Shown piece after piece: positions 1 to 64,000 of a stretch of DNA of 64,000 bases. The position numbers and the translations under genes were made by a program. Location: contig NZ_MCIB01000003.1 in NCBI RefSeq assembly GCF_003609645.1, forward strand, positions 1 to 64,000, given 5' to 3'. A model generated the notes under the pieces. It had not been told where the DNA came from. It saw only the letters and a program-made list of their open reading frames with translations, and searched no databases. The DNA is from Thermohalobacter berrensis (GTDB taxonomy: Bacteria; Bacillota; Clostridia; Tissierellales; Thermohalobacteraceae). Position 1 is the first letter of the stretch. Every line of letters begins with the position of its first letter.

Positions 1-19
1 TTTTGTGACGACTCTTATT

Positions 20-48
20 AGTCTATCAAATTAATTGTTGTTTGTCAA
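20..48 (-). promoter_or_regulatory. Strong sigma-A promoter, copy 3 of 3, firing off the left edge
   Basis: On the minus strand a perfect TTGACA (43-48) lies 17 bases from TAGACT (20-25). It is preceded by an A-rich tract ending in CTCTTGACA, like an UP element. Transcription would leave the window at position 1. It is the last of three tandem promoters in this region. Confidence 0.7.
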
Positions 49-105
49 GAGTTTTTTTGAATTTTTTTATGTTATTTTTCGCTGTTTTTTTCATCAGCGT
101 TTATT

Positions 106-134
106 ACTATAACAAATATCTAATAGAGTGTCAA
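106..134 (-). promoter_or_regulatory. Strong sigma-A promoter, copy 2 of 3
   Basis: On the minus strand TTGACA (129-134) is followed after exactly 17 bases by TATAGT (106-111). The upstream A-rich tract and the CCCTTGACA context closely resemble the copy at 20-48. A short hairpin (cgctg/cagcg, 80-99) lies just after the predicted start site. Confidence 0.75.
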
Positions 135-183
135 GGGTTTTTTTGATTTTTTTATTGCTTTGTTTTTCTCACAGCGATTATAT

Positions 184-212
184 AATTTATCATAGAAAAA
201 TTAGATTGTCAA
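184..212 (-). promoter_or_regulatory. Sigma-A promoter, copy 1 of 3
   Basis: On the minus strand TTGACA (207-212) and TAAATT (184-189) are 17 bases apart. This is the most upstream member of the tandem set and lies 40 bases beyond the end of the amidohydrolase gene. The rest of 1-251 holds only A/T-rich spacer between these promoters and no gene. Confidence 0.6.
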
Positions 213-251
213 CATGTAATTAATAAAAAAGTCTTATATTAAAAATAGTTC

Positions 252-1349
252 TTATATTAATCTAGCTAAAATTATTTCTTTTAGTACCTCTTTTCCCTTG
301 TTTAAGGCTCTAATATCAAAGTTCATTTTAGGATGATGTAGTCCCATCTTTAAATTTGCCCCTATACCTATATAAGTACTTTTTAGTTTTAATTCCTTTG
401 TATAATAATGAAAATCTTCTCCTCCATATGTATATATCGAAGGAAGCACTTTACCAAGGACTTTAGTAATTGCCTCCTTTGCTATTGAAACTAAGTTGTC
501 ATCGTATTTAGCTGCAGGACACTCTTTTTTATCCACTATTTCACCTTTAGCTCCCATTACTTTTGGAATATTGATAATTAATTTTTCTGCTTTAGAATAA
601 AGTTTTTCCATTACTTCATTAGTTTCAGCCCTTAAATCTAATGTTATATTTACTAAATCAGGAATTATATTTGATGAATTATTACTTGTAATAAATTGAG
701 TTGCCTTTATTGAATAATTATTTTTTGGATTCATTCTTATATTGTTTATAGAATTTATTAATGATACACCAATATCTATAGCATTAACACCTAAGTGTGG
801 TCTTGAAGCATGAGCAGATTTCCCTACAATCTTAACCTTTAAGGTTTTAGCAGCACTATGAATAAGGGCAGGAGTCGCTTCTCCTAATTTGGCTTCCTTT
901 TCAGGTCTTAAATGTATACCTATTATTTCTTCTAATTCATCGATATACCCACTTTCTATAATCTTTTTCGCTCCAGCCATTATTTCTTCAGCAGGTTGAA
1001 ATATGAGAATAAGCTTTCCTTTTTTTATTCCCTGTTCAATTATTTCCTTTCCCATTCCTAGAACCATGGCACAATTGGCATCATGACCACAAGCATGGAT
1101 ATATTGTTTCTTTCCATTAATTTTATATTCTAATGCATCCATATCTGCTCGAACTCCAACTATCGGACCACTATTACCAGAATCAAGCTTTGCAACTATT
1201 CCTGTACCCCCGATATTTTTATATATTTCATAACCCATTTTACACAATTCATTATATATTAGTTGTGAAGTTTTATATTCTTTAAAAGCCTTTTCTGGTA
1301 TTTTATTAAGTTTATTATATATCTCTTCTGTATAACTATTATAAAACAT
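252..1349 (-). CDS. M20-family amidohydrolase/peptidase
   Basis: Predicted cytoplasmic zinc hydrolase of the M20D group, which cleaves N-acyl amino acids or related amides. The metal-site motif HACGHD is at residues 85-90, the QPAEE motif at about 118-122, GVRADMDAL at 65-73, and a C-terminal GGEDF followed by HHPKMNFD. A dimerisation-type segment with KSAHASRPHLG sits in the middle. At 365 residues it is slightly shorter than the usual 380-400. The ATG is preceded by GGAG at a rather long spacing. It lies downstream of the lysS terminator, so it is probably expressed by read-through or a weak promoter. The exact substrate cannot be told from sequence. Confidence 0.85.
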   Translation of the reverse strand: MFYNSYTEEIYNKLNKIPEKAFKEYKTSQLIYNELCKMGYEIYKNIGGTGIVAKLDSGNSGPIVGVRADMDALEYKINGKKQYIHACGHDANCAMVLGMGKEIIEQGIKKGKLILIFQPAEEIMAGAKKIIESGYIDELEEIIGIHLRPEKEAKLGEATPALIHSAAKTLKVKIVGKSAHASRPHLGVNAIDIGVSLINSINNIRMNPKNNYSIKATQFITSNNSSNIIPDLVNITLDLRAETNEVMEKLYSKAEKLIINIPKVMGAKGEIVDKKECPAAKYDDNLVSIAKEAITKVLGKVLPSIYTYGGEDFHYYTKELKLKSTYIGIGANLKMGLHHPKMNFDIRALNKGKEVLKEIILARLI

Positions 1350-1375
1350 TCTTAATTCAACTCCATTGCAAAATT

Positions 1376-1417
1376 TTAAAGGCGTATTAGATTGGGTTAT
1401 CTAATACGCCTTTTTTC
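1376..1417 (-). terminator. Intrinsic terminator after lysS
   Basis: A perfect 15-bp stem (1378-1392 with 1399-1413) with a 6-base loop abuts the lysS stop codon. T-rich sequence follows on both strands, so it could act in both directions. Confidence 0.8.
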
Positions 1418-3392
<1,975 letters not shown>

Positions 3393-3540
3393 TGACCTTC
3401 TCTCCCTTTCTAAATTATTATATAGTAGTATTAATTAATATTTTAATTATAGTAAAGAATTTTCCAACACTTTATCCCCATATATGTTGACTATTATAAT
3501 TTAGCTATCTTACCTTGTCAAGAGGTGGACAAATGTCTTT

Positions 3541-4464
3541 TCAAGTTTTTACATAAAAATTAGACATACTACTTTTTTCTTTTAAATAAATATCTGAAGC
3601 TTCTTTTATTGTATAGGATTTATTATTTATTACTATTTTAAAAAGATTAGATTCATTAATATCTCCTATCAACTGATACAAAGGTGATGGAACCTCCTTA
3701 GGTAACTTAAATTCTAAAGGCTGGGTTGTAACTTTATTGTTACCTTTTAATATAAAATCATCTATTACCATTAAATCCTTTCTTCTTTCTACAATATATT
3801 TGCTTAACTCTTTTCCTTTACTTAAGTCAATTATAATAGTTTTTTTATTTATTTTTCCTATATCTAGTTTAACATTATTTTTTAAATTAATTATAAATTT
3901 AAACTTGTTTATACTCTTTAAATTTAAGTTTTGAATAGAGCATATAGACAGTCCTGTAGAGTACAATACTTCTTTCTCTACTTTTTCTAAAAAATCTTTA
4001 TTACTTTCCATTACTGATAAATAATTTATCTTTTTGGATATATCAATAATTAAATTTCTTGACATATCTGTTCCATCACTTATAATAAGCAATTCCTGTT
4101 TAAGTAATGGTATATTATTAATATCACATATCTTTTCTATCACCCTATTAATTATACTAGAATTTACTTTTCTTCCATCGACAATTTTTAGATTGGTTTC
4201 TTTTTCTATTCTCTTTATATCCTCATAATTTAATAATTGTAACTTATCTAAACATATGGTACCTACATTCTCTAGCTTTAAATTTTTTATACTATCAATA
4301 ATTTTTTCAATATATTTTTCTCTACTAATATCTTTATATGTTACAAATATCCCTAAACCATATCCTATAATTTCTTTACTATCATTCTTATAATAATCAC
4401 AAATCTTCCTAGGTTTTATTAAATCATGAAATCCTAGTATTAATTTTTTAGGTATATACTTCAA
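3541..4464 (-). CDS. Uncharacterised protein paired with the quinate-dehydrogenase-like gene
   Basis: I do not recognise the family. The protein is soluble, lysine/isoleucine-rich and has no signal peptide or membrane segment. It contains alternating hydrophobic strands with short signatures such as GYGLGIFVTYKDIS and LLIISDGTD, suggesting an alpha/beta fold. The first conventional start is the TTG at 4464, but it has no Shine-Dalgarno. The frame stays open for 24 more codons up to an ATA at 4536. That ATA sits 6 bases behind GGGGGG, and the added residues (FVYVIKPSYYYKYLKSGS) look protein-like. The true start is therefore probably upstream. It lies 25 bases downstream of the 4561-5484 gene and is likely co-transcribed with it. 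Confidence 0.75.
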   Translation of the reverse strand: MKYIPKKLILGFHDLIKPRKICDYYKNDSKEIIGYGLGIFVTYKDISREKYIEKIIDSIKNLKLENVGTICLDKLQLLNYEDIKRIEKETNLKIVDGRKVNSSIINRVIEKICDINNIPLLKQELLIISDGTDMSRNLIIDISKKINYLSVMESNKDFLEKVEKEVLYSTGLSICSIQNLNLKSINKFKFIINLKNNVKLDIGKINKKTIIIDLSKGKELSKYIVERRKDLMVIDDFILKGNNKVTTQPLEFKLPKEVPSPLYQLIGDINESNLFKIVINNKSYTIKEASDIYLKEKSSMSNFYVKT

Positions 4465-4560
4465 GCTTCCACTTTTAAGATATTTATAATAGTAACTTGG
4501 TTTAATTACATAAACAAACTTACTATTACAAGATATATTTTTCCCCCCTTTTTAATTTTT

Positions 4561-5484
4561 CTATAATGCTTGCCTTTGATTTTTTAAATACTCTATTCTA
4601 GGCTCAAAATTTAGTCTGTCTAGTGTTCTGTTAAGCTCATCAGAACTTATTTTGTCAATATTCTTCCCTAAAAAAGCTACTATTGCTGCTTCCATAACAT
4701 TAGTTCCAAAGGATCTTCCATCTAACTCAGGAGTAGTAGTTACTAATATTGCTACTCCCCTTTTTTTCATATCCTCTACATCCTTTGATGTTACCGTATT
4801 TGTAATAACAATTTTTCCTTTCATATTTTGGGGCATATATCTTTTTATGTATAGAAAATCCCCAGCTATAATATCTGCTTCATTATAATATTTTGAAAAT
4901 CTACTCTCTAGTGATTGATTTTGTTTACTACCTGTAGGATATAACATACTAAATGGTAATTTTACTACTAAAGGTGCAATGACTTTTGCCACATTGTATA
5001 AAGTATTATATGATTTAATTTTAATAGGTATTCCCAAAGCAAAGATTAAGTCACCATAAGTCATAATACTTCCGGCTTTCTCAAAGGACTCTGCCATACC
5101 ATATCTATCTAATGCTGATGTTACTAATACTTCTTTTCCTTTAAGTTTAATAATATTCTTTTGGTTTATGTATTCTATAACCCTTCTTTCAAGTGTATCT
5201 TTTAGATAAGTTCCATCTAATATTGGTGTCTTTTTAGCTGCTCTTTTAATCTCTAATGACTCCCTAATTACATACCTTTTATCTTTGCATCTTAAATATA
5301 AATCAGTTCCTCCCATTCCAAATGCATCTACTTTCCCATCTAATTCTTTAATAAGTTCAATGACTTTTTCCTTGTCACCATCTGTACCAATTCTTTCAAT
5401 ATAAAACTTTTCACCAAAGAGTTCCGTTTCAACTTTATGATTTCTCTTTGATGACCCTAAACTTACACTTATTACTCTTTTCAA
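4561..5484 (-). CDS. Quinate/shikimate 5-dehydrogenase-like protein
   Basis: A 307-residue cytoplasmic protein of a clostridial family usually labelled quinate 5-dehydrogenase; the enzymatic name is inherited and I see no proof of it. Visible conserved-looking segments are DAFGMGGTDLYLR (about residues 53-65), ALDRYGMAESFEKAG and PFSMLYPTGSKQ. No classical shikimate dehydrogenase catalytic motif is evident. It starts with TTG at 5484, 7 bases behind GGGGGAG. It heads a probable two-gene unit with the unknown gene at 3541. Function should be treated as unassigned. Confidence 0.7.
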   Translation of the reverse strand: MKRVISVSLGSSKRNHKVETELFGEKFYIERIGTDGDKEKVIELIKELDGKVDAFGMGGTDLYLRCKDKRYVIRESLEIKRAAKKTPILDGTYLKDTLERRVIEYINQKNIIKLKGKEVLVTSALDRYGMAESFEKAGSIMTYGDLIFALGIPIKIKSYNTLYNVAKVIAPLVVKLPFSMLYPTGSKQNQSLESRFSKYYNEADIIAGDFLYIKRYMPQNMKGKIVITNTVTSKDVEDMKKRGVAILVTTTPELDGRSFGTNVMEAAIVAFLGKNIDKISSDELNRTLDRLNFEPRIEYLKNQRQAL

Positions 5485-5642
5485 TTTAGTTCTCCCCCTG
5501 TCTTACTCATAATAAAATAAGTTTATAGATTTACAATTATATATTCCCATTAAATACTGGTTTTATAAAAAGCAAATGTATTTCTTTAACAAATCTAAAA
5601 AAGAAAAGTTTCGTATTTTCCAATTTACATTTTAAATACCTC

Positions 5643-6614
5643 TTATATAATATTTTCCATATATTTGTAAAGCTCCTCCTTTAATTTTTCCTTACTTTCT
5701 ATAGTATTAACTTTTCTTCTCATTTCAGTAGCATTTCTCATTCCCTTTATATACCATGCTATATGTTTTCTCATTTCTTTGACAGCAACCCTTTCTCCCT
5801 TTAATTTTACAAGGAGCTCAAGATGTCTTATTATAACATCTATTTTTTCATTATTAGTAGGAGGTGGTAGTATTTCTCCTGTTTCCATAAAAACTTTTAA
5901 TCTTTTAAATAACCATGGATTACCTCTACTACCTCTTCCAATCATTATGGCATCACAACCAGTATAATCAAACATTTTCTTTCCATCTTCTACTGTAAAA
6001 ATATCTCCATTACCTATTATAGGTATTGATACACTTTCTTTTACTTTTTTTATAATATCCCAGTCTGCATTACCTGAATAAAACTGTTCCCTAGTCCTTC
6101 CATGTATAGCTAAGGCACTTACCCCTTCTGCTTCTGCAATTTTTGCTATTTCTACAGCATTTATGCTATTTTCATCCCAACCAGTTCTAATTTTCACTGT
6201 GACTGGCTTATTTGATGCCTTTACTACAGATCTCATTACTTTGGCAGCCATCTTAGAGTCCTTTAATAATGCGCTACCATCACCATTTTTTACTATTTTA
6301 GGTGTTGGGCAACCCATGTTTATATCTATTATGTCAATATCCTCTCTATTGTTAAGCTTTTTCTCTACTACTTTAGCCATTATATCTGGGTCAGAACCAA
6401 AAATTTGTACTGCTATTGGTCTTTCTTTTTTATCAATTGCCAGGAGAGTTTTAGTTTTTTTATCCCCATAATACATACCTTTACAACTTACCATTTCGCT
6501 ATATACCAAACCTGCTCCCATTTCTTTGCATATAAGTCTAAAGGACATATCGGTTATTCCTGCCATTGGCGCTAAAAAAATATTATTATCTGTTAAGACA
6601 TTCCCTATTTTCAC
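5643..6614 (-). CDS. dusB: tRNA-dihydrouridine synthase DusB
   Basis: FMN-dependent enzyme that reduces specific uridines in tRNA to dihydrouridine. The TIM-barrel start FLAPMAGITDMSFR, the catalytic-cysteine motif NMGCPTPKI followed by GDGSALL, the phosphate-binding GNGDI and the GRGSRGNPW segment are all present, followed by the helical C-terminal domain. I chose GTG at 6614 (323 residues) because AGGAG lies 8 bases upstream; a GTG at 6623 would overlap that site. This is the position of yacF/dusB in the B. subtilis order. It follows coaX, with a weak terminator between them. Confidence 0.95.
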   Translation of the reverse strand: MKIGNVLTDNNIFLAPMAGITDMSFRLICKEMGAGLVYSEMVSCKGMYYGDKKTKTLLAIDKKERPIAVQIFGSDPDIMAKVVEKKLNNREDIDIIDINMGCPTPKIVKNGDGSALLKDSKMAAKVMRSVVKASNKPVTVKIRTGWDENSINAVEIAKIAEAEGVSALAIHGRTREQFYSGNADWDIIKKVKESVSIPIIGNGDIFTVEDGKKMFDYTGCDAIMIGRGSRGNPWLFKRLKVFMETGEILPPPTNNEKIDVIIRHLELLVKLKGERVAVKEMRKHIAWYIKGMRNATEMRRKVNTIESKEKLKEELYKYMENII

Positions 6615-6643
6615 TAGTATCACTCCTATTTCTTTTTATATAC

Positions 6644-6677
6644 AGAAATAAGTAGCCTTAGAAGGCTACTTATTTCT
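6644..6677 (-). terminator. Hairpin between coaX and dusB
   Basis: A perfect 14-bp stem (6644-6657 with 6664-6677) and 6-base loop overlaps the coaX stop codon. The run of T after it on the minus strand is short, so it is a weak or partial terminator that would leave dusB expression reduced. Confidence 0.6.
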
Positions 6678-7442
6678 TTCATATATTATTCTTAATCCAT
6701 CCAATGTTAATAACTTATCTATTTTAGTAATGGTGTTAGATTCACTAGCAATAAGAGTTGACAAGCCCCCTGTTGCAATAACATTTTTAATCTCTCCACC
6801 CATCTCTTCCTTCATTCTCTCTACTATATAATCTACAAGTCCTACATATCCATATACAATTCCTGACTGCATGCTATTTATTGTATTTTTTCCAATAACC
6901 TTTTCTGGCTTTTTTAATTCTATTTTTGGAAGTTTAGCAGTTCTCTGAAATAAAGCCTCACTTGAGATTTTTATTCCAGGGGATATACAGCCTCCTAAAT
7001 AACTACCTTTTTCAGATATTGCACAAAAGGTTGTTGCTGTCCCAAAATCTATAACTATTGAAGGTCCACCGTATTTTTCATAAGCTGCAATTGCATTAAC
7101 AATTCTATCAGCCCCAAGTTCCTTTGGATTATCGTATCTTATATTCATTCCTGTTTTAATACCTGGACCTACAATCAAAGGTTTTTTATTAAAATATTTT
7201 ATAACTGTTGCTTGTAAAGTATACATTAAAGGGGGAACAACTGAAGATATAACAACAGCATCTATATCACTTAGTTTTAAACCATAGTATTTAAACAACT
7301 GATTTATTATCATACCATATTCGTCAGATGTTTTATTTTTATCTGTAGACATTCTCCAAAAGTTTATAAGCTTTTTGCCTTTGTATACTCCAAATACAAT
7401 ATTTGTATTTCCTACATCGAAAACTAATATCAATTTCTCCAC
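6666..7442 (-). CDS. coaX: Type III pantothenate kinase
   Basis: Phosphorylates pantothenate, the first step of coenzyme A synthesis. ASKHA-fold motifs are clear: [11 protein letters not shown] at residues 9-19, [15 protein letters not shown] and [10 protein letters not shown]. Length (258) is typical. The start is either GTG at 7442, very close to AAAGGAG, or TTG at 7433, which gives the family-typical N-terminus [10 protein letters not shown]. The gene begins 8 bases after the ECF transporter gene, an arrangement that suggests the transporter brings in the kinase's substrate or another coenzyme precursor. Confidence 0.96.
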
Positions 7443-7450
7443 CTTCTCCT

Positions 7451-8239
7451 TTATTCTTCTCTAGGTATTTTCCTTTTTAATGACATAACTACACTGGTTA
7501 CTATAATCATAGCTATAATTATTTCTGGTAATCCATTTGTAAGACCGATACCTAAGATTACTTTGCCTGCTACTTCTGGATTGGCTCCAATCTTCTCAAC
7601 GAAACTTTCCGCATATAAAGTATATATCATAGATAGTACCCCTATAGTATTCGTTAAAGTACCTATTGCTGCAGCTATTACCACTTCTATAGCCTTCACT
7701 TTCATTTTTTTATATGAGAAATATCCAATTAGAATAGAAAGTAAAATTAATAAACCATTTAAAAATAAATTCGTAGAACTTATATCCTGATTTAAACCAC
7801 TTATTAAATTTTTAACAAGATATGCTAAAGCTAATCCCCACATAACTGTTAAACTTGCTATTGAAGCTTTATTACCTAATTTCTTAAAGAATATATAGGA
7901 ATAGTATGCAGTAATACCTATAAGAATTCTAGGAAGTACAGATACTAAGGGATTTAAAAACACAAAGGATATAGGTGTAGGATTAGTTATAGCCTGTATT
8001 ATACTAAAAAGTCCAAATATGGCTCCTACCATAGCACCAACTAGTGGACCTTCCATTATTGCTCCTATTATAACAGGTATATGCATTATAGTAGCCCTTG
8101 TTGGTCCAACAGGTATAAAACCTATAGGTGTTAATCCTAATATAGCTGAAATACCACCTAAAACACCAATAATAGCCATTCTTCTTATAGTAAAATACTT
8201 ATTTGAACCTTCATTAGATGATAAACCCTTTTTAATCAT
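7451..8239 (-). CDS. ECF transporter S component (possible pantothenate uptake)
   Basis: Substrate-binding membrane subunit of an energy-coupling-factor vitamin transporter; it needs EcfA/EcfT, which are not in this window. About six membrane segments are visible, starting with [14 protein letters not shown] after a short cytoplasmic N-terminus that has the family-like FTIRRMA. Length 262 fits the COG4684-type S components. Pantothenate as substrate is an inference from the adjacent coaX; folate or another vitamin is possible. The ATG is 7 bases from GGGAGGT. A promoter and a strongly structured leader lie immediately upstream, so expression is probably ligand-controlled. Confidence 0.85.
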
Positions 8240-8246
8240 AGACCTT

Positions 8247-8346
8247 ACCTCCCGTTCCAGCTCCTAGCGGATACCAGACGTCCTTTAGGAAACTGTATTT
8301 AGTTTTATTTAACAGGTCTAGCTCTTAAGATGCTAGCCTATCCTAC
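8247..8346 (-). promoter_or_regulatory. Structured 5' leader of the ECF-coaX operon, candidate riboswitch
   Basis: Read on the minus strand from the predicted start site, GGATA (8339-8343) pairs with TATCC (8269-8273). Inside are three hairpins: GGCTAGC/GCTAGACC around 8311-8338, CTGT/ACAG around 8292-8314, and TCCTAAAGGA at 8281-8290. This gives a four-way junction. Downstream, TAGGA (8263-8267) could pair alternatively with TCCTA of the third hairpin, just before the GGGAGGT ribosome binding site. It shares the ATCCGCT ending with tetrahydrofolate riboswitches but not the rest of their core, so I assign no class. Confidence 0.55.
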
Positions 8347-8349
8347 ATA

Positions 8350-8378
8350 ATTGTAACAGTTTTAATTTTTTTATGCAA
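8350..8378 (-). promoter_or_regulatory. Sigma-A promoter of the ECF-coaX operon
   Basis: Minus-strand TTGCAT (8373-8378) and TACAAT (8350-8355) are separated by 17 bases. The predicted start site falls at about 8343-8346, exactly where the structured leader begins. Confidence 0.75.
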
Positions 8379-8402
8379 CTTAATTTAAAGCTGTAATTTT
8401 CC

Positions 8403-9368
8403 TTATTTAATATCAGTCCAAGCAGGGATATGCTTATATTTTTTAGCACTTTTTATAGCATTAACAATTGCCATTGATACAACTTCACTGGCTAATGTCC
8501 CAATTAAGTTTACATCTGTCTTAACTTTGCCTGTTGATAATGCAAAAATTGTGTCACCATCAAACATTGTATGTATTGGATTAATAGATTTGGCTAAACC
8601 ATTTTGAGCCATTTGAGCTACTTTATTGGCTTGGGGCTTAGTAAGTTTTCCATTAGTTGCAACTACACCTATTGTTGTATTTTGACCAGGAAACCCTGAA
8701 ACTTTTCCTTCTTTTTTCATTAATTCATAGGAATTAACCAATCTATTGTTCTTTCTATCAAATGCTCCAGCAAGTAATTCATTATTTTTGTAGTCATATA
8801 CATCTCCAAAACTGTTTACTGCAATAATTGCTCCAACCCAGAGCTCTCCTATATTTATACTTGCACTTCCTAATCCTGATTTCATGGCATGTTTAGGGCC
8901 TAAAATTTTTCCCACAGTTGCTCCAGTACCTGCACCTATATTACCTTGTCCTTTTTCCTTATCTTTAGCATTTAAGCAGGCATTATACCCCATATTAAAA
9001 TCTGGTCTTATTCTATGGTTTCCTATATTTAAGTCAAATAAAACTGCACTACAAACTATTGGAACCTTTGTTACCCCTACATCGAACCCTATATCATTAT
9101 CTTCTAAATATTTCATAACCCCTGAAGCTGCATCTAAACCAAAGGCACTTCCTCCAGATAATACTACTGCATGAACTCTATCTATTAGTTTTTCTGATGC
9201 TAAAAGATCTGTCTCCCTTGTGCCAGGAGCTGAACCTCTTACATCTACACCTGCTATTGCACCTTCTTCACACATTATAACGGTACATCCTGTCATAGCC
9301 TCAGTATTTTGTTCATGACCAACCTTTATTCCAGGTACATCTGTAATATAACCACTATACATATCCAT
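8403..9368 (-). CDS. P1/DmpA-family peptidase (N-terminal-nucleophile hydrolase)
   Basis: Member of the S58 / DmpA / NylC family of self-cleaving aminopeptidases and amide hydrolases. The N-terminal part has GHEQNTEAMTGCTV and VDVRGSAPGTRETDLL; a glycine-rich segment NIGAGTGATVGKILG lies at 143-156. The expected autocleavage site N-T is present in GQNTTIGVVATN (Asn230-Thr231), giving Thr231 as the new N-terminal nucleophile. Length 321 is normal. It overlaps the end of birA by 14 bases, so translation is likely coupled. The natural substrate is unknown. The short gap after it carries the promoter of the next operon. Confidence 0.9.
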   Translation of the reverse strand: MDMYSGYITDVPGIKVGHEQNTEAMTGCTVIMCEEGAIAGVDVRGSAPGTRETDLLASEKLIDRVHAVVLSGGSAFGLDAASGVMKYLEDNDIGFDVGVTKVPIVCSAVLFDLNIGNHRIRPDFNMGYNACLNAKDKEKGQGNIGAGTGATVGKILGPKHAMKSGLGSASINIGELWVGAIIAVNSFGDVYDYKNNELLAGAFDRKNNRLVNSYELMKKEGKVSGFPGQNTTIGVVATNGKLTKPQANKVAQMAQNGLAKSINPIHTMFDGDTIFALSTGKVKTDVNLIGTLASEVVSMAIVNAIKSAKKYKHIPAWTDIK

Positions 9369-10335
9369 ATAGCCCCCTTACTGATACTTCACCAGATATT
9401 AGCTTTTCTCTTTTGCCATTTTCAGTTTCTATTATTAGTTCACCTTCATTAGTTATATCAATAGCTTTCCCTATAATTTCTTGATTCCTAGAAATTATTT
9501 TTACTTTATTGCCTAATAAAATTGATTTTTTTCTGCATATATTTAAGGATTTACTTATTGAATTATTGTTAACTAACTCATTATACAATTCTTCAAAATT
9601 ATTAAGTATTTTCCCAACTAATTTTTTTCTGGAAATTGTATTTCCAATTTCTAATTTAAGAGAAGTTGCCATATCTTTTATGTCTTCTGGAAACTTTCTT
9701 ATATTGGCATTTATTCCTATTCCTATAACAATATAATTAATAATATTTAATTCTGCACTCATTTCTGTTAATATACCACATACTTTTTTTCTATTTAAAA
9801 CTATATCATTAGGCCATTTTATCAAAGCATCAATTCCCATTTCATTTATTGAATTACATACTGCTGCAGCTCCTATTTGTGTAACCTTTGAAGCATCCAT
9901 TGGATTAATATTAGGTTTTAATATAATTGACATCCATATACCTTCACCTTTTGGAGATGCCCAGCTTCTTCCTAATCTTCCTCTACCTTTTGTCTGTTCT
10001 TCTGAAATTATTACAGTACCTTCCTCTTCTCCTCTTTGAGCAAATTCCTTTGCTTTAATATTTGTTGAATCTATTGAATCAAAGTGTAATATTTTTCTGC
10101 CAATATACTCTGTATTTAAGTAGGGTGTGATTTCTTCTGATGTTAGTATGTCTGGTGAGGAAATAAGCCTATAGCCTTTTCGTGATACTGACTCTATATT
10201 ATATCCTTCTTCCTTTAACTGTTTTATATATTTCCATATAGATGTTCTACTTACGTTTAATTGTTGACTGATTTTTTCCCCTGAAATAAAGTCCTCTTTA
10301 TTATCCTTTAAAAGTTTTAGTATTTTCCCCTTCAC
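9355..10335 (-). CDS. birA: Biotin-protein ligase / biotin repressor BirA
   Basis: Bifunctional protein: an N-terminal winged helix (residues 1-60, with ISQQLNVSRTSIWKYIKQL) for DNA binding and a biotin ligase domain that attaches biotin to carrier proteins through biotinyl-AMP. The catalytic motif GRGRLGRSW is at 117-125 and KWPND at 173-177. A small SH3-like C-terminal domain follows. GTG start with AAAGGAGG upstream. Two targets lie in this window: the decarboxylase carrier at 12505 and AccB at 56653. No biotin biosynthesis gene or BirA operator was recognised here. Confidence 0.96.
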   Translation of the reverse strand: MKGKILKLLKDNKEDFISGEKISQQLNVSRTSIWKYIKQLKEEGYNIESVSRKGYRLISSPDILTSEEITPYLNTEYIGRKILHFDSIDSTNIKAKEFAQRGEEEGTVIISEEQTKGRGRLGRSWASPKGEGIWMSIILKPNINPMDASKVTQIGAAAVCNSINEMGIDALIKWPNDIVLNRKKVCGILTEMSAELNIINYIVIGIGINANIRKFPEDIKDMATSLKLEIGNTISRKKLVGKILNNFEELYNELVNNNSISKSLNICRKKSILLGNKVKIISRNQEIIGKAIDITNEGELIIETENGKREKLISGEVSVRGLYGYV

Positions 10336-10446
10336 TGGTATCCTCCTTTAATTAAAAAAGCTACTAAAATTATACCATTTTATCTTTAACTATATTTAAT
10401 GATAATTATTTAATTATTAAAATCAGTCAATAATACAAACTAAAAT

Positions 10447-10475
10447 AATGCTGATGGAACTATTCCATCAGCATT
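10447..10475 (-). terminator. Intrinsic terminator after the ytxH-like gene
   Basis: A perfect 12-bp stem (10447-10458 with 10464-10475) with loop actat is followed on the minus strand by ATTTTAG. It lies 47 bases beyond the stop codon of the YtxH-like gene. Confidence 0.7.
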
Positions 10476-10521
10476 TCACTTATAAAGTCAAAGTCTAATT
10501 TTTGTGTCTTGTAAACTAAAT

Positions 10522-10893
10522 TTATTCCTCTTCTCCTTCTTCCTTTGCCTGTTCAAATTTTTCCTCTATTTCCTTAGAAACATATATTAGGTTTTCATCA
10601 TCTTCCTCTATTTCAATTTTCTTTTTTTCCTTTTTTGGTAAATTGATTTCAAAATATCCATCTTTAACAGCATCTTTTACTCCATTCATCTGATCTTTTA
10701 CTTTACTTTTCACGTTTTCTACATTTTCTTTAAGCTTTTCTCTTGTTTTATCACCTGAATCTGGGGCTAAAAGCATCCCAGCAATAATACCTACTGCACT
10801 ACCAATTAAAGTTCCTACTGTAACACCTTTAATAAAGTTATCTGTTGACCTTTCTTTATCACTTTCTAAAATTAGATCTATTAATCCTTTCAT
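10522..10893 (-). CDS. YtxH-domain protein
   Basis: Small (123 residues) protein with one hydrophobic glycine-rich segment, GVTVGTLIGSAVGIIAGMLL at about residues 24-43, followed by APDSGDKTREKL and a long charged, probably helical region ending in acidic residues. This is the architecture of YtxH/gas-vesicle-like general stress proteins, likely a single-pass membrane protein with a cytoplasmic coiled coil. Good GGAGGTG site upstream of the ATG. It has its own terminator, so it is monocistronic. Function is not established. Confidence 0.8.
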   Translation of the reverse strand: MKGLIDLILESDKERSTDNFIKGVTVGTLIGSAVGIIAGMLLAPDSGDKTREKLKENVENVKSKVKDQMNGVKDAVKDGYFEINLPKKEKKKIEIEEDDENLIYVSKEIEEKFEQAKEEGEEE

Positions 10894-10955
10894 TTACACA
10901 CCTCCTTTAGTTTATTTATTACCCGAAATAGTAATTTGAATTCAATAATATTATA

Positions 10956-11367
10956 TAAAAAAGTCTTCTATATAAAAACAAAAGATTTTCAAGTAGGTCT
11001 GTAATTTTTCATTCTCAATTGTATTCCTAGTTTTCCATTTTACATTTTCAATTTTTAATTGCTTTTCAAATGCAGTTTTTAGTGAGTAGTGGGTAGTGGT
11101 TAGGTTTGTTGCTGAGGGATTCGTAATACCTTAACATAAAAAAACGCAGACTTTAGTCTGCGCTATACTAGCTTATTTAATTCTCAATTGCTTTTCTAAT
11201 TTAACATTCACAATTTAAAATTTAACATTATGAAATGGGAAAAATTTCCTGCTTCATTAATTCTCAATTGTCAATTGTATTTATCATATTTTACATTTTC
11301 AATTTTTAATTTTTATTTCAATTGTATTTAATTGTTAATTGTCCATTGTAAATTGTTAATTGTATTT
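10956..11367. repeat. Intergenic region of degenerate AT-rich repeats
   Basis: This gene-free stretch starts with a truncated copy (10956-10995) of the 120-bp repeat found at 22882 and 33502. It continues with many imperfect copies of caattgtaaattg-like words and the block ttcacaatttaaaatttaac, which recurs at 28836-28938. A run of near-repeated TAGTGAGTAGTGGGTAG-type words lies around 11080. The terminator of the decarboxylase operon is embedded at 11138. I see no gene here. Confidence 0.6.
11138..11162 (-). terminator. Intrinsic terminator of the succinate-propionate operon
   Basis: Stem cgcagact (11145-11152) with agtctgcg (11155-11162), followed on the minus strand by seven T. It lies about 205 bases beyond the stop codon of the beta subunit gene. 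Confidence 0.8.
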
Positions 11368-12477
11368 CTATCCAAATATATTAAGTAATATTCCTGCAGC
11401 AACTGCTGAACCTATAACCCCTGCAACATTTGGTCCCATTGCATGCATTAATAAAAAGTTTGATGGGTTTGCTTTTTGCCCTTCCTTTTGTACTACCCTT
11501 GCTGCCATTGGCACTGCTGATACTCCTGCTGCTCCTATTAATGGATTTACTTTTCCCTTAGTTAGCTTATGCATTAGCCTTCCAAATAATAATCCTGTTG
11601 CTGTTCCTATTGAAAATGCTATTAATCCTAATACCACTATTTTTATTGTATCTACTGTTAAAAACACATCTGCCTTTGCCTTTGCTCCTACTGTTATACC
11701 AAGTAGTATTGTAACTATGTAAAGAAGTGAATTTTGGGCTGTTTCTGCCAACTTCGGAACTACTCCTGCCTCTCTTATTAAGTTTCCAAACATTAGCATT
11801 CCTATTAATGGTGCTGATGATGGTAATAATAGTATTGTAAATACTGTTACTACTATTGGGAATATTACCTTTTCCTTCTTTGATACTGGTCTTAATTGTT
11901 CCATCTTTATTTTTCTTTGCTCTTCTGTTGTTAATAGTTTCATTATTGGTGGTTGAATTATAGGTACTAATGCCATATATGAGTATGCTGCAACTGCTAT
12001 TGCTCCTAGTAGGTCTGGAGCTAGTTGCGATGTTAAGAATAGTGCTGTTGGTCCATCTGCACCTCCAATTATCCCTATTGACGCTGCCTCCGGCCCTGTG
12101 AATCCTAAAAGTATTGCTCCTATGAATGTAAAGAATATTCCAAACTGGGCTGCTGCACCTAATAGTAGACTCTTTGGATTTGCTATAAGCGGACCAAAGT
12201 CTGTTGCTGCTCCTACACATAAAAATATTAATGGTGGATATAGTCCATTTTCTGTTCCCCAATATATTATCCTTAAAAGTCCGCTCTCTTCCATAACACC
12301 AGAAAGGGGTAGATTAACTAATAGCATTCCGAAACCTATGGGTATTAAAAGATATGGCTCATATTCCTTTTTTATTGCTAGATAAAAGAGTCCACAAGCA
12401 ATTAAAATCATTATTGTCTCTTTTAAAGTTAATGCAGAGATTCCAGTACTTGTCCAAAACTCCTGCAGTATTTCCAT
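11368..12477 (-). CDS. mmdB: Na+-translocating methylmalonyl-CoA decarboxylase, beta subunit
   Basis: Integral membrane subunit that decarboxylates carboxybiotin and exports Na+. About nine or more hydrophobic segments are visible over 369 residues. Family signatures include [32 protein letters not shown] (with the Asp implicated in Na+ binding in this family), and NLIREAGV. The sequence alone fits oxaloacetate, glutaconyl-CoA or methylmalonyl-CoA decarboxylases; the adjacent mutase and epimerase genes favour methylmalonyl-CoA. Last gene of the operon, 27 bases after the carrier subunit. Codon-shifted antisense and alternate-frame ORFs over it are shadows. Confidence 0.93.
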
Positions 12478-12504
12478 TGAGGTTACCTCTCTTTCTAACT
12501 ATTT

Positions 12505-12933
12505 TTATTCAAGGGATACTAATGGGTCTTGAGCATTTACTGCCTGACCTTTTGTAACGTTTATTGATACTACCTTTCCATCCCTTGGTGCTACTATTTC
12601 ATTTTCCATCTTCATTGCCTCAAGTATCACTAAAACTTCTCCCTCTTTTACTCTATCATTTTCATTTACCTTTATATCTAATATTGTACCTGGCATTGGT
12701 GCTTTAATTGTTTCAGCACCTTGTGGTACAGATTTAGTTTCTGTTTTTTCTGGCTTTGATTCTTGCTTAGGTTCAGACGGTTTGGCTACTGTCTTTGGTT
12801 TTTCTACTTTAGGTTGTGGCATAACCTTTTTTGGTGAAGTTGTAGTAGCTTTACTAACCGTATTCTCTTTTCCTAATTCTTCTACTTCAACCTCGTAGGT
12901 CTTACCATTTACAGTTATACGATATTTTTTCAT
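12505..12933 (-). CDS. mmdC: Methylmalonyl-CoA decarboxylase, biotin carrier (gamma) subunit
   Basis: Biotinyl carrier that moves CO2 from the alpha to the beta subunit. An N-terminal segment (1-22) is followed by a Lys/Pro/Thr-rich flexible linker (about 25-70) and a biotinyl domain with EAMKMENE, the biotinylated residue being Lys108. Length 142. AAGGAGG ribosome site 8 bases before the ATG. BirA, encoded about 2 kb downstream, should biotinylate it. The linker resembles those of other Na+-pump carrier proteins. Confidence 0.93.
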   Translation of the reverse strand: MKKYRITVNGKTYEVEVEELGKENTVSKATTTSPKKVMPQPKVEKPKTVAKPSEPKQESKPEKTETKSVPQGAETIKAPMPGTILDIKVNENDRVKEGEVLVILEAMKMENEIVAPRDGKVVSINVTKGQAVNAQDPLVSLE

Positions 12934-12952
12934 TGATTAGTCCTCCTTAACC

Positions 12953-13333
12953 TTATAATTTGTTATAAATTTGCTCTTCTCTGCCTGCTTTAGCCCATAT
13001 AGATGTACTTTGAGGAACCCTTCTTATACTTCTAATTTTAATATCTTTTATTGACTTTGATAAATTAGCTGCTATTGCTGCTGCTATAACGGCAATTAAT
13101 TCTTCCTCATCTTCATCAGTCTTATCTTTTTCATTATCCATATTTTTAGTTACTTTTTTATTTTGACTATCCTTTTTAACTACAGTCTTATTGTCCCTTT
13201 TATAGAATACCTTTTCAAATCCACTTATTATGTATGATATTGCTAAAAGTGCTAGAAATACTATTCCCATACTCATTACAGTAATTATCAAAGCTTGAGA
13301 CATTGTTACCTTTTCTCCTAATCCTTCAAACAA
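12953..13333 (-). CDS. mmdD: Methylmalonyl-CoA decarboxylase, delta (OadG-type) subunit
   Basis: Small membrane anchor that assembles the pump. One N-terminal membrane helix (about residues 12-34, ALIITVMSMGIVFLALLAIS) is followed by a charged linker and a C-terminal helix ending in SIWAKAGREEQIYNKL, typical of OadG-family subunits. 126 residues. It starts with TTG behind GAGGTGA. It lies between the alpha and gamma genes, the usual order alpha-delta-gamma-beta. Confidence 0.88.
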   Translation of the reverse strand: MFEGLGEKVTMSQALIITVMSMGIVFLALLAISYIISGFEKVFYKRDNKTVVKKDSQNKKVTKNMDNEKDKTDEDEEELIAVIAAAIAANLSKSIKDIKIRSIRRVPQSTSIWAKAGREEQIYNKL

Positions 13334-13347
13334 TCAACTCACCTCTT

Positions 13348-14895
13348 TTATAGTGGCATATTTCCATGTTTCTTGGCTGGTCTATTTTCCCTCTTACTTG
13401 CTAACATATCAAAAGCATTTATAATTCTTGGTCTACTTTCCTTCGGTTCGATTATACTATCAACAAATCCTCTAGAAGCTGCAACATATGGATTTGCCAC
13501 TGTATCTCTATATTCTTTTATTTTTTCCGCCCTGGTAGTTATAGGATCTTCAGAATTCTTTATTTCTCTCTTAAATATTATATTTGCTGCACCTTCTGGC
13601 CCCATAACAGCTATTTCTGCATTTGGCCAAGCTAATACCATATCCGCTCCCATATCTTTACTACACATTGCTAAATATGAACCACCGTAAGCCTTTCTTG
13701 TTATTAATGTTACCTTTGGAACTGTAGCTTCACTGTAAGCATATAGCATTTTTGCACCATGTCTTATTATTCCACCATATTCTTGGTCTGTTCCCGGTAA
13801 GAATCCAGGTACATCTACTAAATTAAGAATAGGTATATTGTAAGCATCACATGTTCTTATAAATCTTGATGCCTTATCTGCAGCATCTATGTTAAGACAA
13901 CCTGCTAAAAATCTTGGTTGATTTGCAATTACACCTATTGACTTTCCATTTAACCTAATAAAACCAGTTATTATATTCTGTGCAAAATAAGGTTGAACTT
14001 CTAAAAACTCTCCGTTATCAGAAATTGATGTAATAATTTCTTTCATATCATAAGGTTTATTAGGATTTTCTGGGACAATTTCATTTAGTTTATCATCCAT
14101 TCTATTAATATCATCCCCTGTTTCAATTACAGGAGGTTCTTCTAAGTTGTTTGAAGGTAAAAAGCTTAAAAGTCTTCTTACCCTGTTTAAAGTTTCTTCT
14201 TCATTTTCATCTACAAAATGGGCTACTCCACTTACTCTGTTGTGTGTCATTGCTCCACCTAATTCTTCAGCTGATACATCTTCACCTGTTACAGTCTTTA
14301 TAACCTGTGGACCTGTAATAAACATTTTGCTAGTATTTTTAACCATAAATATAAAGTCCGTTAAGGCTGGTGAATAAACTGCTCCACCTGCACATGGTCC
14401 CATAATTACTGATATTTGTGGTATAACTCCTGAACCTATAGAATTTTTATAAAATATCCTTCCATATCCAGCAAGTGCATCAACACCCTCTTGAATTCTA
14501 GCTCCACCAGAATCATTAAGTCCAATTACAGGTGCTCCTGTTTTTAGTGCCATATCCATAATCTTACCTATTTTTGCTGCATGCATTTCACCTAGGGAAC
14601 CGCCCATTACAGTAAAATCTTGAGCAAATACATATACAAGTCTTCCATCTATAGTCCCGTATCCTGTAACAACACCTTCTCCAGGTATTTCTTTTTTATC
14701 AAGACCAAAATTTGTACATCTATGTTTAACAAATGCATCTATTTCAACAAAGCTTCCTTCATCTAAAAGCATATCTATTCTTTCTCTAGCAGTATATTTC
14801 CCTCTTTTATGTTGTTTTTCTATCTTTTCAGGCCCTCCACCGAGCTTTATTTTTTCTATAGATGCGCGCAATTGTTCAATTTTTTCATTGGCCAT
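13348..14895 (-). CDS. mmdA: Methylmalonyl-CoA decarboxylase, alpha (carboxyltransferase) subunit
   Basis: Transfers the carboxyl group of methylmalonyl-CoA to biotin, releasing propionyl-CoA. The two crotonase-like carboxyltransferase halves are evident: [13 protein letters not shown] and [16 protein letters not shown] in the first, [23 protein letters not shown] and [10 protein letters not shown] in the second. 515 residues, standard for the acyl-CoA carboxylase beta-chain family. Alone it could be a propionyl-CoA carboxylase subunit, but no biotin carboxylase is nearby and the Na+ pump subunits follow, so decarboxylation is the likely direction. ATG with GGGGAGG upstream. Confidence 0.94.
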
Positions 14896-14921
14896 TTAAA
14901 ACCCTCCCCAAACTTATTACA

Positions 14922-15323
14922 CTATTTCCTTTCACAAAGTTCTACTAAGACACCATGTGTACTTTTTGGATGTAAAAAGGCAATTTTAGCTCCTCCAGCT
15001 CCATATCTAGGCTTTTCATCTATCATTCTTATTCCCTTTTCCTTCATTTCTTCAATGGCTTTTTCTATATCATCAACTCTAAAGGCTATATGTTGTATAC
15101 CTTCTCCTCTTTTTTCTATGTATCTAGCTATAGGACCTTCCTTATCTGTTGATTCTAAAAGTTCTATTTCAGTATCTCCTATAGGAAGGAAAGCCACTTT
15201 AACCTTTTGATCCTCTACAACTTCCGTACCCTCAAGCTTCATTCCTAATACATCTTTATAAAACTTAAGGGTTTCATCTAAACTTTTAACTGCTACACCA
15301 ATATGATCTACCTTTTTTACCAT
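14922..15323 (-). CDS. mce: Methylmalonyl-CoA epimerase
   Basis: Interconverts the (R) and (S) isomers of methylmalonyl-CoA, connecting the mutase product with the decarboxylase. A VOC-fold protein of 133 residues, beginning [14 protein letters not shown] with the first metal-ligand His at about residue 7, then [13 protein letters not shown] and [14 protein letters not shown], which supply the remaining His and Glu ligands. GGAGGGG ribosome site before the ATG. Located between mutase/meaB and mmdA, 26 bases before the latter. Confidence 0.95.
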
Positions 15324-15356
15324 TATAAGCCCCTCCTTTAAAATTATGAATATTAT

Positions 15357-16304
15357 TTATTTCTTAACTAAATCAATAATTTTATCCCTAGCTGTATAAG
15401 GATCTAATCTTTTTTCTAGTACATCCTTATATAAACTATCAATTTCATTAGAGTCATTGCTTTTTTTAGCAATCATTGTCATTAGCTTCTCTTTTACTAA
15501 GTTTAATATTTCAAGTTTTATATTTTCCTCTCTTCTAATATGAAATTGACCTGTTTTCACCATATGATTTTTATGGTTTTTTATTTTTTCAATTATATTA
15601 TCAATACCTGTCTTTTCTGTTGCTGAAGCCTTTATAACCGGTGGCCTCCATCCATTGTGTTTTTTAAAGTCAAGCATCATTTCTATTTCAAGTGCTGTTC
15701 TATCAGCACCCTCAAGGTCACTTTTATTAACCACAAATATGTCACCTATTTCCATTACCCCGGCCTTTATTGCCTGTATATCGTCTCCTAAACCAGGTAC
15801 CATAACCATAACTACTGTATCAGCTGTTTTTACTATATCTACTTCAGATTGTCCTACACCTACTGTTTCAACAAAAATATAGTCCGCACCATATATGTCT
15901 AGTACTTTTATAGCACTTTGTGTACCTTTAGAAAGACCTCCTAGATGTCCCCTTGTACCCATACTTCTTATAAACACTCCAGGGTCTGTAGTTAAATCTG
16001 ACATCCGAACTCTATCTCCTAGTATTGAACCTCCAGTAAATGGACTTGTTGGGTCAACTGCTATTATACCTATCTTTTTCCCTTCTTTTCTTAGCATTTT
16101 TGCAAGCTTATCTGTTAATGTACTTTTTCCTCCACCAGGAGGACCAGTAATTCCAATTATGTGTGCATTACCTGTATGCTTATAAAGTTTTTTTAGTATA
16201 TCTACAGCTTCTTTATCTTCATTTTCAACCAAGGAGATAAGACGGGCACATGCCCTCTTATCTCCCTTTAGTAACCTTTCTGCCAATTCCAAATTAAGCA
16301 CCAC
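15357..16304 (-). CDS. meaB: Methylmalonyl-CoA mutase-associated GTPase MeaB
   Basis: G3E GTPase chaperone that protects and reloads the B12 cofactor of methylmalonyl-CoA mutase. Walker A GPPGGGKSTL, VDPTSPFTGGSILGDRVRM, the ETVGVGQSE switch region and NKSD base-recognition motif are all present; the C-terminal helical dimerisation arm follows. 315 residues. Start is uncertain: GTG at 16304 has AGGTG overlapping it, while the TTG at 16292 is 8 bases from AGGTGG and gives a family-like N-terminus. It directly follows the mutase small subunit gene. Confidence 0.95.
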   Translation of the reverse strand: MVLNLELAERLLKGDKRACARLISLVENEDKEAVDILKKLYKHTGNAHIIGITGPPGGGKSTLTDKLAKMLRKEGKKIGIIAVDPTSPFTGGSILGDRVRMSDLTTDPGVFIRSMGTRGHLGGLSKGTQSAIKVLDIYGADYIFVETVGVGQSEVDIVKTADTVVMVMVPGLGDDIQAIKAGVMEIGDIFVVNKSDLEGADRTALEIEMMLDFKKHNGWRPPVIKASATEKTGIDNIIEKIKNHKNHMVKTGQFHIRREENIKLEILNLVKEKLMTMIAKKSNDSNEIDSLYKDVLEKRLDPYTARDKIIDLVKK

Positions 16305-16310
16305 CTAATT

Positions 16311-16715
16311 TTAAGAGGATTTTTTCACGCTATTCTCTATATACTCTATAACCTCAGTTGTAGAAGTTCCAGGAGTGAATATTTCTGCTATTCCTGCTTC
16401 CTTTAGACCTGGAATATCATCTTCTGGTATAACACCTCCGCCTATGATCAAGATATCATCTGCATTTTGGTCCTTTAATAGCTTTACTACTTTTGGAAAT
16501 AGATGATTATGTGCACCTGATAATATACTCATGGCTACAACATCAACATCCTCTTGGATTGCTGCGGCTGCTATTTGCTCTGGTGTTTGTCTTAATCCAG
16601 TATATATAACTTCCATACCAGCATCCCTTAAAGCTCTAGCTATAACTTTAGCCCCTCTATCATGTCCATCAAGGCCAGGCTTAGCAACTAATACCCTAAT
16701 TGGTTTTTCACTCAT
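16311..16715 (-). CDS. Methylmalonyl-CoA mutase, B12-binding small subunit
   Basis: Stand-alone cobalamin-binding domain (134 residues) of a two-subunit methylmalonyl-CoA mutase. The B12 motif DGHDRG (with the axial His) lies near residue 17, followed by the S-x-L segment [15 protein letters not shown] and the glycine loop [20 protein letters not shown] precedes the ATG. It follows the catalytic subunit by 34 bases. This split form is common in clostridia and archaea. Confidence 0.95.
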
Positions 16716-16749
16716 TATTTAACCTCCTCTTAATCAGTTAGTTATACAA

Positions 16750-18429
16750 TTAAAGAATAATTGACTGTTGATATTCACCGAATTCTTCTCTTAATACTCC
16801 GCAGATTTCCCCTAAAGTAGCATAGGCTTTAACTGCATCTAGAATATATGGCATTGTATTTTCACTACCTTGTGCAGCTGTCCTTAAAGCTTCTAATGAA
16901 GCCTTTACTTTTTCATTATCCCTTTCTTCTTTTAAGTTTTCTAATTTCTCTCTTTGAAGTCTCTCTACCTCAGGGTCTACCTTTAATATATCTTTTGGTG
17001 GTTCTTCATCTATTTGATATTTATTAACCCCAACTACTATTCTCTTTCCACTTTCTACTTCTTTTTGATAGTCATAAGCACTTTCTTGTATCTCTTTTTG
17101 TACATACCCCTTCTCAATAGCCTTTGGTGAACCTCCAAGTTCATCAATTTTCTCTATATATTTAGCTGCCTCTTCTTCTATTTTATTTGTTAAGCTTTCC
17201 ACATAGTATGAGCCTGCAAGTGGATCTATAGTTTCAGTTACACCACTTTCGTGTGCTACTATCTGTTGTGTTCTTAATGCAATTCTAACAGACTCCTCTG
17301 TAGGAAGAGCTAATGCTTCGTCTCTGGAATTTGTATGAAGTGATTGTGTCCCACCTAATACAGCAGCAAGGGTCTGTATAGTAACACGAATTATATTATT
17401 ATCAGGCTGTTGTGCAGTAAGTGTTGAACCTGCAGTTTGTGTATGGAACTTCATTCTCATTGATTTTGGATTCTTAGCCTTAAATCTTTCCTTCATAATC
17501 TTTGCCCATAATCTTCTTGCTGCTCTAAATTTTGCAACTTCTTCTAATAGGTCATTATGAGCATTAAAGAAGAATGATAATCTTGGAGCAAAGGAATCCA
17601 CATCTAATCCAGCATCTATAGCTGCCTGTACATAAGCTATCCCGTTAGCAAGTGTAAAGGCAACTTCTTGAACTGCACTAGAACCAGCCTCTCTTATGTG
17701 ATAACCACTTATACTAATAGTGTTCCATTTAGGTACATTTTTTGAGCAATACTCGAAAATATCAGTTATAAGTCTCATAGATGGTTGTGGTGGGAATATG
17801 TAAGTTCCCCTAGCAATATATTCCTTTAATATATCATTTTGAATAGTTCCCCTTAGCTTATCTTGAGATACGCCCTGTTTTTCGGCAACAGCAATATACA
17901 TTGCCAACAACACTGCAGCAGGTGCATTTATTGTCATTGAAGTACTAACCTTATCCAAAGGTATTCCGTCAAAAAGAATTTCCATATCTTTAAGTGAATC
18001 TATTGCAACTCCTACTTTCCCAACTTCTCCTTCAGCTAATGGATGGTTTGAATCATATCCAATTTGTGTTGGAAGGTCAAATGCAACACTTAGTCCTGTC
18101 TGTCCCTGTTCTAATAGATATTTATATCTCTTGTTAGATTCCTCAGCAGTTGCATATCCAGCATACTGCCTCATAGTCCAAAGTCTACCTCTGTACATAG
18201 TAGGTTGAACGCCTCTAGTATATGGATACTGCCCTGGAAATCCTAGCTCTTCATTATAATCAAAATCTTTAACGTCTTCTGGTGTGTATAGTCGTTTTAC
18301 TTCATCCCCTGATCCTGTTCTAAATTTTTCTTTTCTCTCTGGAAACCTTGAAATAGTCTTAGATAAAGTGGTTTCCTGCCATTCCTTTTTTGAGTTTCTT
18401 ATTTTTTCCAATTTTTCATCTTCAAACAT
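16750..18429 (-). CDS. Methylmalonyl-CoA mutase, catalytic large subunit
   Basis: TIM-barrel subunit that isomerises succinyl-CoA to (R)-methylmalonyl-CoA with adenosylcobalamin. Clear family segments: [20 protein letters not shown] with the following [27 protein letters not shown] and [15 protein letters not shown]. It lacks the fused B12 domain, which is encoded separately next door; length 559 matches split enzymes. ATG with AAGGGGGC upstream. A 234-base gap separates it from the CoA-transferase gene and contains an inverted repeat, so it may also have its own promoter. Confidence 0.96.
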
Positions 18430-18564
18430 CTTTAAGCCCCCTTATAACTTAATTAAGCCTCCAAGGGAAATGTTTTCCCATAATTTAAATAATAAAAATT
18501 CCTCACTTATAGCCTATTACATTAAAAATAGTAATGCAATATTTATTTCAAATTTTTTAAATTT

Positions 18565-18580
18565 TGAAACTATTGTTTCA
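18565..18580. promoter_or_regulatory. Inverted repeat upstream of the mutase gene, possible operator
   Basis: TGAAAC and GTTTCA are separated by 4 bases in the 234-base gap between the CoA-transferase and mutase genes. It has the shape of a regulator binding site but matches no operator I can name. Confidence 0.25.
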
Positions 18581-18663
18581 CATTATAAGTTATTCTATAG
18601 TTTTTTAATTATTCCTTTAATGATTTTCATAAAAAAATTAAATTTTGTTAATAACTAACATTG

Positions 18664-20163
18664 TTATATTTTCATACTTCCTGTTTCTAAGTATCTTTTA
18701 TGCCAAGATAAAGCATCTTCTATTATATGAGGTGTATGTTTATATTTACTATTTTTTACAGCTTGATTATAATATTCTTTTAACATATCTTTATAATCAG
18801 GATGAGAACAATTCTCTATTATTTTCTCAGCCTTTTCCTTTGGACTTAGTCCTCTTAAGTCTGCTACACCTTGTTCAGTAACAATTACATGAACATCATG
18901 CTCTGTATGGTCAATATGTGAAACCATAGGTACAATAGATGATATGTCCCCATTTTTTGCTATAGACTGAGTTGTAAATATTGAAAGATAAGCATTTCTT
19001 GTAAAGTCCCCTGATCCTCCAATACCATTCATCATTCTACTTCCCATTATATTTGTTGAGTTTACATTCCCAAATATATCTACCTCTATAGCTGTATTCA
19101 TAGCTATAATTCCTAATCTTCTAATAACTTCTGGATTATTACTTATTTCTTGTGGCCTTAATATTATATTTCCTCTATAATCTTTAAATTTTTCATAAAA
19201 GTCCTCTAATCTTTCCGGTGATATTGTAAGGGATGTTCCTGATGCAAATTTTATTTTTCCTGCTTCTAAAAGATCAAACACTGAATCCTGCAATACTTCT
19301 GAATAAATTAATAAGTCTTCAAATTTACTATCTAATAAGCCCCCTAATACTGCATTTGCTACACTTCCTACTCCCGATTGAAGTGGAAGAAGTTTTTCAG
19401 GAAGTCTACCATGCTTTACCTCATTTTCAAGAAAGTCTATTAAATGTCCAGCCATTCTCTTAGCAATATCATCTATTGGACTTACTTTCCTAGTATTATC
19501 TTTAATATCTGTTATAACAATAGCAGCAATTTTATCCTTATCACATGGAATAAAAGTAGTTCCTATTCTATCTTCAACCTTCTCTATTGGAATAGGTTTT
19601 CTATATGGTGGATTTGCAGGACTATATAAATCATGTACTCCTTCGAGCTCTAGTGGTTGGCTAGTATTTATCTCTACAATTACCTTATCAGCCTTCTCAA
19701 CAAACACGTTGGAATTTCCTATAGAGGTTGATGGAACTATTCCACCCTCTTCTGTAATTGCTACTGCTTCAACTAAAGCTATATCTATTTTCCCGAAAAA
19801 ACCGTACTTTACCCATTGGGGAACATGACTTAAATGCATATCTGCATACTCAATATCTCCATTGTTTATTCCATCCCTACAGCTTTTATTAGTTTGATAT
19901 GGATATCTTCTTGTCATAACACCAGTTCTAGCCAGTTCACCATCTAATTCATCACCAACTGATGCTCCCGTTATTATGGATATTTCAACTTTTTCCCCTT
20001 TTTTAGCCCTTTCCGACAGTGCCTTAGGAACAGCTTTAGGATAACCAGCAGGTGTAAATCCGCTTGTTCCTACTATCATTCCGTCTTTAAAAATTTCAGC
20101 AGCTTCTTCGGCTGTCATAATTTTATCTTTTAATCTAGAACATCTTATCCTTTCATCTAGCAT
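18664..20163 (-). CDS. Acetyl-CoA hydrolase/transferase family, probable propionyl-CoA:succinate CoA-transferase
   Basis: Would move CoA from propionyl-CoA to succinate, closing the cycle that starts from succinate. Family features: GTSGFTPAGYPKAVPKALSE near the N-terminus, EVDIFGNVNST with the expected catalytic Glu, and GGSGDFTRNAYLS. I chose ATG at 20163 (about 499 residues), behind GGAGTGGGGG; an upstream start at 20208 would overlap the preceding gene. Substrate is inferred from the operon; acetate or butyrate CoA-transferases share this fold. Confidence 0.9.
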   Translation of the reverse strand: MLDERIRCSRLKDKIMTAEEAAEIFKDGMIVGTSGFTPAGYPKAVPKALSERAKKGEKVEISIITGASVGDELDGELARTGVMTRRYPYQTNKSCRDGINNGDIEYADMHLSHVPQWVKYGFFGKIDIALVEAVAITEEGGIVPSTSIGNSNVFVEKADKVIVEINTSQPLELEGVHDLYSPANPPYRKPIPIEKVEDRIGTTFIPCDKDKIAAIVITDIKDNTRKVSPIDDIAKRMAGHLIDFLENEVKHGRLPEKLLPLQSGVGSVANAVLGGLLDSKFEDLLIYSEVLQDSVFDLLEAGKIKFASGTSLTISPERLEDFYEKFKDYRGNIILRPQEISNNPEVIRRLGIIAMNTAIEVDIFGNVNSTNIMGSRMMNGIGGSGDFTRNAYLSIFTTQSIAKNGDISSIVPMVSHIDHTEHDVHVIVTEQGVADLRGLSPKEKAEKIIENCSHPDYKDMLKEYYNQAVKNSKYKHTPHIIEDALSWHKRYLETGSMKI

Positions 20164-20182
20164 ATATCCCCCACTCCTTTTT

Positions 20183-20515
20183 TTAATCATCACAATATCT
20201 ATTTTCAATTATTTGTATATATTTTTCATTACAAATCTTACATGCAGAAATTAAGGCCTTTTTTGCAGATCCAAAATACTGTCTTTTAAGTTTGTCTTCT
20301 ATTTTTTCAAAATTATTTAGACTTTCCCCAATTAAAAGCTCTCTTACAAAACTTTGGGCTACTCTAGTAACTAATGAACAATCTGCATCTAGTATTTTAC
20401 CTGTTTCTTTATCTACCAAAAGACCTATAGCTATAACGTCATAAAGCTTATTTGCTGTAATTCCCTGTGGTAATTTTGCATACCCACTTATAAACATCTT
20501 ATTTTCAGACAACAA
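20183..20515 (-). CDS. DUF3870 protein
   Basis: Small 110-residue protein of a conserved clostridial family of unknown function. Visible features: FISGYAKLPQGITANKLYDV, a beta-strand-rich centre VIAIGLLVDKETGKILDADC, and a C-terminal KKALISACKICNEKY with two Cys. No membrane segment. Starts with TTG behind GGAGGTGAT. It sits between the transporter and the CoA-transferase in a tightly packed operon, so a role in handling the same metabolites is possible, but this is only context. Confidence 0.8.
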   Translation of the reverse strand: MLSENKMFISGYAKLPQGITANKLYDVIAIGLLVDKETGKILDADCSLVTRVAQSFVRELLIGESLNNFEKIEDKLKRQYFGSAKKALISACKICNEKYIQIIENRYCDD

Positions 20516-20527
20516 ATCACCTCCAAT

Positions 20528-21898
20528 TTACATAGGTAATCTATGTAGAATTATGGTAAAAATAACCATGCCTAATAATGCAAATGGGTAGGTTGCTCCA
20601 TATCCAGCTGCAGGTTCATCACTGCCTACAGCTTCAATTGCAGCTCCAAGTCCTGGTGTAGAAGTCATACCACCACAAATAGCACCAGATAGCATTATCC
20701 AATTTATTCTAAATCCATATCTTCCTATAAAGAAACCTACTAGCATTGCAACTATACCAACAACTAATGACACAACAGCTAAATATAAACCTGCACCAGA
20801 TAAAGCATAAAATACTCTATATCCATATCTTAATCCCACTATTGCTAAAAAGAATGCTAATGCTAATTGTCTGATTATACCTAATACCTTACCATCCATT
20901 CTAAAATTAATAAAACCTATTTTCCCTATGTAACCAAGTAAAAGAGAACCTATTAATACTCCACCTGTTGAGCCTAAACTAAAATATCCTAATGGTCCTA
21001 AAAATATCTTTATTTTTCCTATAGTATAACCAAATAAACATGCAAAAGTAAAACCTATTAAATCAAATTTTACATTCTCAATTTCTCTACTGTTTGAATT
21101 TTCTCTAGCCTCCTTCATCTCTTTTCTATATATTTTCCTTTCTTCTTCAACATTAATTTTGAATATTTTGGGGAAAAAGTTTACAGCAAATATTACTATT
21201 AAAACTCCAAAGGGATATCCAATAGCATGTCCTACTCCAATTCCTGCCTCTGCATTTTTAATAAATTGCTGCTTCTGTGTTTCTGTCAACTTAGTATTAC
21301 TCATATCTTCTGAAGCTGTTAACGTATCTAAACTAATCATTATCTCTTCTTTTTCTTCTAAAGGCAAACTTTCAAACTTAGTAACCTTTTCTGTTGCATG
21401 CTTTCTGGCTGTTTCAATAGCTGCAGCTAACCCTGGTGAACTAGTTAAAGCCCCTGTATAGACACCTGATACTTCATATGGATTAGCCTCTTTACTTAGT
21501 AGTGTCATTCCATATGTTGACATAGCCCCCAGTAGTGTAACAATAAAGCCTAAAACTACAAATTTAGTTCCGTACTTTTTTAAAACTGCTCCCATATCTT
21601 TAGCAGCTAAAAGACCTACTGCTGCAACAAAGAGAATTAAGAAAAGATAGAAAAAGTCTTTAGGTATAACTTGAGATGCCAGCATCTTTTGAGCAGCATC
21701 ATACCCAGGTTGGCCTTCTTTTATTCCAATTCCTAGTTTATAAATCCCCCAGCCAATTATTAAACCTGTAAATAGTGTGCCTGATACTCCAAAGTTGAAT
21801 TTACCAAACTTAATCCTACCAAATAACATACCTGTAGCTACTGCAATAAACATCAATACAAATGGATTTGTAATCCATGTAATTAAATTAAAACTCAC
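20528..21898 (-). CDS. AspT/YidE-type membrane transporter, possible dicarboxylate exchanger
   Basis: Integral membrane protein of about 12 segments with the internal duplication of the aspartate:alanine-exchanger superfamily. The repeat signatures are GALTSSPGLAAAIETA in the first half and GGMTSTPGLGAAIEAVG in the second, separated by a hydrophilic loop of about 80 residues. I chose GTG at 21898, 7 bases behind GGGGGAG; an ATG at 21919 would include that site. As first gene of the operon for succinate fermentation it may import succinate or export a product, which is inference. A terminator-bearing leader precedes it. Confidence 0.82.
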   Translation of the reverse strand: MSFNLITWITNPFVLMFIAVATGMLFGRIKFGKFNFGVSGTLFTGLIIGWGIYKLGIGIKEGQPGYDAAQKMLASQVIPKDFFYLFLILFVAAVGLLAAKDMGAVLKKYGTKFVVLGFIVTLLGAMSTYGMTLLSKEANPYEVSGVYTGALTSSPGLAAAIETARKHATEKVTKFESLPLEEKEEIMISLDTLTASEDMSNTKLTETQKQQFIKNAEAGIGVGHAIGYPFGVLIVIFAVNFFPKIFKINVEEERKIYRKEMKEARENSNSREIENVKFDLIGFTFACLFGYTIGKIKIFLGPLGYFSLGSTGGVLIGSLLLGYIGKIGFINFRMDGKVLGIIRQLALAFFLAIVGLRYGYRVFYALSGAGLYLAVVSLVVGIVAMLVGFFIGRYGFRINWIMLSGAICGGMTSTPGLGAAIEAVGSDEPAAGYGATYPFALLGMVIFTIILHRLPM

Positions 21899-21962
21899 CT
21901 CTTTACTCCCCCTTATCATTCTTTAACTTTTTTATTTTTTTCTTTAGTTTTATAACTCCCTC

Positions 21963-22066
21963 TAAAAAAATAAAAGCACGGTAAATTAGGACATAGTAGT
22001 CCTAATCATACCGTGCTGTAGCTACTTTAAGGTAAAAGGTTTTTTTACCCCCATAACTACATGGTA
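21963..22066 (-). promoter_or_regulatory. Leader with pseudoknot-like element and intrinsic terminator, candidate riboswitch
   Basis: On the minus strand hairpin CCAT/ATGG (22061-22064 with 22051-22054) has a loop that can pair with TAGCTAC (22018-22024), forming a pseudoknot around a second hairpin GGTAAAA/TTTTACC. Directly after it comes a two-part stem (22009-22017 with 21975-21983, and 21999-22006 with 21985-21992), followed by an almost pure T run (21963-21974): an intrinsic terminator. Upstream bases around 22061-22068 can pair with the 5' arm of the terminator as an antiterminator. No known riboswitch class is recognised. Confidence 0.6.
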
Positions 22067-22099
22067 TTGTCAAAATAATCTGAATAATTTGTCATCTCT

Positions 22100-22128
22100 A
22101 TTATAATATATATGACTATATATATCAA
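22100..22128 (-). promoter_or_regulatory. Sigma-A promoter of the succinate-propionate operon
   Basis: TTGATA (22123-22128) and a perfect TATAAT (22100-22105) are 17 bases apart on the minus strand. The start site would lie about 30 bases before the structured leader element. Confidence 0.75.
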
Positions 22129-22228
22129 ATATTCATATAAATCATATATGCCTTTTTCGACTTAAAAAAATATTTCTCGGGAAATATTGTCACTTTTCCA
22201 TCAAATATTAGCTACACATGTCGTAAAA

Positions 22229-22618
22229 TTACTTATTCTCTATACTGTTTAAAAACTTATCAACATTTATTATGTATCTTTTATGTGTTCCTTCTCCTAT
22301 TTTTTCTTTTTCATCATAGGCTTCTACTTTAAAGTAAAGCTTCTTTCCTTCAATTTTAGTTAATTCTGCCTTTGCAGTTACCTTCATTCCAATTGGAGTT
22401 GCTGCAATATGCTTTACATCTAAATGGATTCCCACTGTTGCATGCTCTTTACCTAATTCTTTGTCAACTGCTTTAAGAGCAGCATTCTCCATTAACCCTA
22501 TCATCATTGGTGTTGCAAAAACTTTTATATCCCCACTTCCAAACTTAGCAGCTGTATCATTCTCTGTTACTACCTTTTCCACAGTAGCTTTTAAGCCTTC
22601 TTTAAGATTAAATTCCAT
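22229..22618 (-). CDS. FlK-like hotdog thioesterase
   Basis: A 129-residue hotdog-fold protein resembling fluoroacetyl-CoA thioesterase FlK and relatives: GLKATVEKVVTENDTA, FATPMMIGLMENAAL, then HLDVKHIAATPIGMKVTA. Presumably cleaves or binds a small acyl-CoA. I chose ATG at 22618, 6 bases behind AGGAGG, rather than an upstream in-frame start that adds 29 lysine/leucine-rich residues. It is upstream of the promoter of the acyl-CoA operon and transcribed in the same direction, so it could help recycle CoA, but it is a separate unit. Confidence 0.88.
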   Translation of the reverse strand: MEFNLKEGLKATVEKVVTENDTAAKFGSGDIKVFATPMMIGLMENAALKAVDKELGKEHATVGIHLDVKHIAATPIGMKVTAKAELTKIEGKKLYFKVEAYDEKEKIGEGTHKRYIINVDKFLNSIENK

Positions 22619-22824
22619 ACTATTCCTCCTTCTCATTTGCTTTTTGGATTTAAATAACTTAAGATTACTTTTTAACTTTGAAAATTTCTTAACAAAAAGT
22701 TTCACAATCTATTATATCACAAAAAAACGATTTCAAACAATTATGATGAAAACAGTTTGCGGTGATTATTTTATAGTGTTTGCTTTTGTGTTGCTGATAA
22801 ATTCGTAACTAATCAGTAACCATA

Positions 22825-22866
22825 AATGCACATTGTAAGTTGTCAATTGTAAACTGATAATTGTAT
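22825..22866. repeat. Short AT-rich dispersed repeat
   Basis: Contains the attgtaagttgtcaattgta-type words also seen at 11010-11365 and 28836-28938. It lies in the 22706-23031 gene-free gap, which otherwise holds the 120-bp repeat and the ftsH terminator. Confidence 0.45.
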
Positions 22867-22881
22867 TTCTATATTTTTTCT

Positions 22882-23004
22882 AAATTAAAAAAGTCTTCTA
22901 TTTTAAATAGAAGACTCTCAAAGTTGACTTTTTTGAAACACATAACGAAAATTATATTTTATCCACATTTTTTATTTAATTATAATTTCCTATGTATTAT
23001 AAAA
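22882..23004. repeat. 120-bp dispersed repeat, copy A
   Basis: Starts with a hairpin (agtcttcta / tagaagact, terminator-like toward the left), followed by TTGACTTTTTTGAAACACAT and an imperfect inverted repeat with arms ending in attata and tataatttcc. About 90 percent identical by eye to copy B at 33502-33622; shortened relatives lie at 10956, at 48506 and at the left end near 224. No ORF inside. Confidence 0.8.
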
Positions 23005-23032
23005 AACTGAGGGATATATCCCTCAGTTTTTT
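23001..23032 (-). terminator. Intrinsic terminator of ftsH
   Basis: Stem actgaggga (23006-23014) with tccctcagt (23019-23027), loop tata, flanked by A5 and T runs. It abuts the ftsH stop codon and could work in both directions. Confidence 0.85.
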
Positions 23033-24846
23033 TAAGCACTAGTAAATATCTCTTCAAACTCTTCTGCATTAAGAGTTTCTTTTTCTAATAATGCTTCAGC
23101 TACTTTGTGAAGTTTCTCGATATTTTCTTTTAATATTTCTTCAGCCTTTTGATATGCGCTATCTATTATTGCTCTCATTTCTTTATCTATTGCAGCAGCT
23201 ACTTCCTCACTATAATTTCTACTTCTAGCTATATCTCTTCCTAAGAAAACTTCGTCATCATCTGTACCATATGTCATTGGTCCAAGTTTTTCACTCATTC
23301 CGTAGTGAGTTACCATTTGTCTAGCCAGTTTTGTAGCTCTCTCTAGGTCGTTTTGAGCTCCTGTACTTATATCATCTAATACAAGCTTCTCAGCTACTCT
23401 ACCACCTAATGCATATACAAGATGTTCTTCCATTTCAGTCCTAGTTCTATAATGCTTATCTTCAAAAGGTAGAAGCATTGTAAATCCACCGGCTCTACCC
23501 CTTGGTATAATTGTTACCATATGAACAGGGTCTAAATTTGGCATTAATCTTGCTGCAATGGCATGCCCAGCCTCGTGATAAGCAGTAAGCTTTCTTTCTT
23601 TTTCACTAATAACTCTACTTTTCTTTTCTGGTCCAGCCATCACCTTAGTTATTGCCTCTTCTATTAGTTCCATAGGTATTTTATTAAGATTTTGTCTTGC
23701 TGTTAGTAATGCAGCCTCATTTAATAAGTTTTCTAAGTCAGCTGGTGTAAATCCTGGAGTTCTCCTAGCAACAACCTTAAGATCTACATCTTCATCTAGA
23801 GGTTTCTTCTTAGCATGTATTTTTAATATTTCTTCCCTTGCTTTTATATCTGGTACACCTATATATACCTGTCTATCAAATCTTCCAGGCCTTAATAGAG
23901 CTGGGTCTAGAATATCTGGTCTGTTTGTTGCTGCAATAATAATTATCCCTTCATTTATGCCAAAGCCATCCATTTCTACTAGTAACTGGTTCAATGTTTG
24001 CTCTCTTTCATCATGACCTCCACCTAAGCCTGCTCCTCTTCTTCTTCCTACTGCATCAATCTCATCTATAAATACTATACAAGGTGAATTTTTCTTAGCC
24101 TGTTCAAATAAATCTCTTACACGTGAAGCACCTACACCAACAAACATTTCAACAAAATCTGAACCACTTATACTAAAGAAAGGAACACCTGCTTCCCCAG
24201 CTACTGCCCTAGAAAGATAAGTCTTACCAGTACCTGGAGGACCAACCATAAGAACACCTTTTGGTATTCTTGCTCCTAACTCTATATATTTTCTTGGATC
24301 TTTAAGGAAATCAACTATTTCTTTAAGCTCTTCCTTTTCTTCTTCTAATCCAGCTACATCAGCAAAAGTAACTTTTTTTCTTGGGTCTTCTTTATGAAGT
24401 TTAGCCTTACTTTTACCAAAATTCATAACACGACTTCCGCCGCCTTGCGACTGTTGCATAAAAACAAACCAGAAAACTATGAAAATTAAAATCATAAATA
24501 TTGTTGGTAAGGCTTGTAAAAACCATGGAGTTTGAGGTTCTTGTTCTCCAATCACCTCTATCTTATTTTTATCTATTAAAGTTTCTAGATAGTTATACAG
24601 GTTTTCTTCAGAACCTTGAGGTAATGTTGAAGTGAAGGGAGTACCATCTTTTAATGTTCCCTTTACAGTTCCTTCTTCTCTAACGAGTATTATACTTTCA
24701 ACATTTTCACTTTTTATTTGTTGAACTAACTCTGTATAATCAATTTTTTTAGTTTCTTCCATAGGTTTTGAAAACAATTGCACAATTACTACTATAATTA
24801 TGAATATAAGCAAATAGAAGCTTATACCCCTAAAAAATCTCTTCAA
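23032..24846 (-). CDS. ftsH: ATP-dependent zinc metalloprotease FtsH
   Basis: Membrane-anchored AAA+ protease that degrades misfolded membrane proteins and regulators. Two N-terminal membrane helices (about residues 5-24 and 107-130) flank an extracytoplasmic domain. The AAA core has [13 protein letters not shown], the Walker B FIDEID and the arginine-finger segment RPGRFDRQV; the zinc-binding HEAGH lies near residue 425. 604 residues. TTG start behind AGGAGG. Just upstream is hpt, as in B. subtilis, but here it has its own promoter and terminator. Confidence 0.97.
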
Positions 24847-24888
24847 CTATAGTCCTCCTCTCACTGTTACCAAGTCTCATATTCTTAT

Positions 24889-24917
24889 ATTTTATCATAG
24901 AAGTTATTAAAAGACAA
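24889..24917 (-). promoter_or_regulatory. Sigma-A promoter of ftsH
   Basis: Minus-strand TTGTCT (24912-24917) and TAAAAT (24889-24894) with 17-base spacing lie in the 104-base gap between hpt and ftsH. Confidence 0.65.
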
Positions 24918-24950
24918 TAATTCCATTCTTTTAAAGATATAGGGTTATAA

Positions 24951-25487
24951 TTACTTATAAACCTCTTCTTTTAAAACACATATATGTGGTAAATTTCTAT
25001 ATTTTTCATTATAATCTAAGCCAAATCCTACTACGAATTCATCAGGCACTGTGAAACCTTTGTAGTCAACCTTAACTTCTACCTTTCTTCTATCTGGTTT
25101 GTCTAATAAAGTGCAAATTTTAAGACTTTTTACTCCCCTTGATTTTAAATTATTTATTAAATAGTTTAATGTTAGTCCAGTATCAATAATATCCTCAACT
25201 ATTAGAACATCTTTACCTTCAATACTTGAATCTAAATCCTTAATTATTTTTACAACTCCCGAAGATTTGGTTGAACTACCATAGCTGGAAATTGCCATAA
25301 AATCCATATTTAAGGGTACTTCTATATATTTAGATAGTTCAGCCATAAACATGACAGCACCCTTTAATACACATATTAAAACAAGATCTTTTCCTTTATA
25401 ATCTTCTGTTATTCTTTTTCCCAAATCTTTTATCTTGTTTTCTAGTTCTTCTTTTGAAATTAAAATCTCTTTTATATCATTATTCAT
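24951..25487 (-). CDS. hpt: Hypoxanthine phosphoribosyltransferase
   Basis: Purine salvage enzyme converting hypoxanthine (and guanine) with PRPP to IMP/GMP. The PRPP-binding motif LIVEDIIDTGLT and the earlier loop VCVLKG-like VLICVLKGAVMF are present; the C-terminal DEFVVGFGLDYNEKYRNLP is typical of the family. 178 residues. AAGGAGG before the ATG. Its start overlaps the end of tilS by 8 bases, indicating translational coupling as in B. subtilis. Confidence 0.97.
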   Translation of the reverse strand: MNNDIKEILISKEELENKIKDLGKRITEDYKGKDLVLICVLKGAVMFMAELSKYIEVPLNMDFMAISSYGSSTKSSGVVKIIKDLDSSIEGKDVLIVEDIIDTGLTLNYLINNLKSRGVKSLKICTLLDKPDRRKVEVKVDYKGFTVPDEFVVGFGLDYNEKYRNLPHICVLKEEVYK

Positions 25488-26886
25488 GTAATTCCTCCTT
25501 ATTATTTTTGTATTCTACTACTAATATTCGTTTTGTTTTATTAGTAATTTTATATTGTTCACTAATTCTATAACCAATAACCCAAAGTATGTTCTCCTTA
25601 TCTACTAGTAAAGGTATTAAATCTCTTTTTTCTCTAGGTATTTTTTCATCAATAAAAAAATCCTTTAACTTCTTCCTTCCCCTCATACCTAGTGGTTTAA
25701 AAATATCTCCAGGTTTTCTATTCCTAATATAAAGATTATCCTTTATTTTATCATAATCAAAATATTTAATAAATTTATTTTTACTCTCCATTTTAAAATC
25801 ATCTTTATGTAAAACTTTAGTAGAAATTTCAAATCCAAAATCTTCAACTTCTGTTATACCATTTATTTTGACCGTATAATAAAGTTCCTTTTTTTTATTT
25901 GACTTTTTCTTTTTCTCAATGATGATTGTATCATAACTTATTCTTATAATTAAATTATTAGGTAAATCAATCCTTTTACCAGTTGAACCTTCCTTAATAA
26001 GAGTAATCATATCACTAATATGTTTTTCCTCTATCCCCTTTAAATTCCCTTTTATATTTTCTATACAATTTCTTAAAATCCTGTTTTTTATTGCAATGTG
26101 TTGTTCTAGAAATTTATCTCTATCAATAGAAACTTCATTTTTTCCTTTATTTTTCAATACTTCATTTTGTATTTTCTTAGAATAATTTTCTAAAAAATCA
26201 CTTTCTACTTTCATTATAGTAGAAGTCCTAAAAAGAGTATTAATAATATTTTCATTAAAATTTTCTCGAATATATGGTATTAATTCAAGTCTTATTTTAT
26301 TTCTTTTATATATAGGTTTCAAATTAGTTTTATCTATTCTAGCCTTTATTCCACTATTCTCTAAAAAGCTTTCAATTTCTTTTCTTTCTACATCCAATAA
26401 TGGTCTAATAATGTCTCCATTTATATAATCCATTCCTTTAAGTCCATCTATTCCTGTACCTCTTATAAACCTCATTAATAAAGTTTCTGCTTGGTCATTT
26501 TTATTATGAGCTACAGCAATTTTACCTTTACCCAGTTTTTTTATTATTTCCCTAAAAAAAGAATACCTTATTTTTCTACCAGCTTCTTCCTGTGAAAGTC
26601 TATTTTTCTTGGCAAATTCCTCCATATCCACTTTTTTTGAATAAAAGGGAATATCCAATTTGGAACATACTTTCTTTACAAATTCTTCATCCCTATCTGC
26701 CTCTTTGCCTCTAACACCATGATTAACATGTGCTACATAAAGGTTAAAATTAATATAATCCCTAATTTCATATAGAATGTAAAGAAGAGCCATTGAATCT
26801 GGCCCTCCAGAAACTCCTACTAAAACATTATCTCCTTTTTCAATTAGCTTGTACTTTTTTATAGTATTAATAACTTTATTTTTCAT
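25480..26886 (-). CDS. tilS: tRNA(Ile)-lysidine synthase
   Basis: Modifies cytidine 34 of the AUA-decoding tRNA-Ile to lysidine, which switches it from Met to Ile identity. The PP-loop SGGPDS is at residues 26-31, followed by HVNHGVRG; the C-terminal domain has RNRKPGDIFKPLGMRGRKKLKDFF, typical of long TilS proteins. I chose ATG at 26886 (468 residues) behind GAAGGTGA; an upstream in-frame start at 26916 has no better site. Note that this enzyme governs AUA decoding, of interest given two apparent AUA starts in this window. Confidence 0.95.
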   Translation of the reverse strand: MKNKVINTIKKYKLIEKGDNVLVGVSGGPDSMALLYILYEIRDYINFNLYVAHVNHGVRGKEADRDEEFVKKVCSKLDIPFYSKKVDMEEFAKKNRLSQEEAGRKIRYSFFREIIKKLGKGKIAVAHNKNDQAETLLMRFIRGTGIDGLKGMDYINGDIIRPLLDVERKEIESFLENSGIKARIDKTNLKPIYKRNKIRLELIPYIRENFNENIINTLFRTSTIMKVESDFLENYSKKIQNEVLKNKGKNEVSIDRDKFLEQHIAIKNRILRNCIENIKGNLKGIEEKHISDMITLIKEGSTGKRIDLPNNLIIRISYDTIIIEKKKKSNKKKELYYTVKINGITEVEDFGFEISTKVLHKDDFKMESKNKFIKYFDYDKIKDNLYIRNRKPGDIFKPLGMRGRKKLKDFFIDEKIPREKRDLIPLLVDKENILWVIGYRISEQYKITNKTKRILVVEYKNNKEELHE

Positions 26887-26930
26887 AATATCACCTTCAC
26901 TTAAATTCAACTGCACACAGATAAATAATT

Positions 26931-27827
26931 TTAAATAAAATAATTAACTGTAATAATTAAAGTTAAAACAAATAGACCTATACTACATATAAATACAATA
27001 TCTATAATATCGTAATTTCTTTCTATTTTCAAATTACTGGTATTTAATCTGATCAAAATATCCTTTAGTTCATCTAGGTAAATATTTACATTTTCATACT
27101 TTATATATAGACCCTTTTCAACAAACTTTTCTACGATTTTATTTAATTTTAATTTTATTAACTTATCATTAACTAAATTAGTTATAGAACATGTAAATGG
27201 GTTAACTTCTTTTTCTAGAAGCATATTAACTATTAACATAGTTCCACTAAAGATAATTCTGTCATCATAGCCTTTATTAACTTCTATACCCCATGCTTCT
27301 GGACTATATGTAGGTGTATACTCTTTCATGGATAAGTTACCTTCTACTGCACCTCCAAAATCTATAAACAAAAGCTTTTTTTTATATTTGTCTATAACTA
27401 TATTTTCAAGCTTGATATCATAATAGGAATATCCTGCTTCTTTTACCCTCTTAAAAAAATTTACTACGATATAAGCGATACTAAGTATATCTTTTATACT
27501 TAACTTTCCATACTTAATAATCTCTTTTAAGTTTTCCCCCCTTATGTAATCCATAACAAAAAAATAAAATGTCTTATTATGTATAATAGTATCATCAATT
27601 TGATAAACCTTTGGCAAACAATCTAATTTTTGTAGTTCATTCATAATATTATACTCTCTAGTAATAGAGGATATATCATCACTGACCTTTATTGCTCGTA
27701 TATTCCCTTCTTCATCCTTCACCTTAAAAACTACCCCTATACCACCTTGTCCAACCTTTTTTAATATAATGTACCTTCTATTTGTCCACTTTCCTATAAT
27801 TATATCTCCCCTTTGAAGCATAAGCAT
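26931..27827 (-). CDS. yabT: Membrane-anchored Hanks-type Ser/Thr protein kinase (YabT-like)
   Basis: Kinase with glycine loop GQGGIGVVFKV at residues 26-36, the ATP-anchoring Lys47 in AIKVS, catalytic loop YYDIKLENIVI and the DFG segment FIDFGG. One C-terminal membrane helix lies at about 274-296. In B. subtilis the gene at this position, yabT, encodes a DNA-activated kinase active in sporulation. The usual HRD is YYD here, keeping the catalytic Asp but losing His and Arg. AAGGAG before ATG. It lies between yabS and tilS. Confidence 0.88.
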   Translation of the reverse strand: MLMLQRGDIIIGKWTNRRYIILKKVGQGGIGVVFKVKDEEGNIRAIKVSDDISSITREYNIMNELQKLDCLPKVYQIDDTIIHNKTFYFFVMDYIRGENLKEIIKYGKLSIKDILSIAYIVVNFFKRVKEAGYSYYDIKLENIVIDKYKKKLLFIDFGGAVEGNLSMKEYTPTYSPEAWGIEVNKGYDDRIIFSGTMLIVNMLLEKEVNPFTCSITNLVNDKLIKLKLNKIVEKFVEKGLYIKYENVNIYLDELKDILIRLNTSNLKIERNYDIIDIVFICSIGLFVLTLIITVNYFI

Positions 27828-27854
27828 ACTATACTCCTTTATTTAAAAATAAAA

Positions 27855-28592
27855 CTAAACAATATTATCTTTAAATATACTTTCATCTGTATTAATATCT
27901 TCAAATTCCTTTTCTTCGTTACCAAGTAATAAATCTACAGCAGCTTGTAGTGCAGGTCCTGTAGGTGTTGTACCCCCTGTTGTAATTTTTTGTATACCTT
28001 TTTCTAATTCAACAATATCTTCTGTAAAATCACATAATATTCTATATAAATTGTAATCTCCATCTGGATATCCTATAACAGCTATTTCTGTTTTCCCTTT
28101 TCTTTCTTTCAATACTCTTAATAAGTTTATGATGCTTTTCTTTGCAATATTAATCTTATTTGACATACTGCCACTACAATCTATAACTATACAAGTTTTT
28201 ATCCCAATTTCATCACCTAATTTATCTATAATATCTATTATTGTCTTTCTTGATGTTGGATGCATGTCATTTAGTTCTGTTCCCAAAAGATTTTTTAACT
28301 CTTTATTAACTGTTTCTTCTATTGTCTTATAAACTGATTTTTTAGTTACTGTTTCTATAGTCTTAGCAAAATCCTTTATATTTGTTAATTCCCAAAGCCC
28401 TCCACCAGCTATAGCTATCTCTTGGATTTCAGCTAGTGGTTTTTCTTTTTTATTTCCAGTTACTATACCTATAGTATTTACATTTACTCCTTTTTGATTG
28501 GCATTTTGGGCTACTTCAACTGGGCTATAGCCTACATTAGACTCTCCATCTGTTACTAATATAATTTGTTTAAATTCTATGTCCTTTTCCAT
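27855..28592 (-). CDS. yabS: VWA-domain protein (YabS-like)
   Basis: 245-residue cytoplasmic protein with a von Willebrand factor A-like domain. The MIDAS motif DCSGSMS appears at about residues 138-144, followed by the conserved Thr region TTGGTTPTGPAL. The N-terminal part, QIILVTDGESNVGYSP, looks like the second half of another VWA domain. Partner of the kinase gene 27 bases downstream; this yabS-yabT pair follows spoIIE in B. subtilis too. GGAGGG precedes the ATG. Molecular role unknown. Confidence 0.85.
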   Translation of the reverse strand: MEKDIEFKQIILVTDGESNVGYSPVEVAQNANQKGVNVNTIGIVTGNKKEKPLAEIQEIAIAGGGLWELTNIKDFAKTIETVTKKSVYKTIEETVNKELKNLLGTELNDMHPTSRKTIIDIIDKLGDEIGIKTCIVIDCSGSMSNKINIAKKSIINLLRVLKERKGKTEIAVIGYPDGDYNLYRILCDFTEDIVELEKGIQKITTGGTTPTGPALQAAVDLLLGNEEKEFEDINTDESIFKDNIV

Positions 28593-28656
28593 TAATATCC
28601 CTCCAACTCATTTTTTAATAATTATCGCCAGTTTTTACCAAGGTATACGTTTTGGC

Positions 28657-28692
28657 ATAAAAAAAGTTGAGGGACGTAGGCGCCCCTCAACA
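28657..28692 (-). terminator. Intrinsic terminator of spoIIE, nearer to yabS
   Basis: Stem gttgaggg (28666-28673) with ccctcaac (28684-28691) followed on the minus strand by a run of seven T. It would stop transcripts from spoIIE before yabS. Confidence 0.7.
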
Positions 28693-28699
28693 ACGGTTA

Positions 28700-28938
28700 A
28701 GCTGATGGATTGCCAATCCATCAGCAACAGTTTTATAATACGGTCCTTATTTATTAGCTACTGGCTCTTAGTAAAACTAGGAGCTAGCAACTGTATTTAT
28801 TACTACTAAACACTAACTACTAACTTATTCATTTTTCAATTCAACATTCACAACTTAAAATTTAACATTATGAAACGCGAACCCAGTTCGCGTTCCATTT
28901 AATTGTAAATTGTTAACTGTGAATTGTAAATTGCACTT
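28700..28938. repeat. Stacked hairpins and AT-rich repeats between spoIIE and yabS
   Basis: A perfect 11-bp hairpin (gctgatggatt/aatccatcagc, 28701-28725), a weaker one around 28755-28795, and aacgcgaac/ttcgcgtt at about 28872-28892, embedded in the same caattgtaaattg-type repeats as at 11010-11365. The block aaaatttaacattatgaaa is shared with 11213-11240. The 28593-28941 gap holds no gene. Confidence 0.5.
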
Positions 28939-28941
28939 ACA

Positions 28942-31335
28942 TTATCTTCTCTTCCATACTTTAGTTACTAGGACAGTCATATCGTCCATATCCTCATTTT
29001 TAGAAACCCTTTTGGCCTCATCTATAATTTCATCTGCTATCCTTTGAGGGTTTATACTATTAATTCCCTCAATAACATCTGCTATCCATTTTTCTTTATC
29101 TTCTGCATCCTTATTAGCATCTAATACACCATCTGACATCATTATAATTAAATCGCCATCCTCAAGCTGTCCCTCATATATTTGGAAATCTACATCCTTT
29201 AATATACCTACTGGAAGACTTGAAGAATTTACTATTTCTACTCTATCTTTTTTCTTAATAAAAGTTGGGGCTGAACCAATTTTTATAAACTGAGCTTTTC
29301 CCCTATATAAATCTATTATTGACATATCTACTGTAGCAAACATTTCATCATTTGACTTTAAGACTAGTATTGAATTAATAGTTTTTAAAGCTAACTCTTT
29401 ATCAAATCCAGCTTCTAAAAACTTTTCTAATAATGAAATTGTTATATTGCTTTCCCTATTAGCCTTTTGACCTACTCCCATACCGTCACTTAATACTGCA
29501 TAATAGTTATTATTATTTTCTCCAAAAGTATAACTATCTCCAGATACATAATTAAATGACTGGTCTAGTTTAGCCACTTTTGTTACAGCACCATATCTAT
29601 TTGCTCTTATAAGTTTAAATCTACAAGTTTTATTGTTTTCTTGTATATTACATGTAAAATTATCCCTTACAAGTGGGAAGCCAACAACATCTGAAACTAT
29701 TGGCACTACATCCCTAGTACAAGCTCCAGTGCCATTACATGCTTTTAATTCTAAGAATATTTCAAATTTGTCGTCTTCAAACTCTGTAACTGTTACTTCT
29801 TTTATATCTATACCATTATCTTTTAGTTTAGCAAATATTTCTTTTTCTACGTCATCTTTGAATTTGATATCACTATATATTTCATTTGCAAGGTTACTAA
29901 TAATCTTTGAAACTCCATCTAATTGTTCAGAAACAAGTTGTCTACTTTCTAAAATTTTGTTTTCCCATTTATAATTTAATTTATATATATCAAATAGATA
30001 ACTACATTTCTTTACAATAAGCTCTGGTTTTATACATCTTTTTCTAAAATGTTCTGGCATTTCATCTTCATTAACATCTCTCTGTAATTCAATAGTATTT
30101 AATAACTCAAACATTGAATGATATGTATTATAAAATTCATTTATCCAACAAAATCTATACATTGCACAATCTTTACATACATCATCTGCAACTGTATCAA
30201 CAAACTTTGAAATATCCTTTTGTTCCATTATTTTTTCTCTATCTGCAGCCTTTTCAAATGTATTAGCTAGTTCTTCAAAAACACTAGAAACTTCCTTAAG
30301 CCTTTTAAAGGTAATATCTCTTATCCTATTACTATAAACATCTTCTATTACTGAACCTTGATTTGTTCCAACAACAATTTTGCTATCTACTCTTTTTATA
30401 ACACGAGAAACTATTAAAAATATAATTGTCCCTATTAGAGTTTCTTCTAATTGTATTAAGCTCTCAAAAAAACCATTAATATAAAAAGACATTATTCCAT
30501 TACCTATAATAAACCCAATAGCACTTCCTATCCTTCCCAAATCCTTGAACAATCCAGACATTAAACCAGAAACCCCATATATTGCAATAACAAATGGCAT
30601 ATTGTTATGGGACATAGAGGATACTACTCCTATTGTTACTCCAACTGCTGTTCCAGTTGATGGGCCTTTATTATATGCAAATAATAAAATTAAAAATACT
30701 GATATAATATTCTTAATTAGAAAGTTAGATATTGTTAATTCTCCAACTCCTGCTACAAATAAAGACAACATTATTGCTCCACTTATTATTTCTTCATTAG
30801 TAAAAAGTCTGTTTTTGCTACTTTCTATAGTAGTAATGCTATATGTAAATATGTAGGATAATGTAAAAACTACAATCCCTTCAAATCCTGCCATAAAAAT
30901 GTCATATAAAAAGTATTCACCTAATATAATAGAAATAGATTTAGTTAATATTAAAATTATTGATCCTACTATAGAAAATTTCAATGTGGTAATTTTAACT
31001 TTATTTTCTAATAACTTATATGAAATGTAAATAAGCCAAATTGCTGCTAAATAATAATAGTTATTGATACCATGTACAGTTATGATACTTAATGATATAG
31101 TCGTGGGTAATATAATATTCCTGCCATATTTGATTAAATATGCTGTTAAGAATGCAATGCCAAATGGAGTAAGGTTGTCCATTATCACAGCTCTTGTAAT
31201 AAAAAAGGACATTATATTAATTAGCACATAATTTATATTTATTTTTGAGAATATCTTTTTACCTTTTGAACCTATAAAATTTTTAGTTCTTTTATTATTT
31301 TCTCTCACAGGAATTAATTCCATTTTATTTATCAT
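28942..31335 (-). CDS. spoIIE: Stage II sporulation protein E (serine phosphatase)
   Basis: PP2C-type phosphatase that dephosphorylates SpoIIAA and activates sigma-F in the forespore. The N-terminal ~330 residues hold about ten membrane helices, followed by a central FtsZ-interacting/oligomerisation region with several Cys (CKDCAMYRFCW), and the C-terminal phosphatase domain with VLSDGMGVGQKANRES and MMSDGVLDAN. 797 residues, normal. GGGGGTC precedes the ATG. A promoter with unusual 21-base spacing lies upstream, as expected for Spo0A control. Confidence 0.97.
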   Translation of the reverse strand: MINKMELIPVRENNKRTKNFIGSKGKKIFSKININYVLINIMSFFITRAVIMDNLTPFGIAFLTAYLIKYGRNIILPTTISLSIITVHGINNYYYLAAIWLIYISYKLLENKVKITTLKFSIVGSIILILTKSISIILGEYFLYDIFMAGFEGIVVFTLSYIFTYSITTIESSKNRLFTNEEIISGAIMLSLFVAGVGELTISNFLIKNIISVFLILLFAYNKGPSTGTAVGVTIGVVSSMSHNNMPFVIAIYGVSGLMSGLFKDLGRIGSAIGFIIGNGIMSFYINGFFESLIQLEETLIGTIIFLIVSRVIKRVDSKIVVGTNQGSVIEDVYSNRIRDITFKRLKEVSSVFEELANTFEKAADREKIMEQKDISKFVDTVADDVCKDCAMYRFCWINEFYNTYHSMFELLNTIELQRDVNEDEMPEHFRKRCIKPELIVKKCSYLFDIYKLNYKWENKILESRQLVSEQLDGVSKIISNLANEIYSDIKFKDDVEKEIFAKLKDNGIDIKEVTVTEFEDDKFEIFLELKACNGTGACTRDVVPIVSDVVGFPLVRDNFTCNIQENNKTCRFKLIRANRYGAVTKVAKLDQSFNYVSGDSYTFGENNNNYYAVLSDGMGVGQKANRESNITISLLEKFLEAGFDKELALKTINSILVLKSNDEMFATVDMSIIDLYRGKAQFIKIGSAPTFIKKKDRVEIVNSSSLPVGILKDVDFQIYEGQLEDGDLIIMMSDGVLDANKDAEDKEKWIADVIEGINSINPQRIADEIIDEAKRVSKNEDMDDMTVLVTKVWKRR

Positions 31336-31369
31336 TTACAAGACCCCCACTTCTTGTTAGTTTATGGTT

Positions 31370-31402
31370 ATTTTACCAAAAGAAGTACAAAATATTTGTC
31401 AA
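31370..31402 (-). promoter_or_regulatory. Spo0A-type sigma-A promoter of spoIIE (21-base spacing)
   Basis: Perfect TTGACA (31397-31402) and TAAAAT (31370-31375) on the minus strand are 21 bases apart, not 17. The B. subtilis spoIIE promoter is known for the same spacing and for Spo0A dependence. TTGTCAAAAA (about 31425-31434) and TTTGTCAAG over the -35 resemble 0A boxes. The rest of the 31336-31692 gap shows nothing beyond the next gene's terminator. Confidence 0.7.
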
Positions 31403-31653
31403 GAAGGGTTGTCTCGCAAAAAAAGTTTTTGACAATATAATATGTTATTTAAGAAAAAGTTTTAATTTTTTTTATATACAGACAATCTAATAAATCTAAA
31501 AATTTAAAAGAATATTTTATATTTGTTAATCTAATTCAGTTAAATTAAACATTAAAGGCTATCGACAAGTTTCTATGTACATATAGTAGGTTGCAAGATA
31601 TGATATAAAATGTATAATATTTTGTAAGTTCCACAGCTATAAAATTATTACAA

Positions 31654-31685
31654 ATAAAAATAAGCCGGAAATCTTCCGGCTTACA
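31654..31685 (-). terminator. Intrinsic terminator of the divIC-yabR unit
   Basis: Perfect 10-bp stem (31661-31670 with 31674-31683), followed on the minus strand by TTTTTATTTG, 8 bases beyond the yabR stop codon. Confidence 0.85.
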
Positions 31686-31692
31686 ACCATAA

Positions 31693-32097
31693 TTAACGAC
31701 CTCTGAAACTACTTACTCTTCTAGAGTTTCTGTTTTTTAATTGTTCTTGTTTTTCATTACTATCTCTTAAAAACTTGGAGAGTTTATCCTCAAAGGACAT
31801 ACGTTTTTGCTTTTTATCTCCCTTGTTCCAATCAATTTTAGGTGGCTGTTTAGATGATTTTTTAGAATTAGCTTGTCTTATAGAGAGTCTTATCTTATTT
31901 TCCTTATCAACTGAAAGAATTTTTACTTTGACCTTTTGATCTTTTTTTAGATAATCTTTGATATTATTCACATAGTCGTCTGATACCTCTGAAATGTGAA
32001 CTAAACCAGTCTCTCCACCAGGTAGTTGAACAAAGGCACCAAAATGAGTTATACCTGTTACAGTACCTTCAACTACCTTACCTACTTTAACGAACAT
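31693..32097 (-). CDS. yabR: S1-domain RNA-binding protein (YabR/GSP13-like)
   Basis: 134-residue protein whose first ~75 residues are an S1 RNA-binding domain (GKVVEGTVTGITHFGAFVQL, GLVHISEVS, VKILSVD) followed by a basic, probably disordered tail rich in Lys, Arg and Ser. It resembles B. subtilis YabR / general stress protein 13. Same position as in B. subtilis, after divIC. GGGAGG lies 10 bases before the ATG. Confidence 0.92.
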   Translation of the reverse strand: MFVKVGKVVEGTVTGITHFGAFVQLPGGETGLVHISEVSDDYVNNIKDYLKKDQKVKVKILSVDKENKIRLSIRQANSKKSSKQPPKIDWNKGDKKQKRMSFEDKLSKFLRDSNEKQEQLKNRNSRRVSSFRGR

Positions 32098-32170
32098 AAA
32101 ATAAAGATCCTCCCTTTTAATTTATATAATAACTGTTTAAGTATATACTAAAAATCAAAAAAAGTCAACT

Positions 32171-32485
32171 TTAATCCCTCCCAAAAACACTACTTTTCTT
32201 TTTTTCTTTATCTATATATATAATTTCTCCTGGCTTAACCATATTTAATTCTTCTCTAGCTATCTTTTCTATATATTCTAAAGAATAGGTATAATCAATT
32301 TTGCTTTCAAGCTGGCTAATATCTGTTTTTAAAGCCTTTATCTCTTGTTCTTTTTTCTGTTTTTCAGCTTCTAATTTTACTATCATTTTATGTTGGTTAA
32401 ATAATATTGACCCTATATAAACTATTAATATAAAAGATAATAGGTAACGTATTTTAAACACTTTTTTCTTTTTTCTATTTACCAT
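32171..32485 (-). CDS. divIC: Septum formation initiator DivIC/FtsB-like
   Basis: Bitopic division protein (about 104 residues): basic N-terminus KKKKVFKIR, one membrane helix (YLLSFILIVYIGSILF), then a coiled coil (EAEKQKKEQEIKALKTDISQ) and the family C-terminus EYIEKIAREELNMVKPGE. I chose ATG at 32485 behind AAGGATGG; a TTG at 32503 would span that site. Position between yabQ and yabR matches B. subtilis divIC. Confidence 0.93.
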   Translation of the reverse strand: MVNRKKKKVFKIRYLLSFILIVYIGSILFNQHKMIVKLEAEKQKKEQEIKALKTDISQLESKIDYTYSLEYIEKIAREELNMVKPGEIIYIDKEKKKSSVFGRD

Positions 32486-32561
32486 AATATACCCATCCTT
32501 CAATTATTTATTCAGGTATTTTAGCTTTATTAATTATTTCTATATACATTAGAAAAATCCT

Positions 32562-33071
32562 CTATTTTTTTGTTAAAATTGTTCCAGCATACTTCTTTAT
32601 GTCTTTAAAAAATCTAATTGGAAGGGTTATTATTTTCTTTGCCTTTCTTAAAACTTTTTTTGTTTTTTTATTAAATTTCATGTATGGGCCATAAAATATT
32701 CTCCCTAGTAATTTAAAAGGAGATAAAATAATATCAAGAACATATTTTAAAATCTTTTTCAATAAATTTATTAATTTTACTAATAGGGTAATAACAACTT
32801 TGCTCAACAACTTAGAATAGAGAAAGGCGCCACTAATAAAACCTAAAAATACATATCCCCTAATTTCTCCCCAATTACTAAATATGAGAATAGCAAGTGC
32901 AATTATTGAAACTATTATCCAAAAGATTAAATCCTCTATAAAAGTAGCTATTTTCTTAGGTTTAGAAAAGTACCTAAATATTCTATATAAATCGTATACA
33001 AATCCTATAATTATTCCACCATATAAAGTAGTAAAAAATACATAAGCTTGACTTTCGACTGAAGTTCCCAT
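32562..33071 (-). CDS. yabQ: Spore cortex biosynthesis protein YabQ
   Basis: 169-residue membrane protein with four N-terminal helices (beginning AYVFFTTLYGGIIIGFVYDLYRIFRYF), followed by a basic amphipathic C-terminal region. In B. subtilis YabQ is needed for cortex formation and sits in the outer forespore membrane. It lies downstream of yabP, the usual pair. GAGGTG before the ATG. The C-terminal tail is longer than in the shorter YabQ proteins. Confidence 0.9.
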   Translation of the reverse strand: MGTSVESQAYVFFTTLYGGIIIGFVYDLYRIFRYFSKPKKIATFIEDLIFWIIVSIIALAILIFSNWGEIRGYVFLGFISGAFLYSKLLSKVVITLLVKLINLLKKILKYVLDIILSPFKLLGRIFYGPYMKFNKKTKKVLRKAKKIITLPIRFFKDIKKYAGTILTKK

Positions 33072-33120
33072 ACGAACACCTCAAATATTATTAACTTTTC
33101 TACTTATTGGCCATTACTAT

Positions 33121-33408
33121 TTATTTAAACATTTTCCCTAATAATCCCCCTCCTTTTGAACCTCCTACATCTTTATTACTATAGGTAATACCGTCAATTT
33201 GACCTTCTATTACAACATTTCCATCTTCTAAGTTTAGTTTGCTTATATTTAATGATTCACCTTTTATATTCATTACTCCCTTTACAGTAGAAACTATTAT
33301 TGTATTATCGTTAAAACTATTTACATGGTCAACACCTGAAATACTTAGTTTTTCTCTATTTTCTAAAATGATATTTTGATTTTTCCCATCTTGTCTTCTT
33401 TCAGTCAT
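33121..33408 (-). CDS. yabP: Sporulation protein YabP
   Basis: 95-residue protein of the YabP/YqfC family: NREKLSISGVDHVNSFNDNTI, then MNIKGESLNISKLNLEDGNVVIEGQIDGITY, and a short Gly/Lys tail. Predicted all-beta and soluble. Thought to act with YabQ in spore envelope assembly; the biochemical role is unknown. AAGGGGGAG precedes the ATG. No sigma-E promoter could be firmly identified in the repeat-filled gap upstream. Confidence 0.92.
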   Translation of the reverse strand: MTERRQDGKNQNIILENREKLSISGVDHVNSFNDNTIIVSTVKGVMNIKGESLNISKLNLEDGNVVIEGQIDGITYSNKDVGGSKGGGLLGKMFK

Positions 33409-33501
33409 CCATATCTCCCCCTTTATACTTATGTTAAAAGAATATGACTTTTTACTTTATTTTATTACTATCCTATGTTGAAGCTTTAATAAGTGGTAAT
33501 A

Positions 33502-33622
33502 AATAAAAAAAGTCTTCTATTAAAAATAGAAGATTCTCAAGGTTGACTTTTTTGAAACACATGACGGAAATTATATTTTATCCACAATTTTTATTTTTTA
33601 TAATTTCCTATGTGTTATAAAA
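33502..33622. repeat. 120-bp dispersed repeat, copy B
   Basis: Same order of elements and orientation as copy A (22882-23004): a hairpin agtcttcta/tagaaga, TTGACTTTTTTGAAACACAT and an inverted repeat whose arms (aacacat...ggaaattata and tataatttcc...atgtgtt) are better matched here. It lies between yabP and the spoIID-like gene and contains no ORF. Confidence 0.8.
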
Positions 33623-33657
33623 ATAAAAAGTCTCCCATTAAAATGGTAGACTTTTTA
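33621..33657 (-). terminator. Intrinsic terminator of the spoIID-like gene
   Basis: Stem aaaaagtct-ccat (33625-33638) with atgg-agacttttt (33643-33656), one mismatch, followed by a T-rich tract on the minus strand. Confidence 0.75.
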
Positions 33658-33693
33658 ACTATAAAAATTTATATTTAGTTATACATTAAAGTG

Positions 33694-34650
33694 CTATTTC
33701 CATAAATTAACTATATTAACATCTTTGAAATAATACTTTATTATTTCTTCTGCTTTCATTCCTTCTTTGGCCAGCTGATACGCTCCCCATTGGCTCATTC
33801 CTACTCCATGGCCATATCCTCTACCAGTAAAGGTTACTTTATTCCCATTTACACTTATTATGTCTATTAAAGTAGATTTAAGTTTACCTGGTCCTATATT
33901 TAATCTAAATGTTGGACCATTTACAGTTATATTACCTATCCTTAAAGATACTACCCTTCCAGAAGGTCCTCGTTTTTCTATAATAATAGAATTAAAGTCG
34001 TTAATATCTTTTTTCATCTTCCAACATGCTTTTTTTATCTCAGTTTTAGTAAAGGTATAGCTCCAATTTGTATCATTTTTAGGTGCTTTATTAGAATCTT
34101 TTGATTTAACAATTCTTATATATGGCGGATTATCATATTTATAATTTAAACCTTCCTTAGCTAAAGCTGTATTTCCTCCAGAATGGGCATGAAACCAAGC
34201 CTTTATATAGTCTCCATTATACAGTACCACTTGTCCTCTAGTACTCTCAACAGCATTCTTTATTCTTTCGTTTACAGCATCAATATTCCAAGCCTGAGCT
34301 TCTTTCACATCTGTTGAAATATTAGCATTTTTATATTTTGACCCACCCCTATTTTTTATAAAATGCATAACATAAGTTCTAGCTAATATTGCTTGAGCTT
34401 TAAGTGCCTCTAAAGGCCAATCATTTCCCATTTCTCCAGCAACAACACCTGCTACGTAATTTTCAATATTCATTCTCTCTACTTTATCCTTTTCTAATAC
34501 ATATACCTTTAAAATTATTCTTCCATTTGCATCCCTATCTAAGAAATTAGGAATATGTGGCTTTTCTATTCCAGGTTTACTAAATTCACTTAAGCATCCA
34601 GATAATAATACTATCACTAGGATTAAGAATATAATTTTGCTATACCTCAT
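33694..34650 (-). CDS. SpoIID/LytB-domain lipoprotein
   Basis: 318-residue exported protein. The N-terminus has a lipoprotein signal (IIFLILVIVLLSGC, Cys at about residue 19). The SpoIID domain follows, with NYVAGVVAGEMGNDWPLEALKAQA and the diagnostic GRGYGHGVGMSQWGA near the C-terminus. SpoIID is a lytic transglycosylase acting in engulfment. The catalytic Glu of SpoIID would be in AGEMGNDWP. It may be spoIID itself or a paralogue; in B. subtilis spoIID is elsewhere on the chromosome. GGAGG precedes the ATG. Confidence 0.88.
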   Translation of the reverse strand: MRYSKIIFLILVIVLLSGCLSEFSKPGIEKPHIPNFLDRDANGRIILKVYVLEKDKVERMNIENYVAGVVAGEMGNDWPLEALKAQAILARTYVMHFIKNRGGSKYKNANISTDVKEAQAWNIDAVNERIKNAVESTRGQVVLYNGDYIKAWFHAHSGGNTALAKEGLNYKYDNPPYIRIVKSKDSNKAPKNDTNWSYTFTKTEIKKACWKMKKDINDFNSIIIEKRGPSGRVVSLRIGNITVNGPTFRLNIGPGKLKSTLIDIISVNGNKVTFTGRGYGHGVGMSQWGAYQLAKEGMKAEEIIKYYFKDVNIVNLWK

Positions 34651-34746
34651 TAAATAACCTCCACATTTTGTTTATACTGTTATTAATAATTGTGCACTTT
34701 TTTTATTATATATATGAGGTATAGCTTATGATAATCTTAAAAGTTT

Positions 34747-34986
34747 TTATAAAATTTTATATAATTCTTCGGCTTTATTCTTAGGTACATGGTCTAAAAG
34801 CTTTAGGACTTCTACTTTTAAGGTATTATTGCCAAAATTTATTTCAATAATATCTCCTACTTCAACATTAGTGCCTGGTTTTACCTGTTTACCATTTACA
34901 AAAACTCTTCCTTGTTCACAAGCCTCTTTTGCCACTGTTCTCCTTTTTATTATTCTGGAATTCTTTAAAAATTTGTCTATTCTCAT
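34747..34986 (-). CDS. rqcP: S4-domain ribosome quality control protein RqcP (YabO)
   Basis: 79-residue S4 RNA-binding protein: MRIDKFLKNSRIIKRRTVAK, CEQGRVFVNGK, then GTNVEVGDIIEI. RqcP works with RqcH on stalled 50S subunits to add C-terminal alanine tails. I chose ATG at 34986 behind AAAGGAAGG; an in-frame ATG 21 bases upstream overlaps that site. Follows hup, separated by its terminator. Synteny matches B. subtilis yabO. Confidence 0.92.
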   Translation of the reverse strand: MRIDKFLKNSRIIKRRTVAKEACEQGRVFVNGKQVKPGTNVEVGDIIEINFGNNTLKVEVLKLLDHVPKNKAEELYKIL

Positions 34987-35015
34987 TTTATCAACCTTCC
35001 TTTTCATACCCTAAA

Positions 35016-35043
35016 TGAAAAAATCAGGTCAAAGACCTGATTT
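35016..35043 (-). terminator. Intrinsic terminator of hup
   Basis: Perfect 10-bp stem (35021-35030 with 35034-35043), loop aaa, and a minus-strand T run; it overlaps the hup stop codon. Confidence 0.8.
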
Positions 35044-35321
35044 TACTTGTTAACTGCTTCTTTTAATGTTTTACCTGCTTTAAATACTGGAGCTTTTGAA
35101 GCAGGGATTTCAATTACTTCATTTGGATTTCTTGGGTTTCTTCCCTTTCTTGCCTTTCTATGTCTTACTTCAAAAGTTCCAAATCCTACTAATTGTACTT
35201 TCTCTTCCTTAACTAATGCATCTTGTACACTTTCCATGAATGCATTTAGAGCACTTTCTGCATCTTTTTTTGTTAATCCACTTTTTTCAGCCATGCTTGC
35301 AACTAATTCAGCCTTATTCAC
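35043..35321 (-). CDS. hup: HU-family DNA-binding protein
   Basis: Nucleoid protein of 92 residues that bends DNA. Family features: MNKAELVASMAEKSGLTKKDAE, VQLVGFGTFEVRHRKARKGRNP and the C-terminal PASKAPVFKAGKTLKEAVN. Starts with GTG behind GGAGG. In B. subtilis the corresponding interval between yabN and yabO lacks this gene, but hup-rqcP neighbours are common in clostridia. Confidence 0.97.
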   Translation of the reverse strand: MNKAELVASMAEKSGLTKKDAESALNAFMESVQDALVKEEKVQLVGFGTFEVRHRKARKGRNPRNPNEVIEIPASKAPVFKAGKTLKEAVNK

Positions 35322-35436
35322 AATAATACCTCCTTTATTTATTATTAAATTATATTATAAATAAAAATTGCTTGTATATGCTAATTCTACCTTTTTGTCT
35401 AAAATCCTTCTTTTCAGGATTATTTTTTCTCTTTTT

Positions 35437-36903
35437 TTAATTTTTATGTATTTTTGCTTCCTCCCACAAACCATCCATTTCTTCTAAAGTCATATTATTC
35501 AAATCTTTTCCATTTTTTGTAGCCTGTTCTTCTATAAACTTAAATCTTTTTATAAACTTTAATATAGTCTTATTTAAAGCAACTTCAGGATTAATATCTA
35601 AAAATCTACTTATATTAACAATAGCAAATAATAAATCTCCTAATTCTTCTTCTATTTTTTCATTTTTCTTAGAATTTATTTCTTTTAATAATTCATCAAG
35701 TTCTTCCTTAACTTTACTAATTGCACCTTCAATATTTGGCCAATCAAAGCCTACATCTGCTGCTCTCTTTTGTACTTTATAGCTTTTCATTAGTGCTGAT
35801 AAACTATTAGGTATATCCTCTAATCTTTCAGTATATTTTTTAATGTTTTTTTCTTTATCTTTAATTTTATTCCAATTTGCTAGAACTTCTTTATCATCTG
35901 ATACCTTTATATCACCAAATACATGTGGATGTCTATTAATAAGCTTTGTACAAATATTTGAAGTAATATCATAAATATTAAAATATCCTTCTTCTTTTGC
36001 AATTTGACTGTGAAAAACTACCTGTAAGAGTAAATCTCCCAATTCCTCAGCCAGTCCATCTATATCGTCATTATCAATAGCATCTACTACTTCATATGCT
36101 TCTTCAAGGACATATTCCCTCAAACTTTCATGTGTTTGCTTAATATCCCATGGACATCCTTCTTTACTTCTTAATTTTTCCATAATATGTATCAAATTAT
36201 TCATATCATATCTTTTTCTTGCTTTTTCTTTCATCTTAGGTATATATATACTTGTAAGATAATCTATCCAGTCTATTCTGTCTAACTCATAAAGGGGAAC
36301 CTTTACTATTTTCTCTTTTTCTTTTACACCTGCTGCCCTTACAATATAAACCTCGTATTCATCACCATAAATATCTGACAAAATAAGTTTAACTTCAGAT
36401 GCTACCATTCTATTATAAACCTGAGTAATTATATTATCTGAATTTATGTCTACTGTTTGTTTTTTTAGATTTAACCCATCTAAAATCTTTAATCCTTCTA
36501 TGGGGTCTCGTCCAATTGCAGATATAATCGGGTCAATAAAACTCATTCCTGGAATAATTTCTACTGAAACTTTTCCCTCTTCCTTTAATCTTAAAAGTAT
36601 ATCAACTGTTTTTTCTGCAACTAAAGGATGTCCCGGTACACAGTAATTAATGATATCATATTTTTGGGATTTTGCAACTAAGTCTTTAGTAATATTTTTA
36701 TAAACTTCTTCAAAGTCATCCCATTTTTCATACATATAATCATAGGTTTCATATTTTATGTTATTCTTCTTTAAATACTCAACCGTTGGATGTTTTTCTG
36801 TTCTCAAAATCACTTTATTTCCACTTTTTAACCTTTCAACTGCTTCTAATGTAAGAGAACCAATATCTCCTGGCCCTAAACCAATAACTACGATTTTACC
36901 CAT
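35437..36903 (-). CDS. mazG: Tetrapyrrole methylase-MazG fusion protein (YabN)
   Basis: 488-residue two-domain protein. The N-terminal half has the SAM-dependent methylase fold (VVIGLGPGDIGSLTLEA, PGHPLVAEKTVD, PGMSFID); the C-terminal half holds two MazG NTP-pyrophosphohydrolase repeats with LRSKEGCPWDIKQTHESL, EELGDLLLQVVFHSQ and EELGDLLFAIVNISR. MazG removes aberrant NTPs; the methylase half has no known substrate. GGAGGG before the ATG. Same fusion and position as yabN in B. subtilis. Confidence 0.95.
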   Translation of the reverse strand: MGKIVVIGLGPGDIGSLTLEAVERLKSGNKVILRTEKHPTVEYLKKNNIKYETYDYMYEKWDDFEEVYKNITKDLVAKSQKYDIINYCVPGHPLVAEKTVDILLRLKEEGKVSVEIIPGMSFIDPIISAIGRDPIEGLKILDGLNLKKQTVDINSDNIITQVYNRMVASEVKLILSDIYGDEYEVYIVRAAGVKEKEKIVKVPLYELDRIDWIDYLTSIYIPKMKEKARKRYDMNNLIHIMEKLRSKEGCPWDIKQTHESLREYVLEEAYEVVDAIDNDDIDGLAEELGDLLLQVVFHSQIAKEEGYFNIYDITSNICTKLINRHPHVFGDIKVSDDKEVLANWNKIKDKEKNIKKYTERLEDIPNSLSALMKSYKVQKRAADVGFDWPNIEGAISKVKEELDELLKEINSKKNEKIEEELGDLLFAIVNISRFLDINPEVALNKTILKFIKRFKFIEEQATKNGKDLNNMTLEEMDGLWEEAKIHKN

Positions 36904-36934
36904 TATAATCCCTCCACACCTCTATAATTAGCTA

Positions 36935-36960
36935 AAAAAGCTAGGCTTATACCTAGCTTT
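36935..36960 (-). terminator. Intrinsic terminator after the spoVB-like gene
   Basis: Stem aaagctagg (36937-36945) with cctagcttt (36952-36960), then a minus-strand T run; abuts the stop codon of the flippase gene. Confidence 0.8.
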
Positions 36961-38570
36961 TAATTTCTCATAAGACCTAGTGATTTTAACAGTTTTGCTA
37001 ATTTCTTACCTGCTGGTAAAAGTTCAAAATCCCTTTCTGTAATAGCTCCTAAGATTAACAGTGATAATCCATATGCTAAAACACCAACTAAAATAGATAA
37101 TACAGTAGCTAATCTACCACCAATAATAGACAAAGTATAGATATATGATAATCTTACTAATATAGTCATCACTAATACTGCAGTAACAGGCTTTAAAACC
37201 ACATTTGTAAATCCAAATTTTGTAAGGGTGTGTTTTTTAACTGCCATAAAGTTTAATATTGCAGCTACTAAATATGCAGTAACTGTACTAATTGCAGCAC
37301 CATTTATCCCTATAGTTCTTATTCCTGTTAATATATAAGTCAATATAACTTTTACTAAGGCACCTATAGCTAAGTTTTTTACAGGAACCATTGGCTTACC
37401 TAATCCCTGTAGTATGGCCGTAAGTGACTGAACTAAAGTTAGAAATATTAAACTAAAAGATAATACTTGAAGTATCGAGCCTGCACTCTGCTGAACTTCC
37501 GGATCAGAAACAAAATATATAAGTTTAATTATAGGAGTTGCTAATATGAATAATCCTAAGGCTGAAGGTAATCCTAAAAGTAAAGTTACTCTAACACCTG
37601 ACCTAGTTATTCTTCTAATCTTATTGTAATCTTTCCTTGCTGATGCATCTGAAATTGCCGGTACTAAGCTCATTGCTAAAGCTATAGAAAGCACTTGTGG
37701 AAAGTTTATTAGAGTTTGAGCATACCCTGAAAGCCTTCCATATAATCCTGAAGCTTCTGCCTCAGTAAATCCTATGGATTGTAATCTTCTCATAACAATT
37801 GCAACATCTATATTATTCATTATTGGAACTATAGCTGCCCCAATTGTTATAGGTATAGCAATGGATAATATTCTTTTTATTACTTTAGTAGTTTTTTCTA
37901 TAGGATAATCTGAACCTCTTTTAATTTCTTCTTTAATTTTTTTTCTATTTTTTAAGTATATTGTAACCACTACAATAGTACCTGCAATTGCACCTGCAGA
38001 TGCTCCAAAGGTAGCACCTCCAGCTGCTATAGGTAATCCTCTATTCAATAATTGAAACGCTAATAATAATCCTACTGAAACTCTAAAAAACTGCTCAACA
38101 AATTGGGATAGTGCAGTAGGAGTCATTGTCTGTCTTCCTTGGAAGTATCCTCTAAAAGCAGACATTATAGGAACAAAAAATAAAGCCGGAGTTAATGCTA
38201 TATATGAGTAATATGCGTTAGTATTTCCAACAAGATTAACTAAAGAACCTGCTCCAAAAAACACAAAAAGTGATGTGGTAATTCCTGCAAATAAAAACCC
38301 AATAAAAGTTATTTTGAAAATTTTATGGGCTCCTCTACAATCACCCAATGCTCTCTTTTCAGCTACTAGCTTGGCAACAGCAACTGGAAATCCCGCTGTA
38401 GAAATTGTCAACAAAAGGTTATATAGTGGATATACAGTTTGATAATATCCCATACCTACATCAGTTAAAGCATAAGCCAGAGTAATTCTATATACTGAAC
38501 CTAATATCTTTGCAAGTATACCCGCTATACTTAAAATAGCGGCCCCCTTTAAAAAATTTTCCTTTGACAT
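36960..38570 (-). CDS. MATE/MOP-type polysaccharide exporter or lipid flippase (YabM/SpoVB family)
   Basis: About 536 residues and 14 membrane helices, of the MurJ/SpoVB group that flips lipid-linked precursors. Typical N-terminus MSKENFLKGAAILSIAGILA, then GMGYYQTVYPLYNLLLTIST, SAFRGYFQGRQTMTPTALSQ and GRLSGYAQTLINFPQVLS. I chose ATG at 38570 behind GGGAGG; the frame stays open for 36 further codons but they are not family-like. Located between spoVT and mazG, as yabM in B. subtilis. Substrate is probably a cell-wall or spore-cortex precursor. Confidence 0.92.
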   Translation of the reverse strand: MSKENFLKGAAILSIAGILAKILGSVYRITLAYALTDVGMGYYQTVYPLYNLLLTISTAGFPVAVAKLVAEKRALGDCRGAHKIFKITFIGFLFAGITTSLFVFFGAGSLVNLVGNTNAYYSYIALTPALFFVPIMSAFRGYFQGRQTMTPTALSQFVEQFFRVSVGLLLAFQLLNRGLPIAAGGATFGASAGAIAGTIVVVTIYLKNRKKIKEEIKRGSDYPIEKTTKVIKRILSIAIPITIGAAIVPIMNNIDVAIVMRRLQSIGFTEAEASGLYGRLSGYAQTLINFPQVLSIALAMSLVPAISDASARKDYNKIRRITRSGVRVTLLLGLPSALGLFILATPIIKLIYFVSDPEVQQSAGSILQVLSFSLIFLTLVQSLTAILQGLGKPMVPVKNLAIGALVKVILTYILTGIRTIGINGAAISTVTAYLVAAILNFMAVKKHTLTKFGFTNVVLKPVTAVLVMTILVRLSYIYTLSIIGGRLATVLSILVGVLAYGLSLLILGAITERDFELLPAGKKLAKLLKSLGLMRN

Positions 38571-38662
38571 AAATTGTCCTCCCAATCCTGCGTCATAATA
38601 TAGGCTAACAAAGTATATTATATCAGAAAGAATTTTCATAGTGAATAGTTTTTTAATCTGTG

Positions 38663-38691
38663 CAATAAATAAGCCCACCTATCGGTAGGCT
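38663..38691 (-). terminator. Hairpin terminator of spoVT
   Basis: 8-bp stem (38672-38679 with 38684-38691, one G-U), loop of four, followed by TATTTATTG on the minus strand. T content is modest. Confidence 0.55.
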
Positions 38692-38704
38692 ATGTAAATA
38701 AATA

Positions 38705-39256
38705 TTAGTGCTGCATTTGTTTAGATAAGAATCCTGCTGCTGTTTCTGCTAGTTTTGTTTCTAATTCTTCCATTTCAGCATCTGGATCTTTACTCACTAG
38801 GATTACAGACCCAATTGGATCCCCCTGTGTAACTATAGGTGCAATTACTTGACTTGTATATTTATCTGGAGTAGTTTCATCAAAGGTTACTCTAATAGGT
38901 TTGCTTTTACCTGATGCTATATATGGCTCTTTACTTTCTATGATTTTTTCTAACTCTGGACTAACCTTTTTATTTAAATATTCATTTTTTGAACCTCCAG
39001 CTACTGAAACTACAGCATCCCTATCTGAAATAATTGTTATATGTCCTGTTGATTCATATAAAGATTCTGCATATTCAGTAGCAAATTCGCTTAATTCAAC
39101 AATGGGAGAATATTTCTTTAGTATAATTTCCCCTTCTCTGTCTGTAAATATTTCTAAAGGGTCACCTTCTCTTATTCTAAGGGTACGTCTAATTTCCTTT
39201 GGAATAACTACTCTACCCAAATCATCAATTCTTCTAACAATTCCAGTAGCTTTCAC
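38705..39256 (-). CDS. spoVT: Stage V sporulation protein T (AbrB-type regulator)
   Basis: 183-residue transcription factor controlling late forespore genes. The N-terminal AbrB swapped-hairpin domain is nearly canonical (MKATGIVRRIDDLGRVVIPK, then EIRRTLRIREGDPLEIF), followed by a GAF-like domain. GTG start behind AGGAGG. It lies just downstream of the prsA-like gene and upstream of the yabM-like gene, matching B. subtilis order apart from prsA. Confidence 0.96.
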   Translation of the reverse strand: MKATGIVRRIDDLGRVVIPKEIRRTLRIREGDPLEIFTDREGEIILKKYSPIVELSEFATEYAESLYESTGHITIISDRDAVVSVAGGSKNEYLNKKVSPELEKIIESKEPYIASGKSKPIRVTFDETTPDKYTSQVIAPIVTQGDPIGSVILVSKDPDAEMEELETKLAETAAGFLSKQMQH

Positions 39257-39364
39257 TTTTTTCCCTCCTATTAAAATGGAATCAAACCAAGTTGCTTAAA
39301 CTTATTATTTTACTATTGTGAAGATTTTATGCATTATTGTAAATTAATACTTAATATATTTACA

Positions 39365-39398
39365 TAAAAAAAGCTGATGGATTAAACCCATCAGCTTT
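39365..39398 (-). terminator. Intrinsic terminator of the mfd-prsA unit
   Basis: Perfect 11-bp stem (39370-39380 with 39388-39398) and a minus-strand run of seven T, abutting the prsA stop codon. Confidence 0.85.
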
Positions 39399-40313
39399 CT
39401 ATTCCTCAAATACTTTAACTTCAGCATTTTCTCTTAACTCATTTAATTTTTCTTGATATTTTTGCTCTTTTATATCTTCAATGACGCTTTCCTTTACTTC
39501 ATCAAATGAATAAGTTTTATCTATTTTATCCTCAACTTTTATTATATGGTAACCATATTGTGTCTTTACTATATCACTAATTTCACCAGGCTCTAACGCA
39601 AATGCTGCCTTTTCAAATTCAGGAAGATATTGTCCCTTTGTAAAATATCCTAAATCTCCACCATTTACAGACGATGGACCAGTAGATTTCTCTTTTGCAA
39701 GCTCTGCAAAGTCAGCTCCATTTTTTAATTGGTTTAAAATTTCCTTAGCTTCATCCTCTGTATCTACTAAAATATGTCTTGCCCTTACTCTCAAATCTCT
39801 ATATAGTTCTGTATTATTATCGTAATATTCTCTTGCCTCTTCTTCTGTTATATTTAATGATTCAACAAATTGATTTCTATATTTAGATACTAACATTTCC
39901 CTTTTTATTCTTTTCCTAAAATAATTTTCATCAATATTATTTTCTTCAAGGAATTTCTTAAAGTTTTCCTTTCCATTAAAAAGCTTAATATAGTTTTCAA
40001 CTTCTTTATCTACTTCATCTTCTGTAACCTGTAATCCTAGTTCTTTAGACTTTTGAACAATTATTTCTTCCATTATAAGCTTTTCTAAAATTTGGTCTCT
40101 AGCTTCTTGTTCCAACTGTTGCCATATTTCAGTATCCATTCTACTTTCAACAGTTCTTTTATACATTAAGAAATCCTTATCAAAGTCTTCTTTTAATATT
40201 TTTTCACCATTTACTATAGCTATAGTATTTTCATCAACATCTTTATTACAGCCAACTAAAAGAATGATTAAAGCAAATACTATAACAGGTAATAATAGTT
40301 TGTTTTTTTGCAT
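39399..40313 (-). CDS. PrsA/SurA-type lipoprotein foldase (peptidyl-prolyl isomerase)
   Basis: Extracytoplasmic folding factor of about 304 residues. A lipoprotein signal (LLLPVIVFALIILLVGC) is followed by a SurA-N-like helical region with IVNGEKILKEDF and a parvulin domain with RARHILVDTEDEAKEIL, FAELAKEKSTGPSSVNGGDLGYF and YGYHIIKVE. I chose ATG at 40313, which has GGAGGAG upstream and gives a normal signal peptide. It lies 52 bases after mfd and is probably co-transcribed with it. Confidence 0.93.
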   Translation of the reverse strand: MQKNKLLLPVIVFALIILLVGCNKDVDENTIAIVNGEKILKEDFDKDFLMYKRTVESRMDTEIWQQLEQEARDQILEKLIMEEIIVQKSKELGLQVTEDEVDKEVENYIKLFNGKENFKKFLEENNIDENYFRKRIKREMLVSKYRNQFVESLNITEEEAREYYDNNTELYRDLRVRARHILVDTEDEAKEILNQLKNGADFAELAKEKSTGPSSVNGGDLGYFTKGQYLPEFEKAAFALEPGEISDIVKTQYGYHIIKVEDKIDKTYSFDEVKESVIEDIKEQKYQEKLNELRENAEVKVFEE

Positions 40314-40365
40314 CCTACCAGCTCCTCCTAAAATACACATTACATACCTTTTATTATATATCAAA

Positions 40366-43300
40366 TTATCTTTTAATAAAACTGTAAATTTTTTCTACAA
40401 CTTCTTCTATTTCTGCTAACATCTTATCTTGTTTTTTACTATCCACTCTATAATTAATACAAGGATTTTTTGATACATCAAATCCCATTCTTCTTCCAAA
40501 TGTTTTAGATAGTTCACCTATTAATTCAGGAGTAATTACATCAGGTTTATAAAATTCTATCTTTATAGTTTTATCTTTTTGGGTTAAAGAGGTTATTTTG
40601 GCTTTCTTACATACAGACTTAATATAAGATATTCTAAGTAAATTATTAACCTCAGATCTTATATCTCCAAATCTATCTATTAATTCTTCTAATACATCTG
40701 AATAATCTTCTTTATTTTCAATAGCAGATATCCTTTTATATACTTCAACTTTTTGTTCTTCACTTGGTATATATGAAGTTGGTATATGCCCGTCAACATT
40801 TAACTCTATAGTTGTTTCAATGTCTTCCTCTTTTTCTTCTCCTTTTAACCTTTTAATAGTTGCATCTAAAAACTTTACATATAAATCATATCCTATTGCA
40901 GCCATATGGCCATGCTGTTCTGGACCAAGTATGTTCCCAGCACCCCTAATTTCTAAATCTCTCATTGCAATCTTAAATCCAGATCCAAATTCGGTAAATT
41001 CTTTTATTGCCTTTAATCTTTTTTCTGCAACTTCAGATAGAACTTTATCTTTTTCATACATAAAATAAGAAAATGCTATTCTATTAGAACGTCCTACCCT
41101 TCCTCTTAACTGATACAATTGTGATAATCCCATTTTGTCAGCATCATATACAAGTAAAGTATTAACATTAGATATATCCATTCCTGTTTCAATTATAGTT
41201 GTACATACTAAAATATCATATTCATGATTAAGGAAATCTATCATAATTCCCTCTAATTCCCTTTCACTCATTTGTCCATGTGCTACTGCTATCCTAGCCT
41301 CAGGCACTAATTTTTTTAACCTTGATGCTATTTGCCTTATCCCTTTCACTCTATTATATACGAAATATACTTGTCCTCCTCTATTTAACTCCTTTATGAT
41401 AGAGTCCCTAACTAACTGCTCATTAAATTCCACCACATATGTTTGGACAGGATATCTATCTTCAGGTGGTTCTTCTATGACACTCATATCCCTTATACCT
41501 ATTAAGGACATATGAAGAGTTCTAGGAATTGGAGTTGCAGTTAAAGTTAATACATCAATTGATTCCTTTAATTTTTTAAGTGACTCTTTATGCTTTACTC
41601 CAAATCTTTGCTCTTCATCTACAACTAAAAGTCCTAAATCGTAAAATTTTACATCCTTTGATAATAACCTATGGGTTCCAACTATTATGTCTATATTACC
41701 ACTTTTTAATTGATTTAAAATATTCTTTTGTTGAGTAGGTGTCCTAAATCTACTTAGCATTTCTATATTTATTGGAAATTGTTCAAACCTTTCCTTTAAA
41801 GTATTGTAATGCTGTTGAGCTAATATAGTGGTAGGAACAAGGAAGGCTACTTGTTTGCTATCCATTACTGCTTTAAATGCAGCCCTTAAGGCAACCTCTG
41901 TTTTTCCGTAGCCTACATCACCACATAAAAGACGATCCATGGGTTTTGATTTTTCCATATCTTCTTTTATCTCTTTTATACACCTTAACTGGTCTTCAGT
42001 TTCTTCATATGGAAACAAGTCCTCAAACTGCCTTTGCCATAACTTATCTTTAGAAAAGGCAAATCCCTTTGCCGTCTGTCTCTTTGCATATAATTCCAGA
42101 AGCTCTTTTGCCATATCTTCAATTGCCTTCTTAGCCTTTGCCTTTGTTTTTGTCCATTCATTGCTTCCAAGTTTATTTATTTTTGGCTTTAGAGCATCTC
42201 CACCTATATACTTTTGAATTAAATCCATTTGGTCTACAGGAATATATAGCTTATCTTTTCCAGAATATTTTATAGTTAAATAATCTTTTTTTACACCTTG
42301 AACCTTAAGTTTTATTATACCTTCATATTTACCTATACCATGTGTTTCATGGACAACATAATCACCAGGCTTCAAATCAGCATATGAAGTTATTTTAGTA
42401 GCATTTTTTCTCTTTTTTTTCTTTTTTCTTATTCTCTTTTTGGGTTTTCCGAATATTTCCTTATCACTGATTAATGCAAACTTAATTTCCGGATACTCGA
42501 AGCCTTGACTAATCGACCCAGTAGTTACAAAAACTTGGCCTGATTTAATATCATGATTATGATTCTCTACAAAATTACATTCTACTCCCTTTTCCTTTAA
42601 TGTTTTAACAAGCCTCTTTCCTCTATCCTCTACTCCTGATAATATTATTACTTTATATCCTTTATATTTTAATTCTTTCAACTCATCTGATATAATATCT
42701 ACTTTATTGTGAAAAGAATGCATATTTTTAGAAGTAATCTTTAATATTTCTTTAGGGGTAAATAAAGGATCCTTTTTTAATATATTAAATACTGATACAA
42801 TATTATTGCTTTCTAATTGTTCCTTTACTTTAGATAAAGGTAAATAAACCTCTTTTTGCTTAGGTAAAGCTTCTCCTCTTTCAAAAAAATCTGAAAATTT
42901 ATTTCTAAAATCTTCTTCCATAGCTTTAATACTATCTTTTATTCTTTGAGGATCATTTATTAGTATTACTGAATCATTATTTAGATAGCTAATAATACTG
43001 GTAAAATCTTCTGATATATATGGGGTAAGAACATTTATGTTTTCAATATTAAATCCATTTTCTAAGTATTCAATGTAATGATTGAATTTTTCCCTTAATT
43101 TGTCTATTAGTATAGTTTCTTTACCTTTTTCAAGCTTTTTAATTAATCCTTTCATGTCTTTTTTAATATTACTTATCATTTCTTTTTTACTTTTATCAGT
43201 AATCAATATTTCTCTAGCAGGGAAAACTGTAACTTCCTGTATATTATCTATAGACCTTTGAGTTTTTATATCAAAACTTCTAATAGAATCTATTTCATCA

Positions 43301-43896
43301 TCGAACAACTCTACTCTAAAGGGATTATCACTAATTATTGGGAAGAAATCAATTATTCCTCCCCTTATACTATATTGCCCCTTTCCTTCTACCATATCTA
43401 CCCTTTCATATCCAAAAAGATTAAATATGGTAGAAAGTTTTTGTAAATCTATTTGTTTTCCAAATTCTAATGTTATACTATTTTGATTAAAAAACTCAGG
43501 TCTCATAACCTTATTAAACATAGCTTCAATAGAAGCTATCACAATTATCTTTTCTTTATTAATTAACCTATCTATAACCTTTAACCTTTGATGTGAATTT
43601 TCATGACTATGTGCATCTATATCATAAAACAAAACATCTCTGTGTGGAAAAAGCTCCACATTCTTCATAGTAAAAAGTTTTAAATCTTCTACCATTTTTT
43701 TTGCTTTTATTTCATTATCAACTAAAATAAGTATTTGTTTTTTAAGATGCTGATTTAGGCCATATCCTATATGAGCAATGTTTTCCTCTGATAGCCCATG
43801 TATTGATATTGGAGTAACTTTTTTATCTATAAGATTTAAAAATTCTTTATATGAATTTAAATTTCTTAATTGGTCTATAAACATGTTTTTCTCCAT
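40366..43896 (-). CDS. mfd: Transcription-repair coupling factor Mfd
   Basis: 1176-residue ATP-dependent translocase that removes stalled RNA polymerase and recruits UvrA. N-terminal UvrB-like domains, the CarD-like RNA polymerase-interaction domain (PGDYVVHETHGIGKYEGI, about 500-560), and RecG-like motor with CGDVGYGKTEVALRAA, DEEQRFGVKHKE and TATPIPRTLHM are all present, with the TRCF C-terminal domain. ATG behind AAGGAGAGG. Downstream of pth, as in B. subtilis; fin/yabK, which lies between them there, is absent. Confidence 0.98.
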   Translation of the reverse strand: MEKNMFIDQLRNLNSYKEFLNLIDKKVTPISIHGLSEENIAHIGYGLNQHLKKQILILVDNEIKAKKMVEDLKLFTMKNVELFPHRDVLFYDIDAHSHENSHQRLKVIDRLINKEKIIVIASIEAMFNKVMRPEFFNQNSITLEFGKQIDLQKLSTIFNLFGYERVDMVEGKGQYSIRGGIIDFFPIISDNPFRVELFDDEIDSIRSFDIKTQRSIDNIQEVTVFPAREILITDKSKKEMISNIKKDMKGLIKKLEKGKETILIDKLREKFNHYIEYLENGFNIENINVLTPYISEDFTSIISYLNNDSVILINDPQRIKDSIKAMEEDFRNKFSDFFERGEALPKQKEVYLPLSKVKEQLESNNIVSVFNILKKDPLFTPKEILKITSKNMHSFHNKVDIISDELKELKYKGYKVIILSGVEDRGKRLVKTLKEKGVECNFVENHNHDIKSGQVFVTTGSISQGFEYPEIKFALISDKEIFGKPKKRIRKKKKKRKNATKITSYADLKPGDYVVHETHGIGKYEGIIKLKVQGVKKDYLTIKYSGKDKLYIPVDQMDLIQKYIGGDALKPKINKLGSNEWTKTKAKAKKAIEDMAKELLELYAKRQTAKGFAFSKDKLWQRQFEDLFPYEETEDQLRCIKEIKEDMEKSKPMDRLLCGDVGYGKTEVALRAAFKAVMDSKQVAFLVPTTILAQQHYNTLKERFEQFPINIEMLSRFRTPTQQKNILNQLKSGNIDIIVGTHRLLSKDVKFYDLGLLVVDEEQRFGVKHKESLKKLKESIDVLTLTATPIPRTLHMSLIGIRDMSVIEEPPEDRYPVQTYVVEFNEQLVRDSIIKELNRGGQVYFVYNRVKGIRQIASRLKKLVPEARIAVAHGQMSERELEGIMIDFLNHEYDILVCTTIIETGMDISNVNTLLVYDADKMGLSQLYQLRGRVGRSNRIAFSYFMYEKDKVLSEVAEKRLKAIKEFTEFGSGFKIAMRDLEIRGAGNILGPEQHGHMAAIGYDLYVKFLDATIKRLKGEEKEEDIETTIELNVDGHIPTSYIPSEEQKVEVYKRISAIENKEDYSDVLEELIDRFGDIRSEVNNLLRISYIKSVCKKAKITSLTQKDKTIKIEFYKPDVITPELIGELSKTFGRRMGFDVSKNPCINYRVDSKKQDKMLAEIEEVVEKIYSFIKR

Positions 43897-43924
43897 AATA
43901 TCCTCTCCTTAAGACAGCACTTTA

Positions 43925-43946
43925 AGCCCAGGTAAAGGCCTGGGCT
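43925..43946 (-). terminator. GC-rich hairpin between pth and mfd
   Basis: Stem agcccagg/cctgggct with a 6-base loop. It lacks a T run, so it may be an attenuating or processing hairpin rather than a full terminator. Confidence 0.4.
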
Positions 43947-43987
43947 ACATGTCATTTAATTGTATTAAGTAGTAAATACTGTTTATA

Positions 43988-44545
43988 TTATCCATTATAT
44001 TTACTCATGGCTTTATCAATACCTTCTTGAATAATTGATTCTACTGCTTTTGCAGCCTTCAAAATAGTGCTATCTATTACCTCTTTTTCATCTCTAGTAA
44101 ATTTACCTAAAACAAATTGTACTAAGCCTTCTTCCTTAGGCTTTCCTATTCCAATTCTTACTCGAGGAAACTGGTCACTTTGTAATTGATAAATAACAGA
44201 TTTCATACCATTATGGCTTCCAGCACTTCCTTTTTTTCTAATTCTTAGTTTTCCAAACTCTATATCTATATCATCATATATAACAATAATATTTTCAATT
44301 GGTATTTTATAGTAGTTATGAATATCTAAAACAGCTTCTCCACTTCTATTCATATAGGTTTGTGGCTTCACTAAAAATACTTTTTCATTTCCTAAAAAAA
44401 ACTCCCCATAAATAGATTTATGTTTTAATTTTGAAAGTTTTACATTGTTTCTCTCTGCAATACAATTTATAGTATCAAACCCCACATTGTGCCTTGTACC
44501 ACCATATTCTGGTTCTGGGTTTCCTAGTCCTATTACAGCGTACAC
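43988..44545 (-). CDS. pth: Peptidyl-tRNA hydrolase
   Basis: Recycles peptidyl-tRNA that drops off ribosomes. Family motifs: YAVIGLGNPEPEYGGTRHNVG with the catalytic His, then KPQTYMNRSGEAV, VIYDDIDIEFGKLRIRKKGS and HNGMKSVI. I chose GTG at 44545 (185 residues), 8 bases behind GGGAG and directly before YAVIGLGNP; an ATG at 44551 and TTG at 44560 overlap or crowd the site. Synteny (prs-pth-mfd) fits B. subtilis, but ctc is missing between prs and pth. Confidence 0.96.
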   Translation of the reverse strand: MYAVIGLGNPEPEYGGTRHNVGFDTINCIAERNNVKLSKLKHKSIYGEFFLGNEKVFLVKPQTYMNRSGEAVLDIHNYYKIPIENIIVIYDDIDIEFGKLRIRKKGSAGSHNGMKSVIYQLQSDQFPRVRIGIGKPKEEGLVQFVLGKFTRDEKEVIDSTILKAAKAVESIIQEGIDKAMSKYNG

Positions 44546-44644
44546 AATCATCACTCCCAAAAAAACTACTGGCTTACCTTAGATTAAAAACTATTATTTA
44601 TTCTTTACCAATAATATAAATGATACACAAGATATCAAAAAACA

Positions 44645-44695
44645 ATTAAAATAAAGGATGAAGGATATCCTTTTTATTCCCCCATCCTTTATTTT
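44645..44695 (-). terminator. Intrinsic terminator of the glmU-prs operon
   Basis: Outer stem aaataaaggatg (44649-44660) with catcctttattt (44683-44694), plus a short palindrome in the loop. Minus-strand TTTTAATTG follows. Confidence 0.75.
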
Positions 44696-44717
44696 ATATT
44701 ATATTTTAAGAAATAAA

Positions 44718-45665
44718 TTAATCAAATAGCTTACTTACTGATTGGTTTTCATAAATTCTCTTTATTGCTTTCCCAAATAATGGTGTAACAGAAACTACCT
44801 CTATTTTATCAATCATTTTCTCATCTGATAATGGTATAGTATCTGTAACAACAAGTTTCTTTATAGCTGAGTCTTTAATTCTTTCTATGGCAGGTCCAGA
44901 TAAAACTGGATGTGTGCAACAAGCATAAACCTCTAAAGCTCCAAACTCTTTTAATACATTAGCTGCTTTTGTCATAGAGCCTGCAGTATCAATAATATCA
45001 TCTACCAATATAACATTTTTACCTTTAACATCACCTATAATATTCATAACTTCTGAAACATTAGCCTTAGGTCTTCTCTTCTCAATTATTGCTATTGGTA
45101 AATCTAATATACTACCAAAGTTCCTAGCCCTTCTAACTCCTCCAATATCTGGAGAAACTACAACTGTATCTTTGTTTATTCTTTTTTTGAAATAGTCTGC
45201 TAATATATTAATTCCTGTTAGATGGTCTACAGGAATATCAAAATATCCTTGTATCTGACCGGCATGCAGGTCCATACTAACTACTCTATCAGCTCCAGCC
45301 TTTGTTAAAAGGTCTGCTACTAATTTAGATGTAATTGGATCCCTTGCTTTTGTCTTTCTATCTTGTCTTGCATAGCCATAGTATGGTATAACAGCATTTA
45401 TTCTTCCTGCTGATGCTCTTTTAAGTCCATCTATAAGTATAAGTAATTCCATAAGATTCTCATTAACAGGAGGGCAAGTTGGCTGGATTACAAAGACATC
45501 AGCACCTCTAACTGTTTCATTAATCATAACTGATATTTCTCCATCACTAAATCTACCTACTTCACTATCTACTAAAGATAATCCTAATTCATCACATATC
45601 TTCTGTGCAAATTCTTTATTTGCATTACCTGCTAGTATTTTTATATCTCTACCCATTAATTTCAT
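44718..45665 (-). CDS. prs: Ribose-phosphate pyrophosphokinase
   Basis: Makes PRPP from ribose 5-phosphate and ATP for nucleotide, His and Trp synthesis. Family motifs: [58 protein letters not shown] and the PRPP loop [13 protein letters not shown]. 315 residues. AGGAGG before the ATG. It follows glmU by 19 bases; glmU-prs is the conserved pair. Confidence 0.98.
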
Positions 45666-45684
45666 TCTAATTCCTCCTTATAAG

Positions 45685-47067
45685 CTACTTGTTTGAACTA
45701 TTTTTCTTTTTTACCCATCCTTCTTTATTGGTTTGGCGGGATCTGGCTATTGCAAGGGATTCTTCAGGTACTTCATCTGTAATAGTAGAACCTGCAGCAA
45801 TATAAGCTCCTTTTCTTACAGTTACAGGAGAGACCAGATTTACATTACAACCTATAAAGGCTTTGTCTTCAACTATAGTTTTATGTTTATTCTTTCCATC
45901 ATAATTTACAAACACTACTCCACAACCGATATTTACGTCCTTTCCAACTTCAGCATCTCCTATATATGCTAGATGTGAAGCCTTTGAGTTATCATTAATC
46001 TTAGAATTTTTAACCTCAACAAAGTCTCCAATCTTAACTGATTTTCCTATATCACTGTTAGGTCTTAAATAAGCATATGGCCCTATTTTAGTATCATCAT
46101 CAACTTTACTTTCTATAATAGTTGATATTTGAATATTAACTCTATCCCCTATAACACTATCTGCTATCCTACTATTATGTCCTATTATACACTCACTGCC
46201 CACTTTAGTTTTACCTTCTAATATAGCACCTGGATAGACTACTGTATCTTTTCCTATTTCAACTTCACTTCCTATATAAGTATTATCTGGGTCAATAATT
46301 GTAACACCACTTAACATTAACTTTTCATTAATTCTTTTTCTCATTATCTTTTCAGCTTCTGCAAGTTGAACTCTAGTATTTACCCCTTTTATATCTGTAC
46401 TATCTTCAAGCTTATATCCACCAACTTCAAGACCTTTATCCTTTAAAATCTTAATAGCATCAGTTATATAATATTCATTTTGTGCGTTATCATTAGTTAA
46501 GTTGTCTAATGCTTCCTTTAAATACTTTCCGTAAAAACAATATATTCCTGAATTAATTTCTTTTATTTCCCTTTGTTCATCTGTAGCATCCTTATGTTCT
46601 ACTATTTCAACTACATTTCCCTTATTATCCCTGATTATTCTACCATATCCAGTAGGGTCTTGAAAATCTGCTGTTAAAACTGTTGCAGCATATTTACCAT
46701 TTTTATGATAATCGATTAAATTAGTTAATGTCTTACTTGTTATCAAAGGGGTATCCCCATAAAGGATAACTACATATTCATTATCTTTTATATAATCTTT
46801 TGCTTGCATTACCGCATATCCTGTTCCATAGGGTATATCCTCTCCTATTGGCTGAACGGCAAAGTTAACGTTTTCAGCCTCTAAAGACTTAATAACATTT
46901 TCTTTTCCATGACCAACTACTACTACGTTTTTATTAATATTTGCTTTTTTACAAGTATCGACTACACAGTTAACCATAGACTTTCCACAAACCTTATGAA
47001 GAACTTTTGGCAAACTTGATTTCATCCTAGTACCTTCTCCAGCGGCTAAAATAATGGAAGTAATCAT
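45685..47067 (-). CDS. glmU: Bifunctional UDP-GlcNAc pyrophosphorylase / GlcN-1-P acetyltransferase
   Basis: Makes UDP-GlcNAc for peptidoglycan and wall polymers. The N-terminal uridyltransferase has LAAGEGTRMKSSLPKVLHKV, GDTPLI and EINSGIYCF; the C-terminal left-handed beta-helix acetyltransferase has hexapeptide repeats, VEVKNSKI, SHLAYIGDAEVG and the GCGVVFVNYDGK segment. 460 residues, standard. GAGGGGATGGAG before the ATG. Downstream of spoVG but separated by its terminator. Confidence 0.97.
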   Translation of the reverse strand: MITSIILAAGEGTRMKSSLPKVLHKVCGKSMVNCVVDTCKKANINKNVVVVGHGKENVIKSLEAENVNFAVQPIGEDIPYGTGYAVMQAKDYIKDNEYVVILYGDTPLITSKTLTNLIDYHKNGKYAATVLTADFQDPTGYGRIIRDNKGNVVEIVEHKDATDEQREIKEINSGIYCFYGKYLKEALDNLTNDNAQNEYYITDAIKILKDKGLEVGGYKLEDSTDIKGVNTRVQLAEAEKIMRKRINEKLMLSGVTIIDPDNTYIGSEVEIGKDTVVYPGAILEGKTKVGSECIIGHNSRIADSVIGDRVNIQISTIIESKVDDDTKIGPYAYLRPNSDIGKSVKIGDFVEVKNSKINDNSKASHLAYIGDAEVGKDVNIGCGVVFVNYDGKNKHKTIVEDKAFIGCNVNLVSPVTVRKGAYIAAGSTITDEVPEESLAIARSRQTNKEGWVKKKNSSNK

Positions 47068-47149
47068 ATCTCCATCCCCTCTGAATTTATTTTTTTGTAT
47101 ACAAAAATAACTACCATATTCATTTTATTTCATTTTTCATCAAAAATCA

Positions 47150-47180
47150 AAAAAAAATAAAAGGGTCTAAAACGACCCTT
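47150..47180 (-). terminator. Intrinsic terminator of spoVG
   Basis: 7-bp stem aagggtc (47161-47167) with gaccctt (47174-47180) followed on the minus strand by TTATTTTTTTTT. Confidence 0.75.
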
Positions 47181-47454
47181 AAGCTTCTACCTTTTCTAAT
47201 GCTTTTTCATACTCTTTAAATACAGCTTCTTGTATCTTACTTCTAGTTTCTGAGTTTATAGGATGAGCTATATCCTTGAACTCTCCGTCAAGCATTCTTC
47301 TACTAGGCATAGCTATAAACATTCCCTTATTACCTTCTATAATCTTAATGTCATGAACTACAAATTGATTATCAAATGTTACTGAAACTATGGCTTTCAT
47401 TCTTCCATCATCTTCATTATTTATTTTCCTTATTCTAACATCTGTTACTTCCAT
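47179..47454 (-). CDS. spoVG: Septation/regulatory protein SpoVG
   Basis: Small (about 91 residues) nucleic-acid-binding regulator: [37 protein letters not shown] and [21 protein letters not shown]. Affects asymmetric division and many regulons in Firmicutes. I chose ATG at 47454, behind GGGGGGG; a GTG three codons upstream is inside the ribosome-site region. A sigma-H-type promoter lies upstream. Confidence 0.97.
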
Positions 47455-47510
47455 GATTTTCACCCCCCCTTATTGTCAGTCAAATTTAACATATATAGGT
47501 ATTACTTTAG

Positions 47511-47537
47511 TAATTCTCTAAATTTTTTGGGATTCCT
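47511..47537 (-). promoter_or_regulatory. Sigma-H-type promoter of spoVG
   Basis: AGGAATC (47531-47537) and GAATTA (47511-47516) are separated by 14 bases on the minus strand. The B. subtilis spoVG promoter, a classic sigma-H target, has AGGATTT and GAATTG at the same spacing. Confidence 0.7.
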
Positions 47538-47606
47538 TCTTAAATATGGATTTTTATCATATTTTTTGGAATTTTGTTATAACTTACAGAATATTAATTA
47601 TCAATT

Positions 47607-48425
47607 CTAAAAAAGTTCTTTATTTGGTTCAATATAAACTTTCTTATTTTCTTCATCAATTCCTTTTAAAATTAAAAGGGGGATGTAATTGTCTATAAGT
47701 TTTTCTGCAGGTTCTTTTGTTGTTATAAATATGCCTATTCCAACCACATCTACATTAAACTCTTTCATCATATCATTCATTCCTTTAGCAGTTCCTCCTG
47801 CTTTCATAAAATCATCAATTAAAAGAACCTTAGACCCTTCTTTAATTGCTCTCCTAGAAAGGGACATAGTTTGGATTTTTTTTGTTGAGCCAGTAACATA
47901 ATTTATACTAACTGTAGAACCTTCTGTAACCCTATTATTTCGCCTTATAATAACAAGAGGAACCTCCAATAATTTTGCAGTCATTAAAGCCATAGGAATC
48001 CCCTTTGTTTCAACTGTAACTACATAGTCAACTTCTTTATCAAAAAATTTAGTAGCAAATATTTTACCTATATTTGTTACAATCTCGGGGGAATATAAGA
48101 TATCAGTCATATAAATAAATCCACCTGGTATTAACCTTTCAGGAGATGAAAGTTTTTTGCAAGTATTATGCAAAAATTCCTTAAGTTGTAGCTTTGAGGC
48201 TTTAGGTAAATATCTTACTCCACCTGCCGCACCTGGTATAGTTTCTATTTCTCCAAATTCTAATTTTTCTACTAACTTTTTTACTATCATTATATCTTCA
48301 CTAATAGTAGATTTTGCTGCGTTAAACATCTCAGTAAAATAATTATAGGTAAATATATGGTTAGGCTTATCAGATAATATTTTCATTATAGCTCCTATTC
48401 TTTCGTTTCTTTTAAATTTTTTCAC
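47607..48425 (-). CDS. purR: Pur operon repressor
   Basis: 272-residue regulator of purine genes that senses PRPP. An N-terminal winged helix (ERIGAIMKILSDKPNHIFTYNY, TISEDIMIVKKLVE) is followed by a PRTase-like domain with VVTVETKGIPMALMTAKLL and LLIDDFMKAGGTAKGM, the PRPP-binding loop. Starts with GTG, 6 bases behind AGGAGG. It is divergent from murC; the 258-base region between them should hold both promoters. Confidence 0.96.
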   Translation of the reverse strand: MKKFKRNERIGAIMKILSDKPNHIFTYNYFTEMFNAAKSTISEDIMIVKKLVEKLEFGEIETIPGAAGGVRYLPKASKLQLKEFLHNTCKKLSSPERLIPGGFIYMTDILYSPEIVTNIGKIFATKFFDKEVDYVVTVETKGIPMALMTAKLLEVPLVIIRRNNRVTEGSTVSINYVTGSTKKIQTMSLSRRAIKEGSKVLLIDDFMKAGGTAKGMNDMMKEFNVDVVGIGIFITTKEPAEKLIDNYIPLLILKGIDEENKKVYIEPNKELF

Positions 48426-48440
48426 TTTTATCCTCCTAAA

Positions 48441-48477
48441 TCCGAATATTTTTTCTATTAAATATAATTTTATTCGT
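48441..48477. promoter_or_regulatory. Possible pair of PurBox half-sites upstream of purR
   Basis: CCGAAT (48442-48447) and the inverted ATTCG (48472-48476) have their CG steps 32 bases apart. PurR in B. subtilis binds inverted PurBoxes with a similar spacing. The match to the CCGAAC core is imperfect, so autoregulation is only a suggestion. Confidence 0.3.
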
Positions 48478-48683
48478 TATGAACAATTTATTCAATACCT
48501 TTTGATAAAAAAAGTCTTATATTAAAGTAAAAATATCATCGGATTATAGTATATATTTTTATTATAATATGATATAATCGACAAAGTAACAGGACAATTT
48601 GACAAGGCATAAAATATTAATGTAGATTTTGGTAATAATACTAATATATAGATTACATACTATATGCCATGGGAGGTATTTAA

Positions 48684-50054
48684 ATGTTTGATTATAATCA
48701 TATCCATTTTGTAGGAATAGGTGGTATCAGTATGAGTGCCCTTGCAGAAATTTTACTTCATGAAGGTCATGTAGTTTCGGGGTCAGATTTAAAGTATTCA
48801 CCATTAATTGAAAGACTTAGAAATAAAGGAGTCAAAGTTTATATAGGTCATAATGAATGTAATATAGAGGGTGCAGATCTGGTTGTTTATACATCGGCAG
48901 TAGGAGATGACAATCCTGAATTAAAAGAGGCAAAAGCAGAGGGAATCCCTACCCTAGATAGGGCATCTTTTTTAGGACAATTAATGAAGAGATATAAAAA
49001 TTCTATAGCTGTATCAGGTACCCATGGTAAAACTACAACAACAGGTATGATAGCAGTTATTCTAAACAATTCCCCCTTAGAGCCAACTATACTTTTAGGT
49101 GGTGAGCTTGACGAAATAGATGGGAATGTAAAAATTGGAGGAAGGGATTATATACTTACTGAAGCATGCGAGTATAAGGGTAACTTTCTCAAGTTTTTTC
49201 CAACTGTGGGTATTATCTTAAATATAGAAGAAGATCATTTAGACTATTTTAAAGATTTAGATCATATAGTCCATACCTTTGATAAGTTTGGTAATCTAAT
49301 ACCTTCGGACGGTTTTTTAATACTAAATAATGATGATAAAAATACGAGAAAAATTGTAGGTGGTAAAAATTGTAATATTATAACCTTTGGTATAAACAAT
49401 AAGGCAGATTATTATGCTACTAATATATCTTATAATAAGAATGGGCATCCAATATTTGACCTTATTGTAAAAGGTAATAAAAGCTATAAAGTGGAACTAA
49501 ATATTGTTGGCAAACACAATATTTATAATGCCTTAGCAGCCATAGCAGCTACTCATCAACTAGGTCTACCAATTAAAGATATAGTTAAATCTATAAAAAA
49601 ATACAAAGGAACCCATAGGAGGTTCGAAATAAAAGGTACTTTTAATCAAGTTCAAATAATAGATGATTACGCCCATCATCCTACTGAAATCAAAGCTACC
49701 CTGAATACAGCATCTAACCTTTCTCACAATAGAATATGGTGTGTATTTCAACCACATACATATACAAGAACAAAAGCATTATTAAATGAATTTGCACAGT
49801 CTTTCGATAAAGCAGATAAGATTATAATTACTGACATATATGCAGCACGAGAAAAAGACAGAGGTATTGTCCATTCAAAGGACTTGGTAGAAGCCCTTAA
49901 AAAACGAGGAAAAGATGCTATATATATTGATAATTTCCATGAAATTGCAGATCATCTTAAAAAGAATATAACTAAAGATGACATTGTTTTAACTGTAGGG
50001 GCAGGGAATGTCTTTGAGATTGGAGAGCTTATTTTAGAAAAAAAATGTGTTTAA
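48684..50054 (+). CDS. murC: UDP-N-acetylmuramate-L-alanine ligase
   Basis: Adds L-Ala to UDP-MurNAc in peptidoglycan synthesis. Mur ligase motifs: HFVGIGGISMSALAEIL, the P-loop SGTHGKTTTTGMIA, NIEEDHLDYF, and DDYAHHPTEIKATL in the C-terminal domain. 456 residues, complete. GGGAGG 8 bases before the ATG. It is the only plus-strand gene in the left 57 kb and is divergent from purR, an arrangement also seen in other clostridia. Confidence 0.97.
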   Translation: MFDYNHIHFVGIGGISMSALAEILLHEGHVVSGSDLKYSPLIERLRNKGVKVYIGHNECNIEGADLVVYTSAVGDDNPELKEAKAEGIPTLDRASFLGQLMKRYKNSIAVSGTHGKTTTTGMIAVILNNSPLEPTILLGGELDEIDGNVKIGGRDYILTEACEYKGNFLKFFPTVGIILNIEEDHLDYFKDLDHIVHTFDKFGNLIPSDGFLILNNDDKNTRKIVGGKNCNIITFGINNKADYYATNISYNKNGHPIFDLIVKGNKSYKVELNIVGKHNIYNALAAIAATHQLGLPIKDIVKSIKKYKGTHRRFEIKGTFNQVQIIDDYAHHPTEIKATLNTASNLSHNRIWCVFQPHTYTRTKALLNEFAQSFDKADKIIITDIYAAREKDRGIVHSKDLVEALKKRGKDAIYIDNFHEIADHLKKNITKDDIVLTVGAGNVFEIGELILEKKCV

Positions 50055-50189
50055 AATGTTTAAATAATTAAATTTTAGTAAATAATAAATACCAACAACA
50101 CTTTTTAAGTTTTTTTCAATTTACACGTTTAATTTATTACAAATTTGGTTATATATATTAATATCTTAGTCCCCCACTTCCCCCAAATT

Positions 50190-50228
50190 AGAAAGAAGGG
50201 TTCCAAATAAATAGGAACCCTTCTTTCT
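50190..50228. terminator. Bidirectional terminator between murC and the LCP gene
   Basis: Perfect 15-bp stem (50190-50204 with 50214-50228), 9-base loop, between two convergent genes. It overlaps the end of the LCP gene. Confidence 0.85.
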
Positions 50229-51174
50229 AATCTTCTTTTACACCATATATATCTTTCATTAATCCTTTAACCTGTTTTGGATCATGAGCAAAATAGGATA
50301 ATCCAAACTTATTAATCGGTCTTCCTGGAAGTGTTCTCATAGATATATTATCCATGCTAAATCCTTTAAGTTTAAGTACATAAGATAACATTTCTTGTAA
50401 ACTCATATCTGTTTCTACATTTTTAAAAACTGCGTTTGCTACATAAGGAAGTCTAATACTTAATGCCTTTTTAGCCGCCGACTTCATAAATTGTTGCTGT
50501 GCTTTAATTCTTCCTAAGTCACCATCAGGATATCCATGCCTATATCTTAAAAAGTGTACAGCCTTCTCTCCTTTTAAAATCTGTTTCCCAGCTGGTATAT
50601 CAATATAAAGTGGCGGATCATCAGTTGGATCTTCATACTTCATATGGAATGGAACATCTACCTCTACTCCACCAAGAGCATTTACAATCTCTTCTACACC
50701 TTCATATGTTACTAAAACATAGTGATGTATAGGTACACCTAAAATATGTGATACTACTCTTGTAACTCCCTTTGCTCCAGCATCACCGTAAACTGCGTTT
50801 ATCTTTCTTTTATCAGGTTGATCATATCCTGCCCTATGATAATAAGTATCTCTAGGTATAGAAATTAAGTTAGCTTTTTTCGTAATAGGGTCATAGCTGG
50901 CAAAAACTATAGTATCAGTTCTTACTTCCTCTAATCCAAGAAGTAATACATTAATTCTCTCACTTTCTTTTACAGCTTTTTCAAATGGAGTTAATTCTTT
51001 ATCATTCTTACCCGAATCATTCTCTTCATCATTTTTATTATTAGATGGTTCTTCTACAGATTGTGCATCAGCTGTAGATGTATCATAAAACTTAAAATAG
51101 GTAAATACTCCTGCACCTATAGCTAAAGCAAAACATATAAAGGCAATAGAAAATACCTTCAAAAACTGCTTCAT
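50227..51174 (-). CDS. LytR-CpsA-Psr family wall-polymer ligase
   Basis: Membrane-anchored phosphotransferase that attaches teichoic acid-like or capsular polymers to peptidoglycan. One N-terminal helix (VFSIAFICFALAIGAGVFTY), a low-complexity acidic linker (about residues 40-60), then the LCP domain with INVLLLGLEEVRTDT, SIPRDTYYHRAGYD, KINAVYGDAG and HFLRYRHGYPDGDLGRIKAQQQF, containing the Arg/Asp residues that bind polyprenyl phosphate. 315 residues. AAGGTGA before the ATG. Confidence 0.93.
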   Translation of the reverse strand: MKQFLKVFSIAFICFALAIGAGVFTYFKFYDTSTADAQSVEEPSNNKNDEENDSGKNDKELTPFEKAVKESERINVLLLGLEEVRTDTIVFASYDPITKKANLISIPRDTYYHRAGYDQPDKRKINAVYGDAGAKGVTRVVSHILGVPIHHYVLVTYEGVEEIVNALGGVEVDVPFHMKYEDPTDDPPLYIDIPAGKQILKGEKAVHFLRYRHGYPDGDLGRIKAQQQFMKSAAKKALSIRLPYVANAVFKNVETDMSLQEMLSYVLKLKGFSMDNISMRTLPGRPINKFGLSYFAHDPKQVKGLMKDIYGVKED

Positions 51175-51330
51175 ATCTATTCACCTTCCCATTTTGAAGC
51201 TATCTATAATAGCTTTTTTCCATATTTACTCATTTTATATTATATCATATAGATTAATAATATTATATTACACTTACATTACATAATATTTTTTACCTAG
51301 CAATTATACCACTTAAATATCTTTTTTGCA

Positions 51331-51357
51331 ATAAAAAACATCCCCTTGTGGGGACAG
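51331..51357 (-). terminator. Intrinsic terminator of the polyprenyl synthetase gene
   Basis: Short GC stem tcccc/gggga with loop ttgt (51341-51353) followed on the minus strand by GTTTTTTATTG. Confidence 0.65.
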
Positions 51358-51409
51358 CAGCCTTATTATCTAGAGTCTTATCTTAATTCTTTTAATGTTT
51401 TATTTCCTT

Positions 51410-52330
51410 TTATTTATAAACATCATTATTTTTAATTATATATTTAGTTATTGCCTTTAATTCTTTTATGTACTCACAATCTTCTAATTCTTCTAATTCA
51501 CTATATGCACTATTTCCATAAAACAATATTTTTTCTTTTGTATATTCAAAACTCCCAGTTTCTAGCATTTTTAACTTCAAGCTTTTTAACACATCTTCAT
51601 CTAACATTCCCTCTTTTATTAAATTCTTAAAAGTCTTTTTTTCTGACTCTTTTAAATAATCCCCTTGAAATAAATGTATTATAGGTAATGTAATAATTCC
51701 ATTTTTAAGATCTTGCCCTATATCTTTCCCTATAACTTGAATATTTTCACTATAATCATATAAGTCATCCCTTAATTGATATGCTATACCTAAATATTCA
51801 CCATATTTTTTATACTTATATACCTTTTTATCATTTTGGTCACCAATTATTGCACCAACAGTACAACAAGCTGATATAAGTGAACCTGTTTTTTTATATA
51901 TCATATTTAAATACTTACTTTCATCTATGCTAAAATCAAATAAATAATCTCTTTCATCCATCTCCCCTTCAATTAATTTTACTATTGTATTTATTACATA
52001 TTTCATTATTGGTTTATTTATTCTTGAAAATAAATCTATAGCTTTAATATAATAAAAATCACCTAATAATAGTGCTTCACATATACTATACTTTTCGTTG
52101 ATTGTCTTATTACTTCTTCTAATTTTTGATTGATCTATTATATCATCATGGACAAGTGAAGCCATATGAAGTATTTCAAAGGCAGCTGAAGCAATTAATA
52201 AATCATATTTATTATTTTCTTCTCCACATAATAGTGTCAAAATAGGCCTTAACATTTTTCCTTTCCCTATAAAGAAAAAGTCAGAAACCTCATTTAAATA
52301 TCTACTCTCACTCTTCAGCTCTTTTCTCAT
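51410..52330 (-). CDS. Polyprenyl diphosphate synthase
   Basis: Chain-elongating trans-prenyltransferase. First Asp-rich motif LVHDDIIDQSKIRR, second YQLRDDLYDYSE, plus GKGKMLRPILTLLCG and GIITLPIIH. Listed start is the ATG at 52330, but that ATG has no ribosome site. The frame stays open for 20 more codons to an ATA at 52390, which has AGGAGG 9 bases upstream and overlaps the ubiA stop as ATAA; the extra residues (KILLKDYKKDIQIITEIM) resemble the helical N-terminus of the family. Probably makes the side chain used by the UbiA enzyme encoded just upstream. Confidence 0.9.
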   Translation of the reverse strand: MRKELKSESRYLNEVSDFFFIGKGKMLRPILTLLCGEENNKYDLLIASAAFEILHMASLVHDDIIDQSKIRRSNKTINEKYSICEALLLGDFYYIKAIDLFSRINKPIMKYVINTIVKLIEGEMDERDYLFDFSIDESKYLNMIYKKTGSLISACCTVGAIIGDQNDKKVYKYKKYGEYLGIAYQLRDDLYDYSENIQVIGKDIGQDLKNGIITLPIIHLFQGDYLKESEKKTFKNLIKEGMLDEDVLKSLKLKMLETGSFEYTKEKILFYGNSAYSELEELEDCEYIKELKAITKYIIKNNDVYK

Positions 52331-52386
52331 AATTTCTGTTATAATCTGTATATCCTTTTTATAATCTTTTAGTAGTATTTTAGTTT

Positions 52387-53334
52387 TTATTTGTAGATCC
52401 CTCCTATTCTATAAAGGAGTATAATAATAGGATTTATTATTACCAAAAATGACATATAATTTTCTTTCTTAGTAATATCATCTATATCCAAAGTATTTGT
52501 TGTTCCTTCTAAAATAATACAAGTTAGAGAAATTATAGCTGGGATTAAAAAAGCCTTACTTATATAAAATAATCCTGCAAAAGATAATAGTAAGGAAAAA
52601 ATGTAATAAACAATAGGGACAACTACAGCATATTCTCTACCAAAATTAAGAACTGTAAATAATACAGTAGTTTTTTTAATAGGGAAAGCTCTCATATCAC
52701 CTTCAATATCACTTATATGATGGTGCATAAGCCATCCTATACATAGGAATGCATTAATTAAAGAAATTAATATTGAAACAAAGGATATTCTTCCTGTTAA
52801 AATATAGTAAACTGCATTTGTAGCAGTAACAAGAGCAGGAAAAGCACAAAACCATTCCCCTAAAAAAGGCTTATAGGAAAATCTAAATGGAGGAAGGCTA
52901 TAGGTTACAGCAGACCATATTCCAATTAATATTCCTATAAAGACTAAAAATCCAAATTTTAAAACAAAAAAGGTAGCAATTAATAAAGAACTTATAATTC
53001 CTATGATAGCTAATTTATCTAAATCTCTAATTGTAAGTAGTCCTTTCTTAAGTACCTTCGAACCACCTGATAATATACCTCTTGTCTTTTGGTCAGTATA
53101 GGAAATCCAGTCATACTTATCATTAATACTATGGGATACTATCCCATGAAGTATTATCAAAATTAACATAGCTAAAATAAAATTTATTATAACAATGTAA
53201 TTAATGTCTATATTACCTATAGCAAAGGCTAAAGCTAATAGTGAAGATGTCATACACCAACCAATAACTGGTACCATTCTTATTAATTTATATATCCCTT
53301 TTAGTTTACTTGAAGTCTCTTTAAATAGTATCAT
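52387..53334 (-). CDS. UbiA-family prenyltransferase
   Basis: Integral membrane prenyltransferase (315 residues, about eight or nine helices), such as the enzyme that joins a polyprenyl chain to dihydroxynaphthoate. First Asp motif INDKYDWISYTDQKT, second DIEGDMRAFPIKKT. I chose ATG at 53334 behind GAGGTGAG. The next gene, polyprenyl synthase, overlaps its stop codon if the ATA start is used. No menaquinone head-group gene is in the window, so the acceptor is unknown. Confidence 0.87.
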   Translation of the reverse strand: MILFKETSSKLKGIYKLIRMVPVIGWCMTSSLLALAFAIGNIDINYIVIINFILAMLILIILHGIVSHSINDKYDWISYTDQKTRGILSGGSKVLKKGLLTIRDLDKLAIIGIISSLLIATFFVLKFGFLVFIGILIGIWSAVTYSLPPFRFSYKPFLGEWFCAFPALVTATNAVYYILTGRISFVSILISLINAFLCIGWLMHHHISDIEGDMRAFPIKKTTVLFTVLNFGREYAVVVPIVYYIFSLLLSFAGLFYISKAFLIPAIISLTCIILEGTTNTLDIDDITKKENYMSFLVIINPIIILLYRIGGIYK

Positions 53335-53385
53335 CCTACTCTCACCTCTGTATTTGTATTTTTTCATGTAGGATAATATATTATG

Positions 53386-53418
53386 CAATAAAAATAAGCG
53401 AGCAAAGCTCGCTTATTT
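53386..53418 (-). terminator. Intrinsic terminator of the acc operon
   Basis: Perfect 12-bp stem (53392-53403 with 53407-53418), loop aaa, overlapping the accA stop codon, with TTTTTATTG after it on the minus strand. Confidence 0.85.
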
Positions 53419-54363
53419 CCACACTCCTATTTTTCTTATTTTTTCGTATCTTTTTTCTAAAAGAGTTTCTGAATCTAGACTCATTAGTTTAGGTAATTCT
53501 TCTAATATATATTCCTTTATGTTGTTTGTCGTTAAATCAATATCTTTATGTGCCCCACCTAATGGTTCCTTTATTATCTTATCTATAACTCCTAACTTGT
53601 ATATATCTTGTGCTGTTAGTTTCATAATATCTGCTGCTTTCTCTGCTAATGAAGCATCTTTCCAAAGAATACTAGATAATCCTTCAGGTGATATAACTGA
53701 ATATATTGAATGTTCAAGCATAGAAATTCTATCTCCTACTCCAAGGGCTAGTGCTCCACCACTACCACCTTCTCCAATTACTACAACTATAATAGGCGTT
53801 TTTAATTTACTCATTTCTATTAAGTTAACTGCAATAGCTTCTCCCTGTCCTCTTTCTTCTGCACCTAATCCACAATAGGCACCTGGAGTATCTATAAATG
53901 TAATTATAGGTCTATTAAATTTTTCAGCCTGTTTCATTAGCCTTAAGGCTTTTCTATAGCCTTCAGGATGAGGCATACCAAAGTTTCTTTTAATATTATC
54001 CTTTGTACCCTTACCCTTTTGGTGCCCTATAACAGTTACTGGTATATTATCTAGAACTCCAATTCCTCCAACTATTGCACTATCATCTCCATAAAGCCTA
54101 TCACCATGAAATTCAATAAAATCAGACAAAAGCTTTTCAATATATTCTAAAGTTGTAGGTCTTTCTTGAAGCCTAGCTAGTTTAACCTTTTGCCAAGGTG
54201 TAAGATTACTATATACTTCTTTTTTCATATTTTCAAGCTTAGTTCTTAAAACTTCTATTTCACTTGATAAATCTATATTATTTTCCTTTGCCAATTTTTC
54301 CAATTCTTTAATTTTGTTTTTTAACTGAAGCATAGGTTTCTCAAATTCTAATTGATTAGGCAT
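53413..54363 (-). CDS. accA: Acetyl-CoA carboxylase carboxyltransferase, alpha subunit
   Basis: Transfers CO2 from carboxybiotin to acetyl-CoA, giving malonyl-CoA for fatty acid synthesis, together with AccD. N-terminal coiled-coil region (about 1-45), then [54 protein letters not shown] and [16 protein letters not shown]. 316 residues. AGGAGG before ATG. Its start overlaps the end of accD by 8 bases. Last gene of accBCDA. Confidence 0.97.
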
Positions 54364-55276
54364 GGTTACTTCCTCCTAATGAGTGGATATAAAGTATTTT
54401 TCCTAAAACATCTCTAAGTTCTTGCCTTTTTACTATTTTATCTACAAAGCCCTTTTCTTTTAGAAATTCCGACCTTTGAAAGCCTTCTGGTAGCTTTTGT
54501 TTTATAGTTTGCTCTATAACCCTTGGGCCTGCAAAGCCTATAAGTGCTTCAGGTTCAGCTAATATCATATCACCTAACATTGCAAAACTAGCAGTAACTC
54601 CTCCTGTAGTAGGGTCAGTTAAAACGGTGATATATGGTATACCCTTTTGGGATAATCTCCCTAAAGCTGCAGATGTCTTAGCCATCTGCATAAGTGATAG
54701 TATTCCCTCTTGCATTCTAGCTCCACCTGATGCCGTAAATATTATTAGTGGTAATTCCCTTTCTAATGCCTTTTCTATTGCTCTAGTTATTTTTTCACCA
54801 ACTACTGACCCCATACTTCCCATCATAAAATAAGGATCCATTACACAAATTATACATGAATTTCCTTCAATTTTTCCTTCACCTGTTACAACTGCTTCTA
54901 ATAGTGAAGATTTTCCTTTAGCCCTATCCATCTTTTTCTCATAGTCTGGAAAGCTTAAGGGATTAGAAGATTCCATATTTTTATCAAATTCTATAAAGCT
55001 ATCCTTATCTAAAATAGCAGATATTCTTTCCCTTGCTCTCATTCTAAAATGATATCCACATTCAGGACATACTTTTAGGTTTTTATCCACATCTGATGTT
55101 AATATTATCTCTCCACAACTTTTGCATTTTGTCCATAAATCGCTATCTATATCTTTCTCCTTCTTCTTTATAGGGGCACTTTCTTCTTTTATATCTTCTT
55201 TTTTGTCCTCTTTCTTATCCTCATATAACTTAATAGTAGCGTACTTCTTTTTTTTATGAAAGAGGTCCTTTAACAT
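54356..55276 (-). CDS. accD: Acetyl-CoA carboxylase carboxyltransferase, beta subunit
   Basis: Partner of AccA. A four-Cys zinc ribbon, CKSCGEII...CPECGYHF, lies at about residues 50-75 after a charged Lys/Glu linker that is longer than usual. The carboxyltransferase core has [21 protein letters not shown] and [21 protein letters not shown] chose ATG at 55276 (306 residues) behind GAGAGGTG; an in-frame TTG 15 bases upstream overlaps that site. The gene follows accC by 27 bases. Confidence 0.97.
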
Positions 55277-55303
55277 ACTATCACCTCTCAATATACAATG
55301 CTA

Positions 55304-56653
55304 TTAATATCTTTTAGCAACAAATTTATCGATAAAACTAGTATCAAATTTATTTTCAATAAAAGCTTCTGTATCTAATAGTTCTCTATGAAAATCGATA
55401 TTAGTATTTATCCCTGTAACAACCATTTCATCAAGGGCTCTCTTCATACGTTCTATTGCTGCATTTCTATCTTCTGCCCATACTATTAACTTACCTATCA
55501 TTGAATCATAAGTTGGTGGAATTTTATAACCACTATAAATATTACTATCTACACGTACACCGTAACCTCCTGGCTGTAAATAATCCTCAACAGTTCCTGG
55601 TGAAGGTCTAAACTTTTTAGAAGGATCTTCTGCATTTATTCTACACTCTATAGAATGTCCATTTATTTTTATGTCATCTTGAGTTAATTTTAGCTTTTCT
55701 CCTGCAGCAATTTTTATTTGTTCTTTTATTAAATCTATTCCTGTTACTAATTCAGTTACAGGATGCTCTACTTGTATTCTAGTATTCATTTCTATAAAGT
55801 AGAAATTTTTATCTTTATCTAATAGAAATTCTACAGTTCCTGCATTTATATAGTCTACTGCTTTAGCTGCTCTAACTGCTGCATCTCCCATCTTTTTCCT
55901 TAGTTCATCATCAATTATACTACTTGGTGCTTCTTCAAGTATTTTTTGGTTTCTTCTCTGTAAAGAACAATCCCTTTCTCCAAGATGTATTACATTACCA
56001 TGTTCATCTGCTAGTATTTGAAATTCAATATGTCTTGGCTGTTCTATAAATTTTTCTATATACATAGAATCATCATTAAATGCAACTTTAGACTCCCTCT
56101 GTGCCGTTGTAAAATGTTTTTCAAAGCTTTCTTCATCAAAAACTATTCTCATTCCTCTTCCGCCACCACCACTGGCAGCTTTAATCATCACAGGAAATCC
56201 TATCCCTCTTGCTACTTCTAAAGCTTCTTCTGGATCCTTTACTGCTCCTTCAGAACCAGGTACTATAGGAACATCTGCCTTTTTCATTGTTTCCCTTGCT
56301 TTTGACTTATTGCCCATAAGTTCTATCTGCTCTTTTTTAGGACCAATAAATTTTATTCCATGGAGTTCACAAACTTCAGCAAATTTAGCGTTTTCAGATA
56401 AAAAACCATATCCTGGATGAATTGCATCTGCACCTGTAACAAGGGCAGCACTAATAATATTTTTCATGTCAAGATAACTTTTAGCAGAGCTTGCTGGTCC
56501 TATACATACAGCTTCATCTGCCATATGTACATGTAGAGAAAACTTATCTATTTCCGAATAAACTGCTACTGTTTTTATTCCTAAGTCTTTACATGCTCTA
56601 ATTATTCTTACTGCAATCTCTCCTCTATTAGCAACAAGAACCTTATTAAACAT
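55304..56653 (-). CDS. accC: Biotin carboxylase subunit of acetyl-CoA carboxylase
   Basis: ATP-grasp enzyme that carboxylates biotin on AccB. Motifs: [79 protein letters not shown]. 449 residues. AGGAGG before the ATG, which overlaps the accB stop codon by one base (TAATG), so translation is coupled. It might also serve no other carboxylase, since none is encoded nearby. Confidence 0.97.
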
Positions 56654-57117
56654 TAGGAACTCCTCCTAATTTTCATTAAAGGTTGACCATATTCAACTGC
56701 TTCTTCATTTTTTACTAATATCTCAACAATTTCTCCTGATGCTTCACTTTCTATTTCATTCATTATCTTCATTGCCTCTATTATACAAAGTGTTTGACCT
56801 TCCTTAACTTTGTCTCCTACTTTTACATAAGGTTCCGAATCTGGGCTAGGTGCTGCATAAAATGTTCCAACTATTGGAGAAGTAACTGTAAATAAGTTTT
56901 CTTCGTTTTCTATTTTATCTACTTTAACTTCTGGTTTTGTTTCTACTGGTTGAACTTGAACTTCCTCTACCCTGTCATGATAATTCCTTTCTGCTTTCTC
57001 TACTCCTAAAGTTTTACTTATGCTTATTTTAACATCTCCCTTTTGAATATCTACTTTCTGTACGCTCGTTTTATCTACTGTAAGTATAAGTTCCTTCACA
57101 TCTTTTATATCCATCAT
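56653..57117 (-). CDS. accB: Biotin carboxyl carrier protein of acetyl-CoA carboxylase
   Basis: 154-residue carrier. N-terminal helix [20 protein letters not shown], a linker rich in Val, Glu and Pro (about 40-75), then the biotinyl domain with [19 protein letters not shown] and [11 protein letters not shown], the biotin Lys being in EAMKI. First gene of accBCDA, with AGGAGG before the ATG and a good promoter upstream. No FapR-type operator was recognised. Confidence 0.97.
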
Positions 57118-57173
57118 AAACTCCTCCTAAAATTGTTATCTATTTTTAGTAGCTGGTACTAATACATGCTGAT

Positions 57174-57202
57174 ATTATAACATAACATTAATTCCTTTTC
57201 AA
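57174..57202 (-). promoter_or_regulatory. Sigma-A promoter of accBCDA
   Basis: Minus-strand TTGAAA (57197-57202) and a perfect TATAAT (57174-57179) are 17 bases apart, 57 bases upstream of accB. The remaining 57203-57493 stretch, toward the divergent rubrerythrin-like gene, is plain AT-rich DNA with no gene or other site I can support. Confidence 0.75.
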
Positions 57203-57493
57203 TATTTATAATTTTCTGTAACTCATAGTATTATGTTAATGCCATATAGTTTGTTTATATCTGCCATTTACAAGTAACTAAATTTCTTTATTACCTAAAT
57301 ATTCTGTATTAACTAAACATATTCTTTACCGTTATTTATCTCCAATTAAATATAATTTATCATATTTTAATTTAATAAATAGATTATATTAATTATTTAC
57401 ATCCTTTTATCATTAGTAATAATTTTAGAAATAAGTTTATCTTTTTTTATAAAGGGTATTAAATTAATATAATTTAAAGGGAGGGTAAACTTT

Positions 57494-58003
57494 ATGACTA
57501 ACATCTTAGAAATACTAAAATATGCAATGGAAATGGAAAAACAAGGGGAAATTTTTTATAAAAAATATAAAGATGAGTTTGAAAGTGAAAGGGCAAAGAG
57601 AATCTTTGAAAATCTTGCTAAGGTTGAAGCCGAACATTATAATATTTTGAAAAAACATTATGATATGTTATCAGAAAATAAGCATTGGGATGAAATAGAA
57701 GTAGATCTTGAAGAAGGTAATAAGGTATTTGAAAAGGTATTGAAAGAAGAAAAGGATAAAATGACATCTGGTAATTTAAAATCTAACTTAGCCGATTTAA
57801 CCATAATGAGAATGGCTTATCTTATTGAGAACGATTTTGCTGAATTCTATGAAAATGCAATAGAGAAAGTAGAGTCTCCTCAAGCAAGGAACCTACTTAA
57901 GACCCTTTCAGAATGGGAATATAATCATAGAAAGTTATTTTATAATGAATATAAGTCATTAATGGAAGAAAATTGGTTTGATCAAAAATTCTATCCATTC
58001 TAA
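57494..58003 (+). CDS. Rubrerythrin/ferritin-like protein
   Basis: 169-residue all-helical ferritin-like protein. Two pairs of putative di-iron ligands are visible: EKQGEIFY (about residues 15-22) with KVEAEHY (about 52-58), and ENDFAEFYENA with EWEYNHRKLF in the second half. It lacks a rubredoxin domain. Such proteins detoxify peroxide or store iron in anaerobes. GGGAGG lies 9 bases before the ATG. Monocistronic, ended by a terminator at 58061. Confidence 0.85.
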   Translation: MTNILEILKYAMEMEKQGEIFYKKYKDEFESERAKRIFENLAKVEAEHYNILKKHYDMLSENKHWDEIEVDLEEGNKVFEKVLKEEKDKMTSGNLKSNLADLTIMRMAYLIENDFAEFYENAIEKVESPQARNLLKTLSEWEYNHRKLFYNEYKSLMEENWFDQKFYPF

Positions 58004-58060
58004 GGTAGTATACAATTTTTTTAGTTTTAACCTATAACCTACATCCATAGCACAAAAGAT

Positions 58061-58092
58061 AGAAAGCCTGATGAAAATATCAGGCTTTTTAA
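58061..58092 (+). terminator. Intrinsic terminator of the rubrerythrin-like gene
   Basis: Perfect 10-bp stem aaagcctgat (58063-58072) with atcaggcttt (58079-58088), then T-rich sequence on the plus strand. Confidence 0.85.
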
Positions 58093-58203
58093 TATGTTTT
58101 CCATTTAAAAATATAAATTAAGTGTTAATATTCTCTAATGTTTTATAATAAGTAAATATAGGAAAAATTGTAATAAAAAAAGTTGTATAAGGGAGGTTCT
58201 ACA

Positions 58204-58842
58204 TTGAAAGAATTAGATTTTATCTACAAAAGACATAGTGTAAGAAAATTTAAAGATCAAGATGTACCAATGGATGACATAAAAGAAATTATAAAGGCTG
58301 GTACATATGCACCATCAGGAAAGAATCTGCAAAACTGGCATTTTGTTGTTGTAAAAAATAAAGACAAAATAGAAGAAATGGCAAAAATAGTTGAGAAAAA
58401 AAATGCTGAACTTGCTAATAAATTAGGTGATGAAGACAAGAAAAAAGCATTTACAAAGTATTTAAAGTATCATACTGTATTTAGAAAAGCACCTGTAGCA
58501 ATACTTGTTTTTGCAGGACCTTATCCATCCACAGGAATAGAAATACTAAGAGAAATTGGAGCCCCCAAGGAAGAAATTAGAGAGCTCCTTCGTCCAAATC
58601 CTGGTATTCAAAATATAGCAGCTGCTTTGGAAAATATATTGCTTGCGGCAGCTAATATGGGATATGGAACTTGCTGGATGACTGGACCTATGTATGCAGG
58701 CAAAGAAATAACAGAATTTTTAGGTTTTGAAAAAGAGGGTTATTATCTTGCTGCAATGACTCCACTTGGAGTACCTGAAGAATCTGAGCTTAAAAGTCCA
58801 CCTAGAAAACCTTTAGAAGAAGTGATGACTATAATAGAGTAG
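58204..58842 (+). CDS. Nitroreductase-family flavoprotein
   Basis: FMN-dependent oxidoreductase of about 212 residues. Family motifs: FIYKRHSVRKFKDQDVPMDD with the FMN-phosphate-binding Arg, AGTYAPSGKNLQNWHFVVV, and the C-terminal NMGYGTCWMTGP followed by LAAMTPLGVPEE. I chose TTG at 58204, behind GGGAGG; an in-frame TTG at 58183 overlaps the ribosome-site region. Physiological substrate unknown. Next to a rubrerythrin-like gene, so a redox-stress role is plausible but unproven. Confidence 0.92.
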   Translation: MKELDFIYKRHSVRKFKDQDVPMDDIKEIIKAGTYAPSGKNLQNWHFVVVKNKDKIEEMAKIVEKKNAELANKLGDEDKKKAFTKYLKYHTVFRKAPVAILVFAGPYPSTGIEILREIGAPKEEIRELLRPNPGIQNIAAALENILLAAANMGYGTCWMTGPMYAGKEITEFLGFEKEGYYLAAMTPLGVPEESELKSPPRKPLEEVMTIIE

Positions 58843-58878
58843 AATTATTTTATAGATGATAAATAGGGGGAGAGGGGT

Positions 58879-59898
58879 ATGATTAGTATTAATTTAAATG
58901 TAGAAGGAGCACAATTAATGCTAGATCTTTTTAAGACAGCCAGGGATGAGGAGAAGATAGATGAAAAAATAGTTAGTAAAATAATAAATTTAAAGGTAAT
59001 GGATTATTTAGTTAAACATTATAATATACCCCATGGTTCAAATGCTAATATAACCAAATCAGATGTACATAGAGTATTAACTAGTATAACTAACAAAGAA
59101 TTTACTGATAAAAATAATTTTTTAGTAGAAATGCACAAAAACTACAGACAGAAATTTGATAATTTAGAAAACTATGAAGGAATGCTTAAAAAAATTAATA
59201 AAAGTAATATAAGTAATAAGGCTGAAGATAAATTAAAAGACTTTGTCCCCGGTGAATTAGACCTTAAATCTACTGTCTATATAATTTTTACAGGCAAAAG
59301 TGGCGGATATTTCAATGGAGAAGATATAACCCTTGATTTAGGTTATATTACTGAAAGTATGGGGAATAAATTTGTTAATGTTATTGCCCATGAACTTCAC
59401 CACATTGGATACAATAAAATATATCAAAGTGTTGTAGATGAGGAAAAAATGGAGTTAAAAGATAGACTAATTTTTTCATTATTAAGTGGTTTAATAGGTG
59501 AAGGTATTGCTTACTATTGTGTTGGAGGTATCCCTAAGGAAGGTGAACAGGGATATAATGACTTCTTATCAGATGTAAAAAAAGAAAAAGAGCATTTTAA
59601 AGATTTAAATAATACTTTAAAGGATATTATTAGCGGAAATATAGATAGTGAAGAGAAATTTATGAAGTGGGTATCTAAACATATGAGTCAAACCTTTGGA
59701 GCTATCAACTATGTTGGAATAAAAACTGTAGAAGCTATATTTAATGTATTTGGTAACAAAGGTATAATAGATATTATGAAGCACCCAAATAAATTTATAT
59801 CAAAATATAATCAAGCAGCATCTAAACTAAATAATGAAGGAAAAGACTTCTATATTTTTGATAATGATATACAAAACCATATCATAAATTTACTATAG
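58879..59898 (+). CDS. Putative zinc metalloprotein with HELHH motif, family unassigned
   Basis: 339-residue soluble protein with no signal peptide. The sequence AHELHHIGY puts a HExxH zinc motif at residues 171-175, and GEGIAYY at 207-213 offers a Glu as third ligand 33 residues after the second His, as in gluzincin peptidases. It resembles DUF5700-type putative peptidases, but I cannot confirm the family. AGGGGGAGAGGGG precedes the ATG. It starts 36 bases after the nitroreductase gene and probably shares its transcript. A perfect palindromic terminator follows. Confidence 0.75.
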   Translation: MISINLNVEGAQLMLDLFKTARDEEKIDEKIVSKIINLKVMDYLVKHYNIPHGSNANITKSDVHRVLTSITNKEFTDKNNFLVEMHKNYRQKFDNLENYEGMLKKINKSNISNKAEDKLKDFVPGELDLKSTVYIIFTGKSGGYFNGEDITLDLGYITESMGNKFVNVIAHELHHIGYNKIYQSVVDEEKMELKDRLIFSLLSGLIGEGIAYYCVGGIPKEGEQGYNDFLSDVKKEKEHFKDLNNTLKDIISGNIDSEEKFMKWVSKHMSQTFGAINYVGIKTVEAIFNVFGNKGIIDIMKHPNKFISKYNQAASKLNNEGKDFYIFDNDIQNHIINLL

Positions 59899-59912
59899 AT
59901 TAAGATACAAAC

Positions 59913-59956
59913 TTTTAGGGATAACCAACTAATTAATTAGTTGGTTATCCCTAAAA
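59913..59956. terminator. Bidirectional terminator, 44-base perfect palindrome
   Basis: Arms of 22 bases with no unpaired centre, flanked by T and A runs, between the convergent metalloprotein and ABC exporter genes. It should stop transcription in both directions. Confidence 0.85.
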
Positions 59957-59992
59957 TAATAAATAAATTCTTTATGTTTTCATTATATACAC

Positions 59993-61810
59993 CTAAATGA
60001 TTACCTTTTCTTCTTCCTTAAATTGATTAGTGTAAAGACTGTAATAGTATCCTCCTATCTTTAATAATTCACTATGGGTTCCTTGTTCAACAATTTTTCC
60101 CTTTCGTATTACTAATATTCTATCTGCTTTAGTTATTGTAGATAATCTATGGGCAATTATAAAACTTGTTCTTCCCTTTAATACTTTCTGTATTGCATCT
60201 TGAATTTTTTCCTCTGTTTCTGTATCTATTGATGAAGTTGCTTCATCTAGTACAAAAATTCTTGGATCTGCTATAACTGCTCTAGCAAAAGAAATTAGCT
60301 GTTTTTCCCCTGTAGATAGCTTTCCTCCACCTTCTCCAACCTCAGTATCATATCCCTTTTCAAGCTTCATTATAAAATCATGGGCATTAACTAATTTGGC
60401 TGCTCTAATAATATCTACTTCAGTTGCATCTAACCTTCCATATCTTATATTATCCTTGATAGTTCCACTAAATAGATGAGGGGTTTGCAAAACATAACCG
60501 AGATTAGAGTGTAACCAAGCAAGTGGTCTTTCACGATAATCTGTACCATCAATTAGTATTTGACCCTTAGTTGGCTCATAAAATCTACATGCCAAGTTTA
60601 CTATAGTACTTTTACCTGAGCCAGTTTCTCCTACTAAAGCAATTGTTTCTCCGGCCTTTATATCAATATTAAAGTTTTCAAGAACCTTTTCACCATTTTT
60701 ATATGAAAATGAAACATCTTTAAAGGTAATATCTCCGATCATTTTTGGCCAGTTATCCTTTTTAGGTATATAGAAGTCTCCATATTTTTTTATTACATCT
60801 TTTTTATCCTCTATATCAGGTTCTGTTTTAATTAAAGATAGTACACGCTCTGCCGAAGCTTGAGCAGCCTGAAGTTCCGCTAGTATTCTGGCTAATTCTC
60901 TAACTGGCTCAAAAAATTGAGTAGAATAACCTATAAAAACTACCAATGTTCCATAACTTATCCTCTCAAGTAATACAGCATTTCCTCCAAAAGTTAAAGC
61001 TAACCCTGTTCCTATACTACTTAAAGTGATAACAATAGGTAAAAACAACGATGAAAAAATTGCTGTCCTTACAGAGGCAAATTTCATCTTTCCTGTAAGT
61101 TCCTGAAATTCCTTTAGGTTTTCTTTTTCCCTAACAAGTGTTTTTGTTGTTTTAGCTCCCATTATCCCTTCATTAAAAGCCCCTGTTATCCTTGAATTAG
61201 TCTTTCTTACTTCTCTATATGACTTTAATATTTTCTGTTGAAAATAAATACTTATTGCCACAAGAATAGGAACTACTGATAGTGTTATTAAAGCCAATTT
61301 CCAATTTAGCTTTAACATAACTGCAGCTATTCCTATCATCATTGTCGTTCCCCAAACTGAATCTACAAGTCCCCAGGATATAATTTCACTTAACCTTCTA
61401 ATATCAGATGTCATTCTTGCCATTATCCAGCCAACAGGGGTAGTATCATAATAAGAAAGTGAAAGTTCTTGAAGTCTTTTAAACCCATAACTACGAATAT
61501 CATATGCAACACCCATCTGTATTTTTCCTGCCAATGCAATTAATAGCCATATGTTAATTGCCTGAACAGTTATTAATATCCCATACAATAAAACAAATTT
61601 CCAAATCCCATCTAAAGATTTAGGAATAACATAATTGTCAATTGCATGCCTATTCATCAATGGAATAGCAACATCTATACCTGCTACTCCAATCATTACT
61701 ATTCCAAGTAAAATTAAAAGTTTTCTGTAAGGTTTCATATATCCTATTAAATCCTTCCAAAGGTTAAAATCAAACCTTTTACTATATTCCTGCTCTTTAA
61801 ATACAGTCAT
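59993..61810 (-). CDS. Heterodimeric ABC exporter, second subunit
   Basis: 605-residue membrane-ATPase fusion: six membrane helices in the first ~320 residues, then an ATPase domain. Walker A GETGSGKST, Walker B FVLDEATSS with catalytic Glu, and H-loop IAHRLST are normal, but the signature is LSTGEKQ instead of LSGGQ. That deviation matches the altered Walker B of the partner, giving one degenerate and one active ATP site, as known for TM287/288 and BmrCD. Likely a drug, lipid or peptide exporter. Last gene of the unit. Confidence 0.93.
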   Translation of the reverse strand: MTVFKEQEYSKRFDFNLWKDLIGYMKPYRKLLILLGIVMIGVAGIDVAIPLMNRHAIDNYVIPKSLDGIWKFVLLYGILITVQAINIWLLIALAGKIQMGVAYDIRSYGFKRLQELSLSYYDTTPVGWIMARMTSDIRRLSEIISWGLVDSVWGTTMMIGIAAVMLKLNWKLALITLSVVPILVAISIYFQQKILKSYREVRKTNSRITGAFNEGIMGAKTTKTLVREKENLKEFQELTGKMKFASVRTAIFSSLFLPIVITLSSIGTGLALTFGGNAVLLERISYGTLVVFIGYSTQFFEPVRELARILAELQAAQASAERVLSLIKTEPDIEDKKDVIKKYGDFYIPKKDNWPKMIGDITFKDVSFSYKNGEKVLENFNIDIKAGETIALVGETGSGKSTIVNLACRFYEPTKGQILIDGTDYRERPLAWLHSNLGYVLQTPHLFSGTIKDNIRYGRLDATEVDIIRAAKLVNAHDFIMKLEKGYDTEVGEGGGKLSTGEKQLISFARAVIADPRIFVLDEATSSIDTETEEKIQDAIQKVLKGRTSFIIAHRLSTITKADRILVIRKGKIVEQGTHSELLKIGGYYYSLYTNQFKEEEKVII

Positions 61811-61880
61811 TATATCAACTCCTCTTTAATTGCCATAAAAAACTTATATATAGCTACATTAAAAGAACTAACAGTAAACT

Positions 61881-63683
61881 CTAGCTTATTTTATATTTAT
61901 AATCCTTTTCTAAAGAACTCTGTATAGTCCATATATTTCTATATAGACCATCCTGTTCTATTAACTCATCATGGGTTCCTTTTTGAACAAGTCTTCCCTT
62001 ATCTAAAACTAATATTAAATCTGCTTCAGCAAGGGTAGAAACACGATGTGAAATTATAAAGGTTGTAGCATCTTTATTTCTTTCTTTTAATGTCCTACGA
62101 ATTTTACTGTCAGTTTCAGTATCAACAGCACTTAAAGAATCATCAAATATTAGTATTGGATAGTTATTAATAATAGTTCTTGCTATTGCTATTCTCTGCT
62201 TCTGACCTCCAGAAAGGGTTACACCCCTTTCTCCTACAGGGGTATTGTATCCCTTTTCAAATTCTAATATAGAGTCATGAATTGCTGCTGCTTTAGCTGC
62301 TTCTATTACTTCAGATTCTTTGTCTATTGGTTTAGATATAGCTATATTTTCCCTTAAGGTTTTTGAATATAAAAATGGTTCCTGTAAAACTAAACCTACA
62401 TTTTGGCGAATCCATTTTTTATCAATATTTTTTAACTCAACACCATCTATCTTTATTGACCCTCTTTGGTAATCATAGAGTCTAGCTAAAAGATGGACAA
62501 GGGATGATTTGCCTGAGCCAGTTTTTCCTAATATTGCAACCGTTTGGCCCTTCTCTACCTTAAAGGTAATATTTTTTAATACAGGACTATCCTTGTCATA
62601 TCCAAAATACACATTTTTAAACTCTAAATTACCCTTTATTTCAGGTTTATTTTCATGTTTTTCATGCTTTTCAATAGGTTCATCTAGTATTTGCTGAATA
62701 CGTTCTAATGAAACCAGTGCTTTACCCATATCAGTTAATATCCTTCCCATTTGGCGAACAGGCCAAAGAAGCATTCCTTCATATGTTATAAATACTAATA
62801 AGGTTCCTAGTGTTATCCTACCAATGGATGCCCAATAAACTCCAACTACTAAAACCGCAGCTATTTGCAAAAGACATATAAAATCAGAACTTGACCAGTA
62901 TGCAGCTAATAATCTGATTAATCTATATGTTAAATCTCTATATTCTCTATTCTTTTTATCAAATTTTTCTATTTCGTATTTCTGACGTCCAAAGGCTTTT
63001 ACAACCCTAACACCTGACAGATTTTCCTGTAAAACTGTAGACATACTTGCTTCAGCTTCATCTGAAAGCTGGAAGGCCCTTTTTACCTTCATAAAAAATA
63101 TTACTGCAAAGGCAAAAATAATGGGTATTACCGCCATGGCCACTAGGGTCATCCTTATATCTAGTGAAACCATAACTGTTGTAACAAATCCTAACATAAA
63201 TAGTGCCCTTCCTATTTCTACAAACTGTACAGCTAAAAATCTTCTTATAGTTTCAAGGTCTGAAGTACATCTTTGTAACAAATCTCCAGTATCTACTTTA
63301 ACATGATAGTCATAGGGAAGGTGTTGTATATGGTCATATAATCTTTCCCTGATATTTTTAGCAATAGATTCAGAGGCAATTGCTGACCATTTTCCTTTAT
63401 AATATAGAAATAGTCCTCTAAATAGAGTAAAAACTACTATTGCTAAACCAAAAACCCATAACTTTTGTGCTAAATCATCTCTATTTCCAATATAGCTTAG
63501 CAAAGTTGATACCCAATTAGGAACATCAAAGGGTTCATCTCCAATAATTGAATCAACGGTTAACCTTAAAACTAAAGGGGATAAAATTGAAAATAAAGTT
63601 GCCAAGCCAATACTTATAATTGAACCTATATATAAAAGTCTATTTCCTTTCATAAAACTTAAAAGTAATTTTAGTCTTTTCAT
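61881..63683 (-). CDS. Heterodimeric ABC exporter, first subunit
   Basis: 600-residue half-transporter: six membrane helices (starting LLYIGSIISIGLATLFSIL) and an ATPase domain with Walker A GKTGSGKSS, canonical signature LSGGQKQ, and H-loop ISHRVST. The Walker B is LIFDDSLSA, Asp replacing the catalytic Glu, so its own ATP site is the degenerate one of the pair. GGAGG before the ATG. Expression is probably governed by the attenuator-like leader upstream, which also has a short ORF. Confidence 0.93.
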   Translation of the reverse strand: MKRLKLLLSFMKGNRLLYIGSIISIGLATLFSILSPLVLRLTVDSIIGDEPFDVPNWVSTLLSYIGNRDDLAQKLWVFGLAIVVFTLFRGLFLYYKGKWSAIASESIAKNIRERLYDHIQHLPYDYHVKVDTGDLLQRCTSDLETIRRFLAVQFVEIGRALFMLGFVTTVMVSLDIRMTLVAMAVIPIIFAFAVIFFMKVKRAFQLSDEAEASMSTVLQENLSGVRVVKAFGRQKYEIEKFDKKNREYRDLTYRLIRLLAAYWSSSDFICLLQIAAVLVVGVYWASIGRITLGTLLVFITYEGMLLWPVRQMGRILTDMGKALVSLERIQQILDEPIEKHEKHENKPEIKGNLEFKNVYFGYDKDSPVLKNITFKVEKGQTVAILGKTGSGKSSLVHLLARLYDYQRGSIKIDGVELKNIDKKWIRQNVGLVLQEPFLYSKTLRENIAISKPIDKESEVIEAAKAAAIHDSILEFEKGYNTPVGERGVTLSGGQKQRIAIARTIINNYPILIFDDSLSAVDTETDSKIRRTLKERNKDATTFIISHRVSTLAEADLILVLDKGRLVQKGTHDELIEQDGLYRNIWTIQSSLEKDYKYKIS

Positions 63684-63732
63684 TTTTTACGCCTCCTTGC
63701 TTAGTCAATTTAACGAATGAATTTCCACAAAC

Positions 63733-63801
63733 CTATCCATAACCTTTCCTATCCTTTTTCCCATTTATAATACATACATTTTTAATAAAAATCTTATTCA
63801 T
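63733..63801 (-). CDS. Short ORF in the ABC exporter leader (22 codons)
   Basis: ATG 7 bases behind a perfect AGGAGG, encoding MNKIFIKNVCIINGKKDRKG plus Tyr-Gly and a TAG stop, 49 bases upstream of the exporter start. It lies after the terminator hairpin and before the exporter ribosome site. It may be a leader peptide or a remnant of a lost regulator gene; no similarity is recognised. Coding is supported only by its ribosome site and position. Confidence 0.4.
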   Translation of the reverse strand: MNKIFIKNVCIINGKKDRKGYG

Positions 63802-63824
63802 AATAATCCCTCCTATACTTTTAA

Positions 63825-63996
63825 ATAAAAAATAAAAAACCATAGGTAGAGATACCTATGGCCTTCATAGACAATATAAATTTTAAACCTCTATACAAAA
63901 AACATTAAAGCCATAGGCAGAGATGCACAATACCTATGGCTTATTATTTATATAGTTATTAATTATTTAACTTAAATTAGACATAGGTCGTGCATC
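63825..63996 (-). promoter_or_regulatory. Attenuator-like leader of the ABC exporter operon
   Basis: Four mutually complementary segments on the minus strand: AAGCCATAGG (63942-63933), CCTATGGCTT (63917-63908), GGCCATAGGTA (63863-63853) and TACCTATGG (63848-63840). 1:2, 2:3 and 3:4 can all pair; 3:4 is followed by a long T-rich run (63839-63825) and forms an intrinsic terminator. A further upstream segment (63996-63982) pairs with the first hairpin. Its 5' end is cut by the window. The remaining 63684-64000 sequence contains only the short ORF at 63733. Confidence 0.6.
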
Positions 63997-64000
63997 TAAA

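Follow-up and report, generated by a model that had tools for sequence, protein, structure and literature searches.

A conserved leader RNA built as a transcription switch recurs before fermentation operons of Bacillota, mostly next to DUF3870 genes

A leader RNA at the head of a succinate-to-propionate operon

The window, by which we mean the whole stretch of 64,000 nt of Thermohalobacter berrensis DNA that was analysed, carries on its minus strand a succinate-to-propionate operon. The promoter and the genes around it are, in the direction of transcription:

22229..22618, minus strand: FlK-type acyl-CoA thioesterase gene, upstream and outside the controlled unit
22100..22128, minus strand: promoter of the sigma-A type, TTGATA-17-TATAAT, 11/12 consensus matches
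20528..21898, minus strand: AspT-like permease (PF06826), likely a dicarboxylate carrier; first controlled gene
20183..20515, minus strand: DUF3870 protein (PF12986), 110 aa, proposed RNA-binding antitermination regulator
18664..20208, minus strand: succinyl-CoA:acetate CoA-transferase (TIGR03458/ScpC)
11368..18429, minus strand: methylmalonyl-CoA mutase A/B, MeaB, epimerase and the Na+-pumping decarboxylase MmdA/D/C/B (MmdC inferred from position)

Between the promoter and aspT lies a leader with the following parts:

22063..22067, minus strand: P0 5' strand AUACC, the antiterminator strand, pairing with 22008-22012
22053..22060, minus strand: P1 5' strand GUAGUUAU
22031..22049, minus strand: P2 hairpin GGUAAAA-AAACC-UUUUACC, with a purine-rich arm and a pentaloop
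22018..22025, minus strand: P1 3' strand GUAGCUAC
22008..22012, minus strand: P0 3' strand GGUAU, shared with the terminator 5' arm, so that the two are mutually exclusive
21964..22016, minus strand: intrinsic terminator GCACGGUAUGAUUAGGAC-UACUAU-GUCCUAAUUUACCGUGC, followed by a U tract

The initial annotation had described a promoter, a strong terminator ahead of the first gene and a partial antiterminator pairing, and all three were recovered: the promoter (22128-22100), the terminator with its 18 nt arm and U tract (22016-21964), and the AUACC/GGUAU pairing, which conflicts with it. The fold of the leader has a z score of -7.5 relative to dinucleotide shuffles, none of 200 being equally stable. 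In a hand-checked alignment of five sequences, the order of elements is P0, a step of 2-3 nt, P1 (8 bp), a short step, P2 (7 bp, pentaloop), a 5 nt step and the 3' strand of P0.

Membership in an Rfam family was judged by a covariance-model score of at least the family's gathering threshold. No Rfam 15 family was found at the leader in the window scan, even at permissive thresholds, nor at 20 homologous loci. On the basis of Rfam 15 and the open-access literature, the RNA family is previously undescribed. Elsewhere in the window (8249-8339, minus strand), the scan reported the pan motif (RF01749, 41.2 bits), a known cis-regulatory RNA that typically precedes genes of pantothenate synthesis.

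Nested helices, not a pseudoknot

Among the few genomes available from the same family, no DNA similarity to the leader was found outside its own genome, and relatives were therefore reached via the AspT protein. This search gave 27 loci, whose upstream regions share the layout although sequence identity is low. Alignment with the leaders of other AspT-like operons, a check proposed in the initial annotation, revealed a shared P0-P1-P2 with covarying helices. Among five aligned leaders, 92.9% of the cells were paired and 17 were double-changed, versus 6.3 in shuffles. For 20 homologues the corresponding values were 93% and 80 (29 in shuffles), and pairing dropped to 39-47% in slid controls. 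P0, P1 and P2 all covary in this set. At the third pair of P0, for example, all 20 sequences fit: 9 have A-U and 11 have G-C. At L035 and in the second copy at L009, the GG of P0 is replaced by AG together with a compensating change in the opposite strand, which argues that P0 is kept for its pairing and not for its letters. In an 18-sequence, phylum-wide alignment across types, 94% of cells were paired and covariation scored 0.82, versus 0.34 in shuffles.

The initial annotation had proposed a pseudoknot riboswitch instead, in which a hairpin, CCAU-GUAGUU-AUGG, pairs through its loop with a downstream strand. Both the window and L014 could form this structure, but its strands are not conserved in related leaders: each pair of the CCAU/AUGG hairpin is lost in at least 4 and at most 12 of the 20 homologues, leaving 60% of cells paired. 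The same strands make the conserved P1, and the supposed contact between loop and downstream strand is really the outer half of this nested 8-bp helix, which is paired in 95.6% of cells across the 20 homologues. A further candidate pseudoknot, between the CC of the P2 loop and a downstream GG, was not supported, its pairing (68.3%) being no better than that of shuffles (67.6%). P0-P1-P2 are stacked, nested helices, and a pseudoknot riboswitch is very improbable.

Outside the helices, the internal loops and the pentaloop differ widely between homologues, with the exception of the last C of the loop. Highly conserved unpaired nucleotides of the kind that line a binding pocket were not found across homologues.

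P0 and the terminator are mutually exclusive

Folding calculations gave P0 a probability of about 0.99 in transcripts of nascent length, and of 0 once the terminator is complete. The terminator state is the more stable by 11.7 kcal/mol, and P1 and P2 can form in either state. Because P0 competes with the terminator 5' arm, it is the antiterminator; and since this weak helix loses by default, something must hold it for read-through to occur. The folding energies suggest that the bound state is the ON state.

The conflict was examined in 59 nonredundant elements near DUF3870 genes, by pairing the 9 bases 5' of P1 with the 14 bases 3' of P1, where the terminator starts. The mean score of P0 strands with their own terminator arm was 10.8, versus 7.9 (sd 0.35) when arms were swapped between loci. 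Own pairs were thus about 8 s.d. above swapped ones, and none of 5000 permutations reached the observed mean. The letters differ from locus to locus (UUACUG/CAGUAA, UGCUG/CAGCA, CAACUG/CAGUUG, AGGCC/GGCCU and AAGCCA/UGGCUU are examples). A pairing exclusive with the terminator, the mark of an antitermination switch, is therefore conserved across the whole family. That the leader is an RNA on/off transcription switch is well supported. The earlier proposal that a terminator/antiterminator leader controls the operon is likewise strongly supported, by covariation and by the recurrence of the element before functionally related genes.

One RNA architecture, many fermentation genes

A covariance model, R1, was built from the five hand-checked aligned leaders. 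It found further copies of the element, and several genomes have a second copy between the DUF3870 gene and the CoA transferase gene. In other Bacillota the element also precedes methylmalonyl-CoA mutase, a DASS-type anion transporter and an Mrp-type antiporter operon. The genes served across the phylum include those for succinate CoA transferase, the lysine-fermentation enzyme Kce (3-keto-5-aminohexanoate cleavage enzyme), the ornithine enzyme Ord (2,4-diaminopentanoate dehydrogenase) and L-Ala-D/L-Glu epimerase, as well as a sodium/solute symporter and an EamA transporter. The pathway changes from one locus to the next (succinate, lysine, ornithine, dipeptides), whereas the RNA architecture is constant: a P1 resembling UUUUAUCUGC/GCAGAUAAAA, a purine-rich P2 arm and a pentaloop often ending in CC. 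Weak matches of R1 or of the model R3 described below (G747, G496, G639, and several R1 matches with E >0.002) lay inside coding genes or had no terminator, and were discarded as chance.

Some loci deserve separate mention. At L061:4320-4381 (plus strand) the element stands before an Mrp-type Na+/H+ antiporter operon with MnhE and MbhD-like genes, which hints at a link to sodium there. In two genomes (L148:2956-3016 and L147:489-550) a variant DUF3870 of the AYSKLP type and its RNA precede an EamA transporter. Finally, in G321 a cobalamin riboswitch (RF00174; L100:1200-1374, plus strand) lies upstream of the DUF3870 gene, so that the operon of DUF3870, CoA transferase and mutase may be under B12 control in addition to the new antiterminator.

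This range of contexts bears on another view of the leader, namely an ordinary terminator that closes the transcript of the upstream thioesterase gene and regulates nothing. The element does sit downstream of the FlK thioesterase gene in the window. However, a separate promoter lies between the two, the element also occurs within operons and before genes that have no thioesterase upstream, its helices show covariation, and the P0 strand can pair with the terminator. Recurrence in other contexts refutes the idea that it merely ends the thioesterase transcript, and its probability is practically negligible.

A second, divergent type of leader, the Fusibacter-type variant, was recognised by eye. 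It has a different hairpin, resembling GUGACUUCCAUCAC, followed 3' by ACGGCAUAG, and stands upstream of aspT at L015 and L023-L027, of fumarase at L035:3141-3201 and of a dCache chemoreceptor gene at L144:2720-2779. It is possibly a sister class. One bearer, L027, belongs to a draft genome (G409) with no DUF3870 match, possibly because the draft is incomplete.

The element accompanies DUF3870

In the window, the DUF3870 gene (20183-20515) belongs to the leader's own operon. Where an operon lacked the RNA, the small DUF3870 gene was missing too. Among such operons, the succinate operons of C. difficile and others of the SucD/4-hydroxybutyrate type (L029-L032) have AspT and CoA transferase, with neither DUF3870 nor the RNA, and must therefore be regulated differently.

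Searched over 391 genomes, R1 gave confident matches in five, all with DUF3870, against a background of 24/391; the five include the window's own genome, and four had not been used to build the model. At many DUF3870 loci of the genomes searched, the RNA was directly 3' of the gene. Among 34 chosen genomes, the model R2 had strong matches in 15, all of them with DUF3870, and in none of the 9 without it; as this set includes training sequences, the result is supportive and not independent. R3, built from the 18-sequence cross-type alignment, gave nine matches at E<0.01 in 398 phylum genomes. Eight were in genomes with DUF3870 (55/398 overall), six of these having supplied training sequences while G713 and G458 had not, and the ninth lay inside a coding gene.

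A structural descriptor, indifferent to sequence, asked for a terminator that has on its 5' side a P1 of 7 bp or more closed around a P2 hairpin. It was applied to 115 DUF3870 loci taken from the chosen genomes and from samples of the class and the phylum, each region being compared with 300 dinucleotide shuffles. Of the nonredundant terminators at most 400 nt downstream of DUF3870, 36/94 had P1-P2 at p<=0.01, versus only 5/347 control terminators from the same loci (Fisher p ~4e-22). By this descriptor, the adjacent element was significant in 57 of the 115 loci. Its usual position is 3' of the gene, in the phylum-wide order DUF3870, RNA, controlled genes. Some copies are distant: one serves the Mrp operon of G025, another a CoA transferase gene of G458 on a different contig, and a third an AmiS/UreI-like transporter gene, at a distance of about 48 kb from DUF3870 on the same contig (L143:2111-2173, reverse complement; G394:C90:53828-53890, minus strand). 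These copies are consistent with DUF3870 acting in trans.

The protein has about 100 residues, and that of the window matches only PF12986 in Pfam; subfamilies differ in sequence. Conserved basic residues of the window's protein are K14, K86 and K98. Its AlphaFold model has a pLDDT of 88.7. A search of PDB structures with this model returned IscU, lipoate-ligase and xanthine-dehydrogenase-like domains, with a best Z of 8.5. These matches are non-diagnostic; among those listed no known RNA-binding protein stood out, and HutP was absent. Since Z values of 8.5 or less are too weak, no function was inferred from the fold. A sequence search of solved structures found nothing, and in the open-access literature DUF3870 was found mentioned only in an unrelated context.

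Discussion

We propose, with a probability of roughly 0.6, that the leader is a protein-dependent antiterminator and that DUF3870, responding to an effector, is the antitermination protein that binds this RNA. In nascent RNA, P2, P1 and P0 would fold as one long interrupted helix. When the terminator 3' arm emerges, it would displace the 3' strand of P0 and transcription would stop, the default being OFF. DUF3870 made from the same operon, once activated by an effector of the pathway (perhaps succinate, or else a CoA ester or acid related to it), would bind P0-P1-P2, keep P0 closed and block the terminator, allowing read-through into aspT and the DUF3870, CoA transferase, mutase and decarboxylase genes. 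Both activities of the protein, binding of the leader and sensing of an effector, are inferred from genomic sequences. As to the effector, succinate fits the operon, and Na+ or CoA esters are possible.

A different division of labour is that of a true metabolite riboswitch, in which P0-P1-P2, with two internal loops and the pentaloop, would bind a small molecule of the pathway, DUF3870 being an enzyme or binding protein of the regulon. Co-occurrence could then reflect membership of RNA and protein in one ligand-controlled regulon. The structure is covarying, conserved in length and placed before related metabolic genes, a weak P0 facing a terminator is the classic ON-switch layout, and a variant leader occurs in a genome with no DUF3870 match. 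Yet the unpaired positions vary widely, a single ligand is hard to name for succinate, lysine, ornithine and dipeptide genes together, and the element is mostly placed 3' of DUF3870 instead of controlling it. Of the riboswitch reading in the initial annotation, the terminator/antiterminator leader stands, while the variable single-stranded positions, the unrelated pathways and the tie to DUF3870 speak against the remainder, which we consider unlikely. With a constant RNA architecture before unrelated genes, the protein, which is the changing part, is the likelier sensor; a constant RNA with variable unpaired bases, next to divergent DUF3870 subfamilies, is what one would expect if the protein carried the ligand specificity.

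Another protein, not linked to the locus, might bind the antiterminator, with DUF3870 only modulating or accompanying it. Resemblance of the architecture to protein targets would suit such a factor, as would the absence of a recognised RNA-binding fold in DUF3870 and of DUF3870 itself in one variant-bearing genome. But if DUF3870 were not the partner, its adjacency to the RNA and their co-occurrence across the phylum would be difficult to account for, and an unlinked factor appears quite improbable.

Extending the proposal that DUF3870 is the antitermination protein to the whole family, it seems on balance likely that the DUF3870 proteins of Bacillota form a widespread system of effector-sensing antitermination proteins, undescribed in Rfam and the open-access literature, with paralogues for different fermentation substrates and one conserved P0-P1-P2 RNA. 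If so, a function would be assigned to a family present in 14% of the sampled phylum genomes (55/398), the way in which strict anaerobes turn on succinate, propionate, lysine and ornithine fermentation operons would be explained, and a new protein-RNA recognition pair would join the few antitermination systems.

Several known systems resemble this one in part. In ANTAR regulation (EutV, NasR, AmiR), a protein-bound RNA hairpin also prevents an overlapping terminator, but ANTAR proteins require dual hexaloop hairpins with a conserved G4 (PMC8934654), whereas the DUF3870-linked element has one pentaloop hairpin, nested in P1. Terminator-controlling riboswitches (fluoride, ZTP and Na+ classes) share the ON layout, with the aptamer 3' strand within the terminator 5' arm; the present leader differs in having neither an Rfam match nor a strongly conserved unpaired pocket. 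The RAT bound by LicT, SacY or GlcT of the BglG family is similarly a weak antiterminator hairpin with interruptions; it shares sequence with the terminator 5' arm, and a bound protein holds it in place. The RAT is about 30 nt long, as opposed to about 60 nt here; the genes served here are not PTS sugar genes, and no BglG-family protein was encoded among the genes examined.

In the hut operon of Bacillus subtilis, the small effector-binding protein HutP is encoded by the first gene, just ahead of the terminator under its control, and the catabolic genes follow that terminator. L-histidine and Mg2+ activate HutP, which binds clusters of NAG triplets (PMC7430163), in contrast to the P0-P1-P2 helix linked to DUF3870. 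The DUF3870 of the window lies outside the HutP sequence family, its only Pfam match being PF12986. What is common to both is the order of regulator gene, terminator-bearing RNA and controlled genes, which at DUF3870 loci recalls hutP-hutH.
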